NCBI RefSeq assembly: GCF_009649225.1
Contig: NZ_WJPP01000002.1
Coordinates: 62,001 to 126,000, forward strand
DNA: 64,000 nucleotides
Reading direction: 5' to 3'
Source: Spiribacter salilacus
Lineage (GTDB): Bacteria; Pseudomonadota; Gammaproteobacteria; Nitrococcales; Nitrococcaceae
This document shows positions 1 through 64,000 of this stretch, piece by piece. The notes beneath the pieces are model-generated. The model made no database searches and was not told where the DNA came from. It was given only the letters and a program-made list of their open reading frames with translations. Within the stretch, counting starts at the first letter, position 1; every line of letters starts with the position of its first letter. Both the position numbers and the translations under genes were made by a program.

Positions 1-298
1 CAGGCAAGTTCAAACCTTCCGTTAGCCCGGCCATACGCTCCTGAGTTGTCTTTTCAAGGCGTTGAGCCGCGTCGTTAAACGCCGCCGCCACTAGATCTTC
101 AACCATTTCGCGATCGTCATACACCGTTTCATCAATGGTCACGCGGCGAATTTCATGTCGCCCCGTCATCACCACCGAAACCATACCGCCACCGGCCTGC
201 CCAGTGACTTCCATTTCTGCAAGCTCAGTCTGCACGCGCTGCATTTCCTCTTGCATGCGCTGCGCCTGCTTCATCATGTTACCCAGTCCACCTTTCAT
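1..298 (-). CDS. ybaB: YbaB/EbfC nucleoid-associated protein (3' end outside window)
   Basis: The protein reads [18 protein letters not shown] and continues with a Glu/Gln-rich helix, then a [12 protein letters not shown] strand, the pattern of the YbaB/EbfC DNA-binding family (about 105-110 residues). About 99 codons are visible, so only the last few residues and the stop are missing. The family forms dimers that bind DNA and coat the nucleoid. The start at 298 has a clear AAAGGAG ribosome site and lies 12 bases after the dnaX stop. The dnaX-ybaB(-recR) order is standard in gammaproteobacteria and suggests one transcript from upstream of ffs. Confidence 0.95.
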
Positions 299-310
299 CG
301 CTGATCTCCT

Positions 311-1894
311 TTAGAGCTGATTGTCATCTGACTGCTGTGGTCGAATCGAATCAGGAATAATTTCTGCATCGAATGTTTTACGCAGGGCTGCAACGGTTGG
401 ATCCTTTTCAATGGCTTCAACCGCCGCTGCTTCACGCTCGGCCAGTGTACGTTCTGCGGCCGCCGCCGGTGTCTCTGCCTTCGGCTTCCCCACTTGTAAA
501 TCGAGTTTAACCGGTTCTCCGAAATGCGCTGATAGTGCTTCGGTTAGCCGAGTTATGGCCGCCTCTGCTAGCAAATGATCATGCCCTGGCTCAATGCGCA
601 GCGTGACCTTACCCGCCTCACGCCCCACCCAATCACAATGGTTGACTAACGCCCGCGCTATTCCGCTAACCGGCAATGCCGCAGCAAGGGCGTGCCAGTC
701 AGTGTCTGCCGGGGGCGCAGGCTTTGGCTCGGGCTTTGGCGCCGGTGCCGCGGGCTTTGGCGCAGGCTTTGGCTCGGGCTTTGACGCCGGTGCCGCGGGC
801 GTGGGTGAGGGTGCAGGCGCTGCGGCCTCGGCAGGCGTAAATGCCAACATACGCAGTAACGTCATCTCAAATCCAACGAATGGATCCGGGGCCATAGACA
901 AATCATGCCGACCATGCAGCGCAATTTGGTAATACAGCTGAATGGTTTCTGGCGAGAGCTGCTCGGCTAGTTTAGCCTGCCATTCATCACCACCACCCAC
1001 CACTTGGTGAAGTGTTAACGCATGAAAAATTGCCTGCAAATCTGCCAGTGCACTTGCATAGTTAGGGCTGCGCTCTGCAAGCTGCTTTGCACAGTCTAAA
1101 AGCGCAGGCCCATCATTAACCGCCAAATGCTCAACTAAGGTTTTAATCAGTGTTTTATCGACACTACCGAGCATTTCCTGCACATCGGCTGCGTTAAGCA
1201 CACCGTTGCCATACGCCACGGCCTGATCCGTCAAACTTAACGCATCGCGCATACTGCCATCGGCAGCCACCGCAATTTGCTCCAGCGCTTCGGTATCAGC
1301 AGTAATTCCCTCGGCCTGTGCGATGGTTTGTAATTGGTTTGCAATAAGCGCTGGGGATAGTGGCTTAAGATTAAACTGCAAACAGCGCGACAAAACGGTA
1401 ACCGGCAGTTTTTGAGGATCGGTGGTGGCAAGCAAGAACTTGACGTGCTCAGGTGGCTCTTCCAGCGTTTTTAACAGCGCATTGAAGCTGTGGCTGGAGA
1501 GCATATGCACCTCGTCGATCAAATAGATTTTGTATCGACCGCGGCTGGGGGCATATTGAACGTTATCCAACAAATCTCGCGTGTCTTCGACTTTGGTCCG
1601 CGAAGCGGCATCAACTTCAATCAAATCGACAAAACGGCCAGCGTCAATGTCTTGACAGGCAGCGCACTGCCCGCAAGGCTCAGCGGTTACGCCTGCCGCT
1701 TCGCAGTTAAGACATTTCGCCAAAATCCGCGCCACGGTTGTCTTTCCCACGCCTCTTGTTCCCGTAAACAAATACGCGTGGTGCAGCCGATCTGCAGCAA
1801 GGCCATTCGCTAGTGCACGTAGCACATGACTCTGGCCAACCATTTGGGCAAAATTGTGAGGGCGCCATTTTCGGGCCAATACCTGATAGGTCAT
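311..1894 (-). CDS. dnaX: DNA polymerase III subunit gamma/tau
   Basis: Clamp-loader ATPase of the replicative polymerase. From the start MTYQVLARKWRP the Walker A GTRGVGKT is at about residues 45-52, a four-cysteine zinc module follows (CLNC...CGQCAAC, about 61-78), then the Walker B LIDEVHML and an SRC arginine-finger motif (SVLSRC). A Pro/Lys/Ala-rich linker (about residues 365-400) leads to a short C-terminal domain. At 527 residues it is shorter than E. coli tau (643). I saw no A-rich slippery site on the coding strand, so there is no sign of a separate gamma made by frameshifting. A longer open frame reaches 1930, but those codons lie inside the SRP RNA, so I chose the ATG at 1894. Confidence 0.97.
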   Translation of the reverse strand: MTYQVLARKWRPHNFAQMVGQSHVLRALANGLAADRLHHAYLFTGTRGVGKTTVARILAKCLNCEAAGVTAEPCGQCAACQDIDAGRFVDLIEVDAASRTKVEDTRDLLDNVQYAPSRGRYKIYLIDEVHMLSSHSFNALLKTLEEPPEHVKFLLATTDPQKLPVTVLSRCLQFNLKPLSPALIANQLQTIAQAEGITADTEALEQIAVAADGSMRDALSLTDQAVAYGNGVLNAADVQEMLGSVDKTLIKTLVEHLAVNDGPALLDCAKQLAERSPNYASALADLQAIFHALTLHQVVGGGDEWQAKLAEQLSPETIQLYYQIALHGRHDLSMAPDPFVGFEMTLLRMLAFTPAEAAAPAPSPTPAAPASKPEPKPAPKPAAPAPKPEPKPAPPADTDWHALAAALPVSGIARALVNHCDWVGREAGKVTLRIEPGHDHLLAEAAITRLTEALSAHFGEPVKLDLQVGKPKAETPAAAAERTLAEREAAAVEAIEKDPTVAALRKTFDAEIIPDSIRPQQSDDNQL

Positions 1895-1915
1895 ACGTGC
1901 AGTATAAGGAAAGGC

Positions 1916-2019
1916 GGAAGCGCCAGCCACACCCCGGCGCCCGAGTCCACCGCTGCCGCTGCTCCCTTCCGGGCCTGACGGGGTTCACGGTCTGTCGTCG
2001 CGAGGGGACCAGCGCCTCC
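1916..2019 (-). ncRNA. ffs: Small signal recognition particle RNA (4.5S RNA)
   Basis: Read on the minus strand, the region contains the hallmark SRP helix 8 segment: GTCAGGCCCGGAAGGGAGCAG, the Ffh-binding tetraloop and internal loops, matching E. coli 4.5S GTCAGGTCCGGAAGGAAGCAG closely. The ends pair perfectly: GGAGGCGC at 2019-2012 with GCGCTTCC at 1923-1916. The length of about 104 nt fits the bacterial small SRP RNA. The RNA scaffolds Ffh for co-translational targeting to the membrane. It lies 21 bases upstream of dnaX in the same direction, an arrangement I know from other gammaproteobacteria, and is probably processed from a common transcript. Exact 5' and 3' ends are inferred from the pairing. 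Confidence 0.95.
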
Positions 2020-2051
2020 GCATCTCAAATGCTAACAGTTCAGGGGGCAAC

Positions 2052-3173
2052 GTGCATCGGGCGTTAGAGATATTTTGGGCCTTTCTGCGGCTGGGACTGA
2101 TTGCCTTTGGCGGCCCGATTGCCCATTTGGTGTTTTTTCGGCGCTGGTTTGTTGAACAACGACGCTGGCTCAGCGATACGGCCTATACCCAAATTGTTGC
2201 TCTAGCGCAGGTCATACCAGGCCCCGCCAGCAGTCAGGCGGGCTTTGCCATTGGCTTACATCGTGGTGGGCTTGTCGGCGGCATTGCGGCTTGGATCGGT
2301 TTCACACTGCCTGCTGCGGTAATCATGATTGGATTTGGCACGGTCTATACGCAGGGCTTTATCAGCGGACTTAAGCTTGCCGCTATTGCGGTGGTTGCAC
2401 ACGCACTCTATGGCATGGCCAAATCTATTTGCGTCGATTGGCAACGGGGCGCCATTGCGATGGTCTGTGCCATCGGGGCCAGCGTGATTCCCGGCATTTT
2501 CGGGCAAATCAGCATGCTCCTACTGGGGGCGATTGCTGCTTTGATGTTACTAAAACCAACCGCAACACCTCACCAGGCTATTAACATTCCGGTTAGCCGA
2601 ACGTTAGCCGTGAGTGCTTTTTTGCTTTTTATTATTGGCTTTCTGCTAACACTCGGTCTGCCAGGAATCCATGGCGGCCTTTGGTCTGTGCTTTTTCAAA
2701 GCGGCGCGCTGGTTTTTGGTGGCGGGCATGTGGTGCTTCCGCTCCTTGAAAGTGGCCTGGTACCGACTGGCTTGATCGATACAGAGGCATTTCTTGCAGG
2801 CTATGGTGCTGCGCAGGCCATTCCCGGCCCCCTATTTACATTTGCTGGTTATCTTGGTGCGCAAATTCACCCCGAACTTGCCATTTTGGCCGGTGGCCTT
2901 GCTTTAATTTGTATTTTTGCACCGGGCCTATTGCTGGTGCTGGCGCTGCTTCCTGTTTGGCAACGATTAACGGATTTTCCACGGGCTCAGCAAGCCCTCA
3001 CCGGAATTAATATCGCTGTTGTTGGTCTGCTGGCGGCCGTTCTAATTAATCCTTTGCTTTTACAAGGCATTAACGATTGGAAAGATGCAGCGGTTGCGCT
3101 GCTGGCCTTTGCTGCTCTACTGAGTGGGCGTGTGCCTGTCTACCTGGTGGTGATCATCTGTGCGGCCATTTAG
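2052..3173 (+). CDS. chrA: Chromate transporter family protein (ChrA/CHR)
   Basis: The 373-residue membrane protein has the two-domain pattern of long CHR-family transporters: an N-terminal FLRLGLIAFGGPIAHL motif and ALAQVIPGPASSQ, repeated in the C-terminal half as GALVFGGGHVVLPLL and AAQAIPGPLFTFAGYLG. About ten hydrophobic segments are visible. The family exports chromate by proton/sulfate exchange; the actual substrate here is inferred from family only. Translation starts at a GTG preceded by a GGGGG ribosome site. The 3' end overlaps the convergent FAD hydroxylase gene by 57 bases. Confidence 0.9.
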   Translation: MHRALEIFWAFLRLGLIAFGGPIAHLVFFRRWFVEQRRWLSDTAYTQIVALAQVIPGPASSQAGFAIGLHRGGLVGGIAAWIGFTLPAAVIMIGFGTVYTQGFISGLKLAAIAVVAHALYGMAKSICVDWQRGAIAMVCAIGASVIPGIFGQISMLLLGAIAALMLLKPTATPHQAINIPVSRTLAVSAFLLFIIGFLLTLGLPGIHGGLWSVLFQSGALVFGGGHVVLPLLESGLVPTGLIDTEAFLAGYGAAQAIPGPLFTFAGYLGAQIHPELAILAGGLALICIFAPGLLLVLALLPVWQRLTDFPRAQQALTGINIAVVGLLAAVLINPLLLQGINDWKDAAVALLAFAALLSGRVPVYLVVIICAAI

Positions 3174-4304
3174 CGCATAACGCAACACAGCACGTTTTAA
3201 CCACCCACCACGCCCCGCCAGGCTCAACCCCCAGCTGCGCACGGGCGCTAATGGCCCAAGCGATGCGGTAAAGCCGATATGAAAACCGGTCATTAGCGAT
3301 TGCATTAGCTGATTATCCGGCCGGCGAGCCTGCTCGTAGGCAGCTAAAGCAGAAGGATGGCTCAGCGGCAATCCGGCATCGCGCGCTTTAATGATTTGCT
3401 CTGCCAGCGCCTGGGCATCTCTTAGCCCTAGGTTTACGCCTTGGCCTGCCAGAGGATGAATTACATGCGCAGAATCCCCCACCAGCACTACATTATCTTG
3501 CCAATATCGCTTGGCATGCAGACGACGGATTGGGAAAGCGCCTCGCCCGTAAAGCACATCAATGCGCCCTAATTCGGGTGGAAAAGCCGTCTCAAACGCT
3601 GCAATAAAATCGGCTTCAGTTAAATCGAGTAACTCCTGAGCCTTAGTGGCGCTGACGTACCACACTAACGAGGCCGCCCCCTGCGCCAAGGGTAGTAACG
3701 CCTGAGGCCCATCAGGGGTGAAGCGTTGCCAAGTCTCTCGCGCAGCGGGCGGATCTGTTAGCACGGTCGCTACCACCGCATGCTGGCCATAATCGCCCGT
3801 CCATATTCCAATGCCGGCTTTTTCCCGTAGAGGTGACGCGGCACCATCCGCTGCAACTATCAGATCATGCTCATCCCATTCAACCGTCAATGAAGGCGCC
3901 GGCGCTTCAAGTTGCACGGTGGGCTGCTCCTCTGCCTTAGTCAGCAAGGCACCTTGTAAATGCTCGTTTTCCACAAAAGTACCGAGCCGATCAAGCCCCA
4001 CTTCGTTAGCCGAAAATTCAAGCCGGCCATTGCCAGAGATATCCCAGGCGCTCAAAGAGTCAAAATCTGCCAAACGCGCTGTGTTAAGCGCCTCCCACGC
4101 GCCAATGTGTTGCAAATAATCAATGGACCGACGGTTCAGCGCTGAGACGCGCAACCGAGGTGGCTCATTGGCATCGATGGGCGCGGGTGGTTTAGCTTCT
4201 AAAAGGCGCACTGGCACATTCTGACGCCCCAAATCGAGCGCAAGTGCAGCACCCACCATGCCGCCGCCGACTACTAATACCGGTTGTACTTTCATATCCG
4301 TCAT
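3117..4304 (-). CDS. Ubiquinone-biosynthesis-type FAD-dependent hydroxylase (UbiH/UbiF/VisC family)
   Basis: A flavoprotein monooxygenase of 395 residues: N-terminal Rossmann motif VVGGGMVGAALALDLG, a middle IVAADGAASPLREKAGI (the DG motif) and the C-terminal FAD/ribose motif VGDSAHVIHPLAGQGVNLGLRDA. This set is diagnostic of the UbiH/UbiF/UbiI/VisC family, which hydroxylates ring positions of the ubiquinone precursor. I cannot say which position from the sequence alone. ATGs at 4304 and 4295 are both possible; neither has a strong ribosome site. It lies 6 bases after the sulfatase-like gene, so the two are probably co-transcribed. Confidence 0.93.
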   Translation of the reverse strand: MTDMKVQPVLVVGGGMVGAALALDLGRQNVPVRLLEAKPPAPIDANEPPRLRVSALNRRSIDYLQHIGAWEALNTARLADFDSLSAWDISGNGRLEFSANEVGLDRLGTFVENEHLQGALLTKAEEQPTVQLEAPAPSLTVEWDEHDLIVAADGAASPLREKAGIGIWTGDYGQHAVVATVLTDPPAARETWQRFTPDGPQALLPLAQGAASLVWYVSATKAQELLDLTEADFIAAFETAFPPELGRIDVLYGRGAFPIRRLHAKRYWQDNVVLVGDSAHVIHPLAGQGVNLGLRDAQALAEQIIKARDAGLPLSHPSALAAYEQARRPDNQLMQSLMTGFHIGFTASLGPLAPVRSWGLSLAGRGGWLKRAVLRYALNGRTDDHHQVDRHTPTQ

Positions 4305-4310
4305 TTGGCC

Positions 4311-5834
4311 CTAAAACACCTCGAGCAACAACCCACGCAAATCAGAAAATTGACCGATTGCCTGCTTAGGCGCCATCACGCCAGCAGAAAATCCCTTTTG
4401 TTCAAATTTGCCAAGCAAACTGGCGTCTTGGCTAATGATGTGCACAGGCACCGTCTGCGAGGGGCGTTTGCCATCCACCAGTGGCGATGGCGGATGATCC
4501 CCCATTAAGATCAACACGCCATCGTCTAAATCCTGTATAGCCCATTCGACAGCGGCATTGAGGGCATAATCAATCGACTTGGTGTAGTAAGCACGTCGTT
4601 TTTCAGCGTTGCTCCACACCGACAGTGCGGAAGGGCCTGCCGATGCCCACCGATCGAAACCCTTTCCATCACCAATTTCGGCCCAGTCCATTAACTCTAT
4701 AACCGGCGTCCATGGGGCATGACTGCTAATTAAAGCAATTTGCGTAAAAAGGGGTGCTGAAGTGGGTTGACGGACCGATTCGCTAAAAAAATGCCAAGTA
4801 AATTGATCTGGCATAGTGACCCACCCTAACGGGGGGCCCGCATAATCTATGTTTGCACCATCAAATACGGCATCAAATCCCCACGCCTCGCCTTCGGGCC
4901 AATCGCCCACAATAGCGGGCAAAACCGCTGCCGTTTGATAGCCCGCACGCTGAAAATCTGTTATCAAAGAGTGAGTGTTACCATCAAGAAACTGCTCATA
5001 TCGTCGCTGGCTATCAATGGTTAGCCCACTAAGAAACGTTGCGTGAGCAAGCCACGACTGCCCCCCAGAAATCGGTGATCGGTACCGTGCGGTGACGACC
5101 CCCAAACCTGCGGCCTCCAGCTGCTCAGACAGTAACTCAATGCCCCTCGGGGTACCCGCTGAAGTGGCGTCATAAGATTCAACAAACGCAACCACAACGT
5201 CGCGACCATTTAACTGAGACAGATCCGCAGCGGGGTCAGTGTGCTCTTCTAGTGTTTTTGTGAAGTGTGCTCGGTCTTGGTCTGCGGCAATAACCGCATT
5301 GGCCTGATTGTAAAACTGCGCCGCCATGGGTGCCCCAAGCAGGCCAACGCCTAAGTTCGCTTGAACGAACCAAATCCCACCGAACAGGAGTAGTAACGAC
5401 GCAGCAAAAATGGGTCGCCCACCTTGCACCAACCCGCTGAGCCCCCGCGTCAAAGCCAACGCAGAAAACAGCAATAGTGCCGCGCCCAATAGCACAACGA
5501 CTATCGTAAAGACCCAGCCCATTGCGCCTTCAAGCAAATGAATCACAGAGAGCAGCAATGGCAAATCAACCGATAGATCAAGCGCCCGACCCAAGGCCCA
5601 TTGAGCACCAAGCTCAGAGAAACCCAGCAAAACACCCACCATCAGCATCCAGGCAATAAGCACAATACCGTAACGCTGAAGCGGGCCACGCAGCAGCATG
5701 AGCCCAGCACACAACAGCGGAATCTCAACCGCTAGAAGGGGCAACGCTGAGGGCGCTGCGCCTGCCGGCAACCACCATGAGATGCCCACTAACGAAACAT
5801 TCAGCCCGATCAATAAGAGCAGCGGGCCGAACAT
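4311..5834 (-). CDS. Membrane-anchored sulfatase/LTA-synthase-like hydrolase
   Basis: The first 200 residues contain about five hydrophobic segments. The soluble half carries alkaline-phosphatase-superfamily features: VVVAFVESYDATS (metal and nucleophile region; the nucleophile would be Thr or Ser), SSHAPWTPV, and VLILMGDHPPSP with the metal-binding Asp-His. This is the layout of LtaS/OpgB/EptA-like phosphotransferases facing the periplasm. The substrate cannot be read from the sequence; transfer of phospho-head groups to an envelope polymer is the family role. It starts 3 bases downstream of the lon stop, so it can be reached by the lon transcript. Confidence 0.8.
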   Translation of the reverse strand: MFGPLLLLIGLNVSLVGISWWLPAGAAPSALPLLAVEIPLLCAGLMLLRGPLQRYGIVLIAWMLMVGVLLGFSELGAQWALGRALDLSVDLPLLLSVIHLLEGAMGWVFTIVVVLLGAALLLFSALALTRGLSGLVQGGRPIFAASLLLLFGGIWFVQANLGVGLLGAPMAAQFYNQANAVIAADQDRAHFTKTLEEHTDPAADLSQLNGRDVVVAFVESYDATSAGTPRGIELLSEQLEAAGLGVVTARYRSPISGGQSWLAHATFLSGLTIDSQRRYEQFLDGNTHSLITDFQRAGYQTAAVLPAIVGDWPEGEAWGFDAVFDGANIDYAGPPLGWVTMPDQFTWHFFSESVRQPTSAPLFTQIALISSHAPWTPVIELMDWAEIGDGKGFDRWASAGPSALSVWSNAEKRRAYYTKSIDYALNAAVEWAIQDLDDGVLILMGDHPPSPLVDGKRPSQTVPVHIISQDASLLGKFEQKGFSAGVMAPKQAIGQFSDLRGLLLEVF

Positions 5835-5837
5835 CAG

Positions 5838-8210
5838 TTAGCTGTTCTGCAAACTAACAGCGGCAAGCTCATCGACATGCTCGATCCAATGAAACTGCAT
5901 TGCCTCTCGAGCGGCCTCGGGTATCTCTTCAAAGTCTTTGCGATTACGGGCTGGCAATAAAACCGTAGTAATACCTGCCCGACGCGCGGCCAAGACCTTT
6001 TCTTTAATACCCCCCACTGGAAGCACCAGTCCACGCAAGGTGATCTCTCCGGTCATCGCAACATCCTGTCTAATACACTGCCCCGTTAGCAGCGACACTA
6101 ACGCCGAGTACATCGCCACGCCAGCGCTTGGACCATCTTTTGGTATGGCTCCGGCGGGCACATGAATATGGATGTCGTCGCTTTGCAAGGCATCTAGGTC
6201 AACACCCAGCGCTTCTGCATTTGACTTAATCAAGCTGAGCGCCGTTTGTGCGCTTTCTTTCATGACATCACCTAACTGCCCCGTTAGGACAAGACGGCCA
6301 CTACCTCGCGAGCGTGATGCTTCAATGAATAGGATATCGCCACCCACCGGCGTCCAGGCCAGCCCGGTTGCAACACCGGGCACACTGGTGCGCATGGCCA
6401 CCTCGCTTTCAAACTGAGGTGCTCCCAAGATCTCCTGCAGATCTTCTACCTCAATTGATGCATTTTCGATACTGCCATCCGCAATCCGCACCGCTACATG
6501 TCGCGCCACTTTACCCAGCGTTCGCTCAAGCTGCCGACAACCGGCCTCCCGTGTATAAGAGGCAACAATCTCCGCAATAGCATCATCACTGACTTGGAAC
6601 TGCACCTCGGTTAATCCCGTATTTTCTCGCTGCCGTTTCAGCAAATAACGCCGGGCAATTTGGACTTTTTCTTCTTGCGTGTATCCCGGAATCTCAATCA
6701 TCTCCATGCGATCACGCAAGGGGCCCGGGATTTGATCGGGCACATTCGCCGTTGCAATAAAAAAGACCGCACCTAGATCAAACGGTAGCCCTAGGTAGTT
6801 ATCCTGGAAACTCCCATTTTGAGCCGGATCTAAGACCTCTAGCAGTGCTGCAGATGGATCACCATGCATACCCGCGCCAAGCTTATCCATTTCATCGAGC
6901 ATCAAAACAGGGTTACGCGATCCCGCTTTATGAATGCTCTGAATAATCTTTCCAGGCAATGCCCCTAGGTAGGTGCGCCGGTGGCCACGAATCTCGGCCT
7001 CATCATGCATGCCACCTAAACTGGCGCGCATAAAATCTCGACCCGTTGCCCGCGCAATGCTCTGTCCTAATGAGGTTTTGCCCACACCCGGTGGCCCCAC
7101 AAAACAAATAATCGGGCTTTTACCCGCTGGATTAAGTTTGCGCACCGCCAAGTGCTCTAGGATGCGTTGTTTAACCGGCTCAAGACCAAAATGATCCTCA
7201 TCAAGAATTTCTCTGGCCTTAGCAATATCAATATCTTCCTCTCGCTCGACAGACCATGGAAGCTCAAGCAACCAGTCGATATAAGTGCGCACCATCGAGT
7301 ACTCACCCGCGCCTTCCGGCATCCGTGCAAGTCGGCGCAACTCCTTACGTGCTTGCTTTTCCGCCTCCTCCGGCATTTTTGCTTCATCGATTCGGCTTTC
7401 TAATTCGCGCAGTTCCTCGGCCTTTTCATCGCCCTCACCCAGCTCTTCCTGAATTGAGCGCAACTGCTCGCGCAGTAGGGCCTCACGCTGACGTTCAGAC
7501 ATGGTTTCATGGGTGCGTTCGGTAATCTTTTGAGAGAGCTTTAGCACCTCAACGCGATAATCAATTAACGTGAGCACTCGCTCTAGTCGTGCCGAAATAT
7601 CTGTTAGCTCAAGCAACTCCTGTCTCTCCGCAGCAGCCAAATCGAGATAACCCGCTACCGCATCGGCCAGCACACCGGGCTCGCGAATCGCGGTTATTGC
7701 GCCTGCTAATTCCTGTGGCGCCTGTGGCAAGAGCTCCAGCGCCTCTAGCGCTTTGTCGCGCAGCGCCAACATACCTGCATCAATTTCAGGCCCGTCGGGC
7801 TGCACTTCAGGAATCCGCTCAACTCGCGCCACCAAAAAGGGGTATCCCTCGATTGGCTCGACAATGCGAAATCGCTCAGTGCCCTGCAAAACCAAGTGAT
7901 GATGCCCACTGCCTGCAACCAAGCGCATCACATTGGCAATGGTGCCAACCTGCTTAAGATCCGCTATCGAGGGCGTTTCATCATCGCTTTGCTCCTGCAG
8001 CACAATACCCATGGGTAGTTCCTGCTGAACCGCCTGACGCGCCGCCAAAATAGATTGCGGGCGCCCAAGTCCCACAGGCATCACCATCTGCGGAAACAAC
8101 ACTAAATTCCGAACCGGTAAGATAATAAGCGCATCATCGGGTAACCGCTGCAGCACCAAACTGCGCGATTCCTGATCTTCCATTTGCTCAAGCGTTTCTG
8201 TGTCAGTCAT
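5838..8210 (-). CDS. lon: ATP-dependent protease La (Lon)
   Basis: Cytoplasmic AAA+ serine protease of 790 residues (E. coli Lon 784). Visible are the N-terminal substrate domain (LPVRNLVLFPQMVMPV), coiled coil, Walker A GPPGVGKTS near residue 360, Walker B VLMLDEMDKLG, and the protease dyad: Ser in PKDGPSAGVAM and Lys in GGIKEKVLAA. The frame is open to an ATG at 8222, but the sequence GGAGGTG between 8222 and 8210 is an ideal ribosome site for the second ATG, so I place the start at 8210. A sigma-32-type promoter lies just upstream (8230-8258). Confidence 0.98.
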   Translation of the reverse strand: MTDTETLEQMEDQESRSLVLQRLPDDALIILPVRNLVLFPQMVMPVGLGRPQSILAARQAVQQELPMGIVLQEQSDDETPSIADLKQVGTIANVMRLVAGSGHHHLVLQGTERFRIVEPIEGYPFLVARVERIPEVQPDGPEIDAGMLALRDKALEALELLPQAPQELAGAITAIREPGVLADAVAGYLDLAAAERQELLELTDISARLERVLTLIDYRVEVLKLSQKITERTHETMSERQREALLREQLRSIQEELGEGDEKAEELRELESRIDEAKMPEEAEKQARKELRRLARMPEGAGEYSMVRTYIDWLLELPWSVEREEDIDIAKAREILDEDHFGLEPVKQRILEHLAVRKLNPAGKSPIICFVGPPGVGKTSLGQSIARATGRDFMRASLGGMHDEAEIRGHRRTYLGALPGKIIQSIHKAGSRNPVLMLDEMDKLGAGMHGDPSAALLEVLDPAQNGSFQDNYLGLPFDLGAVFFIATANVPDQIPGPLRDRMEMIEIPGYTQEEKVQIARRYLLKRQRENTGLTEVQFQVSDDAIAEIVASYTREAGCRQLERTLGKVARHVAVRIADGSIENASIEVEDLQEILGAPQFESEVAMRTSVPGVATGLAWTPVGGDILFIEASRSRGSGRLVLTGQLGDVMKESAQTALSLIKSNAEALGVDLDALQSDDIHIHVPAGAIPKDGPSAGVAMYSALVSLLTGQCIRQDVAMTGEITLRGLVLPVGGIKEKVLAARRAGITTVLLPARNRKDFEEIPEAAREAMQFHWIEHVDELAAVSLQNS

Positions 8211-8229
8211 TGCCACCTCCATGTTAAAG

Positions 8230-8258
8230 AGATGGAGGCGGCATGCCTGATTTTCAAG
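8230..8258 (-). promoter_or_regulatory. Predicted heat-shock (sigma-32) promoter of lon
   Basis: On the minus strand, CTTGAAA (8258-8252) is followed after exactly 14 bases by CTCCATCT (8237-8230). The sigma-32 consensus is CTTGAAA-N13-15-CCCCATNT, so the -35 is perfect and the -10 differs at one defined position. It sits 20 bases upstream of the chosen lon start, which leaves only a very short leader. Lon is a classical heat-shock gene, so context agrees. Confidence 0.8.
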
Positions 8259-8267
8259 AGGTCGGGC

Positions 8268-8570
8268 TTAAGAAAAGATATCCTCAACGGCGCTGGCATC
8301 AAGGCCACGCTCAAACCACAAAACCAGAGTCTCAGCGTCTGCCGCCTTTACCTGTGCCTCATAGTGTTCTTTCGCCTCTACGCCAAACCGCCGTTCAATC
8401 AACCGCAACAGCAGCAGGGCCTCACCCTCGCGGCGGCCTTGCTCGAGGCCGATCTCTCGGCCAATCTCTCGGCCAATCTCTCGGCCAATCTCTCGGCCCT
8501 GTTCGAGGCCTTGCGCCAAACCTTGCTCTTTCCAAGTTTCAGTCCATTCCTTAACGCGTTCTGACAACAT
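8268..8570 (-). CDS. Predicted internal small Rpn protein (RpnS-like antitoxin), same frame as rpn
   Basis: Inside rpn, Met245 is preceded by AAGGAGG (8585-8579), a perfect Shine-Dalgarno, with 8 bases to the ATG at 8570. Initiation there would give a 100-residue protein: MLSERVKEWTETWKEQGL, the GREI repeat helix, and the rest of the C-terminal domain. Rpn genes are known to produce a separately translated C-terminal antitoxin (RpnS) that blocks the full-length toxin, and the four-residue repeat helix forms its dimer interface. The internal start is a direct observation; its use and antitoxin role here are inference by homology. Codons for Gly-Gly-Val type residues do not force an SD at this place, so chance is unlikely but not excluded. 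Confidence 0.75.
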   Translation of the reverse strand: MLSERVKEWTETWKEQGLAQGLEQGREIGREIGREIGREIGLEQGRREGEALLLLRLIERRFGVEAKEHYEAQVKAADAETLVLWFERGLDASAVEDIFS

Positions 8571-9302
8571 TCCTTGTACCTCCTTCAGGTCACTAAGCTG
8601 GTCAAAGTTTACCCCTGGCACCCGGGCGGGCAGCAAGACCTGTTTTATCCAGACCGTAAAACTACGCCGCAATTCACGCTGGTCTGCAAGTGCCAACCAA
8701 TCAATGAGTTTTTCTAGAATACGCTCAATATCGGCAGGTTCACGACTTTGCTCTAGCGAAAATAATGCCTCTACCAAATTTTGCTGCGCTGATGAGGGTG
8801 TCCGGCCGGGCTGATTGGCATCAAGCAGAAGGTAACTCAATCTGGGTTGATAGGCCTCTAATCCACCCGGCACTTGCGCAATTAACCGAGCAACTTCCTG
8901 GGGCGCTTTCCAGGGTTTTGTCCCCTGATAAAGCACAATCGGCAATACCGCCGGCAGTAATCCACTGTCGGTGAGTTCATTGCGGTTGGCTAAATCTTCA
9001 TATAACAGACCTAGATAATTAAATATCCGCAGCGCCATAAAGCGCTCTGGTGTCGACTGAAACTCCAAAAGCAGATAGACATACATAAACGTGTCGTCGT
9101 CACACCAGCGCACCCGCCAAACCATATCGCTAACCCGCTCACGCAAGTCGCCCCGCACATAACTGCCATTCATGCGCTCCAACGTCTGAAGGTCCAGCTT
9201 TTCAACCCAAGGATCTTTAACATAACCCCGCAGTAGATCAGCCATCATCGCCGGATGGCTAAATAAACGTTTATAACCGTGATCATGCCCGTGGTGTGTC
9301 AT
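8268..9302 (-). CDS. rpn: Rpn-family nuclease, full-length form (RpnL)
   Basis: A 344-residue protein of the recombination-promoting nuclease / transposase_31 family (PD-(D/E)xK fold). It opens with HDHGYKRLFSHPAMMADLLRGYV and carries the catalytic pattern Asp59 (ERVSDMVWRVRW) and Glu80-x-Gln82 (LLLEFQS). The C-terminal third has four GREI repeats (about 268-283) in a long charged helix. Family members E. coli RpnA-E are DNA endonucleases and, in published work, toxins with anti-phage activity. The region upstream of the start at 9302 has no recognisable Shine-Dalgarno, in contrast to the strong internal site. It reads toward lon and stops 10 bases before the lon -35. It diverges from recC. 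Confidence 0.9.
   Translation of the reverse strand: MTHHGHDHGYKRLFSHPAMMADLLRGYVKDPWVEKLDLQTLERMNGSYVRGDLRERVSDMVWRVRWCDDDTFMYVYLLLEFQSTPERFMALRIFNYLGLLYEDLANRNELTDSGLLPAVLPIVLYQGTKPWKAPQEVARLIAQVPGGLEAYQPRLSYLLLDANQPGRTPSSAQQNLVEALFSLEQSREPADIERILEKLIDWLALADQRELRRSFTVWIKQVLLPARVPGVNFDQLSDLKEVQGMLSERVKEWTETWKEQGLAQGLEQGREIGREIGREIGREIGLEQGRREGEALLLLRLIERRFGVEAKEHYEAQVKAADAETLVLWFERGLDASAVEDIFS
8453..8500. repeat. Tandem 12-bp repeat inside rpn (four copies)
   Basis: On the plus strand TCTCTCGGCCAA occurs three times exactly (8453-8488), followed by a fourth copy TCTCTCGGCCCT that differs at its last two bases. The coding strand gives GREI x4, flanked by GLEQG on both sides. The unit is in frame, so slippage changes the helix length by four residues without frameshift. 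Confidence 0.97.
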
Positions 9303-9433
9303 TGCGAAAGCTTAAGCGACGGGCGCCACGAAAACTGAGAGGCGGGTCACATTAACCCCTGTGATTGGATAGCGACACACGCTGTCGGGGCGACGCGGTA
9401 TATTGTGAAAAGAGGGTCATAAGAGTGAATGGA

Positions 9434-12400
9434 ATGAGCAAAACGGGACTGGCAGTTATCCACAGCAACCGAATGGAGATGTTGCGCGATGTTTTGGTGA
9501 CATGGCTCACGCAAAATCCGCTGCCGCCCCTTGAGCAGGAAACCGTTTTGGTGCAGTCCAATGGCATGGCGCAGTGGCTCAAACTTGCGCTGGCAGCACC
9601 GGCCACGGCTGCAACGCCAGGCTGCGGTATTGCTGCTGGCCTGCAAACACGCCTGCCTCAGTCTTTTCTTTGGCAAGCCTATCGCGCGGTTTTAGGCTCT
9701 GATCTGATTCCAGAAAAATCACCGTTTGAGAAACAACGGCTGCAATGGCGTATCTTTCGGTTACTGCCCGAATTATTAAAAACCGACCCAGCGGTTTTTG
9801 CGCCCTTAACGCAATTTTTAAAAACAGACCCCGATCAGCGCAAACAACATCAACTGGCCTATCATCTGGCCGATCTGTATGACCAATATCAGGTTTATCG
9901 CCCTGATTGGTTAATCGATTGGTCAAAGGGCATGACGCAAGACTTAGAAGCAGACCAGCAATGGCAGGCTGCGCTTTGGGCTGCCTTGAATGAGGAGATT
10001 ACTGCGACGGGAGGCACCCTGTCGCGTCCAGCCATCCAACAGCAGTTTATTGCTCAGTTAAACCAAGCAGAACCCGGAGAATTTTCTGCGCTGCCCCGTC
10101 GCTTAGTAGTTTTTGGGATCACCTCCTTGCCCCGCCCTGTGCTAGAGGCTTTGCATGCCTTATCAAACCACTGCCAAATCTTGCAGTTTGTGCAAAACCC
10201 GTCAAACCAGTATTGGGCTGATCTTGTTGAAGAACGAGAACTTCTAAAGGTGGCCACACCGAGACACCCACGCAAAAGTGGCACTGTAAGCCATCCATTA
10301 TTGGCGGCATGGGGCAAGCAAGGTTCTGACTTTATTCAGCTATTGGAGCAATACGACACCCCTGAGGCCTATCGGGGCCAATTCGAAACCATTGACCCTT
10401 TCGACCCGCCCGTTAGTGAACATAAAGACAGGCAAACCATGCCTTTGCTAACCCAAATTCAGCAGGATATTTTTGATTTAACTCCGCTACCGGAGCCTGA
10501 TAAGAAAAGGCCATTAAATACCGATCGATCCATTCGATTCCATCGCGCGCACAGCCGGCAGCGGGAAGTTGAGATTCTGCATGATCGGCTATTAGATGCC
10601 TTTGAACATGCGCAAAGCAAAGGCAAACCACTACGCCCGCGAGATATCATTGTCATGGTGCCTGACATTGATCGATACGCACCGGCCATTGAAGCAGTCT
10701 TCGGCACACTCGAGCCCACAGATCCACGCTATATCCCGTATAGCATCGGTGATCGCCGAACCCGCGCTGAAGCACCTATTGCCGCGGCATTCGAAAAACT
10801 TACCGATCTACCCAACGCGCGGCTGACACTTGGTGAGGTATTGGATTTACTCGAAGTCCCGGCGTTTCGGCAGAAATTCGGTCTTCAAGAACATGATCTG
10901 CCCATTCTAAAGCGCTGGTGTGAAGATGCCGGCATACGCTGGGGGCTAGACAGTACACAACGTCAGGCGGCGAATCTCAACGCGGCTTTCGAGCAAAACG
11001 CCTGGCGTTTTGGCCTGCAGCGAATGCTGTTGGGGTATGCCGTTGGCGCAGGACAAGCTTGGGAGGGCATCGAACCCTATTCAGAAATAGGCAGCCTAGA
11101 TGCTGCGCTGCTCGGCCCCCTCAAGCAGTTATTAGACACCCTTGATACGCACCTTACCGCGTTTAGGCAACCGGGGCGGCCACTGGAGTGGGTACAACGC
11201 ATCGAAGCGCTTTTGAGCGATTGCTTTGATTTGCAAAACACCGAAGCGCTAGAACTGGAGGGGCGAGTTGTTTCCGCAATGCAAAACTGGCTTACCGCCT
11301 GCGACGAAGCCGAGTTTAATGACGCCATTCCGCTAACCATTGCGCGTGATAGCTGGCTTAAAGCCCTAGAAGAGGAAGGACCAGCACAGCGCTTTCTGGC
11401 TGGACGAGTGAATATTTGCACACTCATGCCGATGCGCAGCATCCCCTTTCGTATTGTTTGTTTGCTGGGCATGAACGATCGTGATTATCCGCGCACTCAG
11501 GCTCCGTTAGATTTTGACTTAATGGCCATCAGCAAAAAACGCCGTGCGGGCGATCGATCTCGCCGCGATGATGATCGTTATCTCTTTCTCGAAGCACTTC
11601 TCTCAGCTCGCGAGCATCTGCATATCAGCTGGGTAGGCCGTAGCGCGCGAGATAATACGGTGCAGCCGCCCTCAGTGCTCGTCAGTCAGTTACAAGACCA
11701 TATTGATCGTGGATGGAAAATCGATCATCCACTTATCGTCGATCACCCCCTGCAACCATTTAGCAGTCGGTACACTAACCAAGACGAGTACTTTACTTAT
11801 GCAGATGAGTGGCAAGTCGGCGCTGATGATCAGGCTAACAACAGACCACTGCCACAGCCGACGCTCTCCGCAGCGCAGAGCGTTAGCATGGGCAATTTGC
11901 ACCATTTCTTACGCAATACAGCCGCGCATTTTTTCAGTGAACGCCTCAAGCTGCGATTTGATGAGGCCGGCAACTCACTGCCAGAGCATGAACCTTTCGA
12001 CCTAGATGGCTTAGACTCATACGCCATTCAAAACGCGCTGCTTATGCCACTACAAGGGCAACACTTGCCCGACCAGCCCGCAGATGCCATTGAAGCGGCG
12101 GGGCAGCGATTGTTGCGTAGCGGCCAATTGCCCATCGCCAATCTCGGGCGGCTCACATTAAAAAACCTGCGCAGCCAAGCGCTTTGCGCTGCAGAGCGCT
12201 GGCAGACGGTACGTCAGGAATACCCCAACCCTAAGCCTCCCCAAGAACTCAATTTATCGCGCTGCATCAACTCAACTGTATTTATTATTGAAGACTGGAC
12301 CGATGGGTTATTTTGCAACGCCGATGGGCAACTGGCGCGACTCGTTCTCAAAGCCGGAGATGTTACAAAAGGCAAAAACCCCCACTACCCAAAGCTAATT

Positions 12401-12841
12401 AACGACTGGGTACAACATTTGGTACTCAACGCCAGTGGCTTGAACGTCAGCAGTTGGATTGTTGGGCATAACGGGAAACATCATCTTTTACCAATGCCTA
12501 TCGACACCGCACTAAACCATCTTGATTCAATACTTCAGGCATGGATAGTCGGTTTAGAGCAGCCGCTGCCACTGCCGATAAGAACGGTGTTTGCCTACCT
12601 CAGCCAAACGGCGCCGCTTACCCTCACCGAAGAGGCGCTCGCCAAAACTTACGAGAGTGGCCCTAAAAACACCGGCGAAGTGGACTACGCCGACAGCGGC
12701 GCTTGGCGGCGCAGCTTTCCAACTGCCGCGGCGTTACTTCAACCTAAGATGAACGAGCAAACGCTATTGGCTTTTTGGGGAGAGCGTCTTTTTCAGCCGC
12801 TGATCGACAATCTCAACACCGAGGGGGCGAAGCATGGATAA
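9434..12841 (+). CDS. recC: Exodeoxyribonuclease V subunit gamma (RecC)
   Basis: The Chi-recognition subunit of RecBCD. The start MSKTGLAVIHSNRMEMLRD aligns with the N terminus of known RecC proteins (VYHSNRLDVL in E. coli), as does VQSNGMAQWLKLALA. Length 1135 residues (E. coli 1122). The frame is open back to 9365, but those extra residues have no family counterpart. A TATATT at 9399-9404 could serve as a -10 element; I found no convincing -35. The gene overlaps recB by 8 bases and starts the recC-recB-recD operon. A ptrA gene, present between recC and recB in E. coli, is absent. Confidence 0.96.
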   Translation: MSKTGLAVIHSNRMEMLRDVLVTWLTQNPLPPLEQETVLVQSNGMAQWLKLALAAPATAATPGCGIAAGLQTRLPQSFLWQAYRAVLGSDLIPEKSPFEKQRLQWRIFRLLPELLKTDPAVFAPLTQFLKTDPDQRKQHQLAYHLADLYDQYQVYRPDWLIDWSKGMTQDLEADQQWQAALWAALNEEITATGGTLSRPAIQQQFIAQLNQAEPGEFSALPRRLVVFGITSLPRPVLEALHALSNHCQILQFVQNPSNQYWADLVEERELLKVATPRHPRKSGTVSHPLLAAWGKQGSDFIQLLEQYDTPEAYRGQFETIDPFDPPVSEHKDRQTMPLLTQIQQDIFDLTPLPEPDKKRPLNTDRSIRFHRAHSRQREVEILHDRLLDAFEHAQSKGKPLRPRDIIVMVPDIDRYAPAIEAVFGTLEPTDPRYIPYSIGDRRTRAEAPIAAAFEKLTDLPNARLTLGEVLDLLEVPAFRQKFGLQEHDLPILKRWCEDAGIRWGLDSTQRQAANLNAAFEQNAWRFGLQRMLLGYAVGAGQAWEGIEPYSEIGSLDAALLGPLKQLLDTLDTHLTAFRQPGRPLEWVQRIEALLSDCFDLQNTEALELEGRVVSAMQNWLTACDEAEFNDAIPLTIARDSWLKALEEEGPAQRFLAGRVNICTLMPMRSIPFRIVCLLGMNDRDYPRTQAPLDFDLMAISKKRRAGDRSRRDDDRYLFLEALLSAREHLHISWVGRSARDNTVQPPSVLVSQLQDHIDRGWKIDHPLIVDHPLQPFSSRYTNQDEYFTYADEWQVGADDQANNRPLPQPTLSAAQSVSMGNLHHFLRNTAAHFFSERLKLRFDEAGNSLPEHEPFDLDGLDSYAIQNALLMPLQGQHLPDQPADAIEAAGQRLLRSGQLPIANLGRLTLKNLRSQALCAAERWQTVRQEYPNPKPPQELNLSRCINSTVFIIEDWTDGLFCNADGQLARLVLKAGDVTKGKNPHYPKLINDWVQHLVLNASGLNVSSWIVGHNGKHHLLPMPIDTALNHLDSILQAWIVGLEQPLPLPIRTVFAYLSQTAPLTLTEEALAKTYESGPKNTGEVDYADSGAWRRSFPTAAALLQPKMNEQTLLAFWGERLFQPLIDNLNTEGAKHG

Positions 12842-15800
12842 GCCACAGCCGCTGGATCCGCTAGCAGTTCCGCTCACTGGCCGCCATTTAATTGAAGCCA
12901 GTGCCGGCACCGGGAAAACCTATACGTTAACGGCCCTTTATTTGCGATTCATTTTGGGGCATGACCCCGCCAACCCGAGCCGTGAACCGCTTCTGCCACC
13001 CGATATTTTGGTTGTCACCTTCACTATCGCTGCCACAAAAGAGCTGAGCGATCGCATTCGTGGCCGATTAACCGAAGCGGCCGCCTGTTTTGCCGGCTAT
13101 GCCACGCCCAACCCACAAGATGCCGTTCTTAACGGATTGCTTGATGCCTATCCCGCCGGCAAAACGCGCGAGCAATACGCAGCACACCTACAAGCGGCTG
13201 CAGACTGGATGGACGAAGCAGCCATTTACACCATTCACGGCTTTTGCCACCGCATGCTCACTCAGCATGCATTCAGTTCCGGCAGCCCGTTTGACCTAAC
13301 GCTAAGCCCAGATGAGGCACTCATTCGGGACGAAGCGACAGCCGATTATTGGCGCGAACATTTCTACCCACTCTCTGAGCCTGCACTAGAGACAGCGGGC
13401 GCGGCGGTATCACGCAAACCGCACGCACCCAAACTTTCATTAGACGTATTCCGCCAATCACTAAAGGCGCTAATGATAGGTGATGATGACCTCCCGCCCG
13501 CTCCCAATGAGCCACCTACTAACACGTTAGTAAAACAATCCGCGCAGTGGCATTCGGCCATTCAAGGGGTGCGCGATGCCCTTGAGCAGCTTGACGAATT
13601 TAATGTGGCTCTCGAAAAGGCGTGGGAAGATGGCGTGCTCAAGAAAAACTCGCCAAACCAAAAAACCTGGCGAGACAAAACATTGCCTGCGCTAAAGGCA
13701 TGGCAAGCACAGCCCGATGTGCTGCTGCCCCCAGAAAAGGAACCTGATTTCTCCAGACTAACGCGTGATACCTTTAACAATGGCCTGCGGGTTAATCAAA
13801 CGCTGCCGCGCAGCATTGCCGAACATCCGCTGCCGGCTGCCGTTGATCGATTTATTGAAGTCTGTGAGGCCCTGAAAGCCACCTCAGACAGTCTCTATGC
13901 CCATGCCATACAGTGGATTGACACCCGCATTCAACAAACCAAAGAACAGCGCGGGCTCATTGGCTATAACGACATGTTAACGCGGCTCTTAGATGCGCTA
14001 GAAAAACCCGCCGCGGGCACCTATCTAGCGCAAACCATTCGCGAGCAGTTTCCGGTGGCACTCATTGATGAGTTTCAGGATACAGACCCCGAGCAATACG
14101 GTATTTTTCGCGCAATTTATCCACAAACCGATTCGCCATCACACAGCTTATTTTTAATTGGTGACCCTAAACAGGCCATCTACAGCTTTCGGGGTGCAGA
14201 CCTTGAAACCTATCTGACTGCCGCTGACGAAGTATCGGAAAAATGCCGTCATACCCTCAACCGTAACTATCGCTCTTCGGCCGCAATGGTATCGGCAACC
14301 AATACTTTGTTTAACCAATCGCCAAGCGCACCCAATCAGTTTCTTCAGCCAATGATCCGTTTTTATGAGGTGGAGCACGCCGAGCAAAAAACCCAATTTG
14401 AGGTCAACGGCCAACCGCACCCTGCTATGACAATTTGGCAGCATTTACCGGCGCTGAACCAGAAAGATTTTAAAAACCTCATGGCCGCGCACTGTGCCGA
14501 GCAAATCGATTATTTGTTAAACGCCGGGGCATCGGGTCAGACAGGGTTTATGAAACAAGGCGCTTTCAAACCCCTGCAGGCGGCGGATATCGCGATTTTG
14601 GTTCGCAACCACATTGACGCAGATATTGTGCGCCAGGCACTGCAGCGCCGAGGGCATCGATCAGTATTTCTGTCAGATCGAGACAATGTGCTGAAAACAC
14701 CGCAAGCGCATGATGTGTTGAGCTGGCTCAATGCGATGGCACAACCCGGCTCTGAGCGCCGCGTTCGTACCGCCATCGGCACGGCTTCTTTAAATTACCG
14801 CTGGGCTGAGCTGCATGACATGTTTACCAACGACGCTCGTTGGGAGACGTTATTAGAGGCTTTTTGGGGTTATTCCCGCCTTTGGCAACAACGCGGCGTT
14901 CTACCGGCGCTGCGCCGCTTAATTTACGACCATCAAGTTGCTCAGCGGCTTGGTTCCCAACCCGATGGCGAGCGGCAACTGAGTAACATTCTACAAATTA
15001 GCGAGGTACTGCAAGAGGCGGCGGTTACCCTCGATGGACCTGCCGCCCTAATTCGTTGGCTTAACGAACAGATGAGCCAAAGCGACCAAGCCACGCCTGC
15101 CGATGAACAAATTCTGCGTTTAGAAAGCGATGCTAACCTGATTCAGGTGGTAACGATCCATAAATCCAAAGGCTTAGAATACCCCCTCGTTTTCCTGCCC
15201 TTAATCGGCGGCGACAAACAAAGTGCTAACGACGCCGAGCAGGCTGAGGCATTACGGCTGTTATACGTGGCAACCACGCGTGCAGTGCATGCCTGCTGGC
15301 TTGGTCTCGCCACCGTCAAATCACTACAAAAAACCGCGATTGGGCACATCCTCGGCTGCCAATCTGAGCCAGACTCTGAAAATCTGAGGGCTCTGCTCGA
15401 TGCGCTGGCAGCAAAAGATTCAAACATTCAGCTGAAGTCAGTTCCTGACGCAACTCCTACCCCTACTGCTTATGCAGGCATTACCACGCCGGAAGAAACC
15501 CCTAATAGGGCCATTGCACGGGAGTTTAAATCGAGCCCGCCACAGGCAGAGCGTTGGTGGATTGCCAGTTATAGTGCCTTAATTGAAGATGGACCAAGAG
15601 CGTGGACACCGGGCAGCGCCGAGGAAGATCGCTTTATTGAAGAAACACAAAACACCGCACCAACAACCAAGAGTGATAGGCCAAAGGAAGGCATACATTC
15701 ACTGCCCAGCGGGCCTGCCACTGGCACATTTATGCACCAATTGTTGCAGGGCTTAGCGGAGGCAAACTTCCCCACACCGGAGCAGACCGATTTTCAGCGC

Positions 15801-16430
15801 ACGCTTAGGCCGAAGCTGCGCAGCCGGCGCTGGCAGGAACACGATCCATTAATCACTGAGTGGTTAGCACAACTCACCACCACGCCATTATCCATTGGCA
15901 CTGATACACCATGCCGTTTAGTAGACTTTAATTCGGGTGAGTTTATTGCTGAATTTGAATTCTTGATTAGCGTGGCTGCTGTACGGGCTAGCCAAATTGA
16001 TCAGCTGATACGCCAGCATACCGTTGGCGGCGTGAGTCGGCCTGCGTTGGGCGAAGCAACACTGCATGGGATGTTAAAGGGCTATATCGATCTGATTTTC
16101 GTGCATAACGACCAGTACTTCGTGCTCGACTATAAATCAAATGTGCTGGGCAGCAGCGATCAGGATTATGACCCAACCTCATTAAAAGACGCCGTGCTCA
16201 GAAAACGCTACGACGCACAATACAGCCTCTACCTCTTGGCATTACATCGATTGCTGCGTGCACGCCTTGGCACGGAATATGACTACAACAAACACATCGG
16301 GGGCGCAGTCTGTCTCTTTTTGCGCGGCATTAATCACCCTGATCACGGCGTTTTTAAAGATCAACCAGATCGCGCGCTCATCGAAGGGTTAGATCAACTG
16401 CTCACAGGAGAAATCACGGATGTTGCCTGA
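12834..16430 (+). CDS. recB: Exodeoxyribonuclease V subunit beta (RecB)
   Basis: Helicase-nuclease subunit of RecBCD, 1198 residues (E. coli 1180). The UvrD-type motor shows Walker A IEASAGTGKTYTLTALYLRF at about 20-40, IDEFQDTDPEQY (motif II), GDPKQAIYSFRGAD (motif III) and LNRNYRSS (motif IV). VVTIHKSKGLEYPLVFLP is motif V and LRLLYVATTRA motif VI. The C-terminal RecB nuclease domain ends with YFVLDYKSN near residue 1095, containing the catalytic Asp and Lys. It repairs double-strand breaks and degrades linear foreign DNA. It overlaps recC by 8 and recD by 11 bases. Confidence 0.98.
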   Translation: MDKPQPLDPLAVPLTGRHLIEASAGTGKTYTLTALYLRFILGHDPANPSREPLLPPDILVVTFTIAATKELSDRIRGRLTEAAACFAGYATPNPQDAVLNGLLDAYPAGKTREQYAAHLQAAADWMDEAAIYTIHGFCHRMLTQHAFSSGSPFDLTLSPDEALIRDEATADYWREHFYPLSEPALETAGAAVSRKPHAPKLSLDVFRQSLKALMIGDDDLPPAPNEPPTNTLVKQSAQWHSAIQGVRDALEQLDEFNVALEKAWEDGVLKKNSPNQKTWRDKTLPALKAWQAQPDVLLPPEKEPDFSRLTRDTFNNGLRVNQTLPRSIAEHPLPAAVDRFIEVCEALKATSDSLYAHAIQWIDTRIQQTKEQRGLIGYNDMLTRLLDALEKPAAGTYLAQTIREQFPVALIDEFQDTDPEQYGIFRAIYPQTDSPSHSLFLIGDPKQAIYSFRGADLETYLTAADEVSEKCRHTLNRNYRSSAAMVSATNTLFNQSPSAPNQFLQPMIRFYEVEHAEQKTQFEVNGQPHPAMTIWQHLPALNQKDFKNLMAAHCAEQIDYLLNAGASGQTGFMKQGAFKPLQAADIAILVRNHIDADIVRQALQRRGHRSVFLSDRDNVLKTPQAHDVLSWLNAMAQPGSERRVRTAIGTASLNYRWAELHDMFTNDARWETLLEAFWGYSRLWQQRGVLPALRRLIYDHQVAQRLGSQPDGERQLSNILQISEVLQEAAVTLDGPAALIRWLNEQMSQSDQATPADEQILRLESDANLIQVVTIHKSKGLEYPLVFLPLIGGDKQSANDAEQAEALRLLYVATTRAVHACWLGLATVKSLQKTAIGHILGCQSEPDSENLRALLDALAAKDSNIQLKSVPDATPTPTAYAGITTPEETPNRAIAREFKSSPPQAERWWIASYSALIEDGPRAWTPGSAEEDRFIEETQNTAPTTKSDRPKEGIHSLPSGPATGTFMHQLLQGLAEANFPTPEQTDFQRTLRPKLRSRRWQEHDPLITEWLAQLTTTPLSIGTDTPCRLVDFNSGEFIAEFEFLISVAAVRASQIDQLIRQHTVGGVSRPALGEATLHGMLKGYIDLIFVHNDQYFVLDYKSNVLGSSDQDYDPTSLKDAVLRKRYDAQYSLYLLALHRLLRARLGTEYDYNKHIGGAVCLFLRGINHPDHGVFKDQPDRALIEGLDQLLTGEITDVA

Positions 16431-18252
16431 GCGCCTTAAGGAATGGGTTGAAAATGAAACGGTACGCAGTACCGATGCAGCGTTTGCCGCGCTACTTGCC
16501 GAGCAAGGGGGTGAAACTGATGAGACCGTATTACTCCTCGCAGCCATTGTGAGCCGCCAAGTAGGCGATGGCCATATCCGCTTAAATCTGACAAACATTC
16601 AGCCCACGGGAGAAGCGCCTCTAAGCTGGCTTGCCAGTCTTAACCCGGCAGATTTAGAAAAAAAGCTTTCCGAATCATCAATCGTGCAAACAACATTGAA
16701 TACCGGCACACAGCCGCTGGTGTGGGATAAGCCTTACCTATATTTGCGCCGATACTGGGCTAATGAACAACTGATTAAAGCCGCTCTTAATGAGCGACTG
16801 CGGGCGCCGCCCATTGAAATATCCGATTTACGCGAACGGCTGGATCATTTATTCCCATTTACGAATGAACAGCCTGATTGGCAGCGTGTGGCCTGTGCCT
16901 TAGCCAGCCGCTCTCGCTTTACGCTCATTACCGGAGGGCCGGGTACCGGCAAAACGCATACCGTACTGCGCATCTTAGGGTTGTTGCAGGCCGTGCGTTA
17001 TGACACGCACCCCAACCAGCCGCTGCGCATCCGACTTGCCGCCCCTACCGGAAAGGCCGCCGCACGGCTTGGCGAATCAATCAGCGCCGGGATTGACGCC
17101 CTGCCGCTGCCCGAAGCGGTGCGACAAACCATTCCACAAGAGCCTACGACTTTGCACCGACTGCTAGGGCCACGCCCAAATAGCCGGTTGTTTCAGCACA
17201 ATCGGCAAAATCCTTTGCATGCTGATGTGGTTGTGGTTGATGAAGCGTCAATGATTGATCAGGAGATGACCGCTCGGTTACTGGATGCATTGCGCGCGGA
17301 AACCATCCTCATTTTAATCGGTGATAAAGACCAATTAGCGGCCGTAGAGGCCGGGGCGGTATTAGGAGAGCTTTGTGAGGGCGCAGATGATGGTAACTAT
17401 TCAAAGGCCACTTGCGCTTGGTTAACTAAGGCCTCTGGCGATGATGTTAGCCCATGGCAAAGTGATAACGGCACCGATTTACAACAACACATTGTCAAAC
17501 TGCGCAAAAGCCATCGCTTTAATCACAGCAGCGGTATTGGCGCCTTAGCCGAGGCAGTTCGCCTCGAGCAAGGCGCACGGTTAACTGAACTGCTTCAAGA
17601 CGATGACACCAGCACGGGGCTACTCGAACTCCGTCACCCCCTTGATAACCGGCTTGAAACTGCTGCCTTAGCGGGCTATCGCGGCTATTTAGAAACGCTG
17701 GCTCAAAAGCGCCCCGGTGAAAGTGACTACGCGCAACTAACAGCATGGGTTCGTGAAGTACTGAATGCTTTTAATCAGTATCAAGTGCTAGCGGTTATTC
17801 GTAATGGCCCGCTGGGGGTTAACGGCCTGAATGAGCGTATTGCAAAACGCCTTGCCGCAGAAGGCCTTATTAGTAAGGGCCAGGGTTGGTTTGAGGGCAG
17901 ACCCGTTATGGTCACACGAAACGATTATGAGCTTGGGCTAACGAATGGTGACGTGGGTATTTGCTTGTCCGTTCAGCTGCCTGATGAGAAAGAGCCGCGT
18001 CTACGCGTTGCCTTTGAGCAATCCAATAATCGCGTGCGGCTCTTTCTTCCCAGTCAGCTTGAAACGGTGGAAAGCGTTTTTGCAATGACCGTGCATAAGT
18101 CGCAGGGCTCAGAATTTAACGATGTTCTCGTTGTTTTACCTGAAACCATGCCCCCTCAACATCGCCGAGAGGTGCTGTACACCGCCATTACCCGTGCGCG
18201 CGCTTCAAGCTGGATTGCCCAACTACCGAGTCCCCTGCCTCACTTTGGCTAA
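16420..18252 (+). CDS. recD: Exodeoxyribonuclease V subunit alpha (RecD)
   Basis: The 5'-3' helicase of RecBCD, 610 residues (E. coli 608). Motifs: Walker A ITGGPGTGKTHTVLRIL near 170-180, VVVVDEASMID, LILIGDKDQLAAVEAGAVLGEL, and near the C terminus MTVHKSQGSEFNDVLVVLP and LYTAITRAR. The start lies inside recB (11-base overlap), which implies translational coupling. The last 65 bases overlap the convergent dadA gene. Confidence 0.98.
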   Translation: MLPERLKEWVENETVRSTDAAFAALLAEQGGETDETVLLLAAIVSRQVGDGHIRLNLTNIQPTGEAPLSWLASLNPADLEKKLSESSIVQTTLNTGTQPLVWDKPYLYLRRYWANEQLIKAALNERLRAPPIEISDLRERLDHLFPFTNEQPDWQRVACALASRSRFTLITGGPGTGKTHTVLRILGLLQAVRYDTHPNQPLRIRLAAPTGKAAARLGESISAGIDALPLPEAVRQTIPQEPTTLHRLLGPRPNSRLFQHNRQNPLHADVVVVDEASMIDQEMTARLLDALRAETILILIGDKDQLAAVEAGAVLGELCEGADDGNYSKATCAWLTKASGDDVSPWQSDNGTDLQQHIVKLRKSHRFNHSSGIGALAEAVRLEQGARLTELLQDDDTSTGLLELRHPLDNRLETAALAGYRGYLETLAQKRPGESDYAQLTAWVREVLNAFNQYQVLAVIRNGPLGVNGLNERIAKRLAAEGLISKGQGWFEGRPVMVTRNDYELGLTNGDVGICLSVQLPDEKEPRLRVAFEQSNNRVRLFLPSQLETVESVFAMTVHKSQGSEFNDVLVVLPETMPPQHRREVLYTAITRARASSWIAQLPSPLPHFG

Positions 18253-19444
18253 CGATGGTTTCGGCAATTTGCTCGGCGGTAATTGCGGATAACGTCCAGC
18301 CTAAATGACCATGCCCGGTGTTATAAAAAACACCACTGCGGCGGCCACTGCCCACGCGCGGCATCATATCCGGCATCATCGGGCGCAGCCCCGCCCAAGG
18401 GATAACGCGCCGGGTGCTGACCTGAGGGAAAAGCTCGGCCACCCAATCAACTAGCGGCTGAATACGATCGGCACGTATATCGCGGTTATAGCCATTAAAC
18501 TCTGCGGTGCCCGCCACCCTGAGGCGATTAGCTCCGAGACGGCTGGTGACCAGTTTGGTTTCGTCATCCAAAAGGCTCATCCAAGGGGCCCCTGCTTGAG
18601 ATGCCTCATCTTCAAGCTCCACGGTAATCGAATAACCTTTTACCGGATAAACGTTCAGCCGATCGCCGAGCTTGGCTGCCAGCGCACGACTTCCTACTCC
18701 AGCAGACACCACAACTCCATCAAAGGATTCTTGGCCTTCTTGGGTTTTAATCCATGGACCACTGGCCGAGACGCCAACATCAAGAATTTCGGTGTTGTAC
18801 CGCATCTGCGCGCCACGTTGCTCCGCCGCTTTGGCTAAGCCTATGGTGAATTCATGAATATCACCCGTCGCGTCTGTTTCGGTGTAAAACCCGCCGTAAA
18901 ACTCACCCGCCAAATTCGGCTCAATTTTACGCATTTCCTCAGGTCCAACCGGCTCGCGGACTAACCCACCATCTGCGAGAAGCTTGGTGACCTCTGCGGC
19001 ATGATCGAAGCCTTTTTTATCTCGGTAAACATGCAAAATGCCACGCCGCTCAAGGCTAAAATCAATACCCTCTTCGGCCGCCCATCCATACAAATGATCA
19101 CGGGCAGCAATGGCTAGCCGGGCCGTTTCGGTCGTATTTTGTTTGTACTGCCTTGTTGCCGCCACAAATTCGGCAAGCCAGCTTAGCTTGTGCCAAGAGG
19201 GTTTGGGGTTAACCAACAATGGGGCATCTGCCCGAAGCATCCAGCGCAACCCTTTAAAAATTGTTGGCCAGTGATTCCAAACCTCACCATTGGAGGCAGA
19301 GATTTGCCCCCCATTTGCGTAGGAGGTTTCCATTGCCGCGTAGCGTTGACGCTCAAATAAGGTAACCGTAAAGCCGCGCTTGGCTAATGCGTAGGCGGTG
19401 GTCACGCCCGTAATGCCGCCACCGATAACTGCGATATTCTGCAT
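18188..19444 (-). CDS. dadA: D-amino acid dehydrogenase, DadA family (glycine-riboswitch controlled)
   Basis: FAD enzyme of 418 residues that oxidatively deaminates D-amino acids at the membrane. Seen: N-terminal MQNIAVIGGGITGVTTAYALAK dinucleotide fold, METSYANGGQISASNGEVWN (typical of DadA), and the C-terminal NTGHGLGW-type segment FYNTGHGHLGWTLSA. The start at 19444 has a GGAGATC ribosome site; an upstream in-frame extension to 19474 has no support. A tandem glycine riboswitch lies in the leader, which suggests that this member handles glycine or a metabolite connected to it, rather than D-alanine only. Its 3' end overlaps recD by 65 bases. Confidence 0.92.
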   Translation of the reverse strand: MQNIAVIGGGITGVTTAYALAKRGFTVTLFERQRYAAMETSYANGGQISASNGEVWNHWPTIFKGLRWMLRADAPLLVNPKPSWHKLSWLAEFVAATRQYKQNTTETARLAIAARDHLYGWAAEEGIDFSLERRGILHVYRDKKGFDHAAEVTKLLADGGLVREPVGPEEMRKIEPNLAGEFYGGFYTETDATGDIHEFTIGLAKAAEQRGAQMRYNTEILDVGVSASGPWIKTQEGQESFDGVVVSAGVGSRALAAKLGDRLNVYPVKGYSITVELEDEASQAGAPWMSLLDDETKLVTSRLGANRLRVAGTAEFNGYNRDIRADRIQPLVDWVAELFPQVSTRRVIPWAGLRPMMPDMMPRVGSGRRSGVFYNTGHGHLGWTLSAITAEQIAETIVSQSEAGDSVVGQSSLKRAHG

Positions 19445-19477
19445 CGTTGATCTCCGAATTAGGTCGTATGGCACTAT

Positions 19478-19493
19478 CCGTGCACATGCACGG
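19478..19493 (-). other. Hairpin between glycine riboswitch and dadA
   Basis: The minus strand reads CCGTGCATGTGCACGG, a perfect 6-7 bp stem with a 2-4 base loop. No T-run follows, so it is not a simple terminator. It lies 10 bases after the second aptamer and about 34 bases before the dadA start. It may be part of the expression platform; that role is inference. Confidence 0.45.
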
Positions 19494-19502
19494 GTCGTAC
19501 CC

Positions 19503-19698
19503 CTTCCGTCCTGGTGCCTGAGAGATTCATAAAAGACCTAGCGGCCTTTTATTTGCTCCTTCGGCGAGTCGTCTAAGCGACTGCTTTTCGGAAATTTCAA
19601 ACATGACAGCGGTCCGTGTGCCTGAGAGATTCCGGGGTCGTTGCTCCTTCGGCGCCTACCTTAGCCGTGTGCTAATGCGTAGAACTCTCCCGCTGTCA
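19503..19698 (-). promoter_or_regulatory. Tandem glycine riboswitch in the dadA leader
   Basis: Two glycine-aptamer copies read on the minus strand. Each has the conserved core CGCCGAAGGAGCAA (19654-19641 and 19566-19553) followed by AATCTCTCAGGCA, the most conserved strings of the glycine riboswitch. Aptamer 1 opens with GACAGCGGGAGAGTTC and closes with GGACCGCTGTC; aptamer 2 follows after a short linker and closes with CAGGACGGAAG. The pair precedes dadA by about 58 bases. Glycine riboswitches usually switch genes on when glycine is abundant. A weak promoter (TTGCGT, 18 bases, TACTCT) may lie just upstream, within the end of the preceding gene. Confidence 0.95.
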
Positions 19699-19717
19699 GG
19701 TCTCTAGAGTAACTGCT

Positions 19718-20527
19718 CTACCTGGCAAAACGCAACGCCACCTCTTTAATGATGCACTGCAACGCATCAAGCCCGTCGGTTAACGCAGCCGGCCCTGGCT
19801 GCAAAATTAACGGTGATTTGATTTCATACAGCGCATCGCGCTGAACCGCCGGCACATCAGCAAGAATTGGATCAGAATAAAGCCGCTCAGGACGAAATTT
19901 CTTACCACACCAAGACCCAACAATAACCTCTGGTGATCGGGCGGCGACAACGCCTGAATCGGAAATAATTCGGCTGGCAGCATCAGGCGCGCGCGCAAGA
20001 TCACTAAAACAATCCTGCCCGCCAGCTATTTCAATCAGCTCACTCACCCAGCGAATCCCGCAGATCTGTGGATCATCCCATTCTTGGAAGTAAACCCACG
20101 GGCGGTAGGGCAATGCACGCCCTGCTTCCGCAACTGATTCAATATGAGCTTGTAACGACTCGATAAGCTCAGCGGCCGCTACCGTGGCCTCTACCATCGC
20201 ACCTAAATGGCGAATCATGGTTAAGATGCCCGCCACCGTGCGCTGATTAAAGACATGAACCTCAATGCCTGCGCGAATCAAATCGGCGGCAATATCGGCC
20301 TGCAAATCAGAAAAACCTAGAACCAAATCAGGCGATAGATCAAGAATGCGATCAAGTTTGGCCGAGGTAAATGCCGATACTCGAGGCTTTTCTTTACGCG
20401 CGCGCGCCGGGCGCACCGTAAATCCAGAGATACCCACAATACGATCGGCCTGCCCTAGCAAATACAGGGTTTCTGTCGTCTCTTCCGTTAGGCAAACGAT
20501 CCGTTGATAGCCTGCCGTTGTGCTCAT
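19718..20527 (-). CDS. Cobalamin-binding-like protein (BtuF/FepB fold) without signal peptide
   Basis: A 269-residue helical-backbone metal/cofactor receptor of the PF01497 type: RIVCLTEETTETLYLLGQADRIVGISGFTVRP, then ILDLSPDLVLGFSDLQADIAADLIRAGIEV, and a second lobe with YFQEWDDPQICGIRWVSELIEIAGG. It resembles the BtuF-like cobalamin-binding proteins. The N terminus has no signal peptide or lipobox, so as written it would stay in the cytoplasm, unlike transport-linked BtuF; no ABC permease or ATPase is next to it. The start overlaps the stop of the following gene by 4 bases (ATGA). Confidence 0.8.
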   Translation of the reverse strand: MSTTAGYQRIVCLTEETTETLYLLGQADRIVGISGFTVRPARARKEKPRVSAFTSAKLDRILDLSPDLVLGFSDLQADIAADLIRAGIEVHVFNQRTVAGILTMIRHLGAMVEATVAAAELIESLQAHIESVAEAGRALPYRPWVYFQEWDDPQICGIRWVSELIEIAGGQDCFSDLARAPDAASRIISDSGVVAARSPEVIVGSWCGKKFRPERLYSDPILADVPAVQRDALYEIKSPLILQPGPAALTDGLDALQCIIKEVALRFAR

Positions 20528-21219
20528 CGAAGGAATGCCTTTTTACCCACCGCCACGTTGCCATTATCAATTACCAGCATCTCAAGCGCATACAAACGTG
20601 AAAGTGGTTTTTGCAGCTGGCTTCGCGCACGCTCGGTAAAGCGGATAAATCCAATGTTATGAAGTCCCGTGTTCATAATGGAATCTTCGTCAGTCAGCCT
20701 GTCATCAAACACGGCGCGAAACAGCGCGAGCATCAGCTCAGCATCACTAACGTATTCAAGCTGACGCGTTTTATCTGGCGCTGTGCGCCAATCACGATAC
20801 GGTGGCACCAACATTTGCTCTGCGTAAGCCACCCTGCCCCCATCGAAATTAATCTCATTAATAGCCTGCAGCTGTGCTTGAATCCTTGCCCGAATACGTC
20901 GCCCCAGACGCTTTATACCGGCTGCCTCCAACAGCCGGTCGGCCAACACATCAAAATGCACAGGCCCCTCAGTAGCCACCACTTGTTCGATAGCCGCCGT
21001 TAACGCAGCATCGGGTATATCAGCAAAGTCCCGAAAGCCAGAAAGGCCCAACTGTGCGGGATCAACAGCATGATAAGGCGTTATGGCACTGACCCGCGGC
21101 TGCCACTCCGTTGCTGGCTTTAAACGCCCGGGGTGTGATGCCTCACTGCTTGCGGCTGGATCTGCCTGACGAATCAACATCTCATGCAGCCAGACCACCT
21201 GATCAAAACCCGGTGTCAT
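20524..21219 (-). CDS. Uncharacterised protein with DUF3320-like segment
   Basis: 231 residues with no name that I can assign. The segment IEQVVATEGPVHFDVLADRLLEAAGIKRLGRRIRARIQAQL resembles the DUF3320 module found at the C terminus of DUF4011-type helicases. It is probably a small winged-helix-like domain. No transmembrane or catalytic motif is visible. An in-frame extension to 21264 would overlap the upstream gene by 44 bases; the ATG at 21219, one base after that gene's stop and with GGGTGAG upstream, is the better start. It forms an operon with its two neighbours. Confidence 0.7.
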   Translation of the reverse strand: MTPGFDQVVWLHEMLIRQADPAASSEASHPGRLKPATEWQPRVSAITPYHAVDPAQLGLSGFRDFADIPDAALTAAIEQVVATEGPVHFDVLADRLLEAAGIKRLGRRIRARIQAQLQAINEINFDGGRVAYAEQMLVPPYRDWRTAPDKTRQLEYVSDAELMLALFRAVFDDRLTDEDSIMNTGLHNIGFIRFTERARSQLQKPLSRLYALEMLVIDNGNVAVGKKAFLR

Positions 21220-21220
21220 C

Positions 21221-22168
21221 TCACTCACCCTCAATTGCGAAGTCCACAGCAAAAATCTCGGCAAGAAGATCGATCATTTCATCTTGCAGCACGGTGCGGG
21301 GGCCACTGGCCAGACAGGCGTCATCTAAAGATAGCAGCGCCTCACTTTTAAACCCCGTATCTGCGCGCGCTGCTAATGCCACGGCAAGCTGCTGCATCAC
21401 CCCAAGGACAGCCAAGGGATCATCAACCCGCGCATTCAGCCAACCCACGATTTGCGTGCCCGCAACAGTCATGTCATCAAGCAAAGCATGCTCGACAGCC
21501 GTTTGCGGCTTAGGCATGCCTAATTCATTGGGTTGGAACTGCGTTTGCCCGCGGCCTAGCGCTGTGACTATAAAAACCAGCCCCGCAAAAAGATCGCGCG
21601 CTGGCTCCTGCGTCAAATCAACATTGAGTTGCTGTATCAGCGCCTCACCAACCGGTTTGACTTCATCCAATGCCAGACCGAGTCGCTCTTTGCTGTGCAA
21701 CATTTGCACTACCGCATTGAGACCGCCAAAAATCATGCGTAGCGACGAGGCAACGGCCATCCAAACCAAATAAATCAGCTGCATGACAGCCGCTTTTTGG
21801 CCCCGCATCTGCACGCCAGCGATTTTGACCGAAGAGCGGCCCGGCTTTACCCAGTTAATGGCCCCAATAGGTGTTTTGGTAGAGACGGTGACGCCGGTTT
21901 TAGAGAGGTTAATGCGTGCGGCATCGGAACCGTAGCGACCACGCAAAATAAATCGCCCATTCTGCATAGCAATTTGCGTGTTTTTTGCAAGCCGAGTTGA
22001 CAGGCGCAGACCATGCCGCGTGTTGCCGGTAATGTTGATACCGCCGGCTTTAACATGCGCACGAAGGGCCACACCACCTGTACGACTGACGCGCAGGTAT
22101 CGTCCGGTATGCTCAATGCGTTTTTGGCGGCCGTCTTTGTCTTTCTCGCCAATTTTGAGAAAGCCCAT
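21221..22168 (-). CDS. Uncharacterised protein with DUF4236-like N-terminal repeats
   Basis: 315 residues, function unknown. Residues about 20-120 consist of short beta-type repeats (LRVSRTGGVALRAHVKAGGINITG; GRYGSDAARINLSKTGVTVSTKT) resembling the DUF4236 pattern LNLSKSGVSVS. The hydrophobic stretch AAVMQLIYLVWMAVASSLRMIFGGLNAVV (about 125-155) may be a membrane segment. The C-terminal half is helical and hydrophilic. First gene of a three-gene unit with the DUF3320-like and cobalamin-binding-like genes. Confidence 0.65.
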   Translation of the reverse strand: MGFLKIGEKDKDGRQKRIEHTGRYLRVSRTGGVALRAHVKAGGINITGNTRHGLRLSTRLAKNTQIAMQNGRFILRGRYGSDAARINLSKTGVTVSTKTPIGAINWVKPGRSSVKIAGVQMRGQKAAVMQLIYLVWMAVASSLRMIFGGLNAVVQMLHSKERLGLALDEVKPVGEALIQQLNVDLTQEPARDLFAGLVFIVTALGRGQTQFQPNELGMPKPQTAVEHALLDDMTVAGTQIVGWLNARVDDPLAVLGVMQQLAVALAARADTGFKSEALLSLDDACLASGPRTVLQDEMIDLLAEIFAVDFAIEGE

Positions 22169-22180
22169 GAGCCCGTTACC

Positions 22181-22564
22181 TTATCGTGCTGCTGACCAGC
22201 CTGCCCAAATAATAGCGGCCCAAGCCAACATTAACGTGACACCGCCCACTGGAGTGAAATAGGTAAGCGCGGGAATGCCGAGCATTACCGACAGATAAAT
22301 ACTCACGCTAAACAACACCGTACCCGCAAACATCAGCCATGCTGCCAGACGCAGGCGACGCCACGTGTCGGATGCAATCGGTGCAGCCAAGCCAAGCGAG
22401 AGAGCCAATAACACCACCGCGTGGACCTGGTTGTAACGAATAGCCGTCATCAAATAACGGAATGACTCGGCATCAACCCGCGGCTGCAGCGCATGCTCAG
22501 AAAACGCACCAAAGCCAACGGAGAGCAAACCGAGAGCACCAGCAAGCGCCAAAAAGGGGTACAT
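22181..22564 (-). CDS. DUF423 family membrane protein
   Basis: 127 residues with four hydrophobic segments and the family signature GALGLLSVGFGAFSEHALQ near the N terminus and RYNQVHAVVLLAL in the middle, as in E. coli YgdD. Inner membrane location is expected; function is unknown for the family. It is preceded on the same strand by the ABC exporter gene (43-base gap). Confidence 0.9.
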   Translation of the reverse strand: MYPFLALAGALGLLSVGFGAFSEHALQPRVDAESFRYLMTAIRYNQVHAVVLLALSLGLAAPIASDTWRRLRLAAWLMFAGTVLFSVSIYLSVMLGIPALTYFTPVGGVTLMLAWAAIIWAGWSAAR

Positions 22565-22607
22565 AAGACCTCAGCAAATAACAGACCAAACAACTTGTAG
22601 TTTACCG

Positions 22608-24359
22608 CTATTGAAACTGAAGCGCAGCTAAGTGCGCATAAAGGGTATCGGATTGCGTTAGTGCCTCATGCGGACCAATGGCACGAATTCGGCCGGCTTC
22701 TAACACCGCAATCCGATCGGCATTACGCACAGTTGCCAGCCGATGTGCGATAACCACGCTAGTGCGGCCCGCCATCAGGCGCGCGAGTGCTATTTGTACA
22801 TGCTCTTCACTCTCGGCATCTAAACTACTGGTTGCCTCATCAAGCAACAACAATGCCGGGTCTCGCAATATCGCTCGTGCAATGGCGATGCGCTGTCGCT
22901 GACCGCCAGAAAGCTGCAAACCACCTGGGCCAATATAGGTGTCCATTCCTTGCGGCAGCGCTGCAATGAATTCGCTGCAATTGGCATCAGCTGCAGCCGC
23001 TTGGAGGCGCTGATCACTCGCATCAGGATCGGCAAATCGAATATTATCGCGCACCGTACCGGTAAACAGCACGGGAGTTTGTGCGACCAGTGCCAGTCTT
23101 TGACGCAGATCTGCTGGATCTATCTCTCGCAAATCTACCCCGTCAAACAGCACCTGACCTTGGTCTGGATCATAAAATCGCAGCAACAAATTAATTAATG
23201 TGCTCTTACCGGCACCTGATGGCCCCACTAGCGCCAGCGTCTCTCCCGCTTTGACCGTTAATTCGATGTCCACCAGCGCGGGGGGCTCTGGCCGGGTGGG
23301 ATAGCGATAGGTGACGCCCTTGAGGGTCACTTCGCCGCGGGCCGGCTGTGGTAGGGGTAGCGGATGCGCCGGGGCTTTTATTGCTGGTTCTGCATCCAGT
23401 AACTCAAATAGCCGCTCGGCCGCGCCTGAAGCGCGAAATAATTCGCCGGCAACCTCAGACAAAACACCAACTGCACCGGCAGCTAGCACGGCATAAAAAA
23501 TAAACGCTGATAGCTCGCCTGCACTCATTGTGCCGGCCAACACCGCATGCCCCCCGCGCCATAGCACAAAGGCAACCCCAGTAAATGCGAGCAACAAGCC
23601 CAGCGCATTTAACCCCGCGCGCTGACGAATGCGCTGCACCGCAGCGCTAAACGCTGATTCCACTCGCGTCTGAAACGCCCTTTGGTCTTCGGTTTCGTGA
23701 ACGAAGGCTTGAACGGTCTCTATGCCACCCAGCGTTTCACTGGCATAACTCCCCACATCGGCAATACGGTCTTGGCTGAGCCGTGAAAGTCGACGCACCC
23801 GTCGTCCATAAAACAGCATGGGCGCTACCACCACGGGAATGCCGGCAATCACAATCGCGCTAAGCCCGGGGCTGGTTATGATCAACATAACCAAAGTGCC
23901 AATCAATAACAGGACATTGCGCAGTGCCATCGAGAAAATTGAGCCCAGAACACTTTGTAGCAACGCGGTATCGGTGGTCATCCGCGATTGAATCTCGGCC
24001 ACACCGTTGCGTAAATAAAATCCAGGCTCTAGCGTCAGTAGGCGAGAAAATACATCTTGCCTAAGATCGGCCGCCATCCGCTCGCCAATCCACATCACCC
24101 AATAAAAACGCAGGGCCGCAGCAGCTGCCATTACCACAACAACGCCCCCCACCAGCAATAGCGCCTGATCAAGGGCCGCGGCGGTGCCATCGGCAAAACC
24201 TCGATCGATGACCACACGAAGCCCCTGCCCAACGGCAAGCACGCTGCCGGCCGCAATTACCAGGGCTGCCCCAGCGATGAGCGCCTGCTTCCAGTACGGC
24301 CCTAAGTAGCCTGCTAACCGCAGTAATCCGGTGAGTTTTGGAAAAATCGTTGCCTTCAG
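22608..24359 (-). CDS. MsbA-like ABC exporter, fused permease and ATPase (non-canonical start)
   Basis: A half-transporter of about 583 residues with an N-terminal six-helix domain and a C-terminal ATPase: Walker A VGPSGAGKSTLINLLLRFYDP, signature LSGGQRQRIAIARAI, Walker B LLLLDEATSSLD and the H-loop VVIAHRLATVRNADRI. The family exports lipids or drugs. The first in-frame ATG/GTG/TTG is a GTG at 24242, but starting there cuts through helix 1. The frame is open upstream to 24377 and encodes a typical exporter N terminus (KATIFPKLTGLLRLAGYLGPYWKQ). The best start is a CTG at 24359, 5 bases after GCAGGGA; an ATT at 24365 is the alternative. The start follows the bactofilin stop with a 1-base gap. 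Confidence 0.9.
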   Translation of the reverse strand: MKATIFPKLTGLLRLAGYLGPYWKQALIAGAALVIAAGSVLAVGQGLRVVIDRGFADGTAAALDQALLLVGGVVVVMAAAAALRFYWVMWIGERMAADLRQDVFSRLLTLEPGFYLRNGVAEIQSRMTTDTALLQSVLGSIFSMALRNVLLLIGTLVMLIITSPGLSAIVIAGIPVVVAPMLFYGRRVRRLSRLSQDRIADVGSYASETLGGIETVQAFVHETEDQRAFQTRVESAFSAAVQRIRQRAGLNALGLLLAFTGVAFVLWRGGHAVLAGTMSAGELSAFIFYAVLAAGAVGVLSEVAGELFRASGAAERLFELLDAEPAIKAPAHPLPLPQPARGEVTLKGVTYRYPTRPEPPALVDIELTVKAGETLALVGPSGAGKSTLINLLLRFYDPDQGQVLFDGVDLREIDPADLRQRLALVAQTPVLFTGTVRDNIRFADPDASDQRLQAAAADANCSEFIAALPQGMDTYIGPGGLQLSGGQRQRIAIARAILRDPALLLLDEATSSLDAESEEHVQIALARLMAGRTSVVIAHRLATVRNADRIAVLEAGRIRAIGPHEALTQSDTLYAHLAALQFQ

Positions 24360-24360
24360 G

Positions 24361-24720
24361 TTAATCCCTGCTTTCGCCTACCGAGATATCACCCTCTATT
24401 ATTGCACCTGGCTGCAACTTGAGCGACTGGCAATTCACATCGCCACGTAAACTGGCGCTGTGAGTAATAGAGAGCTCGTTACAGCGAAGACTGCCCCGAA
24501 AACGACCCGCCAATGAAACAGAAAACGCGTCAATCTCTCCCTCAACTAATCCAGGCTGCCCCACCACCACCTGATCTGCAGTAACACGGCCCTCGACCGT
24601 GCCCTGTAAATGAATAGCGCCCGGTACCTGAATGTCTCCAGTAATCACAACACCCTCGCTTAAAATGGAGGGTCTTGTTTGGCTTCGAACAGGTGGCTCA
24701 TCTTTTCTTTTATTGAACAT
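24361..24720 (-). CDS. Bactofilin (second of two)
   Basis: 119 residues of short hydrophobic-glycine beta repeats: ILSEGVVITGDIQVPGAIHLQGTVEGRVTADQVVVG, LRGDVNCQSLKLQPGAIIEGDI. This is the right-handed beta-helix of bactofilins (DUF583), cytoskeletal polymers that place cell-wall enzymes. An N-terminal hydrophilic tail precedes the helix. Its start overlaps the M23 peptidase gene by 11 bases, so the two are translationally linked. Confidence 0.93.
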   Translation of the reverse strand: MFNKRKDEPPVRSQTRPSILSEGVVITGDIQVPGAIHLQGTVEGRVTADQVVVGQPGLVEGEIDAFSVSLAGRFRGSLRCNELSITHSASLRGDVNCQSLKLQPGAIIEGDISVGESRD

Positions 24721-25783
24721 TACGGGCCACCTCTAACATTGACCGCGGGTCAACATGCTGACCTGCAAATCGCACTTCGTAGTGCAGGTGCAACCCTGTT
24801 GTTCGGCCCGTGTCACCCATCACGCCAAGTGCCTGCCCTTTTTCGACAAATTCACCCTCTGCTACATCAATACGTTGTAGATGAGCGTAACGGGTTTCTA
24901 CGCCTAACCCATGATCCACTACAACAAAATTGCCGTAGCGACCACGACGGCCTGCAAAGGTAACTTGCCCTGCACCCGCAGCTAACACGGTTCTGTCTTC
25001 ATCAGACACCATATCAATGCCTCGATGCGGCACCACCTGACCGGTTATTGGGTGTTTGCGCATGCCAAATCCTGAGGTCATGCGCGCAGCAACCATGGGT
25101 TCTAAATCAGGCAAGTTAGCCCGAAACACATTAAGTTGTGCAATCTGCTCTAGCCGTTCGGCTGCATCTTGGGTGACATACCGATTAATGACTGCGCTAA
25201 CGCCGTCATCCGCTCCTATCGGGGACCCAATTCTAGGCTCACTGGCCACGCTGGTAATAATATCCGGCAAGTCAATCCCGGTATTCTCAAACTCTTCTCC
25301 CAGCGACTCTAAATGCAGCGCCGCTAATGGCCGAGTAAACTCGGCATACAAGGAAAATGCCTCGTCCTGCGTTTCAATAAAACCCGCTACGCTGCTTAGG
25401 TCTGGCGTTGAGTTAGCACCTGCGGTTTGTGCCGCTGCTATCACTTGGTCTGCACTTTGGGATAGCTGCTGAAGCTGGTCTTGCGTTTGCGTTAAACGCA
25501 CCCCAAGGGATGAATTACGCTGATTGAGCTGCAGGCTTTGCCCAAAAACCGTTAGCGCAATCGCTAATAAAGATGCAGAAATGAGGGTATAAATGCGCCG
25601 CTGCCGTCGCACTTTTTGAGCCTGCACTTGTTGGTATCGATCAATATCCTGCCGGCCGACCCAAACGTGTGAAACGCCTGTTTCGCTAGGGATTAAAAGC
25701 TGTACCGAGCCTTCTTCTGGCAATTGCTTATGGATATCAGCAAGCCAGATACCCGCATCATGGGAATTATGGCTCATTGTCAT
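24710..25783 (-). CDS. M23 (LytM) family peptidoglycan endopeptidase, membrane-anchored
   Basis: 357 residues. A cytoplasmic N-terminal stretch of about 70 residues is followed by one membrane helix (IYTLISASLLAIALTVFG), a coiled coil (LGVRLTQTQDQLQQLSQSADQV), and a periplasmic LytM domain with the zinc ligands His and Asp in PHRGIDMVS and the HLHYEVR motif. The family cleaves peptide cross-links in peptidoglycan. I used the ATG at 25783; the frame runs up to 25819. The gene sits between two bactofilins, a recurring module for cell-shape control. Confidence 0.92.
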   Translation of the reverse strand: MTMSHNSHDAGIWLADIHKQLPEEGSVQLLIPSETGVSHVWVGRQDIDRYQQVQAQKVRRQRRIYTLISASLLAIALTVFGQSLQLNQRNSSLGVRLTQTQDQLQQLSQSADQVIAAAQTAGANSTPDLSSVAGFIETQDEAFSLYAEFTRPLAALHLESLGEEFENTGIDLPDIITSVASEPRIGSPIGADDGVSAVINRYVTQDAAERLEQIAQLNVFRANLPDLEPMVAARMTSGFGMRKHPITGQVVPHRGIDMVSDEDRTVLAAGAGQVTFAGRRGRYGNFVVVDHGLGVETRYAHLQRIDVAEGEFVEKGQALGVMGDTGRTTGLHLHYEVRFAGQHVDPRSMLEVARNVQ

Positions 25784-26189
25784 CCGTGTCTTCTGCTTGC
25801 GATGTTGAAAGACGGTCAATCAACTGCTCGGCATCAATATATCCAGCGGGCGCATTTTCTGTGGCCGGCGCGGAGTTTCTTAACACCCCGTCGATTCTTG
25901 CACCCGCTTCAATCTCAATGGTTTCGTACTCCACATCACCATGCACGGCAGCGGTTGAGCGCAACGCCAGTGTTTTTGCGACAACTTTTTCACTCACTTG
26001 GCCTTCAATATCAACATTTCGACCCTCAATACTGCCTTTAACGCAGCCAGTCGGCCCCACGCGAACATCATCGCCAAATGCATTACCGTGGATGGTGCCG
26101 TGTAAAGTAATAAGCCCGGGCGCTTCAACTTCACCGGTTAGGCTCACGCCTTCACCAACGATCAAGTTTTGTTTTTCAGAGGATTCCAT
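25767..26189 (-). CDS. Bactofilin (first of two)
   Basis: 140 residues: LIVGEGVSLTGEVEAPGLITLHGTIHGNAFGDDVRVG and VHGDVEYETIEIEAGARIDGVL are bactofilin beta-helix rungs. The C-terminal tail is acidic (AEDTDDNEP). It differs from the second bactofilin in both tails. It begins the bactofilin-M23-bactofilin operon; upstream lies an AT-rich stretch (26200-26287) with short palindromes that probably holds the promoter. Confidence 0.92.
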   Translation of the reverse strand: MESSEKQNLIVGEGVSLTGEVEAPGLITLHGTIHGNAFGDDVRVGPTGCVKGSIEGRNVDIEGQVSEKVVAKTLALRSTAAVHGDVEYETIEIEAGARIDGVLRNSAPATENAPAGYIDAEQLIDRLSTSQAEDTDDNEP

Positions 26190-26264
26190 ATCTCACCTAG
26201 CGGTATACCGCCTTGAAGCCTAGATTAACCCACCATTACTATTAAGTAGTGAGTTTTCGTCAGC

Positions 26265-26282
26265 TTACCATGAGTATGGTAA
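26265..26282. other. Inverted repeat between purA and the bactofilin operon
   Basis: TTACCAT-GAGT-ATGGTAA forms a perfect 7-bp stem with a 4-base loop. On the minus strand it comes 5 bases after the purA stop but no T-run follows; on the plus strand it is followed by AATATTTT. It may be a weak terminator or an operator for the downstream bactofilin operon. Confidence 0.4.
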
Positions 26283-26287
26283 ATATT

Positions 26288-28784
<2,497 letters not shown>

Positions 28785-28807
28785 TTTATTTACCCCCCCT
28801 AAACGAC

Positions 28808-28993
28808 TCAGCGAACCAGGTATAACAGCAAAAGCCCGGCAAGCATGGTCATAAGGCCGGTCATGCGCAAGGCCTTATCGTTGTTTTGCACAATACTAAA
28901 CAGCGCTTTACGCATTGTTCGGGGGCTCAAAAAAGGGAGGATCCCCTCAATAATCAACAGCAGCGCAAAGGCTGTGAGGAGATCCTGAATCAT
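28808..28993 (-). CDS. DUF2065 family small membrane protein
   Basis: 61 residues with two hydrophobic helices around the conserved EGILPFLSPRTMRKAL and ending GLMTMLAGLLLLYLVR, as in E. coli YjeT. Function is unknown; the gene is regularly found directly after hflC. A TTG at 28996 is also in frame, but the ATG at 28993 is preferred. It starts 5 bases after the hflC stop. Confidence 0.9.
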   Translation of the reverse strand: MIQDLLTAFALLLIIEGILPFLSPRTMRKALFSIVQNNDKALRMTGLMTMLAGLLLLYLVR

Positions 28994-28998
28994 CAATA

Positions 28999-29877
28999 CT
29001 ACTCGATAATCAAATCATCGAGCTGGTCAAAGTAACGGAAAAACTCTGAATTGGGCGAGAGCACCAGCAGGTCTTCTTTACTGCTGAAGGTACTTTCATA
29101 AGCCTGAAGACTGCGCTTAAAGCGATAGAACTCGGGCTCTGCCTGAAAGGCGCGGGCGTAAATTGCCGTTGCCTGGGCATCTGCCTCACCGCGACGCTCT
29201 TCAGCCTCTCTACGCGCACCCGCTAAGATCTCAGAGCGCCGGCGATCGGCAGCGGAGCGAATACGCTCTGCCTCTTCCTGCCCCTCGGCCCTGAACTCAC
29301 GTGCTACCCGCTCACGAGCCGCAACCATGCGGTTGAAGACTGACTCACTCACGCCCTCTGGCAAATCAACGCGCTTGATTCTGACATCGAGCACCTGAAT
29401 GCCCAACGACTGGCCTGCTTCACCAGCTGCCTCGGTGAGGATGGTCATAATGTCGGCGCGATCACCTGAGATCACATCTTCCACCCGGCGTTTACCAAAC
29501 TCGTTACGCAACCCATCACGAATAATTTCAGACAGGCGCAAATTCGCTTGGCGCGGGTCTGCACCTACCGTGATGTAATACTGAGACACATCATTCACAC
29601 GCCACTTAACAAACGAATCGACGATCAAGTTTTTCTGCTCTATGGTCAAAAAGCGTTGAGCATCCTCATCGAGTGTTTGCACCCGTGCGTCAATTTTACG
29701 CACGTTGTTCACAAACGGAATCTGAAAATACAGCCCCGGTGTGAAGTCATCACGCACCACTTCACCAAGCCTGAATTTAATCGCCCGCTCGGTTTCGTGC
29801 ACGGTAAACGTTCCGAACGTTACGCCCACCGCCGCTAGTACAACAAAAACGATAATTAAAGGTGTAAACCGGTTCAT
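28999..29877 (-). CDS. hflC: HflC, membrane protease-regulating SPFH protein
   Basis: 292 residues: an N-terminal membrane anchor (PLIIVFVVLAAVGVTFG), then the SPFH/band-7 domain (ERAIKFRLGEVVRDDFTPGLYFQIPFVNNVRKIDAR), and a long coiled coil (VAREFRAEGQEEAERIRSAADRRR). With HflK it forms a cage around FtsH in the inner membrane and modulates its proteolysis. It begins immediately after the hflK stop with no spacing. Confidence 0.97.
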   Translation of the reverse strand: MNRFTPLIIVFVVLAAVGVTFGTFTVHETERAIKFRLGEVVRDDFTPGLYFQIPFVNNVRKIDARVQTLDEDAQRFLTIEQKNLIVDSFVKWRVNDVSQYYITVGADPRQANLRLSEIIRDGLRNEFGKRRVEDVISGDRADIMTILTEAAGEAGQSLGIQVLDVRIKRVDLPEGVSESVFNRMVAARERVAREFRAEGQEEAERIRSAADRRRSEILAGARREAEERRGEADAQATAIYARAFQAEPEFYRFKRSLQAYESTFSSKEDLLVLSPNSEFFRYFDQLDDLIIE

Positions 29878-31137
29878 TTAGCGGGTCTCCCGTGTTCTTA
29901 AACGGCTACTGGCCGTTGTATCGGTGCCCTGAACACCGCTCGAACTAAAGCTCGAGGCGTTATTCGACGACATCCCTTGAGTCGACTCATCACCGCTTGG
30001 TGCCGCAGACTGACGAATCATCCGCTCCAGCGGTAAGTACATCAGAGGCGCGTTGTCCTCGACATCAATCAGGACTTTGCCACTGCGGCCCAACACACGC
30101 TCCATCGTATCGAGATAAAGCCGATCACGCGTTACCGCCGGCGCCTTTAGGTACTCAGCCAATTGTTGGGAAAATCGGCTAGATTCACCCTCGGCTGCCT
30201 GCACAATCCGCGCTTGATAGGCGAGAGAGTCCTCAAGAATTCTCGCTGCCTCACCTTCAGCACGCGGGATAATTTCATTACGGTAGGCTTGTGCCTGATT
30301 AATCAGCCGCTCCCGGTCTTCTCGCGCACGAATGGCGTCTTCAAAGGCGCCCTGAACCTGCTCGGGTGGCTGCACATCCTGAATGATTACTTCAATCACT
30401 TGGATGCCCGCCTGATACAACGCCAGGCCTTCGTTAATTAGAGACTGCGTATTCTGCGCCACATCAGCTCGGCCTTCGGTCAGAATAAAATCCATCTCCC
30501 GCTTGCCAATCGTTTCGCGAAGCGCACTCTCGGTCAGCTCCTTGAGCGTTTGCTCAGGATCGACAAAGTTGAACAAGAAATCTTCTGGGTCTGATACCTG
30601 ATACTGCACCGCAAGCTGCACGTTAACAATGTTCTCATCTTGAGTAAGCATCAGTGCTTCGCTCAAAATGGGGCGTGCCTGCTGAGCCGTAACGGCCTGA
30701 TAACCTACTGTAACCGTGCGGCGCGTAGCCACATCAACCCGCTCTGTTGCTTCCACCGGATAGGGAATATGCCAATGCGGCCCGGGCATTGAGATACGCT
30801 CAAATTCACCAAATCGGGTAACAACGCCGCGTGTACCCTCATCAACAATATAAATGCCGGAGGCAAGCCAGCCCAAAACGACCAGCCCGACGATTAGCAT
30901 CACGCCCTTGGCGCTAGGGCCGCCAGCGCCGCCACTGCGCTCGCCATTGTTGCCACCAAAGCCACCGCCTTGGCCAGAGCGCTTACCGCGCGCGCCAAAT
31001 AATCCAGCAAGGCTTGCCTTTAATTTGCGGATAACCTCGTCTAAATCGGGCGGGCCTTGATTGCCGCGACCCCCACCGCCGGCGCCACCGCCGCTCCATG
31101 GGTCACGATTATTCCCGCCAGGTTCATTCCACGCCAT
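29878..31137 (-). CDS. hflK: HflK, partner of HflC
   Basis: 419 residues. The Gly/Asn-rich N terminus (MAWNEPGGNNRDPWSGGGAGG), a membrane helix (GVMLIVGLVVLGWLASGIYIV) and the SPFH domain (EGTRGVVTRFGEFERISMPGPHWHIPYPVEATERVDV) are typical. The C-terminal tail after residue 375 is Ser/Thr-rich and low complexity. It is the first gene of the hflK-hflC pair, 30 bases after hflX. Confidence 0.97.
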   Translation of the reverse strand: MAWNEPGGNNRDPWSGGGAGGGGRGNQGPPDLDEVIRKLKASLAGLFGARGKRSGQGGGFGGNNGERSGGAGGPSAKGVMLIVGLVVLGWLASGIYIVDEGTRGVVTRFGEFERISMPGPHWHIPYPVEATERVDVATRRTVTVGYQAVTAQQARPILSEALMLTQDENIVNVQLAVQYQVSDPEDFLFNFVDPEQTLKELTESALRETIGKREMDFILTEGRADVAQNTQSLINEGLALYQAGIQVIEVIIQDVQPPEQVQGAFEDAIRAREDRERLINQAQAYRNEIIPRAEGEAARILEDSLAYQARIVQAAEGESSRFSQQLAEYLKAPAVTRDRLYLDTMERVLGRSGKVLIDVEDNAPLMYLPLERMIRQSAAPSGDESTQGMSSNNASSFSSSGVQGTDTTASSRLRTRETR

Positions 31138-31167
31138 TGTGTTCTCCAGTGTGATAGCCGGTAGATT

Positions 31168-32550
31168 CTAAAGAGCCGCCACCCCTGCCGGCAACCCGGA
31201 GGCTGCAAACGGCATTAGCTCTGCATTAAGTCCTTCGTGCTGATAAAGACGATCCAGCTCCCGCCTTGGTAACTCAACAGCCAGCCGAATATGACCCTCG
31301 GCTGTGAGCTCCTCTCCTAAAACATCACCTAATTCGTAGAATTTGGCACGCAAACGGCCCGCCGTGGCAGGCAGCACAATCACGCCTCTTGCCTGATCAT
31401 CGCTAACCCGCTCTGCAATGGCTTGAAGCAGAAGATCAAGCCCCTCACCCGTTATCGCAGATAACCAAACAGCGATAATGCAACCATCATCATCACGCTC
31501 TATACGAGGCGGTAGATCACGTCGATCAATCTTATTATAGACGCGCAGCTGCGGCACAGATTCTGCGCCCAGCGCTTTTAATACCGATTGTACCTCACGC
31601 GCGTTATCTTCTCGCGCTGGATCTGACGCATCAACAACATGAATCAACAAATTCGCCTCAACCACCTCTTCTAGCGTCGAGCGAAATGCGGCAACTAGCT
31701 GCGGCGGCAGATCTCGAATAAATCCGACGGTATCAGCCAAAATGGCCGCTTCACCGCCCGCTAATTCAATACGTCTGAGTGTGGTATCAAGCGTGGCAAA
31801 CAATTGATCAGCCGCATACACGCCAGAGTCTGCAATGCGATTAAACAAAGTTGATTTACCCGCATTGGTGTATCCCACTAACGAAACCGCTGGCAGATCA
31901 CGCCGCCGCCGCGCCTTGCGCCCCTGGTCACGCTGGCTTCGAACGCGTGCCAAACGCCGCTCAAGCTGACCAATTCGAATATTGAGCATGCGGCGATCCA
32001 TCTCGAGCTGTGTTTCGCCAGGCCCCCTTAAGCCAATGCCGCCTTTTTGCCGTTCTAAATGAGACCAACCCCGCACCAACCGGCTGGCAATATGCCGCAG
32101 TTGTGCTAGCTCTACCTGCAATTTACCTTCGTGGGATCGTGCGCGCTGCGCAAAGATATCTAAAATCAAGCCGGTTCGATCGAGCACACGACACTGCAGT
32201 GCTCGCTCAAGATTACGTTCTTGTACCGGGCTCAAGGGATGATTAACCAGCACCAAGTTTGCCTCAGCCGCCTGCACTTGATCTCGCAGCTCCTCGACCT
32301 TGCCAGCACCCAAATAGGTGCGGGCGTCTGGCCGGCGCCGACGCCCAGTTACTCGATCAACAATACAAGCCCCCGCTGATTCGGCAAGTGCCTCAAATTC
32401 CGCTAGCGCCTCAGCAACATCAACAACGCCATCATCCAGCTGCACTAGAACGGCTCGCTCACCGCCATCAAACCTTTCAAAAAGATTGGCAGCGCTGGTA
32501 GTAGCCGCAGCGTTTGCAACCCCCGGCTCAGTCTTCGTCTGAGTCGTGAT
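31168..32550 (-). CDS. hflX: GTPase HflX (probable non-canonical start)
   Basis: Ribosome-associated GTPase that splits or rescues stalled ribosomes. Motifs: [31 protein letters not shown], the G1 loop [31 protein letters not shown] and [11 protein letters not shown]. The first standard start in frame is a GTG at 32445, but 16 codons upstream encode [18 protein letters not shown], which matches the normal HflX N terminus (E. coli FDRYDAGEQAVLVHI). No ATG, GTG or TTG exists in that extension. An ATC at 32550 lies 6 bases after a perfect AGGAGG inside the hfq 3' end, giving 460 residues. I take that as the likely start; the N terminus is therefore uncertain. Confidence 0.93.
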
Positions 32551-32779
32551 CTCGCTCCTCCTGCAACAATGTTCTAATGTTGCGGGCTGGCACGATCGTT
32601 GAGATCGCGTGTTTATAAACCATTTGGCTGATCGTATTCCGCAGTAAAATCACAAATTGATCAAACGACTCAACATGCCCCTGTAACTTAATTCCATTGA
32701 CAAGAAAAATCGAAACCGGGATTTTTTCCTTGCGAAGGGCGTTCAGGAAAGGCTCCTGTAGCGATTGCCCTTTGGACAT
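32528..32779 (-). CDS. hfq: RNA chaperone Hfq
   Basis: 83 residues with the Sm1 motif ([25 protein letters not shown]) and Sm2 motif ([12 protein letters not shown]). The hexamer pairs small RNAs with mRNAs. The C-terminal tail is short and acidic ([10 protein letters not shown]). The gene sits between miaA (32 bases upstream) and hflX, the canonical order, and its end overlaps the proposed hflX start. Confidence 0.98.
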
Positions 32780-32811
32780 TAATTCTGCTCCTTAATTGTT
32801 ATTTCTCTTCA

Positions 32812-33759
32812 CTAAACTAGCATGCCAGACAAATATTGCCGACATTGTTTTTGCACCGCGTCATCTACCGCATCTACCCAGTTTACATCGGCTTCACGAC
32901 GTAACCATGTCAGCTGCCGTCTTGCGAGCTGTCGGGTGGCAGCAACCCCCCGAAACTTAAGCTCTTCTTTCGTCACGCCCCCGGCTAAATAATCCCATAC
33001 TTGGCGATAGCCTACGGCGCGCATCGATGGCAAATCTGCATGTAATTGATACTTTTCTTGTAACGCTCTCACCTCATCTACTAAGCCGGCCTTAAGCATT
33101 GTTTCAAACCGATTGGCGATATTTTGGTGTAACTGCTGCCTATCTGATGCTGCTATACCGATTTTGACTAAAGACCAAGCGTTTTGTTCCCCCTTCATCT
33201 GAGTTCGCAACACACTCAGAGGCTGACCTGTGAGTCGATAGACTTCTAAAGCCCGCTGAATTCGCTGTGCATCATTGGGATGTAGACGCGCTGCGGTTTG
33301 AGGGTCGACCTCGGCTAACTGTTGATGCAATGCGGGCCAGCCTTCCTGCGCTGCCTCAGCATCAATCGCCTGTCGTGTGGTTACATCTGCCGAAGGCAAG
33401 GCTGACAATCCCTCAAGCAGTGCCGAGAAATATAATCGTGTGCCACCAACTAAAAGGGGAATGCGGCCGGCCGCATGGCTTTGCATAATCAACGCCTGCG
33501 CGTCTTTGGCAAACTCAGCCGCTGAATAGGGCTGATCTGGATCACGAACATCCAATAATGCGTGCGGTACCTGCTGCTGCAATGCCGGTGTTGGCTTTGC
33601 CGTGCCAATGTCCATACCTCGATACACCATTGCAGAATCTACGCTAATGATGTCAAACGGCCCCTGATCATGCAGCCACACGGCCAGATCCGTTTTACCC
33701 GTAGCCGTTGCCCCCATCAGACAGACCACAGGGGGTTTAGAGAACGTCACCTGACTCAC
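32812..33759 (-). CDS. miaA: tRNA dimethylallyltransferase
   Basis: Adds dimethylallyl to A37 of tRNAs reading U-first codons. Seen: P-loop CLMGATATGKTDLAVWL, DIISVDSAMVYRGMDIGTAKP, VGGTRLYFSALLEGL, and ATRQLARRQLTWLR near the C terminus. The frame is open to 33813 inside mutL. I chose the GTG at 33759, which overlaps the mutL stop (TAGTG) and has GAGGG five bases upstream, giving 315 residues; a second GTG at 33750 is possible. Confidence 0.95.
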   Translation of the reverse strand: MSQVTFSKPPVVCLMGATATGKTDLAVWLHDQGPFDIISVDSAMVYRGMDIGTAKPTPALQQQVPHALLDVRDPDQPYSAAEFAKDAQALIMQSHAAGRIPLLVGGTRLYFSALLEGLSALPSADVTTRQAIDAEAAQEGWPALHQQLAEVDPQTAARLHPNDAQRIQRALEVYRLTGQPLSVLRTQMKGEQNAWSLVKIGIAASDRQQLHQNIANRFETMLKAGLVDEVRALQEKYQLHADLPSMRAVGYRQVWDYLAGGVTKEELKFRGVAATRQLARRQLTWLRREADVNWVDAVDDAVQKQCRQYLSGMLV

Positions 33760-35459
33760 TAACGCCCTCGCAAAAAGAGCCGATCCAACTCTGCCATCGG
33801 GAGCTCTACCCATGTTGGTCGACCATGATTACACTGATCAATATTCGGCGTCTGCTCCATTTCGCGCAACAGCGCCTCCTGCTCAGCTGGCATTAACCGA
33901 CGATTTGCCCTAACCGATCCATGACAGCCCATGGTTCCTAAGCGCGCTAACATTCGCGACTCAATCGGTGCATCCGATTGCGACTTTGTCAGATCACTCA
34001 ACACGTCGCGCACCAATGCCGCCGGATCTGCATCGGCCAGCAACGCGGGCACACCCCTAATCTGCAACGCCTGCGGCCCACTGCGCTCTACATCCAGCCC
34101 AAGGTCTGACAGCGTCTGCTGCTGCTCTTCAGCCAAATCCGCCTCGGCGGGCGTTACCTCAACGACCGCCGGCACCAGCAAAGGCTGCAGTGCAATACCA
34201 CTAGCCAGATATTGTTTTTTTAATTTTTCATAAACGATGCGCTCATGCGCGGCATGCATATCGATCAAAATTAATCCGGCAGCCGACTCAGCTAATAAAT
34301 AAACCCCATGAATTTGCGCTACCGCATGCCCCAAACGCGCGGTGGAATAGACAGCGGCCGCCTCTTGCACCGGAAACGGCCGCATTGCGGGTCGTGATGG
34401 CGGGGGCGCCGCCCATGCTGAACTCGCCATCGGCGCTGGGGCCGATGCCAGGGCGGGTTGCTCCGCAGACGCTCCACCCTGGCTCAATGCACGGGCCACT
34501 TGCCGATGCAGAAAGTCAAACACCAAGCCTGATTCGCGAAATCGCACCTCATGCTTTGTCGGATGAACATTCACATCGACCTGCGCCGGATCTATTTGCA
34601 ACTGCAGCACATAGGCAGGAAACCGGTCTTTAAACAATACATCAGCATAAGCGCGCCGCAGCGCCTGTGTTACCAACCGGTCGCGAATCATCCGCCCGTT
34701 CAAATACACATACTGCAGATCGGCCTGCCCCCGCGCGGCAACAGGCAAGCCCAACCAGCCACTTAATCGTAACCCGGCCGCATCAACATCAATCGCAAGC
34801 GACTCTTTTAAAAACGCATCACCCAATACGTCTTTAATACGATTTGCGGCCAAACCATCGCCCTGAGCAGGAAAATGCATCAACCGCTTTCCGTTATTCA
34901 GCAGCTCAAAACCCACATCGGGCCGACCTAACGCAATACGTCGCAAAAGCCCCTGGATATGACGCAACTCGGTTTTCTCTGCCCGTAAAAATTTACGGCG
35001 CGCGGGCACGGAGTGAAACAAATCGCGCACCTCAACACTGGTACCCACCGGATGGGGCGCTGGCACTGGCATTTCACCGAGGCCGGCTTTTAGTGTTAAT
35101 GCATGGTCTGCTTCTGCAGACCGAGAGGTAATCTGCAAATTAGACACCACAGCAATGCTCGCCAAGGCTTCGCCCCGAAAACCTAGGCTTGCGATATGCT
35201 CAAGATCCGCCAAGGCGGCAATTTTGCTGGTGGCGTGGGATTCAACCGCAAGTAAAAGATCATCAGCATCCATGCCCCGCCCATCATCTCGCACCTTAAT
35301 GAGCCGAGCGCCGCCAGTTTCCACTTCAATATGTATAGCGCGTGCACCCGCGTCTAGCGCGTTTTCGAGCAGTTCTTTGAGTACGGATGCGGGCCGCTCG
35401 ATGATTTCTCCAGCAGCGATCTGATTGACTAAATCCGGCGACAAACGTTGGATGGGCAT
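33759..35459 (-). CDS. mutL: DNA mismatch repair protein MutL
   Basis: 566 residues. GHKL ATPase motifs: IAAGEIIERPASVLKELLENALDAGA, IKVRDDGRGMDADDL and ATSKIAALADLEHIASLGFRGEALASI. The transducer domain ends about residue 330; a Pro/Ala linker follows, then the dimerisation domain. The C-terminal ends PTWVELPMAELDRLFLRGR and has no DQHAxxExxxYE endonuclease motif, as expected for organisms with MutH. A TTG at 35477 is in frame, but the ATG at 35459 has AGGA 7 bases upstream. Confidence 0.97.
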   Translation of the reverse strand: MPIQRLSPDLVNQIAAGEIIERPASVLKELLENALDAGARAIHIEVETGGARLIKVRDDGRGMDADDLLLAVESHATSKIAALADLEHIASLGFRGEALASIAVVSNLQITSRSAEADHALTLKAGLGEMPVPAPHPVGTSVEVRDLFHSVPARRKFLRAEKTELRHIQGLLRRIALGRPDVGFELLNNGKRLMHFPAQGDGLAANRIKDVLGDAFLKESLAIDVDAAGLRLSGWLGLPVAARGQADLQYVYLNGRMIRDRLVTQALRRAYADVLFKDRFPAYVLQLQIDPAQVDVNVHPTKHEVRFRESGLVFDFLHRQVARALSQGGASAEQPALASAPAPMASSAWAAPPPSRPAMRPFPVQEAAAVYSTARLGHAVAQIHGVYLLAESAAGLILIDMHAAHERIVYEKLKKQYLASGIALQPLLVPAVVEVTPAEADLAEEQQQTLSDLGLDVERSGPQALQIRGVPALLADADPAALVRDVLSDLTKSQSDAPIESRMLARLGTMGCHGSVRANRRLMPAEQEALLREMEQTPNIDQCNHGRPTWVELPMAELDRLFLRGR

Positions 35460-35473
35460 GGAGGCTTCCTGAT

Positions 35474-36742
35474 TCAAGGAATTTGTAGCGTACGCCCCAC
35501 GGTGAGCATGTCATTACCGATTCCATTTGCCTGACGGAGCGCGTCGATGGATACGCGGTAGCGATTCGCAATTTGCGATAGCGTATCACCCCGCTGCACC
35601 ACATGCTGACCATCACCCATCGCGAAGGCTGGGTTTTGCTGCGAAACATGCCGGCGAATACCTTGCAAAAGCCCCGTTGCCAGTTGCTCTTGATAAGCGG
35701 TAGAGCGCAGCCGGCGCTCTTCATCAGGATTAGAGATAAAAGCCAACTCAACCAATATGGAAGGCATATCTAGCGACTTCAACACTGCAAAGCCAGCTTG
35801 CTCTACGTTTTGGCCATGTACATCGCCAACCCGCGCTAACTCTCCCCGAATCACCTCAGCAACACCCATGCTCTCTTCAATGGTAACTGCACGGGAGAGA
35901 TCCATTATTACGGAGGCAACCTGCTCATCTTTGTCATGCAAGGTGACGCTGCCAATACGATGGGCCGCGTTTTCGCGCTGAGCCAAGATGCGGCCCATCT
36001 CACTCGATGCGCCGGTTTGTGACAAAATGAAAACCGAAGACCCCTTCACACGCCGATCGTTAAACGCATCGGCATGCAAAGAGATAAACAATTCGGCATT
36101 CGCATCGCGCGCTCTGCGCGTGCGCTCGCGCAGTGCAATAAAATAATCCCCATCGCGAATTAAAACTGCCCGCAGACCATCCACCGCATTGATGCGATTA
36201 GCCAGTCTTTTGGCCACCGCCAACACCACATCTTTTTCTCGAGTACCACCCGCGCCAATTGCGCCAGGATCTTTGCCGCCATGCCCTGCGTCAATAGCAA
36301 CCACGAACTCTTCGCGCTGCCGGGTTGGCGTGGGTGTCGGAATTGGAGCAGCATCGCCCGAATGTGCTAAATCCAACACCACCCGATGTCCTCGGTTACC
36401 GGATGGCGCCAGCTCAAAGCTACTCACCTCGGCCTTTGCAACCAGGTCAAACACTACTCGCAAGCCACCATCACGCGGCGCACTGCGAATGCGCGAAACC
36501 GGCCCCGCATCGGCTGGCGGTTCAACAGCGCCACTGGCTAGTTTGGCGTTCTTGAGGTCAAGCACAATTCGATCGGGATTCTCGAGCGTGAACATTCTAT
36601 GCTCGGCGGCGGCATTCAGATCAAAGACAATCCGCGTTTTTTCTGCTTCGCTAAACGAGCGCACAGACTCCACCAGCGCCTGCGCCCAAACAGTTGCCGG
36701 CATTAATGCGATTAATAGCCCAATACTGATCAGCCGTTTCAT
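35474..36742 (-). CDS. amiC: N-acetylmuramoyl-L-alanine amidase (AmiB/AmiC type) with LysM
   Basis: 422 residues. A signal peptide (MKRLISIGLLIALMPATVWAQA) is followed by an AMIN domain (about 25-130), an Amidase_3 zinc domain (VVAIDAGHGGKDPGAIG, Glu in VLVELAFISN) and a C-terminal LysM (VQRGDTLSQIANRYRVSIDALRQANGI). It cuts peptidoglycan at the septum during cell separation. The AMIN plus LysM layout is that of AmiC/AmiB in non-enteric gammaproteobacteria. It lies between tsaE and mutL. Confidence 0.96.
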   Translation of the reverse strand: MKRLISIGLLIALMPATVWAQALVESVRSFSEAEKTRIVFDLNAAAEHRMFTLENPDRIVLDLKNAKLASGAVEPPADAGPVSRIRSAPRDGGLRVVFDLVAKAEVSSFELAPSGNRGHRVVLDLAHSGDAAPIPTPTPTRQREEFVVAIDAGHGGKDPGAIGAGGTREKDVVLAVAKRLANRINAVDGLRAVLIRDGDYFIALRERTRRARDANAELFISLHADAFNDRRVKGSSVFILSQTGASSEMGRILAQRENAAHRIGSVTLHDKDEQVASVIMDLSRAVTIEESMGVAEVIRGELARVGDVHGQNVEQAGFAVLKSLDMPSILVELAFISNPDEERRLRSTAYQEQLATGLLQGIRRHVSQQNPAFAMGDGQHVVQRGDTLSQIANRYRVSIDALRQANGIGNDMLTVGRTLQIP

Positions 36743-36775
36743 AGAAAAAAGCGTATCATGAAGAACAAGATAGAG

Positions 36776-37189
36776 TCATCTCTTAGGAAAATAAGTGAGC
36801 GTTGCTTCGCGAGCGTTACCCTGCACGCGCAACACTACATCAATATCAGCTGCTGGCACCACGCCCGCGGCTTGCTCAGGCCACTCGATGAGCAGCACCC
36901 CAGCGTCCACCCAATCTCGCAAGCCAATAAACTCAAGCTCCTCAGGGTCGCTCAGCCGGTATAAATCAAGATGAAAAAATTTCCCGGCCGGGGTCTCATA
37001 AGGCTCGATAAGCGTGTAGGTTGGACTACGCACAGCGCCTGTATGCCCCATAGCCTGCAAAAAACCACGCACGAGCGTGGTCTTACCTGCGCCTAACTCG
37101 CCATGTAAATGAATACACGCAAATGCAGGGCAGTCTTGCGCTATTGAAGCACCTAGTGCTTCGGTTGCCGCAGCATCAACCAGTTGCAT
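36776..37189 (-). CDS. tsaE: tRNA threonylcarbamoyladenosine ATPase TsaE
   Basis: 137 residues with Walker A GELGAGKTTLVRGFLQAMG (about 30-48), SPTYTLIEPYE, FFHLDLYRLSDPEELEFIGL and LLIEWPEQA. TsaE drives turnover in t6A synthesis on tRNAs reading ANN codons. It overlaps nnrD by 14 bases. Confidence 0.96.
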   Translation of the reverse strand: MQLVDAAATEALGASIAQDCPAFACIHLHGELGAGKTTLVRGFLQAMGHTGAVRSPTYTLIEPYETPAGKFFHLDLYRLSDPEELEFIGLRDWVDAGVLLIEWPEQAAGVVPAADIDVVLRVQGNAREATLTYFPKR

Positions 37190-38672
37190 GATTAGGATTT
37201 ACCACCTGACGTAAATGAGCCAACACATCGGTAGCCAATAATCCACGTTCGCCCGCTAATGCAGCCTGATTGGCCGCCTGTGAATGTAGCAGAACACCCG
37301 CGTTAGCCGCTTCCCAAGCCGACAAACCCTGCGCCAGTAACCCCGCAATTACTCCGGTCAGCGCATCACCCATGCCACCACTGGCCATACCTGGGTTATA
37401 GCTTGCGCAAATACACTGCTGCGCTCCATCACCAATGACCGTTCCGGCCCCTTTAAGCACCACCACGCCGCCGTAGCGCGCCACCAGCGCATCAGCCGCA
37501 GCAAACCGATCCTGCTCGATGTCGGCCACGCTGCACCCCAGCAAACGCGCGGCTTCACCGGGGTGCGGCGTGAGTACCGCATTGTCACAACGCCGCGGCG
37601 CAGCAGCCAACAAATTCAAACCATCTGCGTCAATCACTAAGGTTGCCTGAGCTCCAGTACTTGCAAAAGTTTCATCAAATAACGCCTGCCCCCAAGGCTG
37701 CTGACCTAAACCAGGGCCCAGCGCCACAACACTTGCCCGAGAGAAAAGCACAGCCATATCCGCCTCGGTCTCAATGCCATGCACCATCAGCTCTGGCCGG
37801 GCCGCCAGCACCGGCGCAATATGCGCTGAGCGAGTTGCCACGCTCACCAATCCAGCACCAGTTCGGGCAGCGGCCTCACCGGCTATACGTACGGCACCCC
37901 CCATACCGTAATCACCGCCCACTACTAGCACATGACCAAAATGCCCCTTATGTGCGGTGGGCGGCCTTTTCGGCAGCAAACGCGCTAACTGCGCCTGCTG
38001 AAGGATGCCTTTTGTACTCGATGCCTGATCAAAAACACCAGCAGGCACGTCTAAATCATCAAATAACAAGCGGCCCACATAATCAGGAGCCTGAGCGGTG
38101 TAAAGCCCCTGTTTGCGGCCAATAAAGCTCATTGTCCATTGCGCGCGGATGGCACAACCCAACACCTGCCCGGTGCGAGCGCTTAGGCCTGATGGTACAT
38201 CGACGGCAAATACGGGTTTAGCCGCGTTATTTACTGCCTGAATCACATCGGCCCAATGACCCGTCACCGGCCGGTCTAACCCCGTACCCAATAGTGCATC
38301 GATGACTACATCGGCTTGGCCCAGCGCATCGGCTGAAAACGCCACCGGTTGAATTACCGCTAACGCGTCTTCCGCGGCCGCAGCCGCATCGCCCTGCAGC
38401 TGGTCCACGGGGCTTAACGCACACAGTGTAACCTCAAGGCCCGCGTCGGCCGCCAGCCGAGCGATCACATACCCATCGCCGCCGTTATTACCGCCACCGC
38501 ACAGCACCAACAGGTGCCGACATTGCGGCATTTGCTGACGCAGGCTTTGCCAAGCTGCCCGGCCTGCACGGGCCATAAGCACATGCCCAGGAATACCAAA
38601 TTCCTGAATAGCACGCCGATCTAGAGCCTGCACTTGGGCGGGGGTATACACTGGAAGACAATCTTGCAACAT
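37176..38672 (-). CDS. nnrD: Bifunctional NAD(P)H-hydrate epimerase / ADP-dependent dehydratase
   Basis: 498 residues, a fusion of the YjeF N-terminal epimerase (about 1-210; LVLCGGGNNGGDGYVIARLAADAG) and the C-terminal carbohydrate-kinase-like dehydratase (from about 225; VVGGDYGMGGAVRIAGEAAARTGAGLVSV and NPGMASGGMGDALTGVIAGLLAQG). It repairs hydrated NAD(P)H. The gene order nnrD-tsaE-amiC-mutL is common. It diverges from queG with only 21 bases between start codons. Confidence 0.97.
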   Translation of the reverse strand: MLQDCLPVYTPAQVQALDRRAIQEFGIPGHVLMARAGRAAWQSLRQQMPQCRHLLVLCGGGNNGGDGYVIARLAADAGLEVTLCALSPVDQLQGDAAAAAEDALAVIQPVAFSADALGQADVVIDALLGTGLDRPVTGHWADVIQAVNNAAKPVFAVDVPSGLSARTGQVLGCAIRAQWTMSFIGRKQGLYTAQAPDYVGRLLFDDLDVPAGVFDQASSTKGILQQAQLARLLPKRPPTAHKGHFGHVLVVGGDYGMGGAVRIAGEAAARTGAGLVSVATRSAHIAPVLAARPELMVHGIETEADMAVLFSRASVVALGPGLGQQPWGQALFDETFASTGAQATLVIDADGLNLLAAAPRRCDNAVLTPHPGEAARLLGCSVADIEQDRFAAADALVARYGGVVVLKGAGTVIGDGAQQCICASYNPGMASGGMGDALTGVIAGLLAQGLSAWEAANAGVLLHSQAANQAALAGERGLLATDVLAHLRQVVNPNHATG

Positions 38673-38693
38673 GCACTTAGTATATCGAGCATC

Positions 38694-39767
38694 ATGGACT
38701 TATCGCGAATTACCACTGATTTAAAGCAGTGGAGTAAAGCCCTTGGCTTTGACTCCATCGGTATCGCTAAGCCTGAGCTTGCCGCGGATGAGGCGCATTT
38801 ACTGCGCTGGCTACAAGATGGTCGCCATGGAACCATGGCATGGATGCCCCGTCATGGCCGCAAACGCGCGCGTCCCGCGCAACTCGTGCCGGGCACCGTG
38901 CGCATCATCAGCGTGCGCATGAATTACTTGCCCCCCAATTTAGAACCCACCGAAACGGTGCTTAATGACTCGCGACGCGCATTTATTGCACGCTATGCCT
39001 TAGGGCGTGACTATCACAAACTGATGCGCCGTCGACTCCAGCAGCTTGCCGATAAAATACAGGCCGTTGCAGGCCCCTTTGGCTACCGCGTATTTGTAGA
39101 CAGCGGCCCTATTCTTGAAAAAGCACTGGGGCGTAATGCCGGCCTGGGCTGGATTGGCAAAAACACCTTATTGCTTGACCGAGAGGTTGGGTCCTATTTT
39201 TTCTTAGGCGAACTGCTTACCGATTTACCGCTACCCGCCGATGCCCCACCTGATGATTTATGTGGCAGCTGTCGTGCCTGTATTGATATCTGCCCCACCG
39301 CGGCAATTACCGGGCCTCAACAGCTAGATGCCCGGCGTTGCATTTCTTATCTGACCATCGAGCATCAGGGGAGTATTCCTGAATCACTGCGCCCTGCCAT
39401 TGGCAATCGGGTGTTTGGCTGTGATGACTGCCAAATGGTATGCCCATGGAACCGTTATGCTAAGCCTACCGATGAGAAGGATTTTCACCCGCGCCATGGC
39501 TTGGATCATGCCTCATTGGTGTCGCTGTTTAATTGGAGCGAAGCGGAATTTCTTAACAAAACCGAAGGTTCTGCAATACGCCGCTTGGGCCATGAGCGAT
39601 GGCTTCGTAATCTTGCCGTGGCGCTAGGCAATGGCCCCGCTGATTCAGAGGCCATTGACGCGCTACAGCAGCGCCTAGATCACCCTTCTGAATTAGTGCG
39701 TGAACACGTGCGCTGGGCGTTAGAGCGGCTCTTAGCCGTGTCGCCAAGCCAAGAATTGGCGGACTAA
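38694..39767 (+). CDS. queG: Epoxyqueuosine reductase
   Basis: 357 residues. Iron-sulfur and cobalamin enzyme for the last step of queuosine synthesis in tRNA. The two ferredoxin-type clusters are CGSCRACIDICPTAAI near residue 189 and CDDCQMVCPWN near residue 242. The N-terminal MDLSRITTDLKQWSKALGFDSIGIA is typical, so I start at 38694; the open frame extends back to 38634 into the divergent gene. The 3' end overlaps pgi by 36 bases on the opposite strand. Confidence 0.97.
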   Translation: MDLSRITTDLKQWSKALGFDSIGIAKPELAADEAHLLRWLQDGRHGTMAWMPRHGRKRARPAQLVPGTVRIISVRMNYLPPNLEPTETVLNDSRRAFIARYALGRDYHKLMRRRLQQLADKIQAVAGPFGYRVFVDSGPILEKALGRNAGLGWIGKNTLLLDREVGSYFFLGELLTDLPLPADAPPDDLCGSCRACIDICPTAAITGPQQLDARRCISYLTIEHQGSIPESLRPAIGNRVFGCDDCQMVCPWNRYAKPTDEKDFHPRHGLDHASLVSLFNWSEAEFLNKTEGSAIRRLGHERWLRNLAVALGNGPADSEAIDALQQRLDHPSELVREHVRWALERLLAVSPSQELAD

Positions 39768-41300
39768 ACCTGCGGTTGAAGCATCTAATTCTGTCGAGGG
39801 ATCACCACCGCTGAGTAATGGGCGAAGGTCCCGCGCCAATCGCTTACCTAACTCAACACCATACTGATCGAAGGGGTTAACACCCCAAATCACTGCCTCC
39901 ACAAACGTTCGGTGCTCATACAACGCAATCAGCGCGCCGAGGGTTGTCGGATCCAGTCGATGCAAGAGCAACGTGTTACTCGGCCGATTCCCGGGGCAGT
40001 GCAGTGCCGGTCGATCTGAATCAGCCCTATTACCCTGCATTAATGCCTGACTTTGGGCAAACAAGTTGGCCGCAAGCTCTAACGGTTCACCACGCTCACC
40101 CGCCACGGGTGCGGCAACACCAATAAAATCGACGGGCATCACCTCTGTGCCCTGATGAAGCGCTTGAAAAAAGGCATGCTGACCCGGTGTACCAGTTTGC
40201 CCCCAAATGGCGGCTGCGGTAGGCACCGTCACGGCTTGCCCCGCTCGATCAACCGATTTGCCGTTGCTCTCCATCACCAACTGCTGCAAGTAGGCAGGCA
40301 AATAACGCAAGCGCTCGGTATAGGGCACTACAACCTGGCTACGTCGGCCCAATAAACTGCCATGCAATACCGCCAATAAACCCTGAATGACGGGCATATT
40401 GCGGGCTAACGGCGCCTCGCAAAAATGCGTATCCATGGCAGAGGCACCCGCCAATAGTTCTTCAAATGCCTCAGGCCCAATGGCTAGCATCACTGAAAAA
40501 CCGACGGCAGACCACAGCGAATAACGCCCGCCAACCCAGTCCCACAAAGGCAAAGCCGAGGCAGGATCCAAGCCCAACGAGCGCACATGCGCCGGGTCAG
40601 CGGTAATGCCGATCACTTGACGCGCAATAGCCGCATCATCGGCAAGGTCTCGTCTTAACCACGCCATGGCTTCATGCGCATTGGCAAGCGTTTCACTAGT
40701 GCCAAAACTCTTAGAAGCCACCAGCACTAACGTGCTACGTGGGTCACACTGGGCCAGCGTGCGTGACATTTCCACGCCATCAATGTTGGCAACAAAATGG
40801 ATCCGGGGCCCGTCGGCAAGCGGTGCTAACGCATCAACGGCAAGTCGTGGCCCAAGATCAGAGCCCCCAATACCAATGTTAATCACATCTTTAATGGGTT
40901 CACCGGTAATACTTGTGTAGGCACCGCTGCGAATCTCTTTGGCCAACGTTGCCATGCGCGCTCTCGCGTCTTTGACCTCAGGCAAGGTCACTTGAACCGC
41001 AGCTCGTAACGCCGTGTGTAAGGCAGCTCGTCCTTCTGTTTCGTTAACCCGCTGGCCGGCAAACATAGCGTCACGATGCCGCGGAAGCTCGCGTGCCTCA
41101 GCCAGCGCAACCAAATCTGCCATCAGTATCGAATCAACTGGCTGCTTTGAGAAATCGAGCAACATTCCAGCGGCTTCTACCGAATAGTGCTCAAAACGCT
41201 GTGGATCTGCAGCAAACAGTGCATTAAGCGACTGCGCCGCGATGGCCTCGCGCTTTTCAGCGAGCACCTGCCATGCCTGACATGCTTGCAAACTCTCCAT
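39732..41300 (-). CDS. pgi: Glucose-6-phosphate isomerase
   Basis: 522 residues (E. coli 549). Signatures: INIGIGGSDLGPRLAVDAL, VLVASKSFGTSETLANA, DWVGGRYSLWSAVGFS, VMESNGKSVDR and GVNPFDQYGVELGKRLARDL. Cytoplasmic enzyme of glycolysis and gluconeogenesis. It overlaps the panC stop by one base (TAATG), so it ends the panB-panC-pgi transcript. Confidence 0.97.
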   Translation of the reverse strand: MESLQACQAWQVLAEKREAIAAQSLNALFAADPQRFEHYSVEAAGMLLDFSKQPVDSILMADLVALAEARELPRHRDAMFAGQRVNETEGRAALHTALRAAVQVTLPEVKDARARMATLAKEIRSGAYTSITGEPIKDVINIGIGGSDLGPRLAVDALAPLADGPRIHFVANIDGVEMSRTLAQCDPRSTLVLVASKSFGTSETLANAHEAMAWLRRDLADDAAIARQVIGITADPAHVRSLGLDPASALPLWDWVGGRYSLWSAVGFSVMLAIGPEAFEELLAGASAMDTHFCEAPLARNMPVIQGLLAVLHGSLLGRRSQVVVPYTERLRYLPAYLQQLVMESNGKSVDRAGQAVTVPTAAAIWGQTGTPGQHAFFQALHQGTEVMPVDFIGVAAPVAGERGEPLELAANLFAQSQALMQGNRADSDRPALHCPGNRPSNTLLLHRLDPTTLGALIALYEHRTFVEAVIWGVNPFDQYGVELGKRLARDLRPLLSGGDPSTELDASTAGLVRQFLAWRHG

Positions 41301-42172
41301 TACGCCTCCACCACGCCCGGTGCGGGCAACATCACCGGTAAATTATCAATCAAACGTGCCCGGCCCAAATGCGCCGCCACCAAAATAACGAGCGACTGAT
41401 CGCCCGGCTGGGCTTTTTCTAAATCCGCCGCGCGTCTTATTTCTAAATAATCCGGCTTGAGACCGCCAGCAATAAGCTGACTTAGACCCGCTTGCACCAA
41501 TGCGTTTAAATTGGCCTCACCCTGGGTCATCCGGTCTGCCAACATCGTGAGTGTCTGATAAATCACTGCCGCCTGCTCAGTTTGCTCTGCAGATAGATAA
41601 GCATTGCGGCTACTCATCGCAAGCCCACTCGGCTCCCGAGCCACGGGAGCACCCACAATCTCAATAGGCCAAGCCAAGTCGGTTACCATCTGCCGAATGA
41701 CCATTAACTGCTGATAATCTTTCAGTCCAAATACAGCCAAGTCAGGTTGCACCACATTAAAGAGCTTAGCCACCACCGTAGCCACGCCAGTAAAATGCCC
41801 GGGGCGACTAACCCCACATAAGATGTTGTTGAGCCGTGGCACATCAACCCGCGTTTGCAAGCTTGGCCCACTGGGATAGAGCGTTTCTACGCTTGGGGCA
41901 AAAACCACATCCACCGATTTACTTTCGAGTAAGGCACAATCGGCCTCGTAAGTCCTTGGATAATCAACAAAATCCTCGCCTACTGAAAACTGAGTTGGGT
42001 TAACAAAAATGCTAACCACAATGCGGTCTGCTTGCCGACGCGCCTCATCAACCAATGTTAGATGGCCGCCATGCAAATTGCCCATCGTCGGCACAAAACC
42101 CACGCGCAGACCAGCTTTGCGCCAAGCCAACACCTGCTTACGTAATGCATCGGTTTGGGTGATCTCTTCCAT
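41300..42172 (-). CDS. panC: Pantothenate synthetase
   Basis: 290 residues. VGFVPTMGNLHGGHLTLVDEAR carries the HIGH-like ATP motif, followed by SIFVNPTQFSVGEDFVDYPRT, VFGLKDYQQLMVIRQMVTDL and SSRNAYLSAE. It condenses pantoate and beta-alanine with ATP. It follows panB by 6 bases and is coupled to pgi. Confidence 0.97.
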   Translation of the reverse strand: MEEITQTDALRKQVLAWRKAGLRVGFVPTMGNLHGGHLTLVDEARRQADRIVVSIFVNPTQFSVGEDFVDYPRTYEADCALLESKSVDVVFAPSVETLYPSGPSLQTRVDVPRLNNILCGVSRPGHFTGVATVVAKLFNVVQPDLAVFGLKDYQQLMVIRQMVTDLAWPIEIVGAPVAREPSGLAMSSRNAYLSAEQTEQAAVIYQTLTMLADRMTQGEANLNALVQAGLSQLIAGGLKPDYLEIRRAADLEKAQPGDQSLVILVAAHLGRARLIDNLPVMLPAPGVVEA

Positions 42173-42178
42173 GCCTAC

Positions 42179-42985
42179 TTACTCAAAGCATTCGGTAGCG
42201 TCAGGAAAAGTACGCGCCCTAACCGCCTCAGCATAAGCCGACAGTGCGCCCGGTATGCTTTGGCCCTGTGGCATAAAGTTGCGGCTAAATCGCGGCACCC
42301 GCCCTTGGGTAATGCCCAATACATCTTGTAGCACGAGCACTTGTCCATCACAGTTCACACCCGCCCCAATGCCAATTAACGGTAAGTTCACCGCAGCGCG
42401 AATACGCTCGGCAACCGGTGCTGATACGCACTCTACTAATAGCAAATCAGCGCCCGCAGCCTCTAAGGCGCAAGCATCCTCAACAATTCGGTTTGCGCTT
42501 TGCTCATCTTTACCTTGCACCTTAAAACCGCCGAGCTTGTCGACTAACTGAGGTTGCAGCCCAATATGCGCACAAACAGGCACGCCCGCTATTGTCAGTG
42601 CCTCCACAATGGCCGCTTGGTCCTGCGTGCCCTCCAGCTTTACCATCTGTGCGCCGCCATGCTTCATTAAGGCCCCTGCGCTGTCGATAGCGGTTGCCTC
42701 GTCGGCATAGCTTAGAAATGGCAGATCGGCCATCAACAAAGCTCGGTCTAACCCGCGCGCAACACACTGACAATGGTAAACAATATCCTCCACCGTTACC
42801 GGTACCGTGCTGCCATGCCCCTGAATCACGTTGCCCAGGGAATCGCCCACCAACACCACATCTACCCCCGCGTTATCAACGGCTTGGGCAAACGTATAAT
42901 CGTAGGCAGTTAGCGCCACAATTGGCTGCTGTTCAGCACGCATTTTTTGTAAGGTGCTTAGCGTAACTCTCAAGGCTCTACTCAC
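42179..42985 (-). CDS. panB: 3-methyl-2-oxobutanoate hydroxymethyltransferase
   Basis: 268 residues. IVALTAYDYTFAQAVDNAGVDVVLVGDSLGNVIQGHGSTVPVT and VCAHIGLQPQLVDKLGGFKVQGK are family signatures; the metal-binding Asp residues lie in VGDS. It makes ketopantoate from alpha-ketoisovalerate using methylene-tetrahydrofolate. The start overlaps the nucleoside kinase gene by 4 bases. Confidence 0.97.
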   Translation of the reverse strand: MSRALRVTLSTLQKMRAEQQPIVALTAYDYTFAQAVDNAGVDVVLVGDSLGNVIQGHGSTVPVTVEDIVYHCQCVARGLDRALLMADLPFLSYADEATAIDSAGALMKHGGAQMVKLEGTQDQAAIVEALTIAGVPVCAHIGLQPQLVDKLGGFKVQGKDEQSANRIVEDACALEAAGADLLLVECVSAPVAERIRAAVNLPLIGIGAGVNCDGQVLVLQDVLGITQGRVPRFSRNFMPQGQSIPGALSAYAEAVRARTFPDATECFE

Positions 42986-43623
42986 TCTGCCGGATTAAAG
43001 TAATGACGACCGTGACCTATCTGACTCATCTCTTCAACCAGTACATCCAAATGTTGATCAGAGGCAAGCGGGTTAAGCCCCGTGCTATTAACAATCAGAA
43101 CGGGCGATTCGTCATAGTCATGAAAAAAGTCGATATAGGCATTGGCAAGCCGCTCTAAATAAACCGTATCAAGTTGTGCCTCTAGCGCGCCCCCATAACG
43201 CCGCAGACGCGCCTGCAGCACATCAACCGGGGCCTGCAGGTAAACCACTAAATCGGGCGGTGAGACTTGCGGCGCCATCACTGACCATATCCGTTCGTAC
43301 AACGCCAACTCGGCATCATCCAGGTTTAAGGCAGCAAAAAGTCGATCTTTTGCAAACAGAAAATCGGAGATATACCGCGGAGCAAAAAGATCACTTTGGC
43401 GGATTTGACTTAGCTCTTCAGCGCGCTCCAATAAAAAATGCAACTGTGTTGCCAGCGCGCCCTCACGCGGATTCTGGTAAAACCGCTCCAGAAACGGATT
43501 GGTTGTACTTTGCTCAAGCAATAGCTCCGCATCTAGCCGTTCAGCCAGTTGTGCGGCCAATCGGCTTTTCCCAACACCAATCGGGCCCTCAACTACCAAA
43601 TGATTAAATACCGGATCTGCCAT
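42982..43623 (-). CDS. Deoxynucleoside kinase family protein
   Basis: 213 residues with P-loop VVEGPIGVGKSRLAAQLAERL, NPFLERFYQNP, the DRY-like SDFLFAKDRLFA and VVYLQAPVDVLQARLRRYG. This is the deoxyadenosine/deoxyguanosine kinase family (dNK). In many gammaproteobacteria the gene lies between folK and panB as here. The preferred nucleoside is not readable from the sequence. It begins directly after the folK stop. Confidence 0.93.
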   Translation of the reverse strand: MADPVFNHLVVEGPIGVGKSRLAAQLAERLDAELLLEQSTTNPFLERFYQNPREGALATQLHFLLERAEELSQIRQSDLFAPRYISDFLFAKDRLFAALNLDDAELALYERIWSVMAPQVSPPDLVVYLQAPVDVLQARLRRYGGALEAQLDTVYLERLANAYIDFFHDYDESPVLIVNSTGLNPLASDQHLDVLVEEMSQIGHGRHYFNPAE

Positions 43624-44112
43624 TTACCCCTCAATCGGCACCATGCCAGTGCCATCGACTTTTTGTATTAAATCGCTCAACAAGCCCATACCGGGAATAA
43701 CCAACTCTGCTGAGATCTCTGCCAGAGGATACAGCACGAAGGCACGCTCCGGCATGCCAGGATGCGGTATGTTCAGCGTGTCGCTTTGATACTGACTATT
43801 GCCATGTAAAAGAATATCCAAATCAAGCGGCCTTGGCCCCCAGCGCTGCCCATTTAAATCTCGCCCGGCTTGATTCTCAATGGCCTTTAAGGCTTGCAGC
43901 AAAGGCTCTGGCTCATAGGTTGTATCGATAGCGGCCACCGCGTTCACATAATCGGGCTGTGGCACTGGGCCCATGGGTGGATTCCCATAGAGCCGAGAGG
44001 TTTGCACGAGTGTGGTTTGAGGCAGTGCTGCAAGGGCAGCAAACCCTGCCTTCACCTGCCACACAGGGTCGGCCAAGTTACTGCCAACGCCAATGTAAAC
44101 GCGATTGCTCAC
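43624..44112 (-). CDS. folK: 6-hydroxymethyl-7,8-dihydropterin pyrophosphokinase
   Basis: 162 residues: VYIGVGSNLADPVWQVKAGFAAL, the substrate loop GPVPQPDYVNAVAAIDT, and RWGPRPLDLDILL with the metal-binding Asp pair, then IPHPGMPERAFVLYPLAEI. It pyrophosphorylates the pterin in folate synthesis; PanB next door uses the folate product. It lies 5 bases after pcnB. Confidence 0.97.
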   Translation of the reverse strand: MSNRVYIGVGSNLADPVWQVKAGFAALAALPQTTLVQTSRLYGNPPMGPVPQPDYVNAVAAIDTTYEPEPLLQALKAIENQAGRDLNGQRWGPRPLDLDILLHGNSQYQSDTLNIPHPGMPERAFVLYPLAEISAELVIPGMGLLSDLIQKVDGTGMVPIEG

Positions 44113-44117
44113 ACGGC

Positions 44118-45398
44118 TTATCGGGATCGATTACGACGCCGACGGCGGGGCGGTGCCGGTGGTGGCGCATCATCACTACTGGCCTGAAACTCCGTCCACC
44201 ACTGTGCTAATGCCGGATCAGCCAAGCCTGCCTCTGCGCGCAACAGTAAAAAATCGTATGCCGCTCGAAAGCGCGGATGACCAAATAACCGCCGAGCCTT
44301 GCTCTGGGAGCGCGTATCTAACCGCGGCTGCAGACTCCAAATTTCGCGCATTGGCAATGAGAAGCGTTTTGGAATGGCAACGCGGCGTAGCTGCCGCTCT
44401 AGCGCTTCGGTGACCGCCTGCTCTAGCAATTCAGGATCAATGCCGGGGGCCAATTGCTCACCCGGTAGTTGCGCCATAATGGCAGGCCACAACAAGGCGG
44501 CAAATAAAAACGCCGGTGTTACGGGCCGGCCATCATTAATTCTGGCATCGGTATTGGCCAACGCTTGCTTAACAAACGCTAAGCGAGCCCCGCTGGGGTC
44601 ATCATCCAGCGCTGAATCGGTGGCAGGAAACAAATACCGAAACAATCCATAATGCCGCAAGGCATCAATGGTTTGGGCGCCCTGACCACCCATAAAAAGC
44701 TTGAGCACTTCATCAAAAAGCCTAGCTGGCGGAATATCGGCCAGTAAGTCTGCCATCCGGGGGATAGGATCTGCCGTTGCTGGATCGATCACAAAATCAA
44801 GCTTGGCCGCAAAGCGCACCGCGCGGAGCATTCGCACCGGATCTTCTCGATACCGAACCTCTGGCTCACCAATCAAGCGAAGCTGGCGTGCCTCGAGATC
44901 TGCCATACCACCGGCATAATCAACAATCGAAAAATCGGCGATGTTGTAATACAAGGCGTTAACCGTGAAGTCGCGCCGTAGCGCATCTTCTTCGATATCG
45001 CCGTACACGTTATCCCTAAGGATCATGCCATCTTCCATCACGCGATCGTTATTCTGTTCGCCATCCGACGGCGTTAGTGCGCGAAACGTGGCAACTTCTA
45101 TGATCTCTGGACCGAAATGCACATGCGCTAAGCGAAATCGCCGACCAATCAAACGGCAATTTCTAAATAGCGCTTTGACCTGCTCGGGCGTTGCATCCGT
45201 TGCCACATCAAAATCTTTAGGGTCGCGATTGAGCGAAAGATCTCTGACACCGCCCCCAACCAGGTAGGCGCCGTAGCCTGCTGTTTTTAAACGATAAAGC
45301 ACTTTTAGCGCATGATCGCTAATACGACTACGTGAGATAACATGCCGATCACGCGGCACGATCGTCGGCTCAATAGACTGTGTTTGAAGTTGGCTCAC
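44118..45398 (-). CDS. pcnB: Poly(A) polymerase I
   Basis: 426 residues. Nucleotidyltransferase motif YLVGGGVRDLSLNRDPKDFDVATDA, the PcnB-specific lead-in RHVISRSRISDHALKVLYRL, and VRYREDPVRMLRAVRFAAKL. The Arg-rich tail (PPRRRRRNRSR) binds RNA. It adds 3' poly(A) tails that promote RNA decay. The start is a GTG at 45398 without a strong ribosome site; E. coli pcnB also uses a poor start codon (AUU). It leads the folK-panB-panC-pgi run. Confidence 0.96.
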   Translation of the reverse strand: MSQLQTQSIEPTIVPRDRHVISRSRISDHALKVLYRLKTAGYGAYLVGGGVRDLSLNRDPKDFDVATDATPEQVKALFRNCRLIGRRFRLAHVHFGPEIIEVATFRALTPSDGEQNNDRVMEDGMILRDNVYGDIEEDALRRDFTVNALYYNIADFSIVDYAGGMADLEARQLRLIGEPEVRYREDPVRMLRAVRFAAKLDFVIDPATADPIPRMADLLADIPPARLFDEVLKLFMGGQGAQTIDALRHYGLFRYLFPATDSALDDDPSGARLAFVKQALANTDARINDGRPVTPAFLFAALLWPAIMAQLPGEQLAPGIDPELLEQAVTEALERQLRRVAIPKRFSLPMREIWSLQPRLDTRSQSKARRLFGHPRFRAAYDFLLLRAEAGLADPALAQWWTEFQASSDDAPPPAPPRRRRRNRSR

Positions 45399-45415
45399 TA
45401 AGCGGCCGAGTCCTC

Positions 45416-45443
45416 TTGTATGACTTCAACGAGCCCGTATAAT
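45416..45443 (+). promoter_or_regulatory. Promoter of tRNA-Glu
   Basis: A perfect TATAAT (45438-45443) is preceded, 16 bases upstream, by TTGTAT (45416-45421). The tRNA begins 26 bases downstream and the discriminator is GC-rich, as in stringently controlled stable-RNA promoters. The promoter is divergent to pcnB. Confidence 0.75.
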
Positions 45444-45469
45444 ACCAGCCCTTGTCGCTCAACAGTTAT

Positions 45470-45544
45470 GCTCCCATCGTCTAGCGGTTAGGACGCTGCC
45501 CTCTCAAGGCGGAAACCGGGGTTCAAGTCCCCGTGGGAGCACCA
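45470..45544 (+). tRNA. tRNA-Glu (anticodon CTC)
   Basis: A 75-nt cloverleaf. Acceptor GCTCCCA pairs with TGGGAGC, followed by discriminator A and an encoded CCA. The D arm is GTCTAGCGGTTAGGAC. The anticodon arm CTGCC-CTCTCAA-GGCGG puts CTC at positions 34-36 (Glu, codon GAG). The T arm is CCGGG-GTTCAAGT-CCCCG type. The 3' half doubles as the left attachment site of the integrated element, which restores an intact tRNA. Confidence 0.97.
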
Positions 45545-45546
45545 AT
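45501..45546. other. attL of the integrated element
   Basis: 46 bases from the anticodon loop (CTCTCAAGGCGG) through the CCA end and AAT are repeated without mismatch at 52389-52434. The repeat lies in the 3' half of tRNA-Glu, the classical target for tyrosine integrases. Confidence 0.95.
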
Positions 45547-45578
45547 AAAATCAACAACTTACGAAAAACGACTGACCA

Positions 45579-45613
45579 AGTTGTCTAAAAACTGTCTAAA
45601 ATACGTCCCTGAA
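45579..45613 (+). repeat. Left inner-end repeat (probable integrase arm site)
   Basis: AGTTGTCTAAAAACTGTC followed by TAAAATACGTCCCTGAA. The right inner end at 52259-52293 repeats this in the same orientation with few differences. A further copy of the core lies at 48806-48822 in reverse (AGTTGTCTAAAAACAGT). Such repeated sites flanking a tyrosine-integrase att core are typical arm-binding sites; function is inferred. Confidence 0.75.
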
Positions 45614-45679
45614 TAAACCTGAACGGCTGTGGACATTTCCGACCAACGGTAGCGGGCATTTGATGGGCTAACCGGTAGC

Positions 45680-45934
45680 ATGGGGCCACCATTTCAACGC
45701 GACGGTGCAACCATGAAATACCTAAAAGCCAGCCACGCTGGTATTGAAAAAATCCACCCCAGCCAGTTACCCCAGCATGCCCGGGTTATGACTGCGGCAT
45801 GCTTTTGTTACTCAATCCGTGATGCGGACGCACCGATCTACGGGGCGCTGGGTGATAAGACTGCGGAAGCGGTGATGCTGGCGGGTGATCCTGACAAAAT
45901 AGAACGGCTGGCGGGGGTGATATTTCCCGCCTAG
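45680..45934 (+). CDS. Small uncharacterised ORF at the left end of the element
   Basis: 84 residues from the ATG at 45680, or 73 from 45713 (MKYLKASHAGIEKIHPSQLP). The product has no motif that I recognise; it contains ACFCYSIRDADAPIYGALGDKTAEAVML. It is the only plus-strand gene of the element, lying between attL and the terminator, a common place for accessory cargo. Neither start has a strong ribosome site. It could be a chance frame. Confidence 0.45.
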   Translation: MGPPFQRDGATMKYLKASHAGIEKIHPSQLPQHARVMTAACFCYSIRDADAPIYGALGDKTAEAVMLAGDPDKIERLAGVIFPA

Positions 45935-45935
45935 A

Positions 45936-45971
45936 TAAAAACCGCGCCCGCGGGCTTTTTAACGGGCGCGG
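45936..45971 (-). terminator. Rho-independent terminator of the element's leftward operon
   Basis: On the minus strand CCGCGCCCG and CGGGCGCGG form a perfect 9-bp GC stem around a 12-base loop, followed directly by TTTTTAT. It lies 21 bases after the stop of the 237-residue gene. On the plus strand it also follows the 84-residue ORF by one base but lacks a T-run there. Confidence 0.9.
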
Positions 45972-45992
45972 CCCAGCACCTGCGGCTGTGAA

Positions 45993-46706
45993 CTAGTCGA
46001 GACCGCTCAGCTTTAGCAAATTCGCCTCATGCTGCTTTTGCTCGGCTTCAAAAGCCTTTTTCTGCTCATCGTTGGGCGCGGCTTTACTTGCGAGGGCTAG
46101 CGCATGCTGGCCTACCTCGTGAAGGAAAGTATCGGCCTTTTCCAGACGCTCACGCTCGGCCACCACACTGGGGAACAATTGCTTAGCGGCGTAGGCCCTG
46201 AACGCGGGCAGGTCTTTATCCTGCAACCCTGACACCACCGCCGGGGCGGATAGAACCGCGGAAATCACTCGGCGGTTTCCGCTTGATATCGCTTCACGCA
46301 CATAGGCTGTCCGCTGGGCCGCGTCCATCTCTCGCAACGCTTGCCGGGTTTCAGGGCCGTGCGGGTCATCTTTGCCAAGCTCGTCGGTTAGCTTAGAGTC
46401 CAACGCAACGATGCGCTCGCTCAGCTTGCCGCGGGCCTCGGTAACGTGTTTTTGCGACTGCTCCGCTACCCGCTTGGCGTGGCGGTCAATTTCCTGCAAA
46501 TGCGCCGCGGCTGTGCTGTGGGGATTGCGGTTGCTCCGCATCGACAGCAGGCCCTCGAACGCCTCTGACACCCTTTTCTGTTTCCCCAGGGCGTAATTGA
46601 TGTCGGGGTCATCATCTCCGAATGACTCCGCCCAACTTTCAGGAACTTGTAGTGCGGCCGGTATCTCTTTGCTTAGGTCTGGGAGTGCAGGTTGTGCAGC
46701 TTTCAT
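45993..46706 (-). CDS. Coiled-coil protein of unknown function, last gene of the element operon
   Basis: 237 residues, hydrophilic and helical, rich in Ala, Glu, Lys and Gln, with no membrane segment. Segments HLQEIDRHAKRVAEQSQKHVTEARGK and the C-terminal KAFEAEQKQHEANLLKLSGLD look like coiled coils. I do not recognise a family. Its place directly after TerL, where phages have portal or head-assembly genes, makes a scaffold-like or capsid-redirecting role possible, but this is only inference. A ribosome site GAGGACAG precedes the ATG at 46706. Confidence 0.75.
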   Translation of the reverse strand: MKAAQPALPDLSKEIPAALQVPESWAESFGDDDPDINYALGKQKRVSEAFEGLLSMRSNRNPHSTAAAHLQEIDRHAKRVAEQSQKHVTEARGKLSERIVALDSKLTDELGKDDPHGPETRQALREMDAAQRTAYVREAISSGNRRVISAVLSAPAVVSGLQDKDLPAFRAYAAKQLFPSVVAERERLEKADTFLHEVGQHALALASKAAPNDEQKKAFEAEQKQHEANLLKLSGLD

Positions 46707-46812
46707 TTTCTGTCCTCACTGGGTGTTGATAGGTAAACGTGTAAGACTCGCCGGTTGCCTGTCCTCGGCTGTCGACGATGCAAAATCGGATGGTTCGGGT
46801 TTCTCGTCTCAT
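46639..46812 (-). CDS. 57-residue ORF coupled to terL
   Basis: Begins at an ATG that overlaps the terL TGA (ATGA) and reads MRRETRTIRFCIVDSRGQAT and on to a TGA at 46639. The last third overlaps the next gene in another frame. The coupled start and the otherwise empty 102-base gap support a real gene; the Thr/Arg-rich C-terminal end inside the neighbour argues for caution. Confidence 0.45.
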   Translation of the reverse strand: MRRETRTIRFCIVDSRGQATGESYTFTYQHPVRTENESCTTCTPRPKQRDTGRTTSS

Positions 46813-48245
46813 GCCACCCCCCTAATAACGGTGCGTGGGTATTGTTGAAACTCGGCTGTCACGGCATACCGGCTAGCGTCCGCTGCATGGTCTGGGCCGG
46901 TCGTATCAATATCTTCAGGCCGGCGTGGGTCTCTGGGCAGGTTTGGCACGGTGGCCCACCAATACGAGCACCGACGCGAAACGTAAAGGCCGGGCTTGTC
47001 GGGCTTGCCAGCATCCTGCAACAGCCGCGCCATCGTCTGCCAGCCGGCAATACGGCCGCCTTTGTGTGCTCTCTGAAACACCACGCCGTTTCTTTGGAAT
47101 TCCTGCGCTATTGAGCCAGCCTCACCGCCGGTGCGATTAAATATCGCGTCGTCTGCTACCCCTTGCGGTTTCGCTTGCCACTGTTTGCACATGTCCACGA
47201 TGGCCGCGGCTTGTTCTGGAACGGTGAGGCCGGTGCCTTGTGTCTGGTCATCTGGGTGCGCGGTGGTGATTTCATCGAGCAGAATGATCGAGTCTTTTGG
47301 GTACACCACACCATCGGGCGCGGCGTGCCCCGGTGATTTCGCAACCAAATACGTTACGCTCGGGGCGCTTACCCCAAAATCGTGGGCGAGGAAAATCCGC
47401 CAGTCTGTAACTAGCGACGGATCATGATGGTAAATGGATCGTTTGTTTAATCGATGGTTGATGCGGTTGGGCAGATAGGCCCACGGTTCGATCATGCTGC
47501 GGTTTGTATCGAGGACATGGGCGAAATACGCGCCCCTAATCACGCTCCAATCGCCATCCAGCCATGCGCGGGCTAACTCAGGGTCAGTCGCGCAGGATGC
47601 CTTTAGATTCGCCGCGTAACGGTCACGATCGATAAAATCATTATCTCGATAGGTCGAGGCGATGGTCACGAACTGCCCGCCGGTGGCGGCATCCGTAAAC
47701 GGAACCCACGATTGCCGCATTGCATAGCGCTTGGCCAGCCAATGGTGGCCACTACCGCCGGGGTTAGCCAAAATGATAAAACGCAACGGAATGCCGGTTG
47801 GTGCTCTTAGACTACTCCGCAAGCGATCAACCAACGCTGGACTGCTAAACTGCCCCGCTTCATCAACCGCGATATGTGAGAAACCCTTGCCCTGGTATTT
47901 TTGAAAATCCCGCTCGGATTCGAGTTGGTCGAGTTGAATGGTCGCGCCGTTTCCGAGCGTAAACTTGTGCGTGCGTCGGTCATGATTAAACCCTCGATGG
48001 CCGTATACGGCGCTCAGGAATGCGTGCAGGTCGGATTCAAGCTCTGACAGGCCCGGGAAGGAACGGCGTACTACTAGGCACTTAGCCGCTGCTTTCCATT
48101 TCTCACAATGGCGAAGAAATAAAACGAACAACAGCCATGTTTTGCCGCCACCGCGACCGCCTGCTAGGCACAAGTCGAAGGATTCCGGGACGGCCATCGC
48201 GTGACGCTGCCACTCGCTAAGATCGTCCGGACGCTGCTCAGCCAT
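46809..48245 (-). CDS. Phage terminase large subunit (TerL)
   Basis: 478 residues from the ATG at 48245. The motor domain has Walker A GGRGGGKTWLL (about 29-36), a conserved ESERDFQKYQGKGFSHIAVDEAGQF with the Walker B Asp-Glu near 128, and coupling motif ILANPGGSGHHW. The C-terminal RNase-H-like nuclease keeps its acidic residues: FLAHDFGVSAPSVTYL, ILLDEITTAHPDD and GPDHAADASRYAV. It packages DNA into proheads. The frame is open to 48332, but those residues overlap a better small ORF (48238-48345). The catalytic sites look intact. Confidence 0.92.
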   Translation of the reverse strand: MAEQRPDDLSEWQRHAMAVPESFDLCLAGGRGGGKTWLLFVLFLRHCEKWKAAAKCLVVRRSFPGLSELESDLHAFLSAVYGHRGFNHDRRTHKFTLGNGATIQLDQLESERDFQKYQGKGFSHIAVDEAGQFSSPALVDRLRSSLRAPTGIPLRFIILANPGGSGHHWLAKRYAMRQSWVPFTDAATGGQFVTIASTYRDNDFIDRDRYAANLKASCATDPELARAWLDGDWSVIRGAYFAHVLDTNRSMIEPWAYLPNRINHRLNKRSIYHHDPSLVTDWRIFLAHDFGVSAPSVTYLVAKSPGHAAPDGVVYPKDSIILLDEITTAHPDDQTQGTGLTVPEQAAAIVDMCKQWQAKPQGVADDAIFNRTGGEAGSIAQEFQRNGVVFQRAHKGGRIAGWQTMARLLQDAGKPDKPGLYVSRRCSYWWATVPNLPRDPRRPEDIDTTGPDHAADASRYAVTAEFQQYPRTVIRGVA

Positions 48246-48345
48246 CGTCGGATTGCTCCGCCGGCTTGCGGTCTCTTTTCCGTTGCTGGGCCGCCCACCA
48301 TTTGCGAAAGGCCTCGGAGTCGGGCCTGACATACTCTCTAGGCAT
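48238..48345 (-). CDS. 35-residue ORF between terS and terL
   Basis: MPREYVRPDSEAFRKWWAAQ and a charged tail, ending EQSDDG. Its ATG lies inside the last codons of terS (8-base overlap) and its stop overlaps the terL ATG (GATGGCTGA). This chain of overlaps, and a basic, Trp-containing sequence, suggest a real packaging accessory protein translated by coupling. Function unknown. Confidence 0.6.
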   Translation of the reverse strand: MPREYVRPDSEAFRKWWAAQQRKRDRKPAEQSDDG

Positions 48346-48739
48346 CCGTGCCAACCTTCGGCCGCTCACCTAGCGCACTAATGTATTTTTCCGCCGGCAT
48401 CGAGTCCGGCAAGTTGAACACCACCTGAACCGGCTCACCGGCCCCCTGCGAGCCTTTTTCGCTCAGTCCGTGCCTGACTGCCAGCAGGGTGGTTGCGGCC
48501 TTTGTATCGCCTTGTATGGCTCGATCGTAAAGGGCGGCTAAAAGCTGGTCGCGCTCCACGGCCAACGCGTCACGCCAAATAGATGCGCTGCCCGGGTCAT
48601 CGACAATCACCCGGCGGAACTGGGTCAGGGGCATGCCCAGCGCATCGGCGGCTTTGGACTCGGTCAGGGTTCCGCTTGCGGCCATTGCCTCAAGGTGGGC
48701 GCGTGCGCCGGGGGGCAACTTTACGAACGGTCTAGCCAT
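48338..48739 (-). CDS. Phage terminase small subunit (TerS)
   Basis: 133 residues with an N-terminal helix-turn-helix (GTLTESKAADALGMPLTQFRRVIVDDPGSASIWRDAL), a middle helix (RDQLLAALYDRAIQGDTKAATTLLAVRHGL) and a C-terminal tail with VQVVFNLPDSMP. This layout is that of small terminases that recognise the pac/cos site. Immediately upstream of terL. GAGGGATTAAG precedes the ATG. Confidence 0.85.
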   Translation of the reverse strand: MARPFVKLPPGARAHLEAMAASGTLTESKAADALGMPLTQFRRVIVDDPGSASIWRDALAVERDQLLAALYDRAIQGDTKAATTLLAVRHGLSEKGSQGAGEPVQVVFNLPDSMPAEKYISALGERPKVGTDA

Positions 48740-48932
48740 TCTTAATCCCTCTGTATCAGGGGCGGAATCAGGGCGCTAAACCCATCAACTCGCCTCGGTT
48801 TTTTGACTGTTTTTAGACAACTAATAATCATTATTATTTCAGAACAATAGGTTAGTGTCTACGTTTCCGCCTTGAAAAGGCGAATCAAAACGAAAAAAAA
48901 CAAAGCGGAATGCAGGTTTGAATGAAAAATCA
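48740..48932 (-). promoter_or_regulatory. AT-rich intergenic region upstream of the packaging genes
   Basis: 193 bases without a convincing ORF. It contains an inverted copy of the arm-type repeat (48806-48822), an AT-rich run (48822-48846), and a hairpin CGCCTT-GAA-AAGGCG (48873-48887) whose minus-strand copy includes TCAAGGCGGAAAC, a 13-base match to the att core. No terminator T-run follows the hairpin in the direction of transcription. A promoter for terS-terL and a recombinase or regulator site are likely here; exact boxes are not assigned. Confidence 0.5.
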
Positions 48933-49655
48933 TCACAACATTCGCCGCTTTTTCACTGGCTCGGTCTGCCATTGATCGCGCCAGCCTTCAGCATCTAGCC
49001 ATTTCAATGGCGTCATTGGCTGGCTATTGCTTTGTCGGGTATATCGCATCCACCGGTTTGCACCATCAACGATGGTTTTCAACTCAACACCGGAAGCCAC
49101 CAAGGCATCAATGCGGCGCTCACATTCTCTAACTTGTGCCCGCTTAACTCCTGCTTGCCAGAACTGAGGATGTTTATCACTTTGCGGTTGCTCGGATTGA
49201 TTAACCGATTCTTTATCCGATTCATTCATAGATTTGGGTGACATGGGTGTCACTGGTGGGGTGACACTGGCGTCACTGGTTGGTGACATGGGTGTCACTA
49301 GTGGGGTGACATCGGTGTCACTAGTGGGGTTTAGCCGGTAAACATTGGAACGCCCTTGGGTGCGCTCTACCTGAATGAAGCCAGCGCGTGATAATTGGTT
49401 GATGGCTCGAACTACGCTGCGCCGGTCTGCATTCGTGGATTGCGCCAAGGTATTTAGCGACGGCCAGCAGACGCCAGTTTTGGCATTAGCCATATTCGCC
49501 AGCGTGATGGCCACCGTTATTTCAGATCGCCTCAGGGGTGGGTCAGTTTTAGCCAGAGCCTGAAGCCACTCAAGTTTCTGAACCAATGACAAGGTGGTAT
49601 TCTGTTGGTGTACTGCATTGGCCTCGCTATTGGCGGGGCTTTTTTTTTGCCTCAT
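48933..49655 (-). CDS. Winged-helix replication initiator, lambda-O-like, containing iterons
   Basis: 240 residues. The N-terminal part (about 30-110) is a replication-type winged helix: RRSEITVAITLANMANAKTGVCWPSLNTLAQSTNADRRSVVRAINQLSRAGFIQVER. Residues about 112-139 are a low-complexity linker (TPLVTPMSPTSDASVTPPVT) encoded by four DNA palindromes. The C-terminal domain (FWQAGVKRAQVRECERRIDALVASGVE...) may bind a helicase or loader. The order of winged helix, iteron-encoded linker and C-terminal domain is that of lambda O. The ATG overlaps the previous stop by one base (TAATG). Confidence 0.8.
   Translation of the reverse strand: MRQKKSPANSEANAVHQQNTTLSLVQKLEWLQALAKTDPPLRRSEITVAITLANMANAKTGVCWPSLNTLAQSTNADRRSVVRAINQLSRAGFIQVERTQGRSNVYRLNPTSDTDVTPLVTPMSPTSDASVTPPVTPMSPKSMNESDKESVNQSEQPQSDKHPQFWQAGVKRAQVRECERRIDALVASGVELKTIVDGANRWMRYTRQSNSQPMTPLKWLDAEGWRDQWQTEPVKKRRML
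49197..49321. other. Predicted replication origin: four palindromic iterons plus AT-rich stretch
   Basis: Four copies of GTGACA-N4-TGTCAC (the second has CGTCAC) start at 49238, 49261, 49283 and 49306, spaced 23, 22 and 23 bases. To their left (49197-49236) lies an AT-rich stretch. Iterons next to an AT-rich unwinding region inside the initiator gene are the lambda origin design. Function is inferred from this architecture. Confidence 0.75.
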
Positions 49656-50242
49656 TACGCGCCCCCCGTTTTGTAAACCAACGAAAAGCCGGGCAGATAC
49701 TTATCGAGCATCCTCTGAACCGCCTCGGGTGTTGGCTCCACCTGCACCTTGCGCTTGCGGAACCCGGCTTCAATAGCGGCGGCGTTTGGTGACATCGTTC
49801 CGTCAATAACTTCCTTCGCAAGATCGGGGCGGTCGCGCTTGAGCCGGGCAACGGTGTGGCCGACGCTAGTGCCATATGAGTTTGGAAACCGGATATTATC
49901 CGCTTTCCTCTCATCAGCCGGTGTGTACTGATTCGCTCCGGTTGGATTTCCGCGATTTCCAGCCTGCTGCATCTCCCCCTTGATCAACCGCACGGCTTCT
50001 TCATCGTCCTCGCAATAGCGAATCAGGCGGGGCATGGTTAATTCCAAGCCCTGCCACATCCGATGCTCAACGAATGACTGAAAAGACGTAAAAGGCTGGC
50101 CGTTTTTGTCCGTGCGATCGGCCCATAAACGGCGCTCGATTATCGTCGTGATAGCCTGCGGGAAAGTGCTAAACAGATTTCGCGCATCATGGTGGGCAAC
50201 CCGTTGAGCCATTGTGACCACGTTTTGATATTTGTCAGTCAT
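49655..50242 (-). CDS. Uncharacterised element protein, possible DNA-binding
   Basis: 195 residues, no name assigned. The segment GNRGNPTGANQYTPADERKADNIRFPNSYGTSVGHTVARLKRDRPDLAKEVIDGTMSPNAAAIEAGFRKRK splits naturally: a Gly/Asn-rich linker, then a helix-turn-helix-like region (GTSVGHTVARLKRDRP...SPNAAAIEAGF) seen in hypothetical phage and plasmid proteins. The coding strand overlaps the alpA-like gene by 4 bases and the initiator gene by one. A regulatory or replication role fits the place. Confidence 0.7.
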   Translation of the reverse strand: MTDKYQNVVTMAQRVAHHDARNLFSTFPQAITTIIERRLWADRTDKNGQPFTSFQSFVEHRMWQGLELTMPRLIRYCEDDEEAVRLIKGEMQQAGNRGNPTGANQYTPADERKADNIRFPNSYGTSVGHTVARLKRDRPDLAKEVIDGTMSPNAAAIEAGFRKRKVQVEPTPEAVQRMLDKYLPGFSLVYKTGGA

Positions 50243-50439
50243 ACGGCCTCCTGCTCAATCATCTCTGAATGCAGGTCAATCCATGCCTCTGCATCTTTGC
50301 GACGTATCAGGGTGCGCCGGCCAACTTTGATTGCAGGCAGCCGTTTGGCTTTGATCTCCCCGTATAGGGTGGTGCGGCCGATTCCGAGAATCCGGGCGGC
50401 ATCGTTTACGCTGTATGCGATAACTTCGGCTTGGTTCAT
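50239..50439 (-). CDS. AlpA/excisionase-family helix-turn-helix protein
   Basis: 66 residues: SVNDAARILGIGRTTLYGEIKAKRLPAIKVGRRTLIRRKDAEAWID is the MerR-like excisionase fold (HTH_17). Such proteins act as recombination directionality factors or as activators of integrase genes (AlpA in P4-like and PICI elements). A GAGGAAACGAC ribosome site precedes the ATG. It starts the early segment that continues through the initiator gene. Confidence 0.88.
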   Translation of the reverse strand: MNQAEVIAYSVNDAARILGIGRTTLYGEIKAKRLPAIKVGRRTLIRRKDAEAWIDLHSEMIEQEAV

Positions 50440-50493
50440 GTCGTTTCCTCGCGTATGTCAGTGAATACGGTGGAAAGACTCGCAAGCGGGGTT

Positions 50494-50529
50494 GGGGTCA
50501 TTGGCTAGCAATGAACCCCTTTTATTTTG
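50494..50529 (+). terminator. Hairpin with T-run on the plus strand, between two leftward genes
   Basis: GGGGTCATTG and CAATGAACCCC (one bulged A) form a 10-bp stem around GCTAG, followed on the plus strand by TTTTATTTTG. This is a good rho-independent terminator for rightward transcription, although no rightward gene is annotated upstream. On the minus strand the hairpin follows the stop of the 148-residue gene by 2 bases but without a T-run. Confidence 0.6.
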
Positions 50530-50968
50530 TTCGAGGGTTTACCGTGTGACGCTTAAGAGTTGACTCGCTGGGGTAGCCGTCCTGTTCTGCGACTCGCTTT
50601 CTCAATTCTTTAATACCTAATTTCGGGTTTTTCCGGTGCTCAGCATCAACGGCCGCTTGAAGCTCAGCTTTGCGGTGGCTCCAATACGCTTTTGCTTTTC
50701 CGCCAGCGCTCGCACCTTGTAACTGGCGCTCGCCTCGAATGGTGTCGGGGTCAGTATTCCACCCCTTGAGAAGTCGCAAACTATCGAGCTTCGCTAATAT
50801 CAAAATCGCTTTGCTCGACGCGGGCTTGGACGCTAACAACCGCTCGACCGTCTCTAGGTGGCCCTGAATCTCAGGATGCGGAGTATCGCCCCAATACTCT
50901 TTATGGGCTTCGAGCCGCGCTCTAGGGGTGCGGCTGGTTAGCAGGGTTTTAATATCCGCATTGTTCAT
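50522..50968 (-). CDS. Uncharacterised protein coupled to the integrase
   Basis: 148 residues, charged and helical: RARLEAHKEYWGDTPHPEIQGHLETVERLLASKPASSKAILILAKLDSLRLLKGW, then GGKAKAYWSHRKAELQAAVDAEHRKNPKLGIKELRKRVAEQ and a possible C-terminal helix-turn-helix (DGYPSESTLKRHTV). I do not know a family. Its ATG overlaps the integrase stop (ATGA), so it is made together with the integrase and may affect recombination or regulation. Confidence 0.7.
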   Translation of the reverse strand: MNNADIKTLLTSRTPRARLEAHKEYWGDTPHPEIQGHLETVERLLASKPASSKAILILAKLDSLRLLKGWNTDPDTIRGERQLQGASAGGKAKAYWSHRKAELQAAVDAEHRKNPKLGIKELRKRVAEQDGYPSESTLKRHTVNPRTK

Positions 50969-52242
50969 CTTATCGCCACCACTTTATCATCGGCATCAAT
51001 GCCCCAAGTTGGCCCCAACTGGCGTACGGCATCTCGCACATAACTATCCGCTAAATGGCCATAATGTTTCTCGACCATTCGCGTATCGGAATGCCCAAGG
51101 TTTTGCGCCACTACCAGCAAGGGGACACCATTCATGACCGCGTGGCTGGCATAGGTATGGCGCAGACCATGAAAGGTAATATCAACGCCAGCAATCTTGG
51201 CGGCCCTTTTCATGGGCCTTAGCTGCTGTGATTTTTTCCACCTCTGGGTTTCAGGGTGCTCAAACATCGGCTCACGCGGGTTGCGGCCGGCGGTGTGGCG
51301 TTTGAAAAACTCAATGCCTTCATTGTTCAAGTAGACCGGATGCGGTTTTGAGCCTTTTGAATTGCCGGACATAACCAGCCCGCGATCTAAATTGAAGTCA
51401 CCAACATTCATTGCGCCCAAGTCGCCATATCGAGCGCCCGTATAGATAGCGCCCTGCACTAACTCACGAAAACCCGGCTCGCAGGCGTTTACCAGCCGCC
51501 TAACCTCTTCGCCGTTCAAATAAGCGACTCTGGCTTTTGAGACAACTGAAAACGGCTTTACTCGCTTTCCGGCCCATGCGGAATTGGTCTGCACCTTGCC
51601 AGCGAGAAACGCCTCATTCAGACCGGCTTTTAGAACGCTCAAAACTCGATTAGCCGAATCGCGCCGCCGGCGCTGATACTCTTTTTCGTCCTCGGGCTTG
51701 TCGAAAGACGGCTTTGGCTTTGGTTGCCCAAGCTGGTTAAAACCGGGGTGCTCAGCCATGTTCAAAAGCCACTCTCGCAACCGCTCCGAGCTTAAATTGC
51801 TTAATTTGATGTTACCCAGCGCGGGCGTGATATAAAGCTCTGTGCGGCGTCTGCTATCGCCTGACGAACGGCCCTCATTGTCTAGCCGCCGGTGGTAATC
51901 GTCCATTGCATCAGCGACGGTATAGGGGCCGACATGCTTACCGCTGGCGGTTGCCGCAAGGGATGTTGAAAGGGTGCGGGCTTGCGCTTGGGCTTGCGAC
52001 CAACTGAACACCCGAATGCCATCAGCATCTGACATATCATCGGCGATGCCGATATTTTTCAATGCATAGCGCTGCGTCTGCGGGTCATAAAACCTCGCAA
52101 GCCATTTGCCTCCTCTCCTCCCTTTGCGGTAGCCAACATGCAACCCGCTATGGATCGCCCGCCACCGGATTTTGAGGTCAGCCGGAATCGACGACCGCGC
52201 CGCTCGACTATCTACCTTAGCGTCTCTAACTGTTCTGGCCAT
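50965..52242 (-). CDS. int: Tyrosine recombinase / integrase of the tRNA-Glu element
   Basis: 425 residues from the ATG at 52242, which has a perfect GGAGG 8 bases upstream; the frame extends to 52296 without support. The N-terminal arm-binding part includes LKIRWRAIHSGLHVGYRKGRRGGKWLARFY, then a core-binding SAM-like domain and the catalytic domain. Catalytic residues: Arg271 (YTGARYGDL), His358 and Arg361 (HGLRHTYAS), His384 (LGHSDTR) and Tyr394 (KHYGHL). All are present, so the enzyme looks functional. Its promoter overlaps repeated sites that the integrase or AlpA may bind. Confidence 0.96.
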   Translation of the reverse strand: MARTVRDAKVDSRAARSSIPADLKIRWRAIHSGLHVGYRKGRRGGKWLARFYDPQTQRYALKNIGIADDMSDADGIRVFSWSQAQAQARTLSTSLAATASGKHVGPYTVADAMDDYHRRLDNEGRSSGDSRRRTELYITPALGNIKLSNLSSERLREWLLNMAEHPGFNQLGQPKPKPSFDKPEDEKEYQRRRRDSANRVLSVLKAGLNEAFLAGKVQTNSAWAGKRVKPFSVVSKARVAYLNGEEVRRLVNACEPGFRELVQGAIYTGARYGDLGAMNVGDFNLDRGLVMSGNSKGSKPHPVYLNNEGIEFFKRHTAGRNPREPMFEHPETQRWKKSQQLRPMKRAAKIAGVDITFHGLRHTYASHAVMNGVPLLVVAQNLGHSDTRMVEKHYGHLADSYVRDAVRQLGPTWGIDADDKVVAIR

Positions 52243-52258
52243 GATGCGCGCCTCCAAA

Positions 52259-52293
52259 AGTTGTCTAAAAACTGTCGAGAATACGTCGCTGAA
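52259..52293 (+). repeat. Right inner-end repeat (probable integrase arm site)
   Basis: AGTTGTCTAAAAACTGTC then GAGAATACGTCGCTGAA repeats the left inner end (45579-45613) in direct orientation. It lies in the integrase leader, between the promoter and the start codon, so binding there could repress int. Confidence 0.75.
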
Positions 52294-52378
52294 CATTGAC
52301 GAACAGTATAGAACAAGGCGGAAACCGCATCAAGAAAAACAAATACTTAGGTGAACATTAGTGAACAGTAAAACCCCC
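52290..52378. repeat. Pair of 17-bp operator-like repeats around the int promoter
   Basis: TGAACATTGACGAACAG (52290-52306) and TGAACATTAGTGAACAG (52362-52378) match at 14 of 17 bases. Each holds two GAACA half-sites. One overlaps the -10/start region of the int promoter, the other lies about 30 bases upstream of its -35. This looks like a regulator site pair; the binding protein is unknown. Confidence 0.65.
52305..52333 (-). promoter_or_regulatory. Promoter of the integrase operon
   Basis: On the minus strand TTGATG (52333-52328), 17 bases, TATACT (52310-52305). Both hexamers are close to the sigma-70 consensus with ideal spacing. Transcription would start near 52298, 56 bases before the int ATG. 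Confidence 0.75.
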
Positions 52379-52388
52379 CAATAGACCT

Positions 52389-52434
52389 CTCTCAAGGCGG
52401 AAACCGGGGTTCAAGTCCCCGTGGGAGCACCAAT
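52389..52434. other. attR of the integrated element
   Basis: An exact 46-base copy of attL containing only the 3' half of tRNA-Glu (anticodon loop to CCA). The 5' half is missing, so it is not a second tRNA gene. Confidence 0.95.
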
Positions 52435-52490
52435 GAAATCAAAAGCTTACGAAATATAACTGGCCAGCTTGTCTAACAATTGTCTAAAAC
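52435..52490 (+). repeat. Diverged copy of the element's left flank, lying outside attR
   Basis: The 55 bases after attR align without gaps to the 55 bases after attL (45547-45601); I count 44 identities. It includes CTTGTCTAACAATTGTCTAAAA, a degenerate double arm-type site. After an ordinary integration this side should be host DNA, so this is best explained as the remnant of an older related element. Confidence 0.75.
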
Positions 52491-52536
52491 TTCACAACAG
52501 ATGCGGCTGAATCATACTCGACCAAGTCATTCTGAC

Positions 52537-52700
52537 TCATTTTCCAGATAGTGACTCATCATGTAACCCTCTGATTTTACGAAGCCCCGCGGGGCCAGAA
52601 AGGGAAACGATGTCTTTCCATTTCTCATATCGCTTCTGAACTTCAATCGGGGCGCTTTTAAGGCTTTTCGAGACCCGCTTATGCGATTTTCTGAAGGATG
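52537..52700 (-). pseudogene. RelE/HigB-like toxin remnant
   Basis: The reading frame encodes SHKRVSKSLKSAPIEVQKRYEKWKDIVSLSGPAGLRKIRGLHDESLSGK and then a stop. RelE/ParE-type toxins of this kind normally continue with about 25 more residues (W-x-G-x-R-S-S-R-L...YRV). The C-terminal catalytic part is missing and no own start codon is visible after the upstream HicB-like stop, so both ends are damaged. It lies immediately downstream of the HicB-like gene. Confidence 0.65.
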
Positions 52701-52918
52701 TTGGCAAGATCTCGACCAGACGTAGGGGGCGGCAGAGGCTTTTTTTCTCTTTGGTAAAGGTCGATAGCCTCATCTACGATTTCGCAGAGGTGTGCAAAAA
52801 CCTCCTTTTCGTCTGTTCCGTGACAACCTCCATAAATTAACCCTGGGGCACTTCCAACAAAGCATTGGTCTTCTTCAGACCACTCCACAATCTTGGCGTA
52901 AAAGGCACTTTCTTTCAT
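52679..52918 (-). CDS. HicB-like antitoxin-family protein
   Basis: 79 residues: YAKIVEWSEEDQCFVGSAPGLIYGGCHGTDEKEVFAHLCEIVDEAIDLYQREKKPLPPP followed by SGRDLANILQKIA. This is the HicB degraded-RNase-H fold. GGAGTCCAAGCA precedes the ATG. No HicA toxin is next to it; downstream is the broken RelE-like toxin. It belongs to the debris to the right of the integrated element. Confidence 0.8.
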   Translation of the reverse strand: MKESAFYAKIVEWSEEDQCFVGSAPGLIYGGCHGTDEKEVFAHLCEIVDEAIDLYQREKKPLPPPTSGRDLANILQKIA

Positions 52919-53007
52919 TGCTTGGACTCCTGGATTGCCTTTTCTATCGCTCGTATCTCATATTTTTTGGCATCATCCCCAAGGTTGCCAAAAAAATCAC
53001 TCGCCAC
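52915..53007 (-). pseudogene. Short stub upstream of the HicB-like gene
   Basis: A 30-residue frame from a GTG (ASDFFGNLGDDAKKYEIRAI and on) whose TGA overlaps the HicB-like ATG. The overlap suggests the C-terminal end of a former partner gene; its 5' part has been replaced by the ialB-like gene, which it overlaps by 11 bases. It may equally be a chance frame. Confidence 0.3.
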
Positions 53008-53551
53008 TCGTCGGCGGCTGTACGGGCTCGGGCAGCTCGGCTAACGCAAGGCTGCTGCCTTCTAACGAGACTTCAGCCACTAGCGTTTCTTGCTGGCCCA
53101 TGCCGCGGAACCCAACGCGCATGAGCGTGCCGGCACGAAACTGGGCCAGATGCTCTGGGGCCAACAAGGCGATAACCTGGCAGCCGGATGGATAGCACGT
53201 GCTAAACGGCAGTGTGATTTCGTCATTCTCATCAAACTGAACGACCACGCCGGCGCGCAAATCCAAACCAAACGGCATATCTAGCACAATCAGCACCCCT
53301 TGCTGATTACGCAGTAAGGTCACCTCAAGCAAGCGCCCGCCGCCCTGATCATTTTGTACATCAAGCCGCTGCACCATACGGCAGGCCCGCGGTGTGGCTT
53401 CTATACAAACTAACGTCCAGTCACCATAAGTTTCGGTGGTGGTTTCAACTTCTGGTGCTTCTTGGGCTTGTTGGGCCTGTTGGGCCTGCGCTGTTCCCAT
53501 CAATAAAAAACCGGCCAGCAAAAAAGCCATGGCTGTTAACACGCGTTTCAT
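52997..53551 (-). CDS. Invasion-associated locus B (IalB) family protein
   Basis: 184 residues. Signal peptide MKRVLTAMAFLLAGFLLMGTAQAQ, a Gln/Ala repeat, then the IalB core: TETYGDWTLVCIEATPRACRMVQRL, LRNQQGVLIVLDMPFGLDLRAGVVVQFDENDEITLPFSTCYPSGCQVIALL. The two cysteine pairs are typical. Periplasmic; role unknown outside the name-giving Bartonella protein. It is the first clearly chromosomal gene to the right of the element debris. Confidence 0.88.
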   Translation of the reverse strand: MKRVLTAMAFLLAGFLLMGTAQAQQAQQAQEAPEVETTTETYGDWTLVCIEATPRACRMVQRLDVQNDQGGGRLLEVTLLRNQQGVLIVLDMPFGLDLRAGVVVQFDENDEITLPFSTCYPSGCQVIALLAPEHLAQFRAGTLMRVGFRGMGQQETLVAEVSLEGSSLALAELPEPVQPPTSGE

Positions 53552-53620
53552 AGGGCATAATTCCTGTTGTAGTGATTATGAGGCAAGGATACGACAAACT
53601 AGCGCAGGAACCATCCCTAA

Positions 53621-54058
53621 ATGTCATCACCGATTCCCGCAAAGAACAGACCCAGCCTGTTACGCCGATTGCTGGCGATTTTGTATGACGGCATGCTGCT
53701 CATCGCCATTTGGATGGCAGCCAGCGCGCTTTGGCTTGCCTTTAGCGGTGGTCAAGCTGCAGCGGCTGGCGATGCGCTCTATCGCCTTTACCTATTAGCA
53801 GTGGCCTATGCTTTTTTTGTGGGCTTCTGGCGCCTTGCGGGGCGAACCCTAGGCATGCAGGCATGGCGGCTGCGGGTGATTGACGCAAATGGAAAGCGCA
53901 TCAGCTTAGTGGCCGCAACCCACCGGTTTGTAACCGCTATTCTTTCTTGGCTGCCACTGGGCGGCGGTTTTTTATGGGCGATGTTCGACAAAGGCGACCT
54001 AACGTGGCACGACCGTCTGTCAAAAACCTACCTCTACCTTGAGGAAAAGCGCCGCTAG
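53621..54058 (+). CDS. RDD family membrane protein
   Basis: 145 residues with the RDD domain: LRRLLAILYDGMLLIAIWM (Arg and Asp), three to four hydrophobic segments, GRTLGMQAWRLRVID and DKGDLTWHDRLSKTYLY. Some RDD proteins exchange Na+ or other cations; function here is unknown. It is convergent with lptG, overlapping by 4 bases. Confidence 0.93.
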   Translation: MSSPIPAKNRPSLLRRLLAILYDGMLLIAIWMAASALWLAFSGGQAAAAGDALYRLYLLAVAYAFFVGFWRLAGRTLGMQAWRLRVIDANGKRISLVAATHRFVTAILSWLPLGGGFLWAMFDKGDLTWHDRLSKTYLYLEEKRR

Positions 54059-55113
54059 CGTACGCGTCGCATCGCAATCAGAGCGATGATAAAGAACAAA
54101 ATAGTTGGCGATAGCGCGCTAACCGGCGCAGGCAGGCCGTAAATAACGCCAGCGTTGTTCAGAAAGCGGTTTAATAAGAAAAAACTAAGCCCAATGATCA
54201 CGCCTAAAAAGATTTTTTGCCCAACGCCAGCGCTGCGCTGAGAGCCAAATACCAACGGCACGGTCAGCAACAACATCACGATGGTTGCCAACGGGGTCGA
54301 TAGCTTGACCCAAAATGCTAAGCGGTATTCCTCGCTGTCTAACTCATTGACTTCTAGGTAACGGATATATCGCAGCAGCTCGGTAACCGCCAGTGTGGCC
54401 GCATCGACCACCACCACTTCAAGCATGTCTGGATTCAGCTCACCACCAATCGCAGCGCTTGCCTGCTCACTGACCATCACTTGATCATCTAAAAAGGCGG
54501 TTATTGTGGCGGGCGATAGCACCCAGCGCCCAGCGGTGTACTCAGCCAGCGGCGCTGCAATTACGCGGGCAAGGCGATTGCCAGCCAACTCATAAGCCAC
54601 AACGCCTTCGATAACATCAGATCTGAGCGCACGCTCACCATGCAAAAAGTAGTCTCCATCTCTCACCCAAAAGCCACCGCCGCCCGCATCAACAGAACGC
54701 CCAAAGGCTTCTGCCTGCACCGCCTGTGCTAAACGAACCGCCGGCGGCGCAAACCACTCACCAATCGCTGCCGCTAACAGCGCGAGTAATAAACCGGCAT
54801 ACACCACAGAGCGTGCAATTTGTGCAACCGACATACCCACTGCGCGCATAACTACCAACTCGCTACGTGCCGCTAGGGCACCTAAGCTAACTAACGCCCC
54901 AATGAGTGTTGCCATCGGAAATGCCTCGTAGGCACGATGCACCATTTGCAAGCTCACATAGAGTAGCGCGGTACCCAAGCCATAATCGGCCTGCCCAATG
55001 TCACCCGCCTCATCAATAAACTCAAAAACAAAATTAAGGCACAACAGGATGAACAGACCCGCAAGCGCGCCGCTCAGCACTGTGGCCATGATGTAGCGAT
55101 CTAATCGAGACAT
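54055..55113 (-). CDS. lptG: LPS export permease LptG
   Basis: 352 residues from the ATG at 55113, which overlaps the lptF stop (TAATG); the frame runs to 55212 inside lptF. Six transmembrane helices: three at the N terminus (YIMATVLSGALAGLFILLCLNFVF; AFPMATLIGALVSLGALAARSELVVMRAVGMS) and three at the C terminus (FFLLNRFLNNAGVIYGLPAPVSALSP). A periplasmic jellyroll lies between. It works with LptF and LptB to drive LPS to the outer membrane. Confidence 0.96.
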   Translation of the reverse strand: MSRLDRYIMATVLSGALAGLFILLCLNFVFEFIDEAGDIGQADYGLGTALLYVSLQMVHRAYEAFPMATLIGALVSLGALAARSELVVMRAVGMSVAQIARSVVYAGLLLALLAAAIGEWFAPPAVRLAQAVQAEAFGRSVDAGGGGFWVRDGDYFLHGERALRSDVIEGVVAYELAGNRLARVIAAPLAEYTAGRWVLSPATITAFLDDQVMVSEQASAAIGGELNPDMLEVVVVDAATLAVTELLRYIRYLEVNELDSEEYRLAFWVKLSTPLATIVMLLLTVPLVFGSQRSAGVGQKIFLGVIIGLSFFLLNRFLNNAGVIYGLPAPVSALSPTILFFIIALIAMRRVR

Positions 55114-56195
55114 TAGCGAGTTGCTCGCTGTCGTATGACTTGAAAACGCCGTTGCAAAAAGAGCAACGCCAAACCAATGGCCACTGCATGTACCCAATAA
55201 AGGCCCAGCCAAGCTGGCGTGGCGCCCGCAATCATCCAGTCTTGCGCGGCGTAGAGCAGATTGAAGTAGATCATAAATAAAATAACAGCCACAACAACGC
55301 GACCGTATCGCCCGCTTCGCGGATCCGTCTTAGCCAGCGGAAGCGCCGTGAGCGCAAGCACGACAATCATGAAGGGCAAAGACAAACGCCATTGAAGTTC
55401 TGCGTTATGCACCAAACTGCGATCGAGCAGCAGTAGCTGAAGCGGTACGGCATCTCGGCCAATACCGGGCTGCACAGGGCTTGGCTCTGAAATCCTAACC
55501 CCATGTTCGGCATAGCGCATAATCTCCCATGCACCCTCACCCGGCACGCCGCGGTAGCGAAAGCCCTCCTTCACCACCAAAAACTCACCACTCCCAAGCC
55601 CGTCGATCACGCGGCGCCCGCCGTTGGCAACCAGAATCTCTCGGCCATCCGGTGTTTTGCGTTCAGCAAAGATGGCATCCATACCACCCCCCTCGTCTAC
55701 CGCTGCCACATACACCGTGGCATCAGAGCCTAGCCGCGTGAACTGGCCCGCCTGAACCCCCAAAAATCGCGCCTCTTGCTGCGCATTCGCTCGCACCACA
55801 TCCGACTGACGCTCCGCGGCAGGACCCACCGATAAAGACAAGGCGCCGACGGCGATGGCAAGCGGTATCGCCAATGCAAAAATGCCCCGGTAAACATGAA
55901 ATGGACTGACCCCGCAGCCAGCCATCGCACTCATCTCTGAGTCGCGATAAAGACGACCGAGCGCTAACACAACGCCCAAAAAGAAACTGCCCGGCAGTAC
56001 CACCGATAGATTAGCGGCAGCTTTAAGCCCTAACATCAGGAAAATGACATCAGGCGGAATATCACCGCGCGCAGCATCTGCCATAAATTGCACTAGCCGA
56101 TTTGTGAGCAACACAACGACAAGCACAATGGTCACAGCAGCCCATGCGAGCATGACCTCACGTAATAAATATCGAGTTAATCGACTCAGCCCCAC
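55113..56195 (-). CDS. lptF: LPS export permease LptF
   Basis: 360 residues: MGLSRLTRYLLREVMLAWAAVTIVLVVVLLTNRLV, SVVLPGSFFLGVVLALGRLYRDSEMSAMAGCGVS, the periplasmic jellyroll and C-terminal LPFMIVVLALTALPLAKTDPRSGRYGRVV. It is the partner of LptG. Unlike in many gammaproteobacteria, no pepA gene lies between lptF and the divergent holC. Confidence 0.96.
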   Translation of the reverse strand: MGLSRLTRYLLREVMLAWAAVTIVLVVVLLTNRLVQFMADAARGDIPPDVIFLMLGLKAAANLSVVLPGSFFLGVVLALGRLYRDSEMSAMAGCGVSPFHVYRGIFALAIPLAIAVGALSLSVGPAAERQSDVVRANAQQEARFLGVQAGQFTRLGSDATVYVAAVDEGGGMDAIFAERKTPDGREILVANGGRRVIDGLGSGEFLVVKEGFRYRGVPGEGAWEIMRYAEHGVRISEPSPVQPGIGRDAVPLQLLLLDRSLVHNAELQWRLSLPFMIVVLALTALPLAKTDPRSGRYGRVVVAVILFMIYFNLLYAAQDWMIAGATPAWLGLYWVHAVAIGLALLFLQRRFQVIRQRATR

Positions 56196-56263
56196 GACAT
56201 CAGCCCTATGCCTGCGGTAATCTTTAACATTAGACCATCACTTTAACAGTTGCGGAGCCGAAA

Positions 56264-56692
56264 GTGCCGCGCATCGATTTTTACATTCTTGCTGCTGATA
56301 CAACTGAGGCGAGAACTCATTTTTGCTGCCGGCTGGCTACCAAAGCCTGGCGCGATGGGCATCGTGTGTTTATCAGAACAGACTCTGAGGCTACGGCTGA
56401 CGCCATCGATGCGCTGTTATGGACCGCCCAACCGAGCAGTTTTATCCCGCATGGGCGACAATCTCACGACGGAGAAACCCCGATCGTGATTGATACAGCG
56501 CCCCAACCCGGTGACTTACTGATTAATTTGGCACAGGATATGCCAGAGGACTGGCAGCAGCGCCAACGTATTGCCGAAATTATTACGGCTAACCCTGAAA
56601 TAAGAGACGCAGGGCGCCAGCGCTACCGTGAATATCACCGTGCTGGTAAAAAACCACACACTCATGACATTGCAGATCAGGAGCACGCATAG
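56264..56692 (+). CDS. holC: DNA polymerase III chi subunit
   Basis: 142 residues: RIDFYILAADTTEARTHFCCRLATKAWRDGHRVFIRTDSEA, DALLWTAQPSSFIPHG and PIVIDTAPQPGDLLINLA are HolC signatures. Chi links the clamp loader to SSB. The start is a GTG at 56264 with GCGGAGCC upstream. It is followed by valS after 3 bases. The psi partner gene is also in the window (63330-63731). Confidence 0.95.
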   Translation: MPRIDFYILAADTTEARTHFCCRLATKAWRDGHRVFIRTDSEATADAIDALLWTAQPSSFIPHGRQSHDGETPIVIDTAPQPGDLLINLAQDMPEDWQQRQRIAEIITANPEIRDAGRQRYREYHRAGKKPHTHDIADQEHA

Positions 56693-56695
56693 ACC

Positions 56696-59491
56696 ATGCA
56701 GAAGACGTATGACCCCAGCCGCATTGAGCCCTATTGGTATGAGCGTTGGGAGCACAATGGCTATTTTGAGCCAAGCGGCCAGGGCACGCCTTACTGCATC
56801 ATGATTCCCCCGCCTAATGTGACCGGCACCTTGCACATGGGCCATGCGTTTCAAGACACCTTAATGGATATCCTGATTCGCTTTCATCGAATGCGCGGTC
56901 ACAACACGTTTTGGCAGCCGGGCACCGATCATGCCGGCATCGCAACCCAACTGGTGGTTGAACGGCAACTCAACGCGGCTGGCAAAGACCGCCTTGAGAT
57001 GGGGCGCGAGGCGTTTGTAGAAAAAATTTGGGAATGGAAAGACAAGTCGGGCGGTACGATTCAAAACCAGATGCGCCGACTCGGGGCATCGGTCGACTGG
57101 TCGCGAGAGCGCTTCACAATGGACGAGGGGCTTTCAACCGCCGTTCGCGAGGTTTTTGTGCGGCTGCATGAAGAGGGGCTTATTTATCGCGGACAGCGTC
57201 TGGTTAACTGGGATCCTGTGCTCGAAACCGCCGTGTCTGACCTAGAAGTGGAGTCAACAGAAGAGCAAGGATCCATTTGGCGTTTGCGCTACCCACTGGC
57301 TGACAGTGATGAGTCGTTGGTTGTTGCCACGACGCGCCCTGAAACAATGCTTGGCGATACGGCCGTTGCCGTTCATCCTAACGACCCTCGCTATGCGCAT
57401 TTAATCGGCAAAAAAGTCAAACTACCGCTCGTTGGCCGGGAAATTCCCATTGTTGCCGATGAGTATGTTGACATGGAATTTGGCACGGGCTGCCTGAAAA
57501 TTACGCCAGCCCACGATTTTAACGACTATGAGGTTGGCCAACGGCATGGCTGTGAGCCAATCAATATTTTCACCGGCCAAGCCACCATTAACGAAAACGC
57601 ACCCGCTGCCTATCAGGGGCTTGATCGATTTGAGGCGCGTGAACGCATTGTTGCTGATTTAAAAGCGGCAGGCCTGCTCGATGGCATCGACCCACATAAG
57701 CTGATGGTGCCGCGCTGTGAGCGAACCGGGGCCATTGTAGAGCCCTACCTAACGCATCAATGGTTTGTTGATCTGACGCGTAAAACCCAGCCCGATGGCC
57801 GCCCGGGTGGATGGACGGAAATTACCGACCCCGCCATACAGGCCGTGCGCCAAGGACAAATCCAATTCACGCCTGAAAATTGGACTAAAACCTACTACAA
57901 CTGGCTTGAGGACATTCAAGACTGGTGCATCAGTCGGCAGCTGTGGTGGGGCCATCGCATTCCCGCTTGGTATGACAATAATGGCCAGGTTTATGTGGGT
58001 CGTAGCGAAGCAGAGGTGCGCAAGAAGCATGGATTACCTGATACCCATTCGCTACAGCAAGACCCTGATGTACTCGATACTTGGTTTTCTTCGGCACTGT
58101 GGCCATTTTCAACACTGGGCTGGCCAGAAAACACCCAAGAGCTAAGCACTTTCTACCCCACTAATGTGCTGGTAACCGGTTTCGATATTATTTTCTTTTG
58201 GGTTGCCCGAATGATCATGATGGGCCTGAAATTTGGCGGCGAGGTGCCGTTTAAAGAGGTCTATATTCATGGCTTAGTGCGCGATTCAGAAGGCGCCAAA
58301 ATGTCTAAATCGAAGGGCAATGTCCTTGATCCAATTGACATTATCGATGGCATTGATCTTGAGTCACTCGTGCAAAAGCGCACCACAGGGCTTATGCAAC
58401 CGCAGCGGGCCCCCGCCATCGAAAAGCAAACACGCAAAGCATTTACTAATGGGATTTCTCCGCATGGCACCGATGCCCTGCGCTTTACCTTTGCCAGCCT
58501 AGCAACCACCGGCAGAGATGTGGTGTTTGATATGGGCCGGGTTGATGGTTATCGCAACTTCTGCAATAAGCTCTGGAATGCGGCCCGCTATGTGCTACTG
58601 AACACTGAAGAGCAAGACTGTGGCGCCAATGACGAAGCGGTCATGCTTGGCAGTGCAGATCGGTGGATTATCTCCCGCCTGCAGACAACAGAAAAAACGG
58701 TCATAGAGGCGCTTGAAACCTATCGTATGGATTTAGCGGCCCAAGCCATTTATGAATTTCTTTGGGATGAATACTGTGACTGGTACCTCGAGCTTTGCAA
58801 GCCGGTACTCCAACAGGATACGGACGCCAAACGGCAGCGCGGCACGCGCCGTACCTTAGTTCGCGTGCTCGAGGCCGTTTTGCGCCTTGCCCATCCGTTC
58901 ATGCCCTTTATTACCGAGGAGATCTGGCAGCGTATTGCACCGCTAGCCGGCATTGATAGCCCTACGATCATGCACCAGCGCTATCCCATTCCAGCAGCTG
59001 AGCTTGAAGACCAAACAGCCGAGGCAGAGATTGAATGGGTGCAGCGTTTTATTCTCGGGTTACGACGGATTCGTGGAGAAATGGACATCCCCCCCGGCCG
59101 CGCACTGCCTGTGCTCTTAAAAAATGCCTCTCCAAAGGATCTTGAGCGGCTTGAGCAGCATCGCGTTGCGCTTGATTTCTTAGGCCGCCTTGAGTCGGTT
59201 GATGTGCTTGATGCCAACGCCGACACCCCAGAATCAGCACTCGCTCTTATTGGCGAGCTTGAGCTGCGCGTACCCATTGCCGGACTAATCGATAAAGCGG
59301 CTGAACTTGAAAGACTGAGCCGTGAGCAAAGCAAGCTCGAATCTGAACTTAAGCGCATTCAGGGTAAGCTGCAAAACGAGGCGTTTGTCAGCAAGGCACC
59401 GGCCGAGGTGGTTACACGAGAGCGCGAAAAATTAGCGGATATTGAAGATGCCCTAACACGGGTGGCAGAGCAGCAGCAAAAGATGGCTTAA
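56696..59491 (+). CDS. valS: Valyl-tRNA synthetase
   Basis: 931 residues (E. coli 951). HIGH motif in [14 protein letters not shown] (about 47), the editing domain [18 protein letters not shown] and [23 protein letters not shown] motif [12 protein letters not shown] (about 535), the anticodon domain, and the C-terminal coiled-coil arm ([19 protein letters not shown]). Charges tRNA-Val. It forms a two-gene operon with holC. Confidence 0.98.
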
Positions 59492-60147
59492 CGCAGATAC
59501 TCTGCATCGTCAAAAGTACGCACCCAATGCGGCTGCCAAACAGCAAGGGCGGTCATGACCGCCCCGTTGATGAAACCTTCGGGAAATAGCATTAGAGGCA
59601 GTAGCGCTAAATAGTCTTCCCAAATGACCCAGCCGGGATGAACATCAAAGCTCCATAACAGCGCGGCAGACACTAAAATGGGCGCGGCCAGCGCAAGCAT
59701 ACCGCCTAAAAAACCACTCCCTAAGAAGAACACAAACGGGTTCAAAGGTAGCCAGCGGCGTAATTGATGATGTGCCTGATAGGCCACCCACACTGGCAAG
59801 GCAATCAACAACAAACCATGCACACCGGCAAGCGCCAATGCGCTATTGCCCGACACAATATTAATTGCCAATGCACCCGCGAATGCCAAGATAGCCAGCG
59901 CAGGACCAAAGATCAGTACCAATGATGCGGTGCCTAGCAAATGCAAAACCAGACCATCACGAACACCAATCTGCATGCTCCAAAGAAACGCAACTAAGGC
60001 GATGGCAGCAAACCAAACCGGCACTAATCCATTATCTTTAAGCGCACGCCACCCAGCAAACCAACCGGCCCACAAAAGCACCGCCGCAAACCCAAGCAGC
60101 CCGGCCAGCTGCAACCATAACGGCAAACCACTTGCAGGTAAGCTCAC
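59488..60147 (-). CDS. CbiM-like ECF transporter permease
   Basis: 219 residues with about six hydrophobic segments and the CbiM-type [37 protein letters not shown] and [15 protein letters not shown]. The family supplies the substrate-binding part of nickel/cobalt ECF transporters. The usual N-terminal MHIxxG metal-binding start is not present, and no CbiQ/CbiO genes are adjacent, so substrate and partner are uncertain. It converges with valS (4-base overlap). Confidence 0.78.
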
Positions 60148-60150
60148 GAC

Positions 60151-61422
60151 TTAGCCCCAGGGTTCTCCATGCACCAACACCTCGCCATCTTGCAGACGAA
60201 TGTTAAGTTCAAGCCGGTCATCCTGCGCGCGTAACACGCCAAATGCCCGCATTTGCGCCAACCAAACGCCCAGTTCACGCGGCAGACTATTTGCCAACGC
60301 CTGATCAAGGCCAACGTTCATTTCAAAATCCATGGCCTCAAGCATGGCAAAGCTCATCAAGCCGGCTCTAAGCAGATCCGCCATCTCGGGTTTAATCACT
60401 AACTCGGCATCTGCTGATAACCGCCGTTGCGGGCCGGCCGCCAACTCTCCTTCCGTTAAATAAAGGGTAACTCCCTGAGCAATCGCATCGGCAAGTAAGC
60501 GCTCGTAGGGTGCATCATCACCCAATTGTTCCGCTTGATTAGCCAGCTCTAATAACGGCTCAACCAGTAGCCCTTCAGATCGCAACGTTGCCGAACCGCG
60601 AATGGGATCCATGCCCATGGAAGTTAATGATTCAAAGCTGAGTGTAAATCGACTATCAATGCGATCTTGTTCATTCACATCAGTTCGACCGGCCAAGGCA
60701 ATAGCCTCTATTGCAAAAGACTCAGCTTCATCAACGTTGGCGTTAAGGCGGGCAATGTCTAAACCAAAATCGCCATCCCACACCCCTAAGCTGGTATCAC
60801 CAGCAATCAATTTTGCATTGAGCTGCCCACGTGCTTGCCCCATCTCGATAACATCAGGCGTGCTGAGCGAGCGCATTGCCAGCCCACCCCAATCCATGTC
60901 AACGCGAACGCTCTCACCGGTATGCGTCATCTGCCCATCAATTTGCAGCGGCTGAAGGTTGAGCTGAACATCAGGCTCAACATCTAAAACGCCACTGAGC
61001 GCATCCATCATCACAACAAATTCGACATCCTCTGTGCCGTAGCGCCCATTAAATCGAATGGTGTCGTCGCCACCACCCAGCTGCTCCATCACTTCGCGCG
61101 TACGGCCGCGAGGAATGGCATGCCCCTCAAACCGCGCCCCGGCAAAGCCGTGCTGCATCTCTTGCACCACATCAAAGTCGAGCATGGGGTTTTGCAGCGA
61201 GTAGCGCGTGACCACTGACGAGGAATACAAACCGCGATCATATTGGGTGATCTCAATTTGGCCGCTCAGCTCGGGGTTTGCATCTAAACGCTGATTCATA
61301 TCTTCAATACCGGATCGATAGGCCATTTCAGCCATACTGCCGGTAAAAACAGGAATGCCCGCAACGCCGCCGCCAATAATCAGCACTAAAAGCCCTAAAC
61401 CCCAACGCAATCCCTGTTTCAT
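60151..61422 (-). CDS. DUF945 (YdgA-like) protein
   Basis: 423 residues. N-terminal membrane anchor (GLRWGLGLLVLIIGGGVAGIPVFTG), then the family region AYRSGIEDMNQRLDANPELSGQIEITQYDRGLYSSSVVTRYSL and a long beta-rich periplasmic part. Function is unknown. The start at the ATG 61422 has AAGGAG 6 bases upstream and overlaps the previous stop by one base (TGATG); a GTG at 61425 is too close to that site. Confidence 0.88.
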   Translation of the reverse strand: MKQGLRWGLGLLVLIIGGGVAGIPVFTGSMAEMAYRSGIEDMNQRLDANPELSGQIEITQYDRGLYSSSVVTRYSLQNPMLDFDVVQEMQHGFAGARFEGHAIPRGRTREVMEQLGGGDDTIRFNGRYGTEDVEFVVMMDALSGVLDVEPDVQLNLQPLQIDGQMTHTGESVRVDMDWGGLAMRSLSTPDVIEMGQARGQLNAKLIAGDTSLGVWDGDFGLDIARLNANVDEAESFAIEAIALAGRTDVNEQDRIDSRFTLSFESLTSMGMDPIRGSATLRSEGLLVEPLLELANQAEQLGDDAPYERLLADAIAQGVTLYLTEGELAAGPQRRLSADAELVIKPEMADLLRAGLMSFAMLEAMDFEMNVGLDQALANSLPRELGVWLAQMRAFGVLRAQDDRLELNIRLQDGEVLVHGEPWG

Positions 61423-61622
61423 CACAAACTCCTTAAGACAAGCTGCACAATCACCACCAAAATCAATACAAAAGCGGCGGTAAAAACTAACCCGGCAATA
61501 ATAAAAGTGCCCGCACTGCCTTGAGAGAAATCACGCTGTCGTGCGGCTTCTGTCTGTACGCCAAAGGCGGCGGCCAATGTGCTTTTAATCACCTGCCAGG
61601 TGGTGAGTTTCTTTTCTGTCAT
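61422..61622 (-). CDS. DUF2970 family small membrane protein
   Basis: 66 residues: TTWQVIKSTLAAAFGVQTEAARQRDFSQGSAGTFIIAGLVFTAAFVLILVVIVQLVL. The N-terminal cytoplasmic motif plus one helix define DUF2970. The ATG overlaps the MFS stop (ATGA); the upstream open frame to 61721 is inside the MFS gene. Function unknown. Confidence 0.88.
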   Translation of the reverse strand: MTEKKLTTWQVIKSTLAAAFGVQTEAARQRDFSQGSAGTFIIAGLVFTAAFVLILVVIVQLVLRSL

Positions 61623-62872
61623 GTAGTGGCTCCTTGACTTTCTACGCGCATTAAAACGATTGCACCCGCAACAAACATCAATATCAGCGCGAGCATCGAG
61701 TAACGCACATCGCCAAACCAAACGCCAAAAAGACCGAACAACGGAGGCCCAATTAGCGCGGCGAATTTACCTAATAAATTGTAAAACCCAAAAAACTCAC
61801 CAGCACGATGCGCTGGGATGAGTTTTGCATAATAAGATCGGCTGAGTGACTGAACGCCGCCCTGCACTAAACCCACTAAGGCAGCAATGGCATAAAACTC
61901 CCAGGGCGCCTGAATAAAGGCGCCCCAAATGCAGATGATTAAGTATACTCCGATACCCAGCAGAATTCCGTTCCGTGCGCCAATTCTCGCCCCTAACCAA
62001 CCCATGGCAATGGCCGCCGGAAACCCAACAAACTGCGTAATCAGCAACGCCACAATTAATGATTCCTGCGCAAAGCCTAGCGAGCGACCGTAGGCCACCG
62101 CCATGCGAATGGTCGTTCCCAGCGCGTCGATATAAAGCCAATACGCCAACAAAAACACCCATACCTCACGATACTGGCGAATGTGCTTAAGGGTTTCCCG
62201 TAGCTGCTTTACCCCGCCCGCAAGCGCAGACTCACCAGCGGTTTGGCGAACGGGCTCCGTCACATTAACTGCCAATGGCAGACTGAACACCGCCCACCAA
62301 ACACCCGTTACCACAAAGCTCAGCAAAACGGCATCCGCCGCTGATGCCAAACCGAGCCAAGCCGGATTAAGTACCGCAACAACACAACCTAGGTATAAAA
62401 GTCCGCCGCCCAAATAACCCAAACCAAAGCCTAAACCTGATAAGGCATCCCATTCTGCGCGTGGCGCAACGTGCACTAATAAAGCGTCATAGAAGATGTT
62501 GCCGGCTAAAAACCCGAGGCTCGCCAACACAAACAACACCGCCGCCAGCTGCCAGTTACCCGGGCCCACGGCTGACAAGCTAATCGTTGCTAACACGCCT
62601 AAGGCGGTAAACCCCAACAACAGCCGCTTATGCGCTCCCAACCGATCGGCAATGGAGCCAGCTAATGGCGCGATAAAAATAATTAATAGGCTCGCAGCGG
62701 CATTCGCCCAACCCAAGCGTAAATTAGCAATAGACGCCGAAACACCCTGGCTCCAGAAGTCTTGAAACATCAATGGGAAAAAGCCTGCCAGCACAACGGT
62801 GGCAAAAGCCGAATTAGCCCAGTCATAAAACGCCCAAGACCGGGCACCATGCCGGGTGCCCTGCGCGTTCAT
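61619..62872 (-). CDS. MFS transporter of the UMF1/Atg22 type
   Basis: 417 residues with about 12 transmembrane segments. SWAFYDWANSAFATVVLAGFFPLMFQDFW is the UMF1/Atg22-like N-terminal signature; IAPLAGSIADRLGAHKRLLLGF is the MFS A-motif and QGGVQSLSRSYYAKLIPAHRAGEFFGFYNLLGKFAAL the C-terminal counterpart. The substrate is unknown. The start overlaps rimI by 4 bases. Confidence 0.92.
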   Translation of the reverse strand: MNAQGTRHGARSWAFYDWANSAFATVVLAGFFPLMFQDFWSQGVSASIANLRLGWANAAASLLIIFIAPLAGSIADRLGAHKRLLLGFTALGVLATISLSAVGPGNWQLAAVLFVLASLGFLAGNIFYDALLVHVAPRAEWDALSGLGFGLGYLGGGLLYLGCVVAVLNPAWLGLASAADAVLLSFVVTGVWWAVFSLPLAVNVTEPVRQTAGESALAGGVKQLRETLKHIRQYREVWVFLLAYWLYIDALGTTIRMAVAYGRSLGFAQESLIVALLITQFVGFPAAIAMGWLGARIGARNGILLGIGVYLIICIWGAFIQAPWEFYAIAALVGLVQGGVQSLSRSYYAKLIPAHRAGEFFGFYNLLGKFAALIGPPLFGLFGVWFGDVRYSMLALILMFVAGAIVLMRVESQGATT

Positions 62873-63333
62873 CGCCGCCCCATCGGGGCCGTTTCACGAA
62901 CGTCATAACGCATCAGCAGGGCATCCTCACGACCATCATCGCACGGGTAATAATCAGGCCGGCGCCCTACTTTGCGAAAACCCTCTGTCCGATATAGATG
63001 CACAGCCGGAAAATTGCTGGGTCGGACTTCCAAGTAAACCGACTCCGCCCCTAGCCGATCAGCTCGCTCAACAGCACGACGCAATAAAGATCGCCCTAAC
63101 CCGTTATTTTGCCAATCTGGATGTACGGCGAGATTTAAGACATGCGCTTCACCGGGCCCCATCGAAAGAACAAAATGCCCAACAATCTCGTCTTCGGCCA
63201 ACTCAACCCAACACTCGTAACCCATCCTTAAGCAGTCGTTAAAGATCTTTCGAGTCCATGGAAACAGATACGCACCCGCCTCAACCGCAGCCACCCGGTC
63301 GAGATCAGTCAGTCGCATGGGGCGCAAACTCAT
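62869..63333 (-). CDS. rimI: Ribosomal protein S18 alanine N-acetyltransferase
   Basis: 154 residues from the ATG at 63333, which overlaps the holD-like stop (ATGA). GNAT fold: MRLTDLDRVAAVEAGAYLFPWTRKIFNDCLRMGYECWV, acetyl-CoA loop LAVHPDWQNNGLGRSLLRRAVERAD and YLEVRPSNFPAVHLYRTEGFRKVGRRPDYYP. The last matches the RimI signature. The holD-rimI order is as in E. coli. Confidence 0.94.
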   Translation of the reverse strand: MSLRPMRLTDLDRVAAVEAGAYLFPWTRKIFNDCLRMGYECWVELAEDEIVGHFVLSMGPGEAHVLNLAVHPDWQNNGLGRSLLRRAVERADRLGAESVYLEVRPSNFPAVHLYRTEGFRKVGRRPDYYPCDDGREDALLMRYDVRETAPMGRR

Positions 63334-63731
63334 GCAACCTCCTGTAACGCTCGACGAAGCCGACGCAAATCCTCCCAAACGCGCGCTTTAGCCAGTGGCG
63401 CACGCAGTAGTTCGGCCGGTGTTTTTGTGACTAAGACAATAGGACCTTGGCCCTGCAGCGATGCAGCGGCTTGTTCACCTAAAACAAGCCAAACGGGCGA
63501 GGGCGGTGTCTGCGCAAGCGCTTTTTCTGTAGAAGTGGCAATCTGCACATCAGCGCCTACAGTCAAACCAATAGCGGCGAGCATTGCGTCTAACAACTTA
63601 GCCTCTGGCCCTTTTAACACTCCGTCTGAGATAACTTGTAGTGGCACAGGCGCCGGCGCCATTTGCCGCTGCCAACGCGTAATCCCCATGGCATCTAAAG
63701 CGGCCTGCTGACTGTGGCTAAGCCCTTGCAT
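63330..63731 (-). CDS. holD: DNA polymerase III psi subunit (HolD-like)
   Basis: 133 residues from the ATG at 63731. AALDAMGITRWQRQ resembles the N-terminal LGITQW of HolD, and TPAELLRAPLAKARVWEDLRRL the C-terminal SPALTDLRANPTARAALW. Similarity is short, as usual for this variable subunit; position directly before rimI is the strongest support. It would bridge chi to the clamp loader. Confidence 0.75.
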   Translation of the reverse strand: MQGLSHSQQAALDAMGITRWQRQMAPAPVPLQVISDGVLKGPEAKLLDAMLAAIGLTVGADVQIATSTEKALAQTPPSPVWLVLGEQAAASLQGQGPIVLVTKTPAELLRAPLAKARVWEDLRRLRRALQEVA

Positions 63732-63744
63732 GCTCTTGCGCGCG

Positions 63745-64000
63745 TTACACGCCCTCCGCCTGTGGGTGAGTGCGCTCGCCCGTGTTACGCAGGCGATTGA
63801 GGGCATTGAGATAAGCCTTGGCAGAGGCAATCACAATATCTGTATCGGCGCCTTGCCCGTTAACCACACGACCACCGCGCTCCAACCGAACGGTAACTTC
63901 ACCCTGTGCATCGGTACCCGAAGTAATATTATTGACCGAGTACAGCAGAAGTTCAGCGCGCACGCCAAGAATACCGTCAATGGCCTTAAAAGCTGCATCA
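63745..64000 (-). CDS. leuA: 2-isopropylmalate synthase, C-terminal end only
   Basis: About 85 codons are visible; the 5' part lies beyond the window. [70 protein letters not shown] is the LeuA C-terminal allosteric (leucine-binding) domain of the long-form enzyme. First step of leucine synthesis. It ends 13 bases before holD. Confidence 0.95.

Follow-up and report, generated by a model that had tools for sequence, protein, structure and literature searches.

Our analysis supports the interpretation of a small integrated element of Spiribacter salilacus as a phage satellite that has a complete terminase but no recognisable head genes. The element lies at positions 45501-52434 of the window, that is, the whole stretch of 64,000 nucleotides analysed here (GCF_009649225.1 NZ_WJPP01000002.1:62001-126000), and is a discrete, intact unit of 6.9 kb flanked by perfect 46-bp repeats of a tRNA-Glu 3′ end. 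We have little doubt that this element and its relatives are satellites and not prophage remnants. This reading had been put forward in the original prediction, made from the sequence alone, and is now supported by a satellite-specific lineage of the large terminase subunit TerL (branch support 100/100), by purifying selection and by complete relatives of 7-12 kb. It further appears likely that the satellite DNA is packaged by the TerS-TerL motor that the element encodes, acting at the portal of a helper phage, while a protein we term X redirects the helper heads; here the anatomy is observed and the lifestyle is inferred, without data from induction or particles. Two traits had not been part of the prediction, namely sister elements that encode scaffold and major capsid protein (MCP) but no portal, and X itself as a conserved satellite-only family.

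The integration target is a tRNA-Glu (CTC) gene on the plus strand (45470-45544), the 3′ end of which is duplicated at the opposite boundary of the island. Comparison of the repeats bore out the predicted perfect 46-bp pair as attL (45501-45546) and attR (52389-52434). A search for empty sites had been proposed together with the prediction, and one was found in a genome of the same genus (G008), where the tRNA-Glu site is unoccupied and where a match to the window from 53024 onward begins within 37 bp of the tRNA-Glu end. The flanks of this empty site are 92% identical on the left and 80% identical over 1 kb on the right. Since the match resumes at 53024, the insertion at tRNA-Glu consists of the island plus 590 bp and reaches 53023 rather than 52434; the predicted extent thus holds for the att-bounded element, but not for the whole insertion. 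Judging from their sequence, the 590 bp outside attR (52435-53023), which are absent from the G008 empty site and include a diverged version of the arm sequence found next to att, probably represent a scar left by an older element in this tRNA-Glu gene. The scar contains two overlapping small ORFs of 78 and 79 aa on the minus strand that look toxin-antitoxin-like by eye and have no Pfam match.

The leftward genes, all on the minus strand, follow the order integrase, 148-aa protein, AlpA-like HTH protein, 195-aa protein, O-like initiator, a gap of 193 bp, TerS, TerL, a 57-aa ORF and X. The tyrosine integrase (50965-52296; PF00589, E=2e-22, and PHROGs) shows legible catalytic R...HxxR...H...Y residues in its translation. 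A 66-aa AlpA-like regulator or excisionase (50239-50439) matched Pfam HTH_17 and excisionase-regulator PHROGs, and the replication initiator (48933-49655) matched HTH_36 in Pfam and phrog_270/391. Within the initiator gene lie iterons made up of internal 45-bp repeats (49237-49326, repeat family D2) that mark the probable origin. An integrase with all catalytic residues, an AlpA-like protein and an initiator with internal iterons, all three part of the original prediction, were therefore recovered. The replication module lacks a primase, whereas relatives carry a primase or helicase. The packaging genes are those for TerS (48338-48739; phrog_4044 and the TerS of relatives) and TerL (46809-48332; ATPase and nuclease, Terminase_3/6N and phrog_2). 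They are followed by the 57-aa ORF (46639-46812), which overlaps terL and X and has no assigned function, and by X (45993-46706), a 237-aa orphan protein predicted to be all-helical and conserved in the capsid-less members of lineage A (see below). Searches of Pfam, PHROGs and NCBIfam assigned no family to the 148-aa protein (50522-50968), the 195-aa protein (49655-50242) or an 84-aa ORF on the plus strand (45680-45934). Pfam and PHROGs assigned none of the island ORFs to a family of portal, capsid, tail or lysis proteins, and tblastn with one MCP and three portal queries against the island was negative as well, in agreement with the predicted lack of head, tail and lysis genes in the 6.9 kb.

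The prediction had also placed all genes in one overlapping leftward operon, which is contradicted by the 193-bp gap between the initiator gene and terS. Because this gap holds both the best sigma-70-like match of the region (48833-48861, minus strand; TAGACA-17-AATAAT with TG before the -10) and a copy of an 18-bp motif, the terS-terL-X block is probably driven by a putative promoter of its own. The motif, AGTTGTCTAAAAACWGTC, occurs three times in the 64 kb, always inside the island, where motif counts give an expectation of 0 by chance. One copy (AGTTGTCTAAAAACTGTC; 45579-45596, plus strand) lies beside attL as a probable arm or regulator site, a second between the promoter-like site and terS (48805-48822, minus strand) and the third at the 5′ end of the integrase gene (52259-52276, plus strand). 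The motif might represent a shared regulator site, perhaps of the AlpA-like protein, that couples excision and packaging, as inferred from sequence alone. The leftward block probably ends at an intrinsic terminator (45942-45971, minus strand) with a 9-bp GC stem (CCGCGCCCG/CGGGCGCGG) followed by a minus-strand T-run; it was read directly from the sequence, and its loop of 12 exceeds the limits of the terminator scan.

In phages, TerS picks the DNA, which TerL then drives into the prohead via the portal. TerS of the window element hit phrog_4044 at only E=0.0017, yet it is 58-64% identical to the TerS of relatives. For TerL, the annotated start (507 aa) probably lies too far upstream, as homologues begin at residue 30 (window 48245). 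The predicted integrity of the TerS-TerL pair with its Walker and nuclease motifs was upheld, with Walker A, Walker B and the acidic nuclease residues being invariant across two satellite lineages, A and B. Global identity of the window TerL amounts to 63-66% with the other six of the seven elements that make up lineage A by TerL, to 37-38% with lineage B and to at most 35% with any phage TerL. In the tree, the satellite TerLs of both lineages fall on one side of a branch with 100/100 support; the other side comprises ten phage TerLs and one plasmid copy, a small phage sample taken from the query matches. Values of dN/dS for close pairs (0.07-0.19) indicate purifying selection on TerL. In the phage records whose neighbouring genes were inspected, the portal gene comes after TerL. 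Two small records of the plasmid and phage sets with TerL matches (OY725860, MT836150) turned out to be fragments of ordinary phages in which a portal gene adjoins TerL, and the G022 match likewise belonged to an ordinary phage. No pac or cos site was identified.

The distance of TerL from phage TerLs, together with the fact that satellites often have interference genes beside their packaging genes, leaves room for a reading in which TerL is an interference weapon that poisons or competes with the helper motor at the portal, while the helper terminase packages the satellite DNA. Such a poison would need less than a cognate TerS that always adjoins TerL, and it does not fit well with ATPase and nuclease residues kept across lineages and with purifying selection, so that we regard it as unlikely. 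We rather interpret TerS-TerL as the element's own motor acting on helper proheads, because the pair is conserved and under selection in elements without head genes.

Complete elements among the relatives are 7-12 kb long and equipped with att sites, an integrase, a replication gene, TerS and TerL of their own, and most of them reside at tRNA-Ser or tRNA-Thr. Within lineage A, two IMG/VR contigs are circular, one of 7,743 bp with identical ends of 123 bp (L002) and one of about 8,517 bp with ends of 120 bp at 99% (L004). Both encode integrase, a replication gene, TerS, TerL and X, and neither has a head gene. The remaining four (L003, L006, L011, L005), which come from Halovibrio, Marinobacter and IMG/VR contigs, encode, immediately after TerL and in place of X, a scaffold-like protein and a major head protein, the latter matching phrog_247 at E of about 1e-95 in L005 and L006. 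Gene content in these two sets shows that in lineage A the terminase is constant, whereas X and scaffold plus MCP are interchangeable in position. Portal, protease and connectors were not seen in any of the four (L003:7454-9118, L006:11398-13059, L011:5129-6780, L005:1862-3509). L006 is located on the chromosome of Halovibrio salipaludis YL5-2, L005 is a 3.5-kb Marinobacter MAG contig and, like L011, which is cut at its left end before any integrase, a cut contig. L003 and L006 span from 16-bp repeats to tRNA-Ser and contain no unassigned ORF of a size sufficient for a portal. TerS and TerL with scaffold and MCP but without portal thus constitute a partial-head satellite type distinct from the capsid-forming PICIs (cf-PICIs). 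The trees do not discriminate between gain and loss of MCP in lineage A (AU p=0.064 and 0.243). A satellite-like 7.7-kb contig with both ends cut (L064:3158-6627) encodes TerS, X, a Neck1/tail-completion protein, TerL (49%) and a tail-assembly protein (phrog_169, phrog_32), and this element may also alter tail joining or tail tip assembly.

Lineage B was found with a TerL profile, which led to two genomes (G177 and G212) and from these to the IMG/VR contigs L041, L042, L043 (cut within TerL) and L060-L063. Its members number at least eight, two from genomes and no fewer than six from IMG/VR contigs; they have TerS, TerL and a protein X′ but no head genes, and no match to the MCP or portal queries was obtained. 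The gene order is integrase, AlpA-like protein, primase, serine resolvase and TerS, followed by TerL and X′ in either order. Element ends were located at tRNA-Ser (L019, L020) or tRNA-Thr (L041, L060-L062). Such satellites, the window element among them, are rare in the genomes sampled, with 3/369 in the class sample and 1/398 in the phylum sample under strict cut-offs, both samples including the genome of the window itself.

X had no match in Pfam, PHROGs or NCBIfam, and none was found in phages. A search of viral contigs directly with the window X returned nothing, and the X profile recovered, besides itself, only G360 at a good E-value, with G312 matching at 4e-4. AlphaFold predicts an all-helical fold for X with a helix of 45 residues (pLDDT 78, alignment of five rows), for which Foldseek gave no significant match against BFVD and PDB; PDB matches to helical pore-forming toxins were dismissed (E>0.06, TM about 0.2-0.35). 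X′ of lineage B (248-251 aa) resembles X in its predicted helix order, but this is all they share, as profile comparison between them was negative; X′ is itself under purifying selection (dN/dS 0.15-0.21 in close pairs). From sequence comparison, X is a conserved satellite-only protein family at the site where sisters hold scaffold and capsid genes; in lineage A one replaces the other. This position and a predicted helical layout that is scaffold-like might point to X as a minimal capsid or scaffold of the satellite's own, which would make the element capsid-forming via an unrecognised protein. We consider this quite improbable, given that X has only 237 aa, that its predicted fold is all-helical and not mixed alpha/beta as in HK97-type coat proteins, and that a portal is absent from every member read whole. 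From its position, its wholly helical prediction and its co-occurrence with TerS where no TerL is visible, we infer that X most likely redirects helper head assembly, either in size or at the level of the scaffold. Elements with X or X′ and a TerS-like gene but no visible TerL (L024 and the second element of L060) also make it unlikely that X is a TerL adaptor. Satellites with a motor but no head have likely been overlooked, because X is recognised by no annotation library.

That the element could be a prophage remnant bereft of its head, tail and lysis modules hardly remains tenable, for although TerS and TerL are ordinary phage genes and a 590-bp scar adjoins the island, the att pair is perfect, no gene is broken, the same reduced set recurs in other elements and circular contigs, dN/dS is far under 1 and no close relative lies within a full prophage. 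The original prediction had named two outcomes that would refute it, a close relative forming part of a full prophage with portal and capsid genes, of which none was found, and TerL homologues restricted to decayed prophages, which is not so for a lineage present in complete 7-12 kb elements.

For a satellite with its own packaging motor, we propose that upon helper infection or induction the AlpA-like protein and integrase would excise a circle, which the initiator would replicate using the replisome of host or helper. TerS would then recognise the element's own DNA and load TerL, which would dock on a helper prohead at its portal and pump the satellite DNA in. X would act on helper head assembly by redirecting size or scaffold, and tails and lysis of the helper would complete the particle. 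By inference, every member with wholly readable gene content must depend on the helper for its portal. Docking on the portal of a present-day helper is an assumption, because TerL is at most 35% identical to any phage TerL, and no resident helper was found in a search with two portal models only. We lean, with some reservation, towards a class of satellites defined by a TerS-TerL core, in which the capsid module is optional (X, or own scaffold and MCP) and the portal is always that of the helper, and in which the satellite motor would therefore work on a foreign portal.

To our knowledge, known satellites either borrow the motor of the helper (P4, PICI, PLE, PICMI) or encode a complete head themselves (cf-PICI). 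The space between those classes is filled by elements with a motor but no head and by sisters that add a shell but lack a portal. Hallmark genes of P4 are psu, delta, sid and the alpha primase, and no island protein had a family match to any of them in Pfam or PHROGs. Gram-negative PICIs of the EcCICFT073 type share with the window element their size, integrase with AlpA-like regulator, replication gene, chromosomal att site, in some cases terS, and the lack of head and tail genes, but they have at most terS of their own and use the helper TerL, whereas the window element has its own TerL and X (PMC6092414). Accordingly, it meets the PICI criteria of an integrase with a specific chromosomal att site, as supported by the empty site in the same genus, and of an AlpA or MerR-type activator near the integrase gene (by HTH_17 and PHROGs, the Pfam AlpA model itself not being matched), but with a complete TerL and its motifs not that of packaging via helper TerL with terS at most. 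Of the pri/rep replication module with origin expected in PICIs, the element has the O-like initiator and its iterons but no primase. The cf-PICIs are described as encoding capsid, portal, maturation protease, connectors, HNH and both terminases (PMC10690885, PMC13230959). Measured against these descriptions, the window element is alike in being integrative, in its own TerS and TerL and in relying on helper tails, but lacks capsid, portal, maturation protease, connectors and HNH by Pfam and PHROGs, with MCP and portal also negative by tblastn, and in the sisters with MCP and scaffold, too, neither portal nor protease nor connector is seen. phi-AH14b of Pseudomonas sp. ANT_H14 has integrase, AlpA and primase, no structural genes and uses helper capsids; it is similar in the first two genes and in lacking structural genes, but its authors found no terminase (PMC4936722). 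PICMI is likewise small and without capsid-remodelling genes, but this marine satellite sits beside fis and has no packaging-redirecting genes such as terS, whereas the window element is located at tRNA-Glu with TerS and TerL (PMC10803314). The satellite-plasmid TG93 also has a partial packaging and head set (Capsid E, protease, small terminase), but is episomal and has no reported TerL (PMC13230959). No satellite with TerS and TerL but without head genes was found in the literature, although the original VEIME and cf-PICI papers were outside the search and priority is therefore not certain. Related elements in other bacteria and in virus metagenomes argue for a lifestyle that recurs rather than for prophage decay, and they suggest that the route between PICI-like and capsid-forming satellites is stepwise. 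If this is true, the specificity of a terminase for its portal becomes directly testable, as does the role of X, which is conserved, restricted to satellites and clear in its position.

Several additional features were observed in lineage B. A serine resolvase is encoded directly upstream of terS in every element examined (L020:11191-11841, L042:4987-5619, L060-L063) and perhaps resolves multimers or regulates packaging. On L060 (11189-18533), a second satellite-like element with integrase, diverged X′, TerS-like gene and primase lies in tandem at the same tRNA-Thr and is cut by the contig end. On L042 (7804-8366), the X′ frame diverges from its homologues near 8259, a frameshift or sequencing error close to the contig end, and on L063 (8817-9707) a GIY-YIG homing endonuclease gene lies between X′ and TerL. 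As cargo we found a restriction-modification pair of an Eco57I-type methylase and a BsuBI/PstI endonuclease (L041:9310-11922), and an IrrE-domain protein with a member of the Beta_protein family (L020:5822-8217).

Follow-up and report, generated by a model that had tools for sequence, protein, structure and literature searches.

The window analysed here is a stretch of 64,000 nucleotides of the Spiribacter salilacus genome (contig NZ_WJPP01000002.1, positions 62,001 to 126,000), and all coordinates below are positions within it unless a contig is named. It contains an island of 6,888 bp between two 46-bp perfect direct repeats of the 3' end of a tRNA-Glu gene (tRNA at 45470–45544), attL at 45501–45546 and attR at 52389–52434, both on the plus strand. 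The island genes described here are read from the minus strand, and all are open. In gene order, they are a tyrosine integrase (int, 50965–52296, start codon uncertain; PF00589, E 2e-22), a 148-aa protein whose gene overlaps the integrase stop by ATGA (50522–50968), in the position of iolg in PICMIs (PMC10803314), an AlpA-like excisionase or regulator (50239–50439; HTH_17, E 9e-14; phrog_1840 excisionase), a 195-aa protein of the early operon without a Pfam or PHROG match (49655–50242), an O-like replication initiator of 240 aa (rep, 48933–49655), the small terminase subunit TerS (48338–48739; 67% identity to the gene of viral contig L232 and a weak phrog_4044 match), the large terminase subunit TerL (46809–48332; Terminase_3 and Terminase_6N, 63% identity to contig L230), and a 237-aa protein, ORF237, the third member of the terminase cassette (45993–46706; 28% identity over 165 aa with L232). 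The 195-aa protein has no relatives and is present only in this genome among the 274 searched. A helicase, loader or primase could not be recognised among the island's genes, which leaves these tasks to host or helper factors. Capsid, protease, portal and tail genes are likewise absent from the island's ORF list and from its Pfam and PHROG matches.

One genome of the genus carries the island; its initiator and terminase have no match in the others, though the tRNA region is kept. An empty site is seen in genomes G001 and G002, where 17–19 bp separate the tRNA from the gene that in the window lies beyond the island. In two relatives (L534 and L535), 5.6–7.7 kb of unrelated genes, including a two-component system, lie between the same tRNA-Glu and downstream gene. 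The chromosomal DNA immediately beyond attR (52435–52500) holds a decayed version of the inner left end of the island at 45547–45610 (AAATCAAaaGCTTACGAAA..TTGTCTAA), which probably stems from the earlier insertion of a related element. The window has exactly three copies of an 18-bp motif, AGTTGTCTAAAAACnGTC: one directly inward of attL (45579–45596, plus strand), one in the terS promoter region (48805–48822, minus strand) and one close to attR, within the opening codons of int (52259–52276, plus strand). This motif may be a shared site for the integrase, AlpA or another regulator that couples excision with terminase expression.

The island has relatives in three contigs, L230–L232, drawn from a viral collection. 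TerL is common to all three, and the 237-aa gene to L230 and L232. The earlier note had called the element a 6.9-kb satellite, and this is supported by the empty site and the TerS-TerL-ORF237 cassette shared with circular satellite contigs; by this cassette the island belongs to the terminase-carrying satellite family of L230–L232. The replication slot of these contigs holds three different primase/helicases, and none of the three contains the GTGAC palindromes described below, which fits replication modules being swapped beside a constant packaging cassette. A conserved protein of 233–237 aa follows TerL in the capsid-less satellites (window 45993–46706; the ends of the L230 contig; L232 752–1453) and could act in packaging or capsid redirection. 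In L231, TerS-TerL is followed at 7454–9118 by two further genes, one possibly for a scaffold and one for a major capsid protein (phrog_247, E 7e-94), so the cassette occurs both with and without its own capsid gene.

The lack of capsid, portal and tail genes and the restriction to one genome of the genus are also what might be expected of a decayed prophage remnant whose origin is no longer used. However, every island gene is open, both att sites are perfect, and circular closure is seen in viral contigs that match the island in cassette and size (L230 through a perfect terminal repeat of 123 bp, L232 through a near-terminal repeat of about 102 bp). We therefore regard decay as unlikely.

Satellites with some of these features are known. 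The cf-PICIs carry TerS and TerL together with capsid, protease and portal genes; the island resembles them in having both terminase subunits and differs in having no capsid, protease or portal gene, a major capsid gene being found instead in its relative L231. VEIMEs are satellites known from virions; in the case of the island, it is the relatives L230–L232 that occur in a viral collection. The early gene order of the island (int, ATGA-overlapping gene, alpA, small gene, replication gene) is that of PICMIs, which carry a primase and for which no terminase is mentioned (PMC10803314). Unlike a PICMI, the island has an O-like initiator in place of the primase, and TerS-TerL in addition, so the combination of int, alpA and primase is not found on it.

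The initiator (48933–49655, minus strand) consists of a winged helix, a linker and C-terminal helices. It matches HTH_36 in Pfam (residues 44–94, E 1.2e-11) and phrog_270, 'replication initiation protein', over residues 48–235 (E 6e-20), a stretch that spans both the winged helix and the C-terminal part. The Pfam search gave no match to PF04492 (Phage_rep_O). The winged-helix DNA-binding domain (residues 24–108; 49332–49586, minus strand) is supported by the Pfam match and by an AlphaFold2 (AF2) model in which its blocks mostly have pLDDT >90. Within it, the predicted helix 78–91 contains R83 (codon 49407–49409, minus strand; column 43 of the winged-helix model), a residue of the recognition helix whose identity covaries with the half-site of the palindromes. 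The C-terminal helical domain (48993–49142, minus strand; AF2 helices 172–187, 192–208 and 216–221) is the presumed contact to a helicase or loader. Single-protein scans found no close homologues of the initiator in the sampled genomes. No solved structure of this initiator class was found either, the structure matches being to generic winged helices.

The linker between these domains is a repetitive peptide (DVTPLVTPMSP / ASVTPPVTPMSP), and its DNA holds four palindromes with the exact common form GTGAC-N6-GTCAC. The earlier note had described four copies of GTGACA-N4-TGTCAC with 22–23 base spacing in the coding linker of a winged-helix protein. Four sites are indeed present, in codons 112–140 directly behind the HTH_36 domain, and their start-to-start steps are 23, 22 and 23 bp; three of the four are perfect copies, while the palindrome at 49261–49276, GTGACA-CTGG-CGTCAC, has one mismatch. 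The array is 84 bp long and lies 330–420 bp into the gene. On the minus strand and in gene order, iteron 1 is at 49306–49321 (GTGACACCGATGTCAC, codon phase 1), iteron 2 at 49283–49298 (GTGACACCCATGTCAC, phase 0), iteron 3 at 49261–49276 (GTGACGCCAGTGTCAC, phase 1) and iteron 4 at 49238–49253 (GTGACACCCATGTCAC, phase 0). Because the steps are 22 and 23 bp, the reading frame shifts between copies, and the same DNA word is translated alternately as S-D...D-V-T and V-T-P...M-S-P. The exact form occurs six times in the 2.24 Mb of the genome, with four of these in the 84-bp array.

Could such an array arise with no function at the DNA level, as a by-product of a repetitive Thr/Pro/Ser/Val linker and tandem duplication? 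The linker peptide is repetitive, and copies 1+2 and 3+4 resemble a single 45-bp tandem duplication, which they probably are, so the number of independent sites may be two rather than four. That 45-bp duplication does not, however, account for the half-step of 22/23 bp, which is no multiple of three, and the palindromes alternate between two frames in which they encode different peptides (SD..DVT and VTP..MSP). When the gene was recoded synonymously with host codon usage, four sites were reached in none of 20,000 versions (maximum three), and within-gene synonymous shuffles likewise gave none in 20,000 (maximum two). The loss of palindromes in synonymous shuffles recurs across the family, and arrays of a related word, GTGCA, occupy all three frames. 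At the family level these frame and shuffle tests refute the by-product explanation, and for the island gene it is scarcely credible.

Adjoining the array, behind the last iteron in gene direction, is a stretch of 64% AT (49193–49237, minus strand) that ranks in the top 2.1% of the island's 45-bp windows and is presumed to be the DNA unwinding element; this is the AT-rich neighbour that had been noticed beside the palindromes. A rise in AT at this place is seen across 78 homologues. A second AT-rich region, the intergenic 48740–48932 ahead of terS (minus strand), was considered as an origin. It has none of these palindromes and contains a promoter-like site, so it is more likely a promoter; one copy of the 18-bp motif also lies there.

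We next consider how the array behaves across a wider set of genes. Candidates were collected by a DNA-only scan for two GTGAC palindromes 4–10 bases apart, in which no protein information was used. Such pairs were found at 119 viral contigs or loci, in about 90 of them inside a winged-helix initiator ORF, and at 104 loci of the genome collection, 32 of them inside a winged-helix ORF. Of 123 ORFs over the sites, 95 match HTH_36, 97 match PHROG_270 and 3 match PF04492. The first site lies a median of 16 residues behind the winged helix, and the spacing peaks at 22–24 bp, though the pattern permitted 20–26. In the 40 bp behind the last site the AT content is 0.56–0.58, compared with a gene mean of 0.44 and a flat profile before the first site. 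Among 81 non-redundant genes, 138 sites are in phase 1, 94 in phase 0 and none in phase 2, where an in-frame TGA stop would result. Both available phases are used in 62 of the 81 genes, which indicates that the constraint acts on the DNA. Each gene has 2.86 sites, compared with 0.15 in synonymous shuffles. Conservation of the palindromes beyond the need for amino-acid identity, a check proposed in the earlier note, is found across phyla and independently of the reading frame. Separately, pairs of the form GTGACTTTAAAGTCAC lie on more than 20 contigs of a Bacteroidaceae metagenome assembly (JAFSWM01; L129, L137, L139 and others) outside winged-helix genes; these are a different, genome-wide repeated element.

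Homologues were also collected by protein, as PHROG_270 matches in the class, a winged-helix profile scan and named phages, giving 70 non-redundant genes; a winged-helix profile from 20 diverse sequences was too variable for scanning. Because a strict 6+6 palindrome test left most of the other iteron types undetected, a frame-independent repeat test took its place. It counts, against synonymous shuffles, identical 9-mers that recur within 150 bp either inverted or in another frame, repeats that a repetitive peptide alone cannot yield. Lambda O, as the positive control, was recovered with 17 repeats against 0.93 expected. The 70 genes contain 1,192 repeats compared with 97.5 expected. The repeats are significant in 40 genes, and their centre is some 70 bp past the winged helix; control ORFs from like loci contain 569 compared with 276 expected and are significant in 19 of 195. 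At least two GTGAC palindromes (gap of 5–7 allowed) are present in 4 of the 70, the island gene included, and most genes use other words. The in-gene array is therefore the common design, of which GTGAC is one class. About 30 of the 70 genes have no significant repeats, so either the rule is not universal or the test is blind to degenerate arrays. Homologues with the same linker and no palindromic DNA, which had been named beforehand as evidence against an origin in the gene, did not turn up: VTP-type linkers are accompanied by palindromes, and distant homologues have other repeated words in the same place. One distant homologue (L006, gene on the minus strand) has a different large palindrome array there, AAAAGGCGGGTG..CCCGCCTTTT. 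A motif search of the AT-rich stretches gave a weak excess of AACC-N7-AACC (13 genes compared with 2.8) and nothing else. The initiator homologues of AP22 and PseuP_224 adjoin DnaB, which fits a role in helicase recruitment.

The palindrome word can be related to a single protein residue. At column 43 of the winged-helix model (R83 in the island), 83 of the 84 GTGAC genes have Arg, and the residue varies among 66 other genes. In a set of 88 protein-collected genes, 11 of 23 with Arg have at least three GTGAC halves, compared with 0 of 65 others (p 4e-8), and of all the 5-mers and residues that were tested, this pairing is the strongest. In the same set, Asn at this position accompanies GTGCA in 20 of 31. 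A prediction for GTGCA was set beforehand and followed by a scan for GTGCA-N5-TGCAC pairs. Among the matches listed, 93 of 120 loci have the pair in winged-helix genes, Arg occupies the R83 position in 1 of 69 non-redundant genes as predicted, and the arrays use all three codon phases, as expected because GTGCA makes no phase-2 stop. With the GTGCA genes among the matches listed, column 43 carries 0.84 bits of information on class and the next column 0.18. Nearest-neighbour pairs that differ at the R83 position behave as predicted in 11 cases, with 1 against and 2 ties. For the rule as a whole, relatedness is only partly controlled, with four close cross-class pairs at ≥50% identity. The GTGAC class is spread over many phyla. 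A single origin for it on the winged-helix tree, which has few columns and many open forks, is unsupported (9–13 changes). Taken at sequence level, one recognition-helix residue predicts the repeat word, so that each gene allows the protein and its target to be read side by side.

There are two other uses to which the palindromes might be put. As operator sites, they would let the winged-helix protein block transcription within its own gene. Winged-helix folds are usual in repressors, in-gene sites can act as roadblocks, and the closest solved folds to the initiator are regulators of the MarR/ArsR type. Against autoregulation stand the position of the sites, 330–420 bp into the gene, behind the DNA-binding domain and beside an AT-rich stretch as in lambda, as well as the PHROG annotation as a replication initiation protein and the homologues that adjoin DnaB. 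We consider this improbable as an alternative, and operator function may rather be an added role. The palindromes could also be packaging (pac) or partition sites for another protein, for example TerS or a centromere binder, given that the island encodes its own TerS and that partition sites also hold palindrome arrays. Yet TerS is 67% identical in L232 while L230–L232 have no such palindromes, and across phyla and unrelated phages it is the winged-helix gene that the palindromes accompany, changing together with its recognition helix, which makes packaging or partition sites very improbable.

An origin inside the initiator gene, as had been proposed for this locus, is supported by the frame-independent conservation of the repeats, their constant position, the lambda-like AT side and the covariation of residue and word, all read from sequence. 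In-gene origins within initiator genes are textbook knowledge for lambda. The annotated lambda iterons start at codons 117–139 in phases 0, 2, 2 and 1, with 78% AT behind the fourth. Like lambda O, the island initiator gene holds four palindromic iterons behind the DNA-binding domain (starting at codons 112–135), in steps of 20–24 bp and several codon phases, with an AT-rich stretch on the 3' side of the last. The likeness to lambda drawn in the earlier note thus holds for the iterons in the gene, the AT-rich 3' side and the frame-independent repeats, lambda itself being recovered by the same repeat test. In O proteins of Stx phages, the number of iterons is 4–6 (PMC7466680). Unlike in lambda, there is a different repeat word and no P-like loader gene beside the initiator, and no sequence homology to lambda O was found, the winged-helix profile missing lambda O and the island initiator missing PF04492. 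The PHROG_270/HTH_36 phage initiators (Acinetobacter AP22 gp76, Pseudomonas PseuP_224, SfV orf39) have the same domain order, and many have an in-gene array behind the winged helix; most of them use other half-sites, such as GTGCA with Asn, unlike the island with its GTGAC, Arg and satellite carrier. In PICIs, the origin is located 3' of rep and has one iteron set on either side of an AT-rich region (PMC6092414). The island shares with PICIs a satellite's own initiator and iterons adjoining an AT-rich region, but its iterons are within the gene and on one side of that region only, so it does not have a PICI-type origin.

Computation gives a frame-independent constraint on the DNA, the position of the array, the AT asymmetry, the covariation, the island borders, the empty site and the packaging cassette. 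Together these make it very probable that the island's replication start site is contained in the gene of its own recognition protein, and we hold with considerable confidence that the array is the iteron part of a lambda-O-like origin in the initiator linker, operating within a pathway that runs from excision to packaging. In such a pathway, AlpA and the integrase would drive excision of the island, each palindrome would be bound by an initiator dimer through the winged helix, and R83 in the recognition helix would read the GTGAC half-site; for the binding, the residue-to-site covariation is indirect support. The array would wrap into a complex resembling the lambda O-some, the AT-rich 49193–49237 would melt, and the C-terminal helical domain would recruit a host or helper DnaB-type helicase, directly or via a loader. 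The resulting copies or concatemers would be cut by the island's TerS-TerL and packaged into helper capsids. For melting, helicase loading, autonomous replication and packaging, we reason from lambda and from gene content; firing of the origin is likewise presumed.

A search of the open-access literature found no paper on this HTH_36 iteron class, which is no proof that none exists. As far as the open-access literature shows, a satellite with an in-gene origin, a GTGAC class over many phyla and a one-residue rule appear to be new here. The lambda-type design of an origin within its initiator gene would extend to a phage satellite of minimal size and to a class of winged-helix initiators that occurs in many phyla. 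Since protein and target lie in one gene, this family provides hundreds of matched protein–DNA pairs, enough for a recognition rule that held when a prediction from it was put to the test. We think it reasonably likely that the O-like initiators found in phages and satellites amount to a DNA recognition code that documents itself, with a winged helix and its target in each gene and the residue at the R83 position switching between GTGAC (Arg) and GTGCA (mostly Asn, also Tyr, Ser, Asp and Lys). If true, sequence alone would reveal the specificity of replication in hundreds of uncultured phages and satellites, and the recognition rule would make origin prediction, satellite–helper replication compatibility and winged-helix recognition directly testable.
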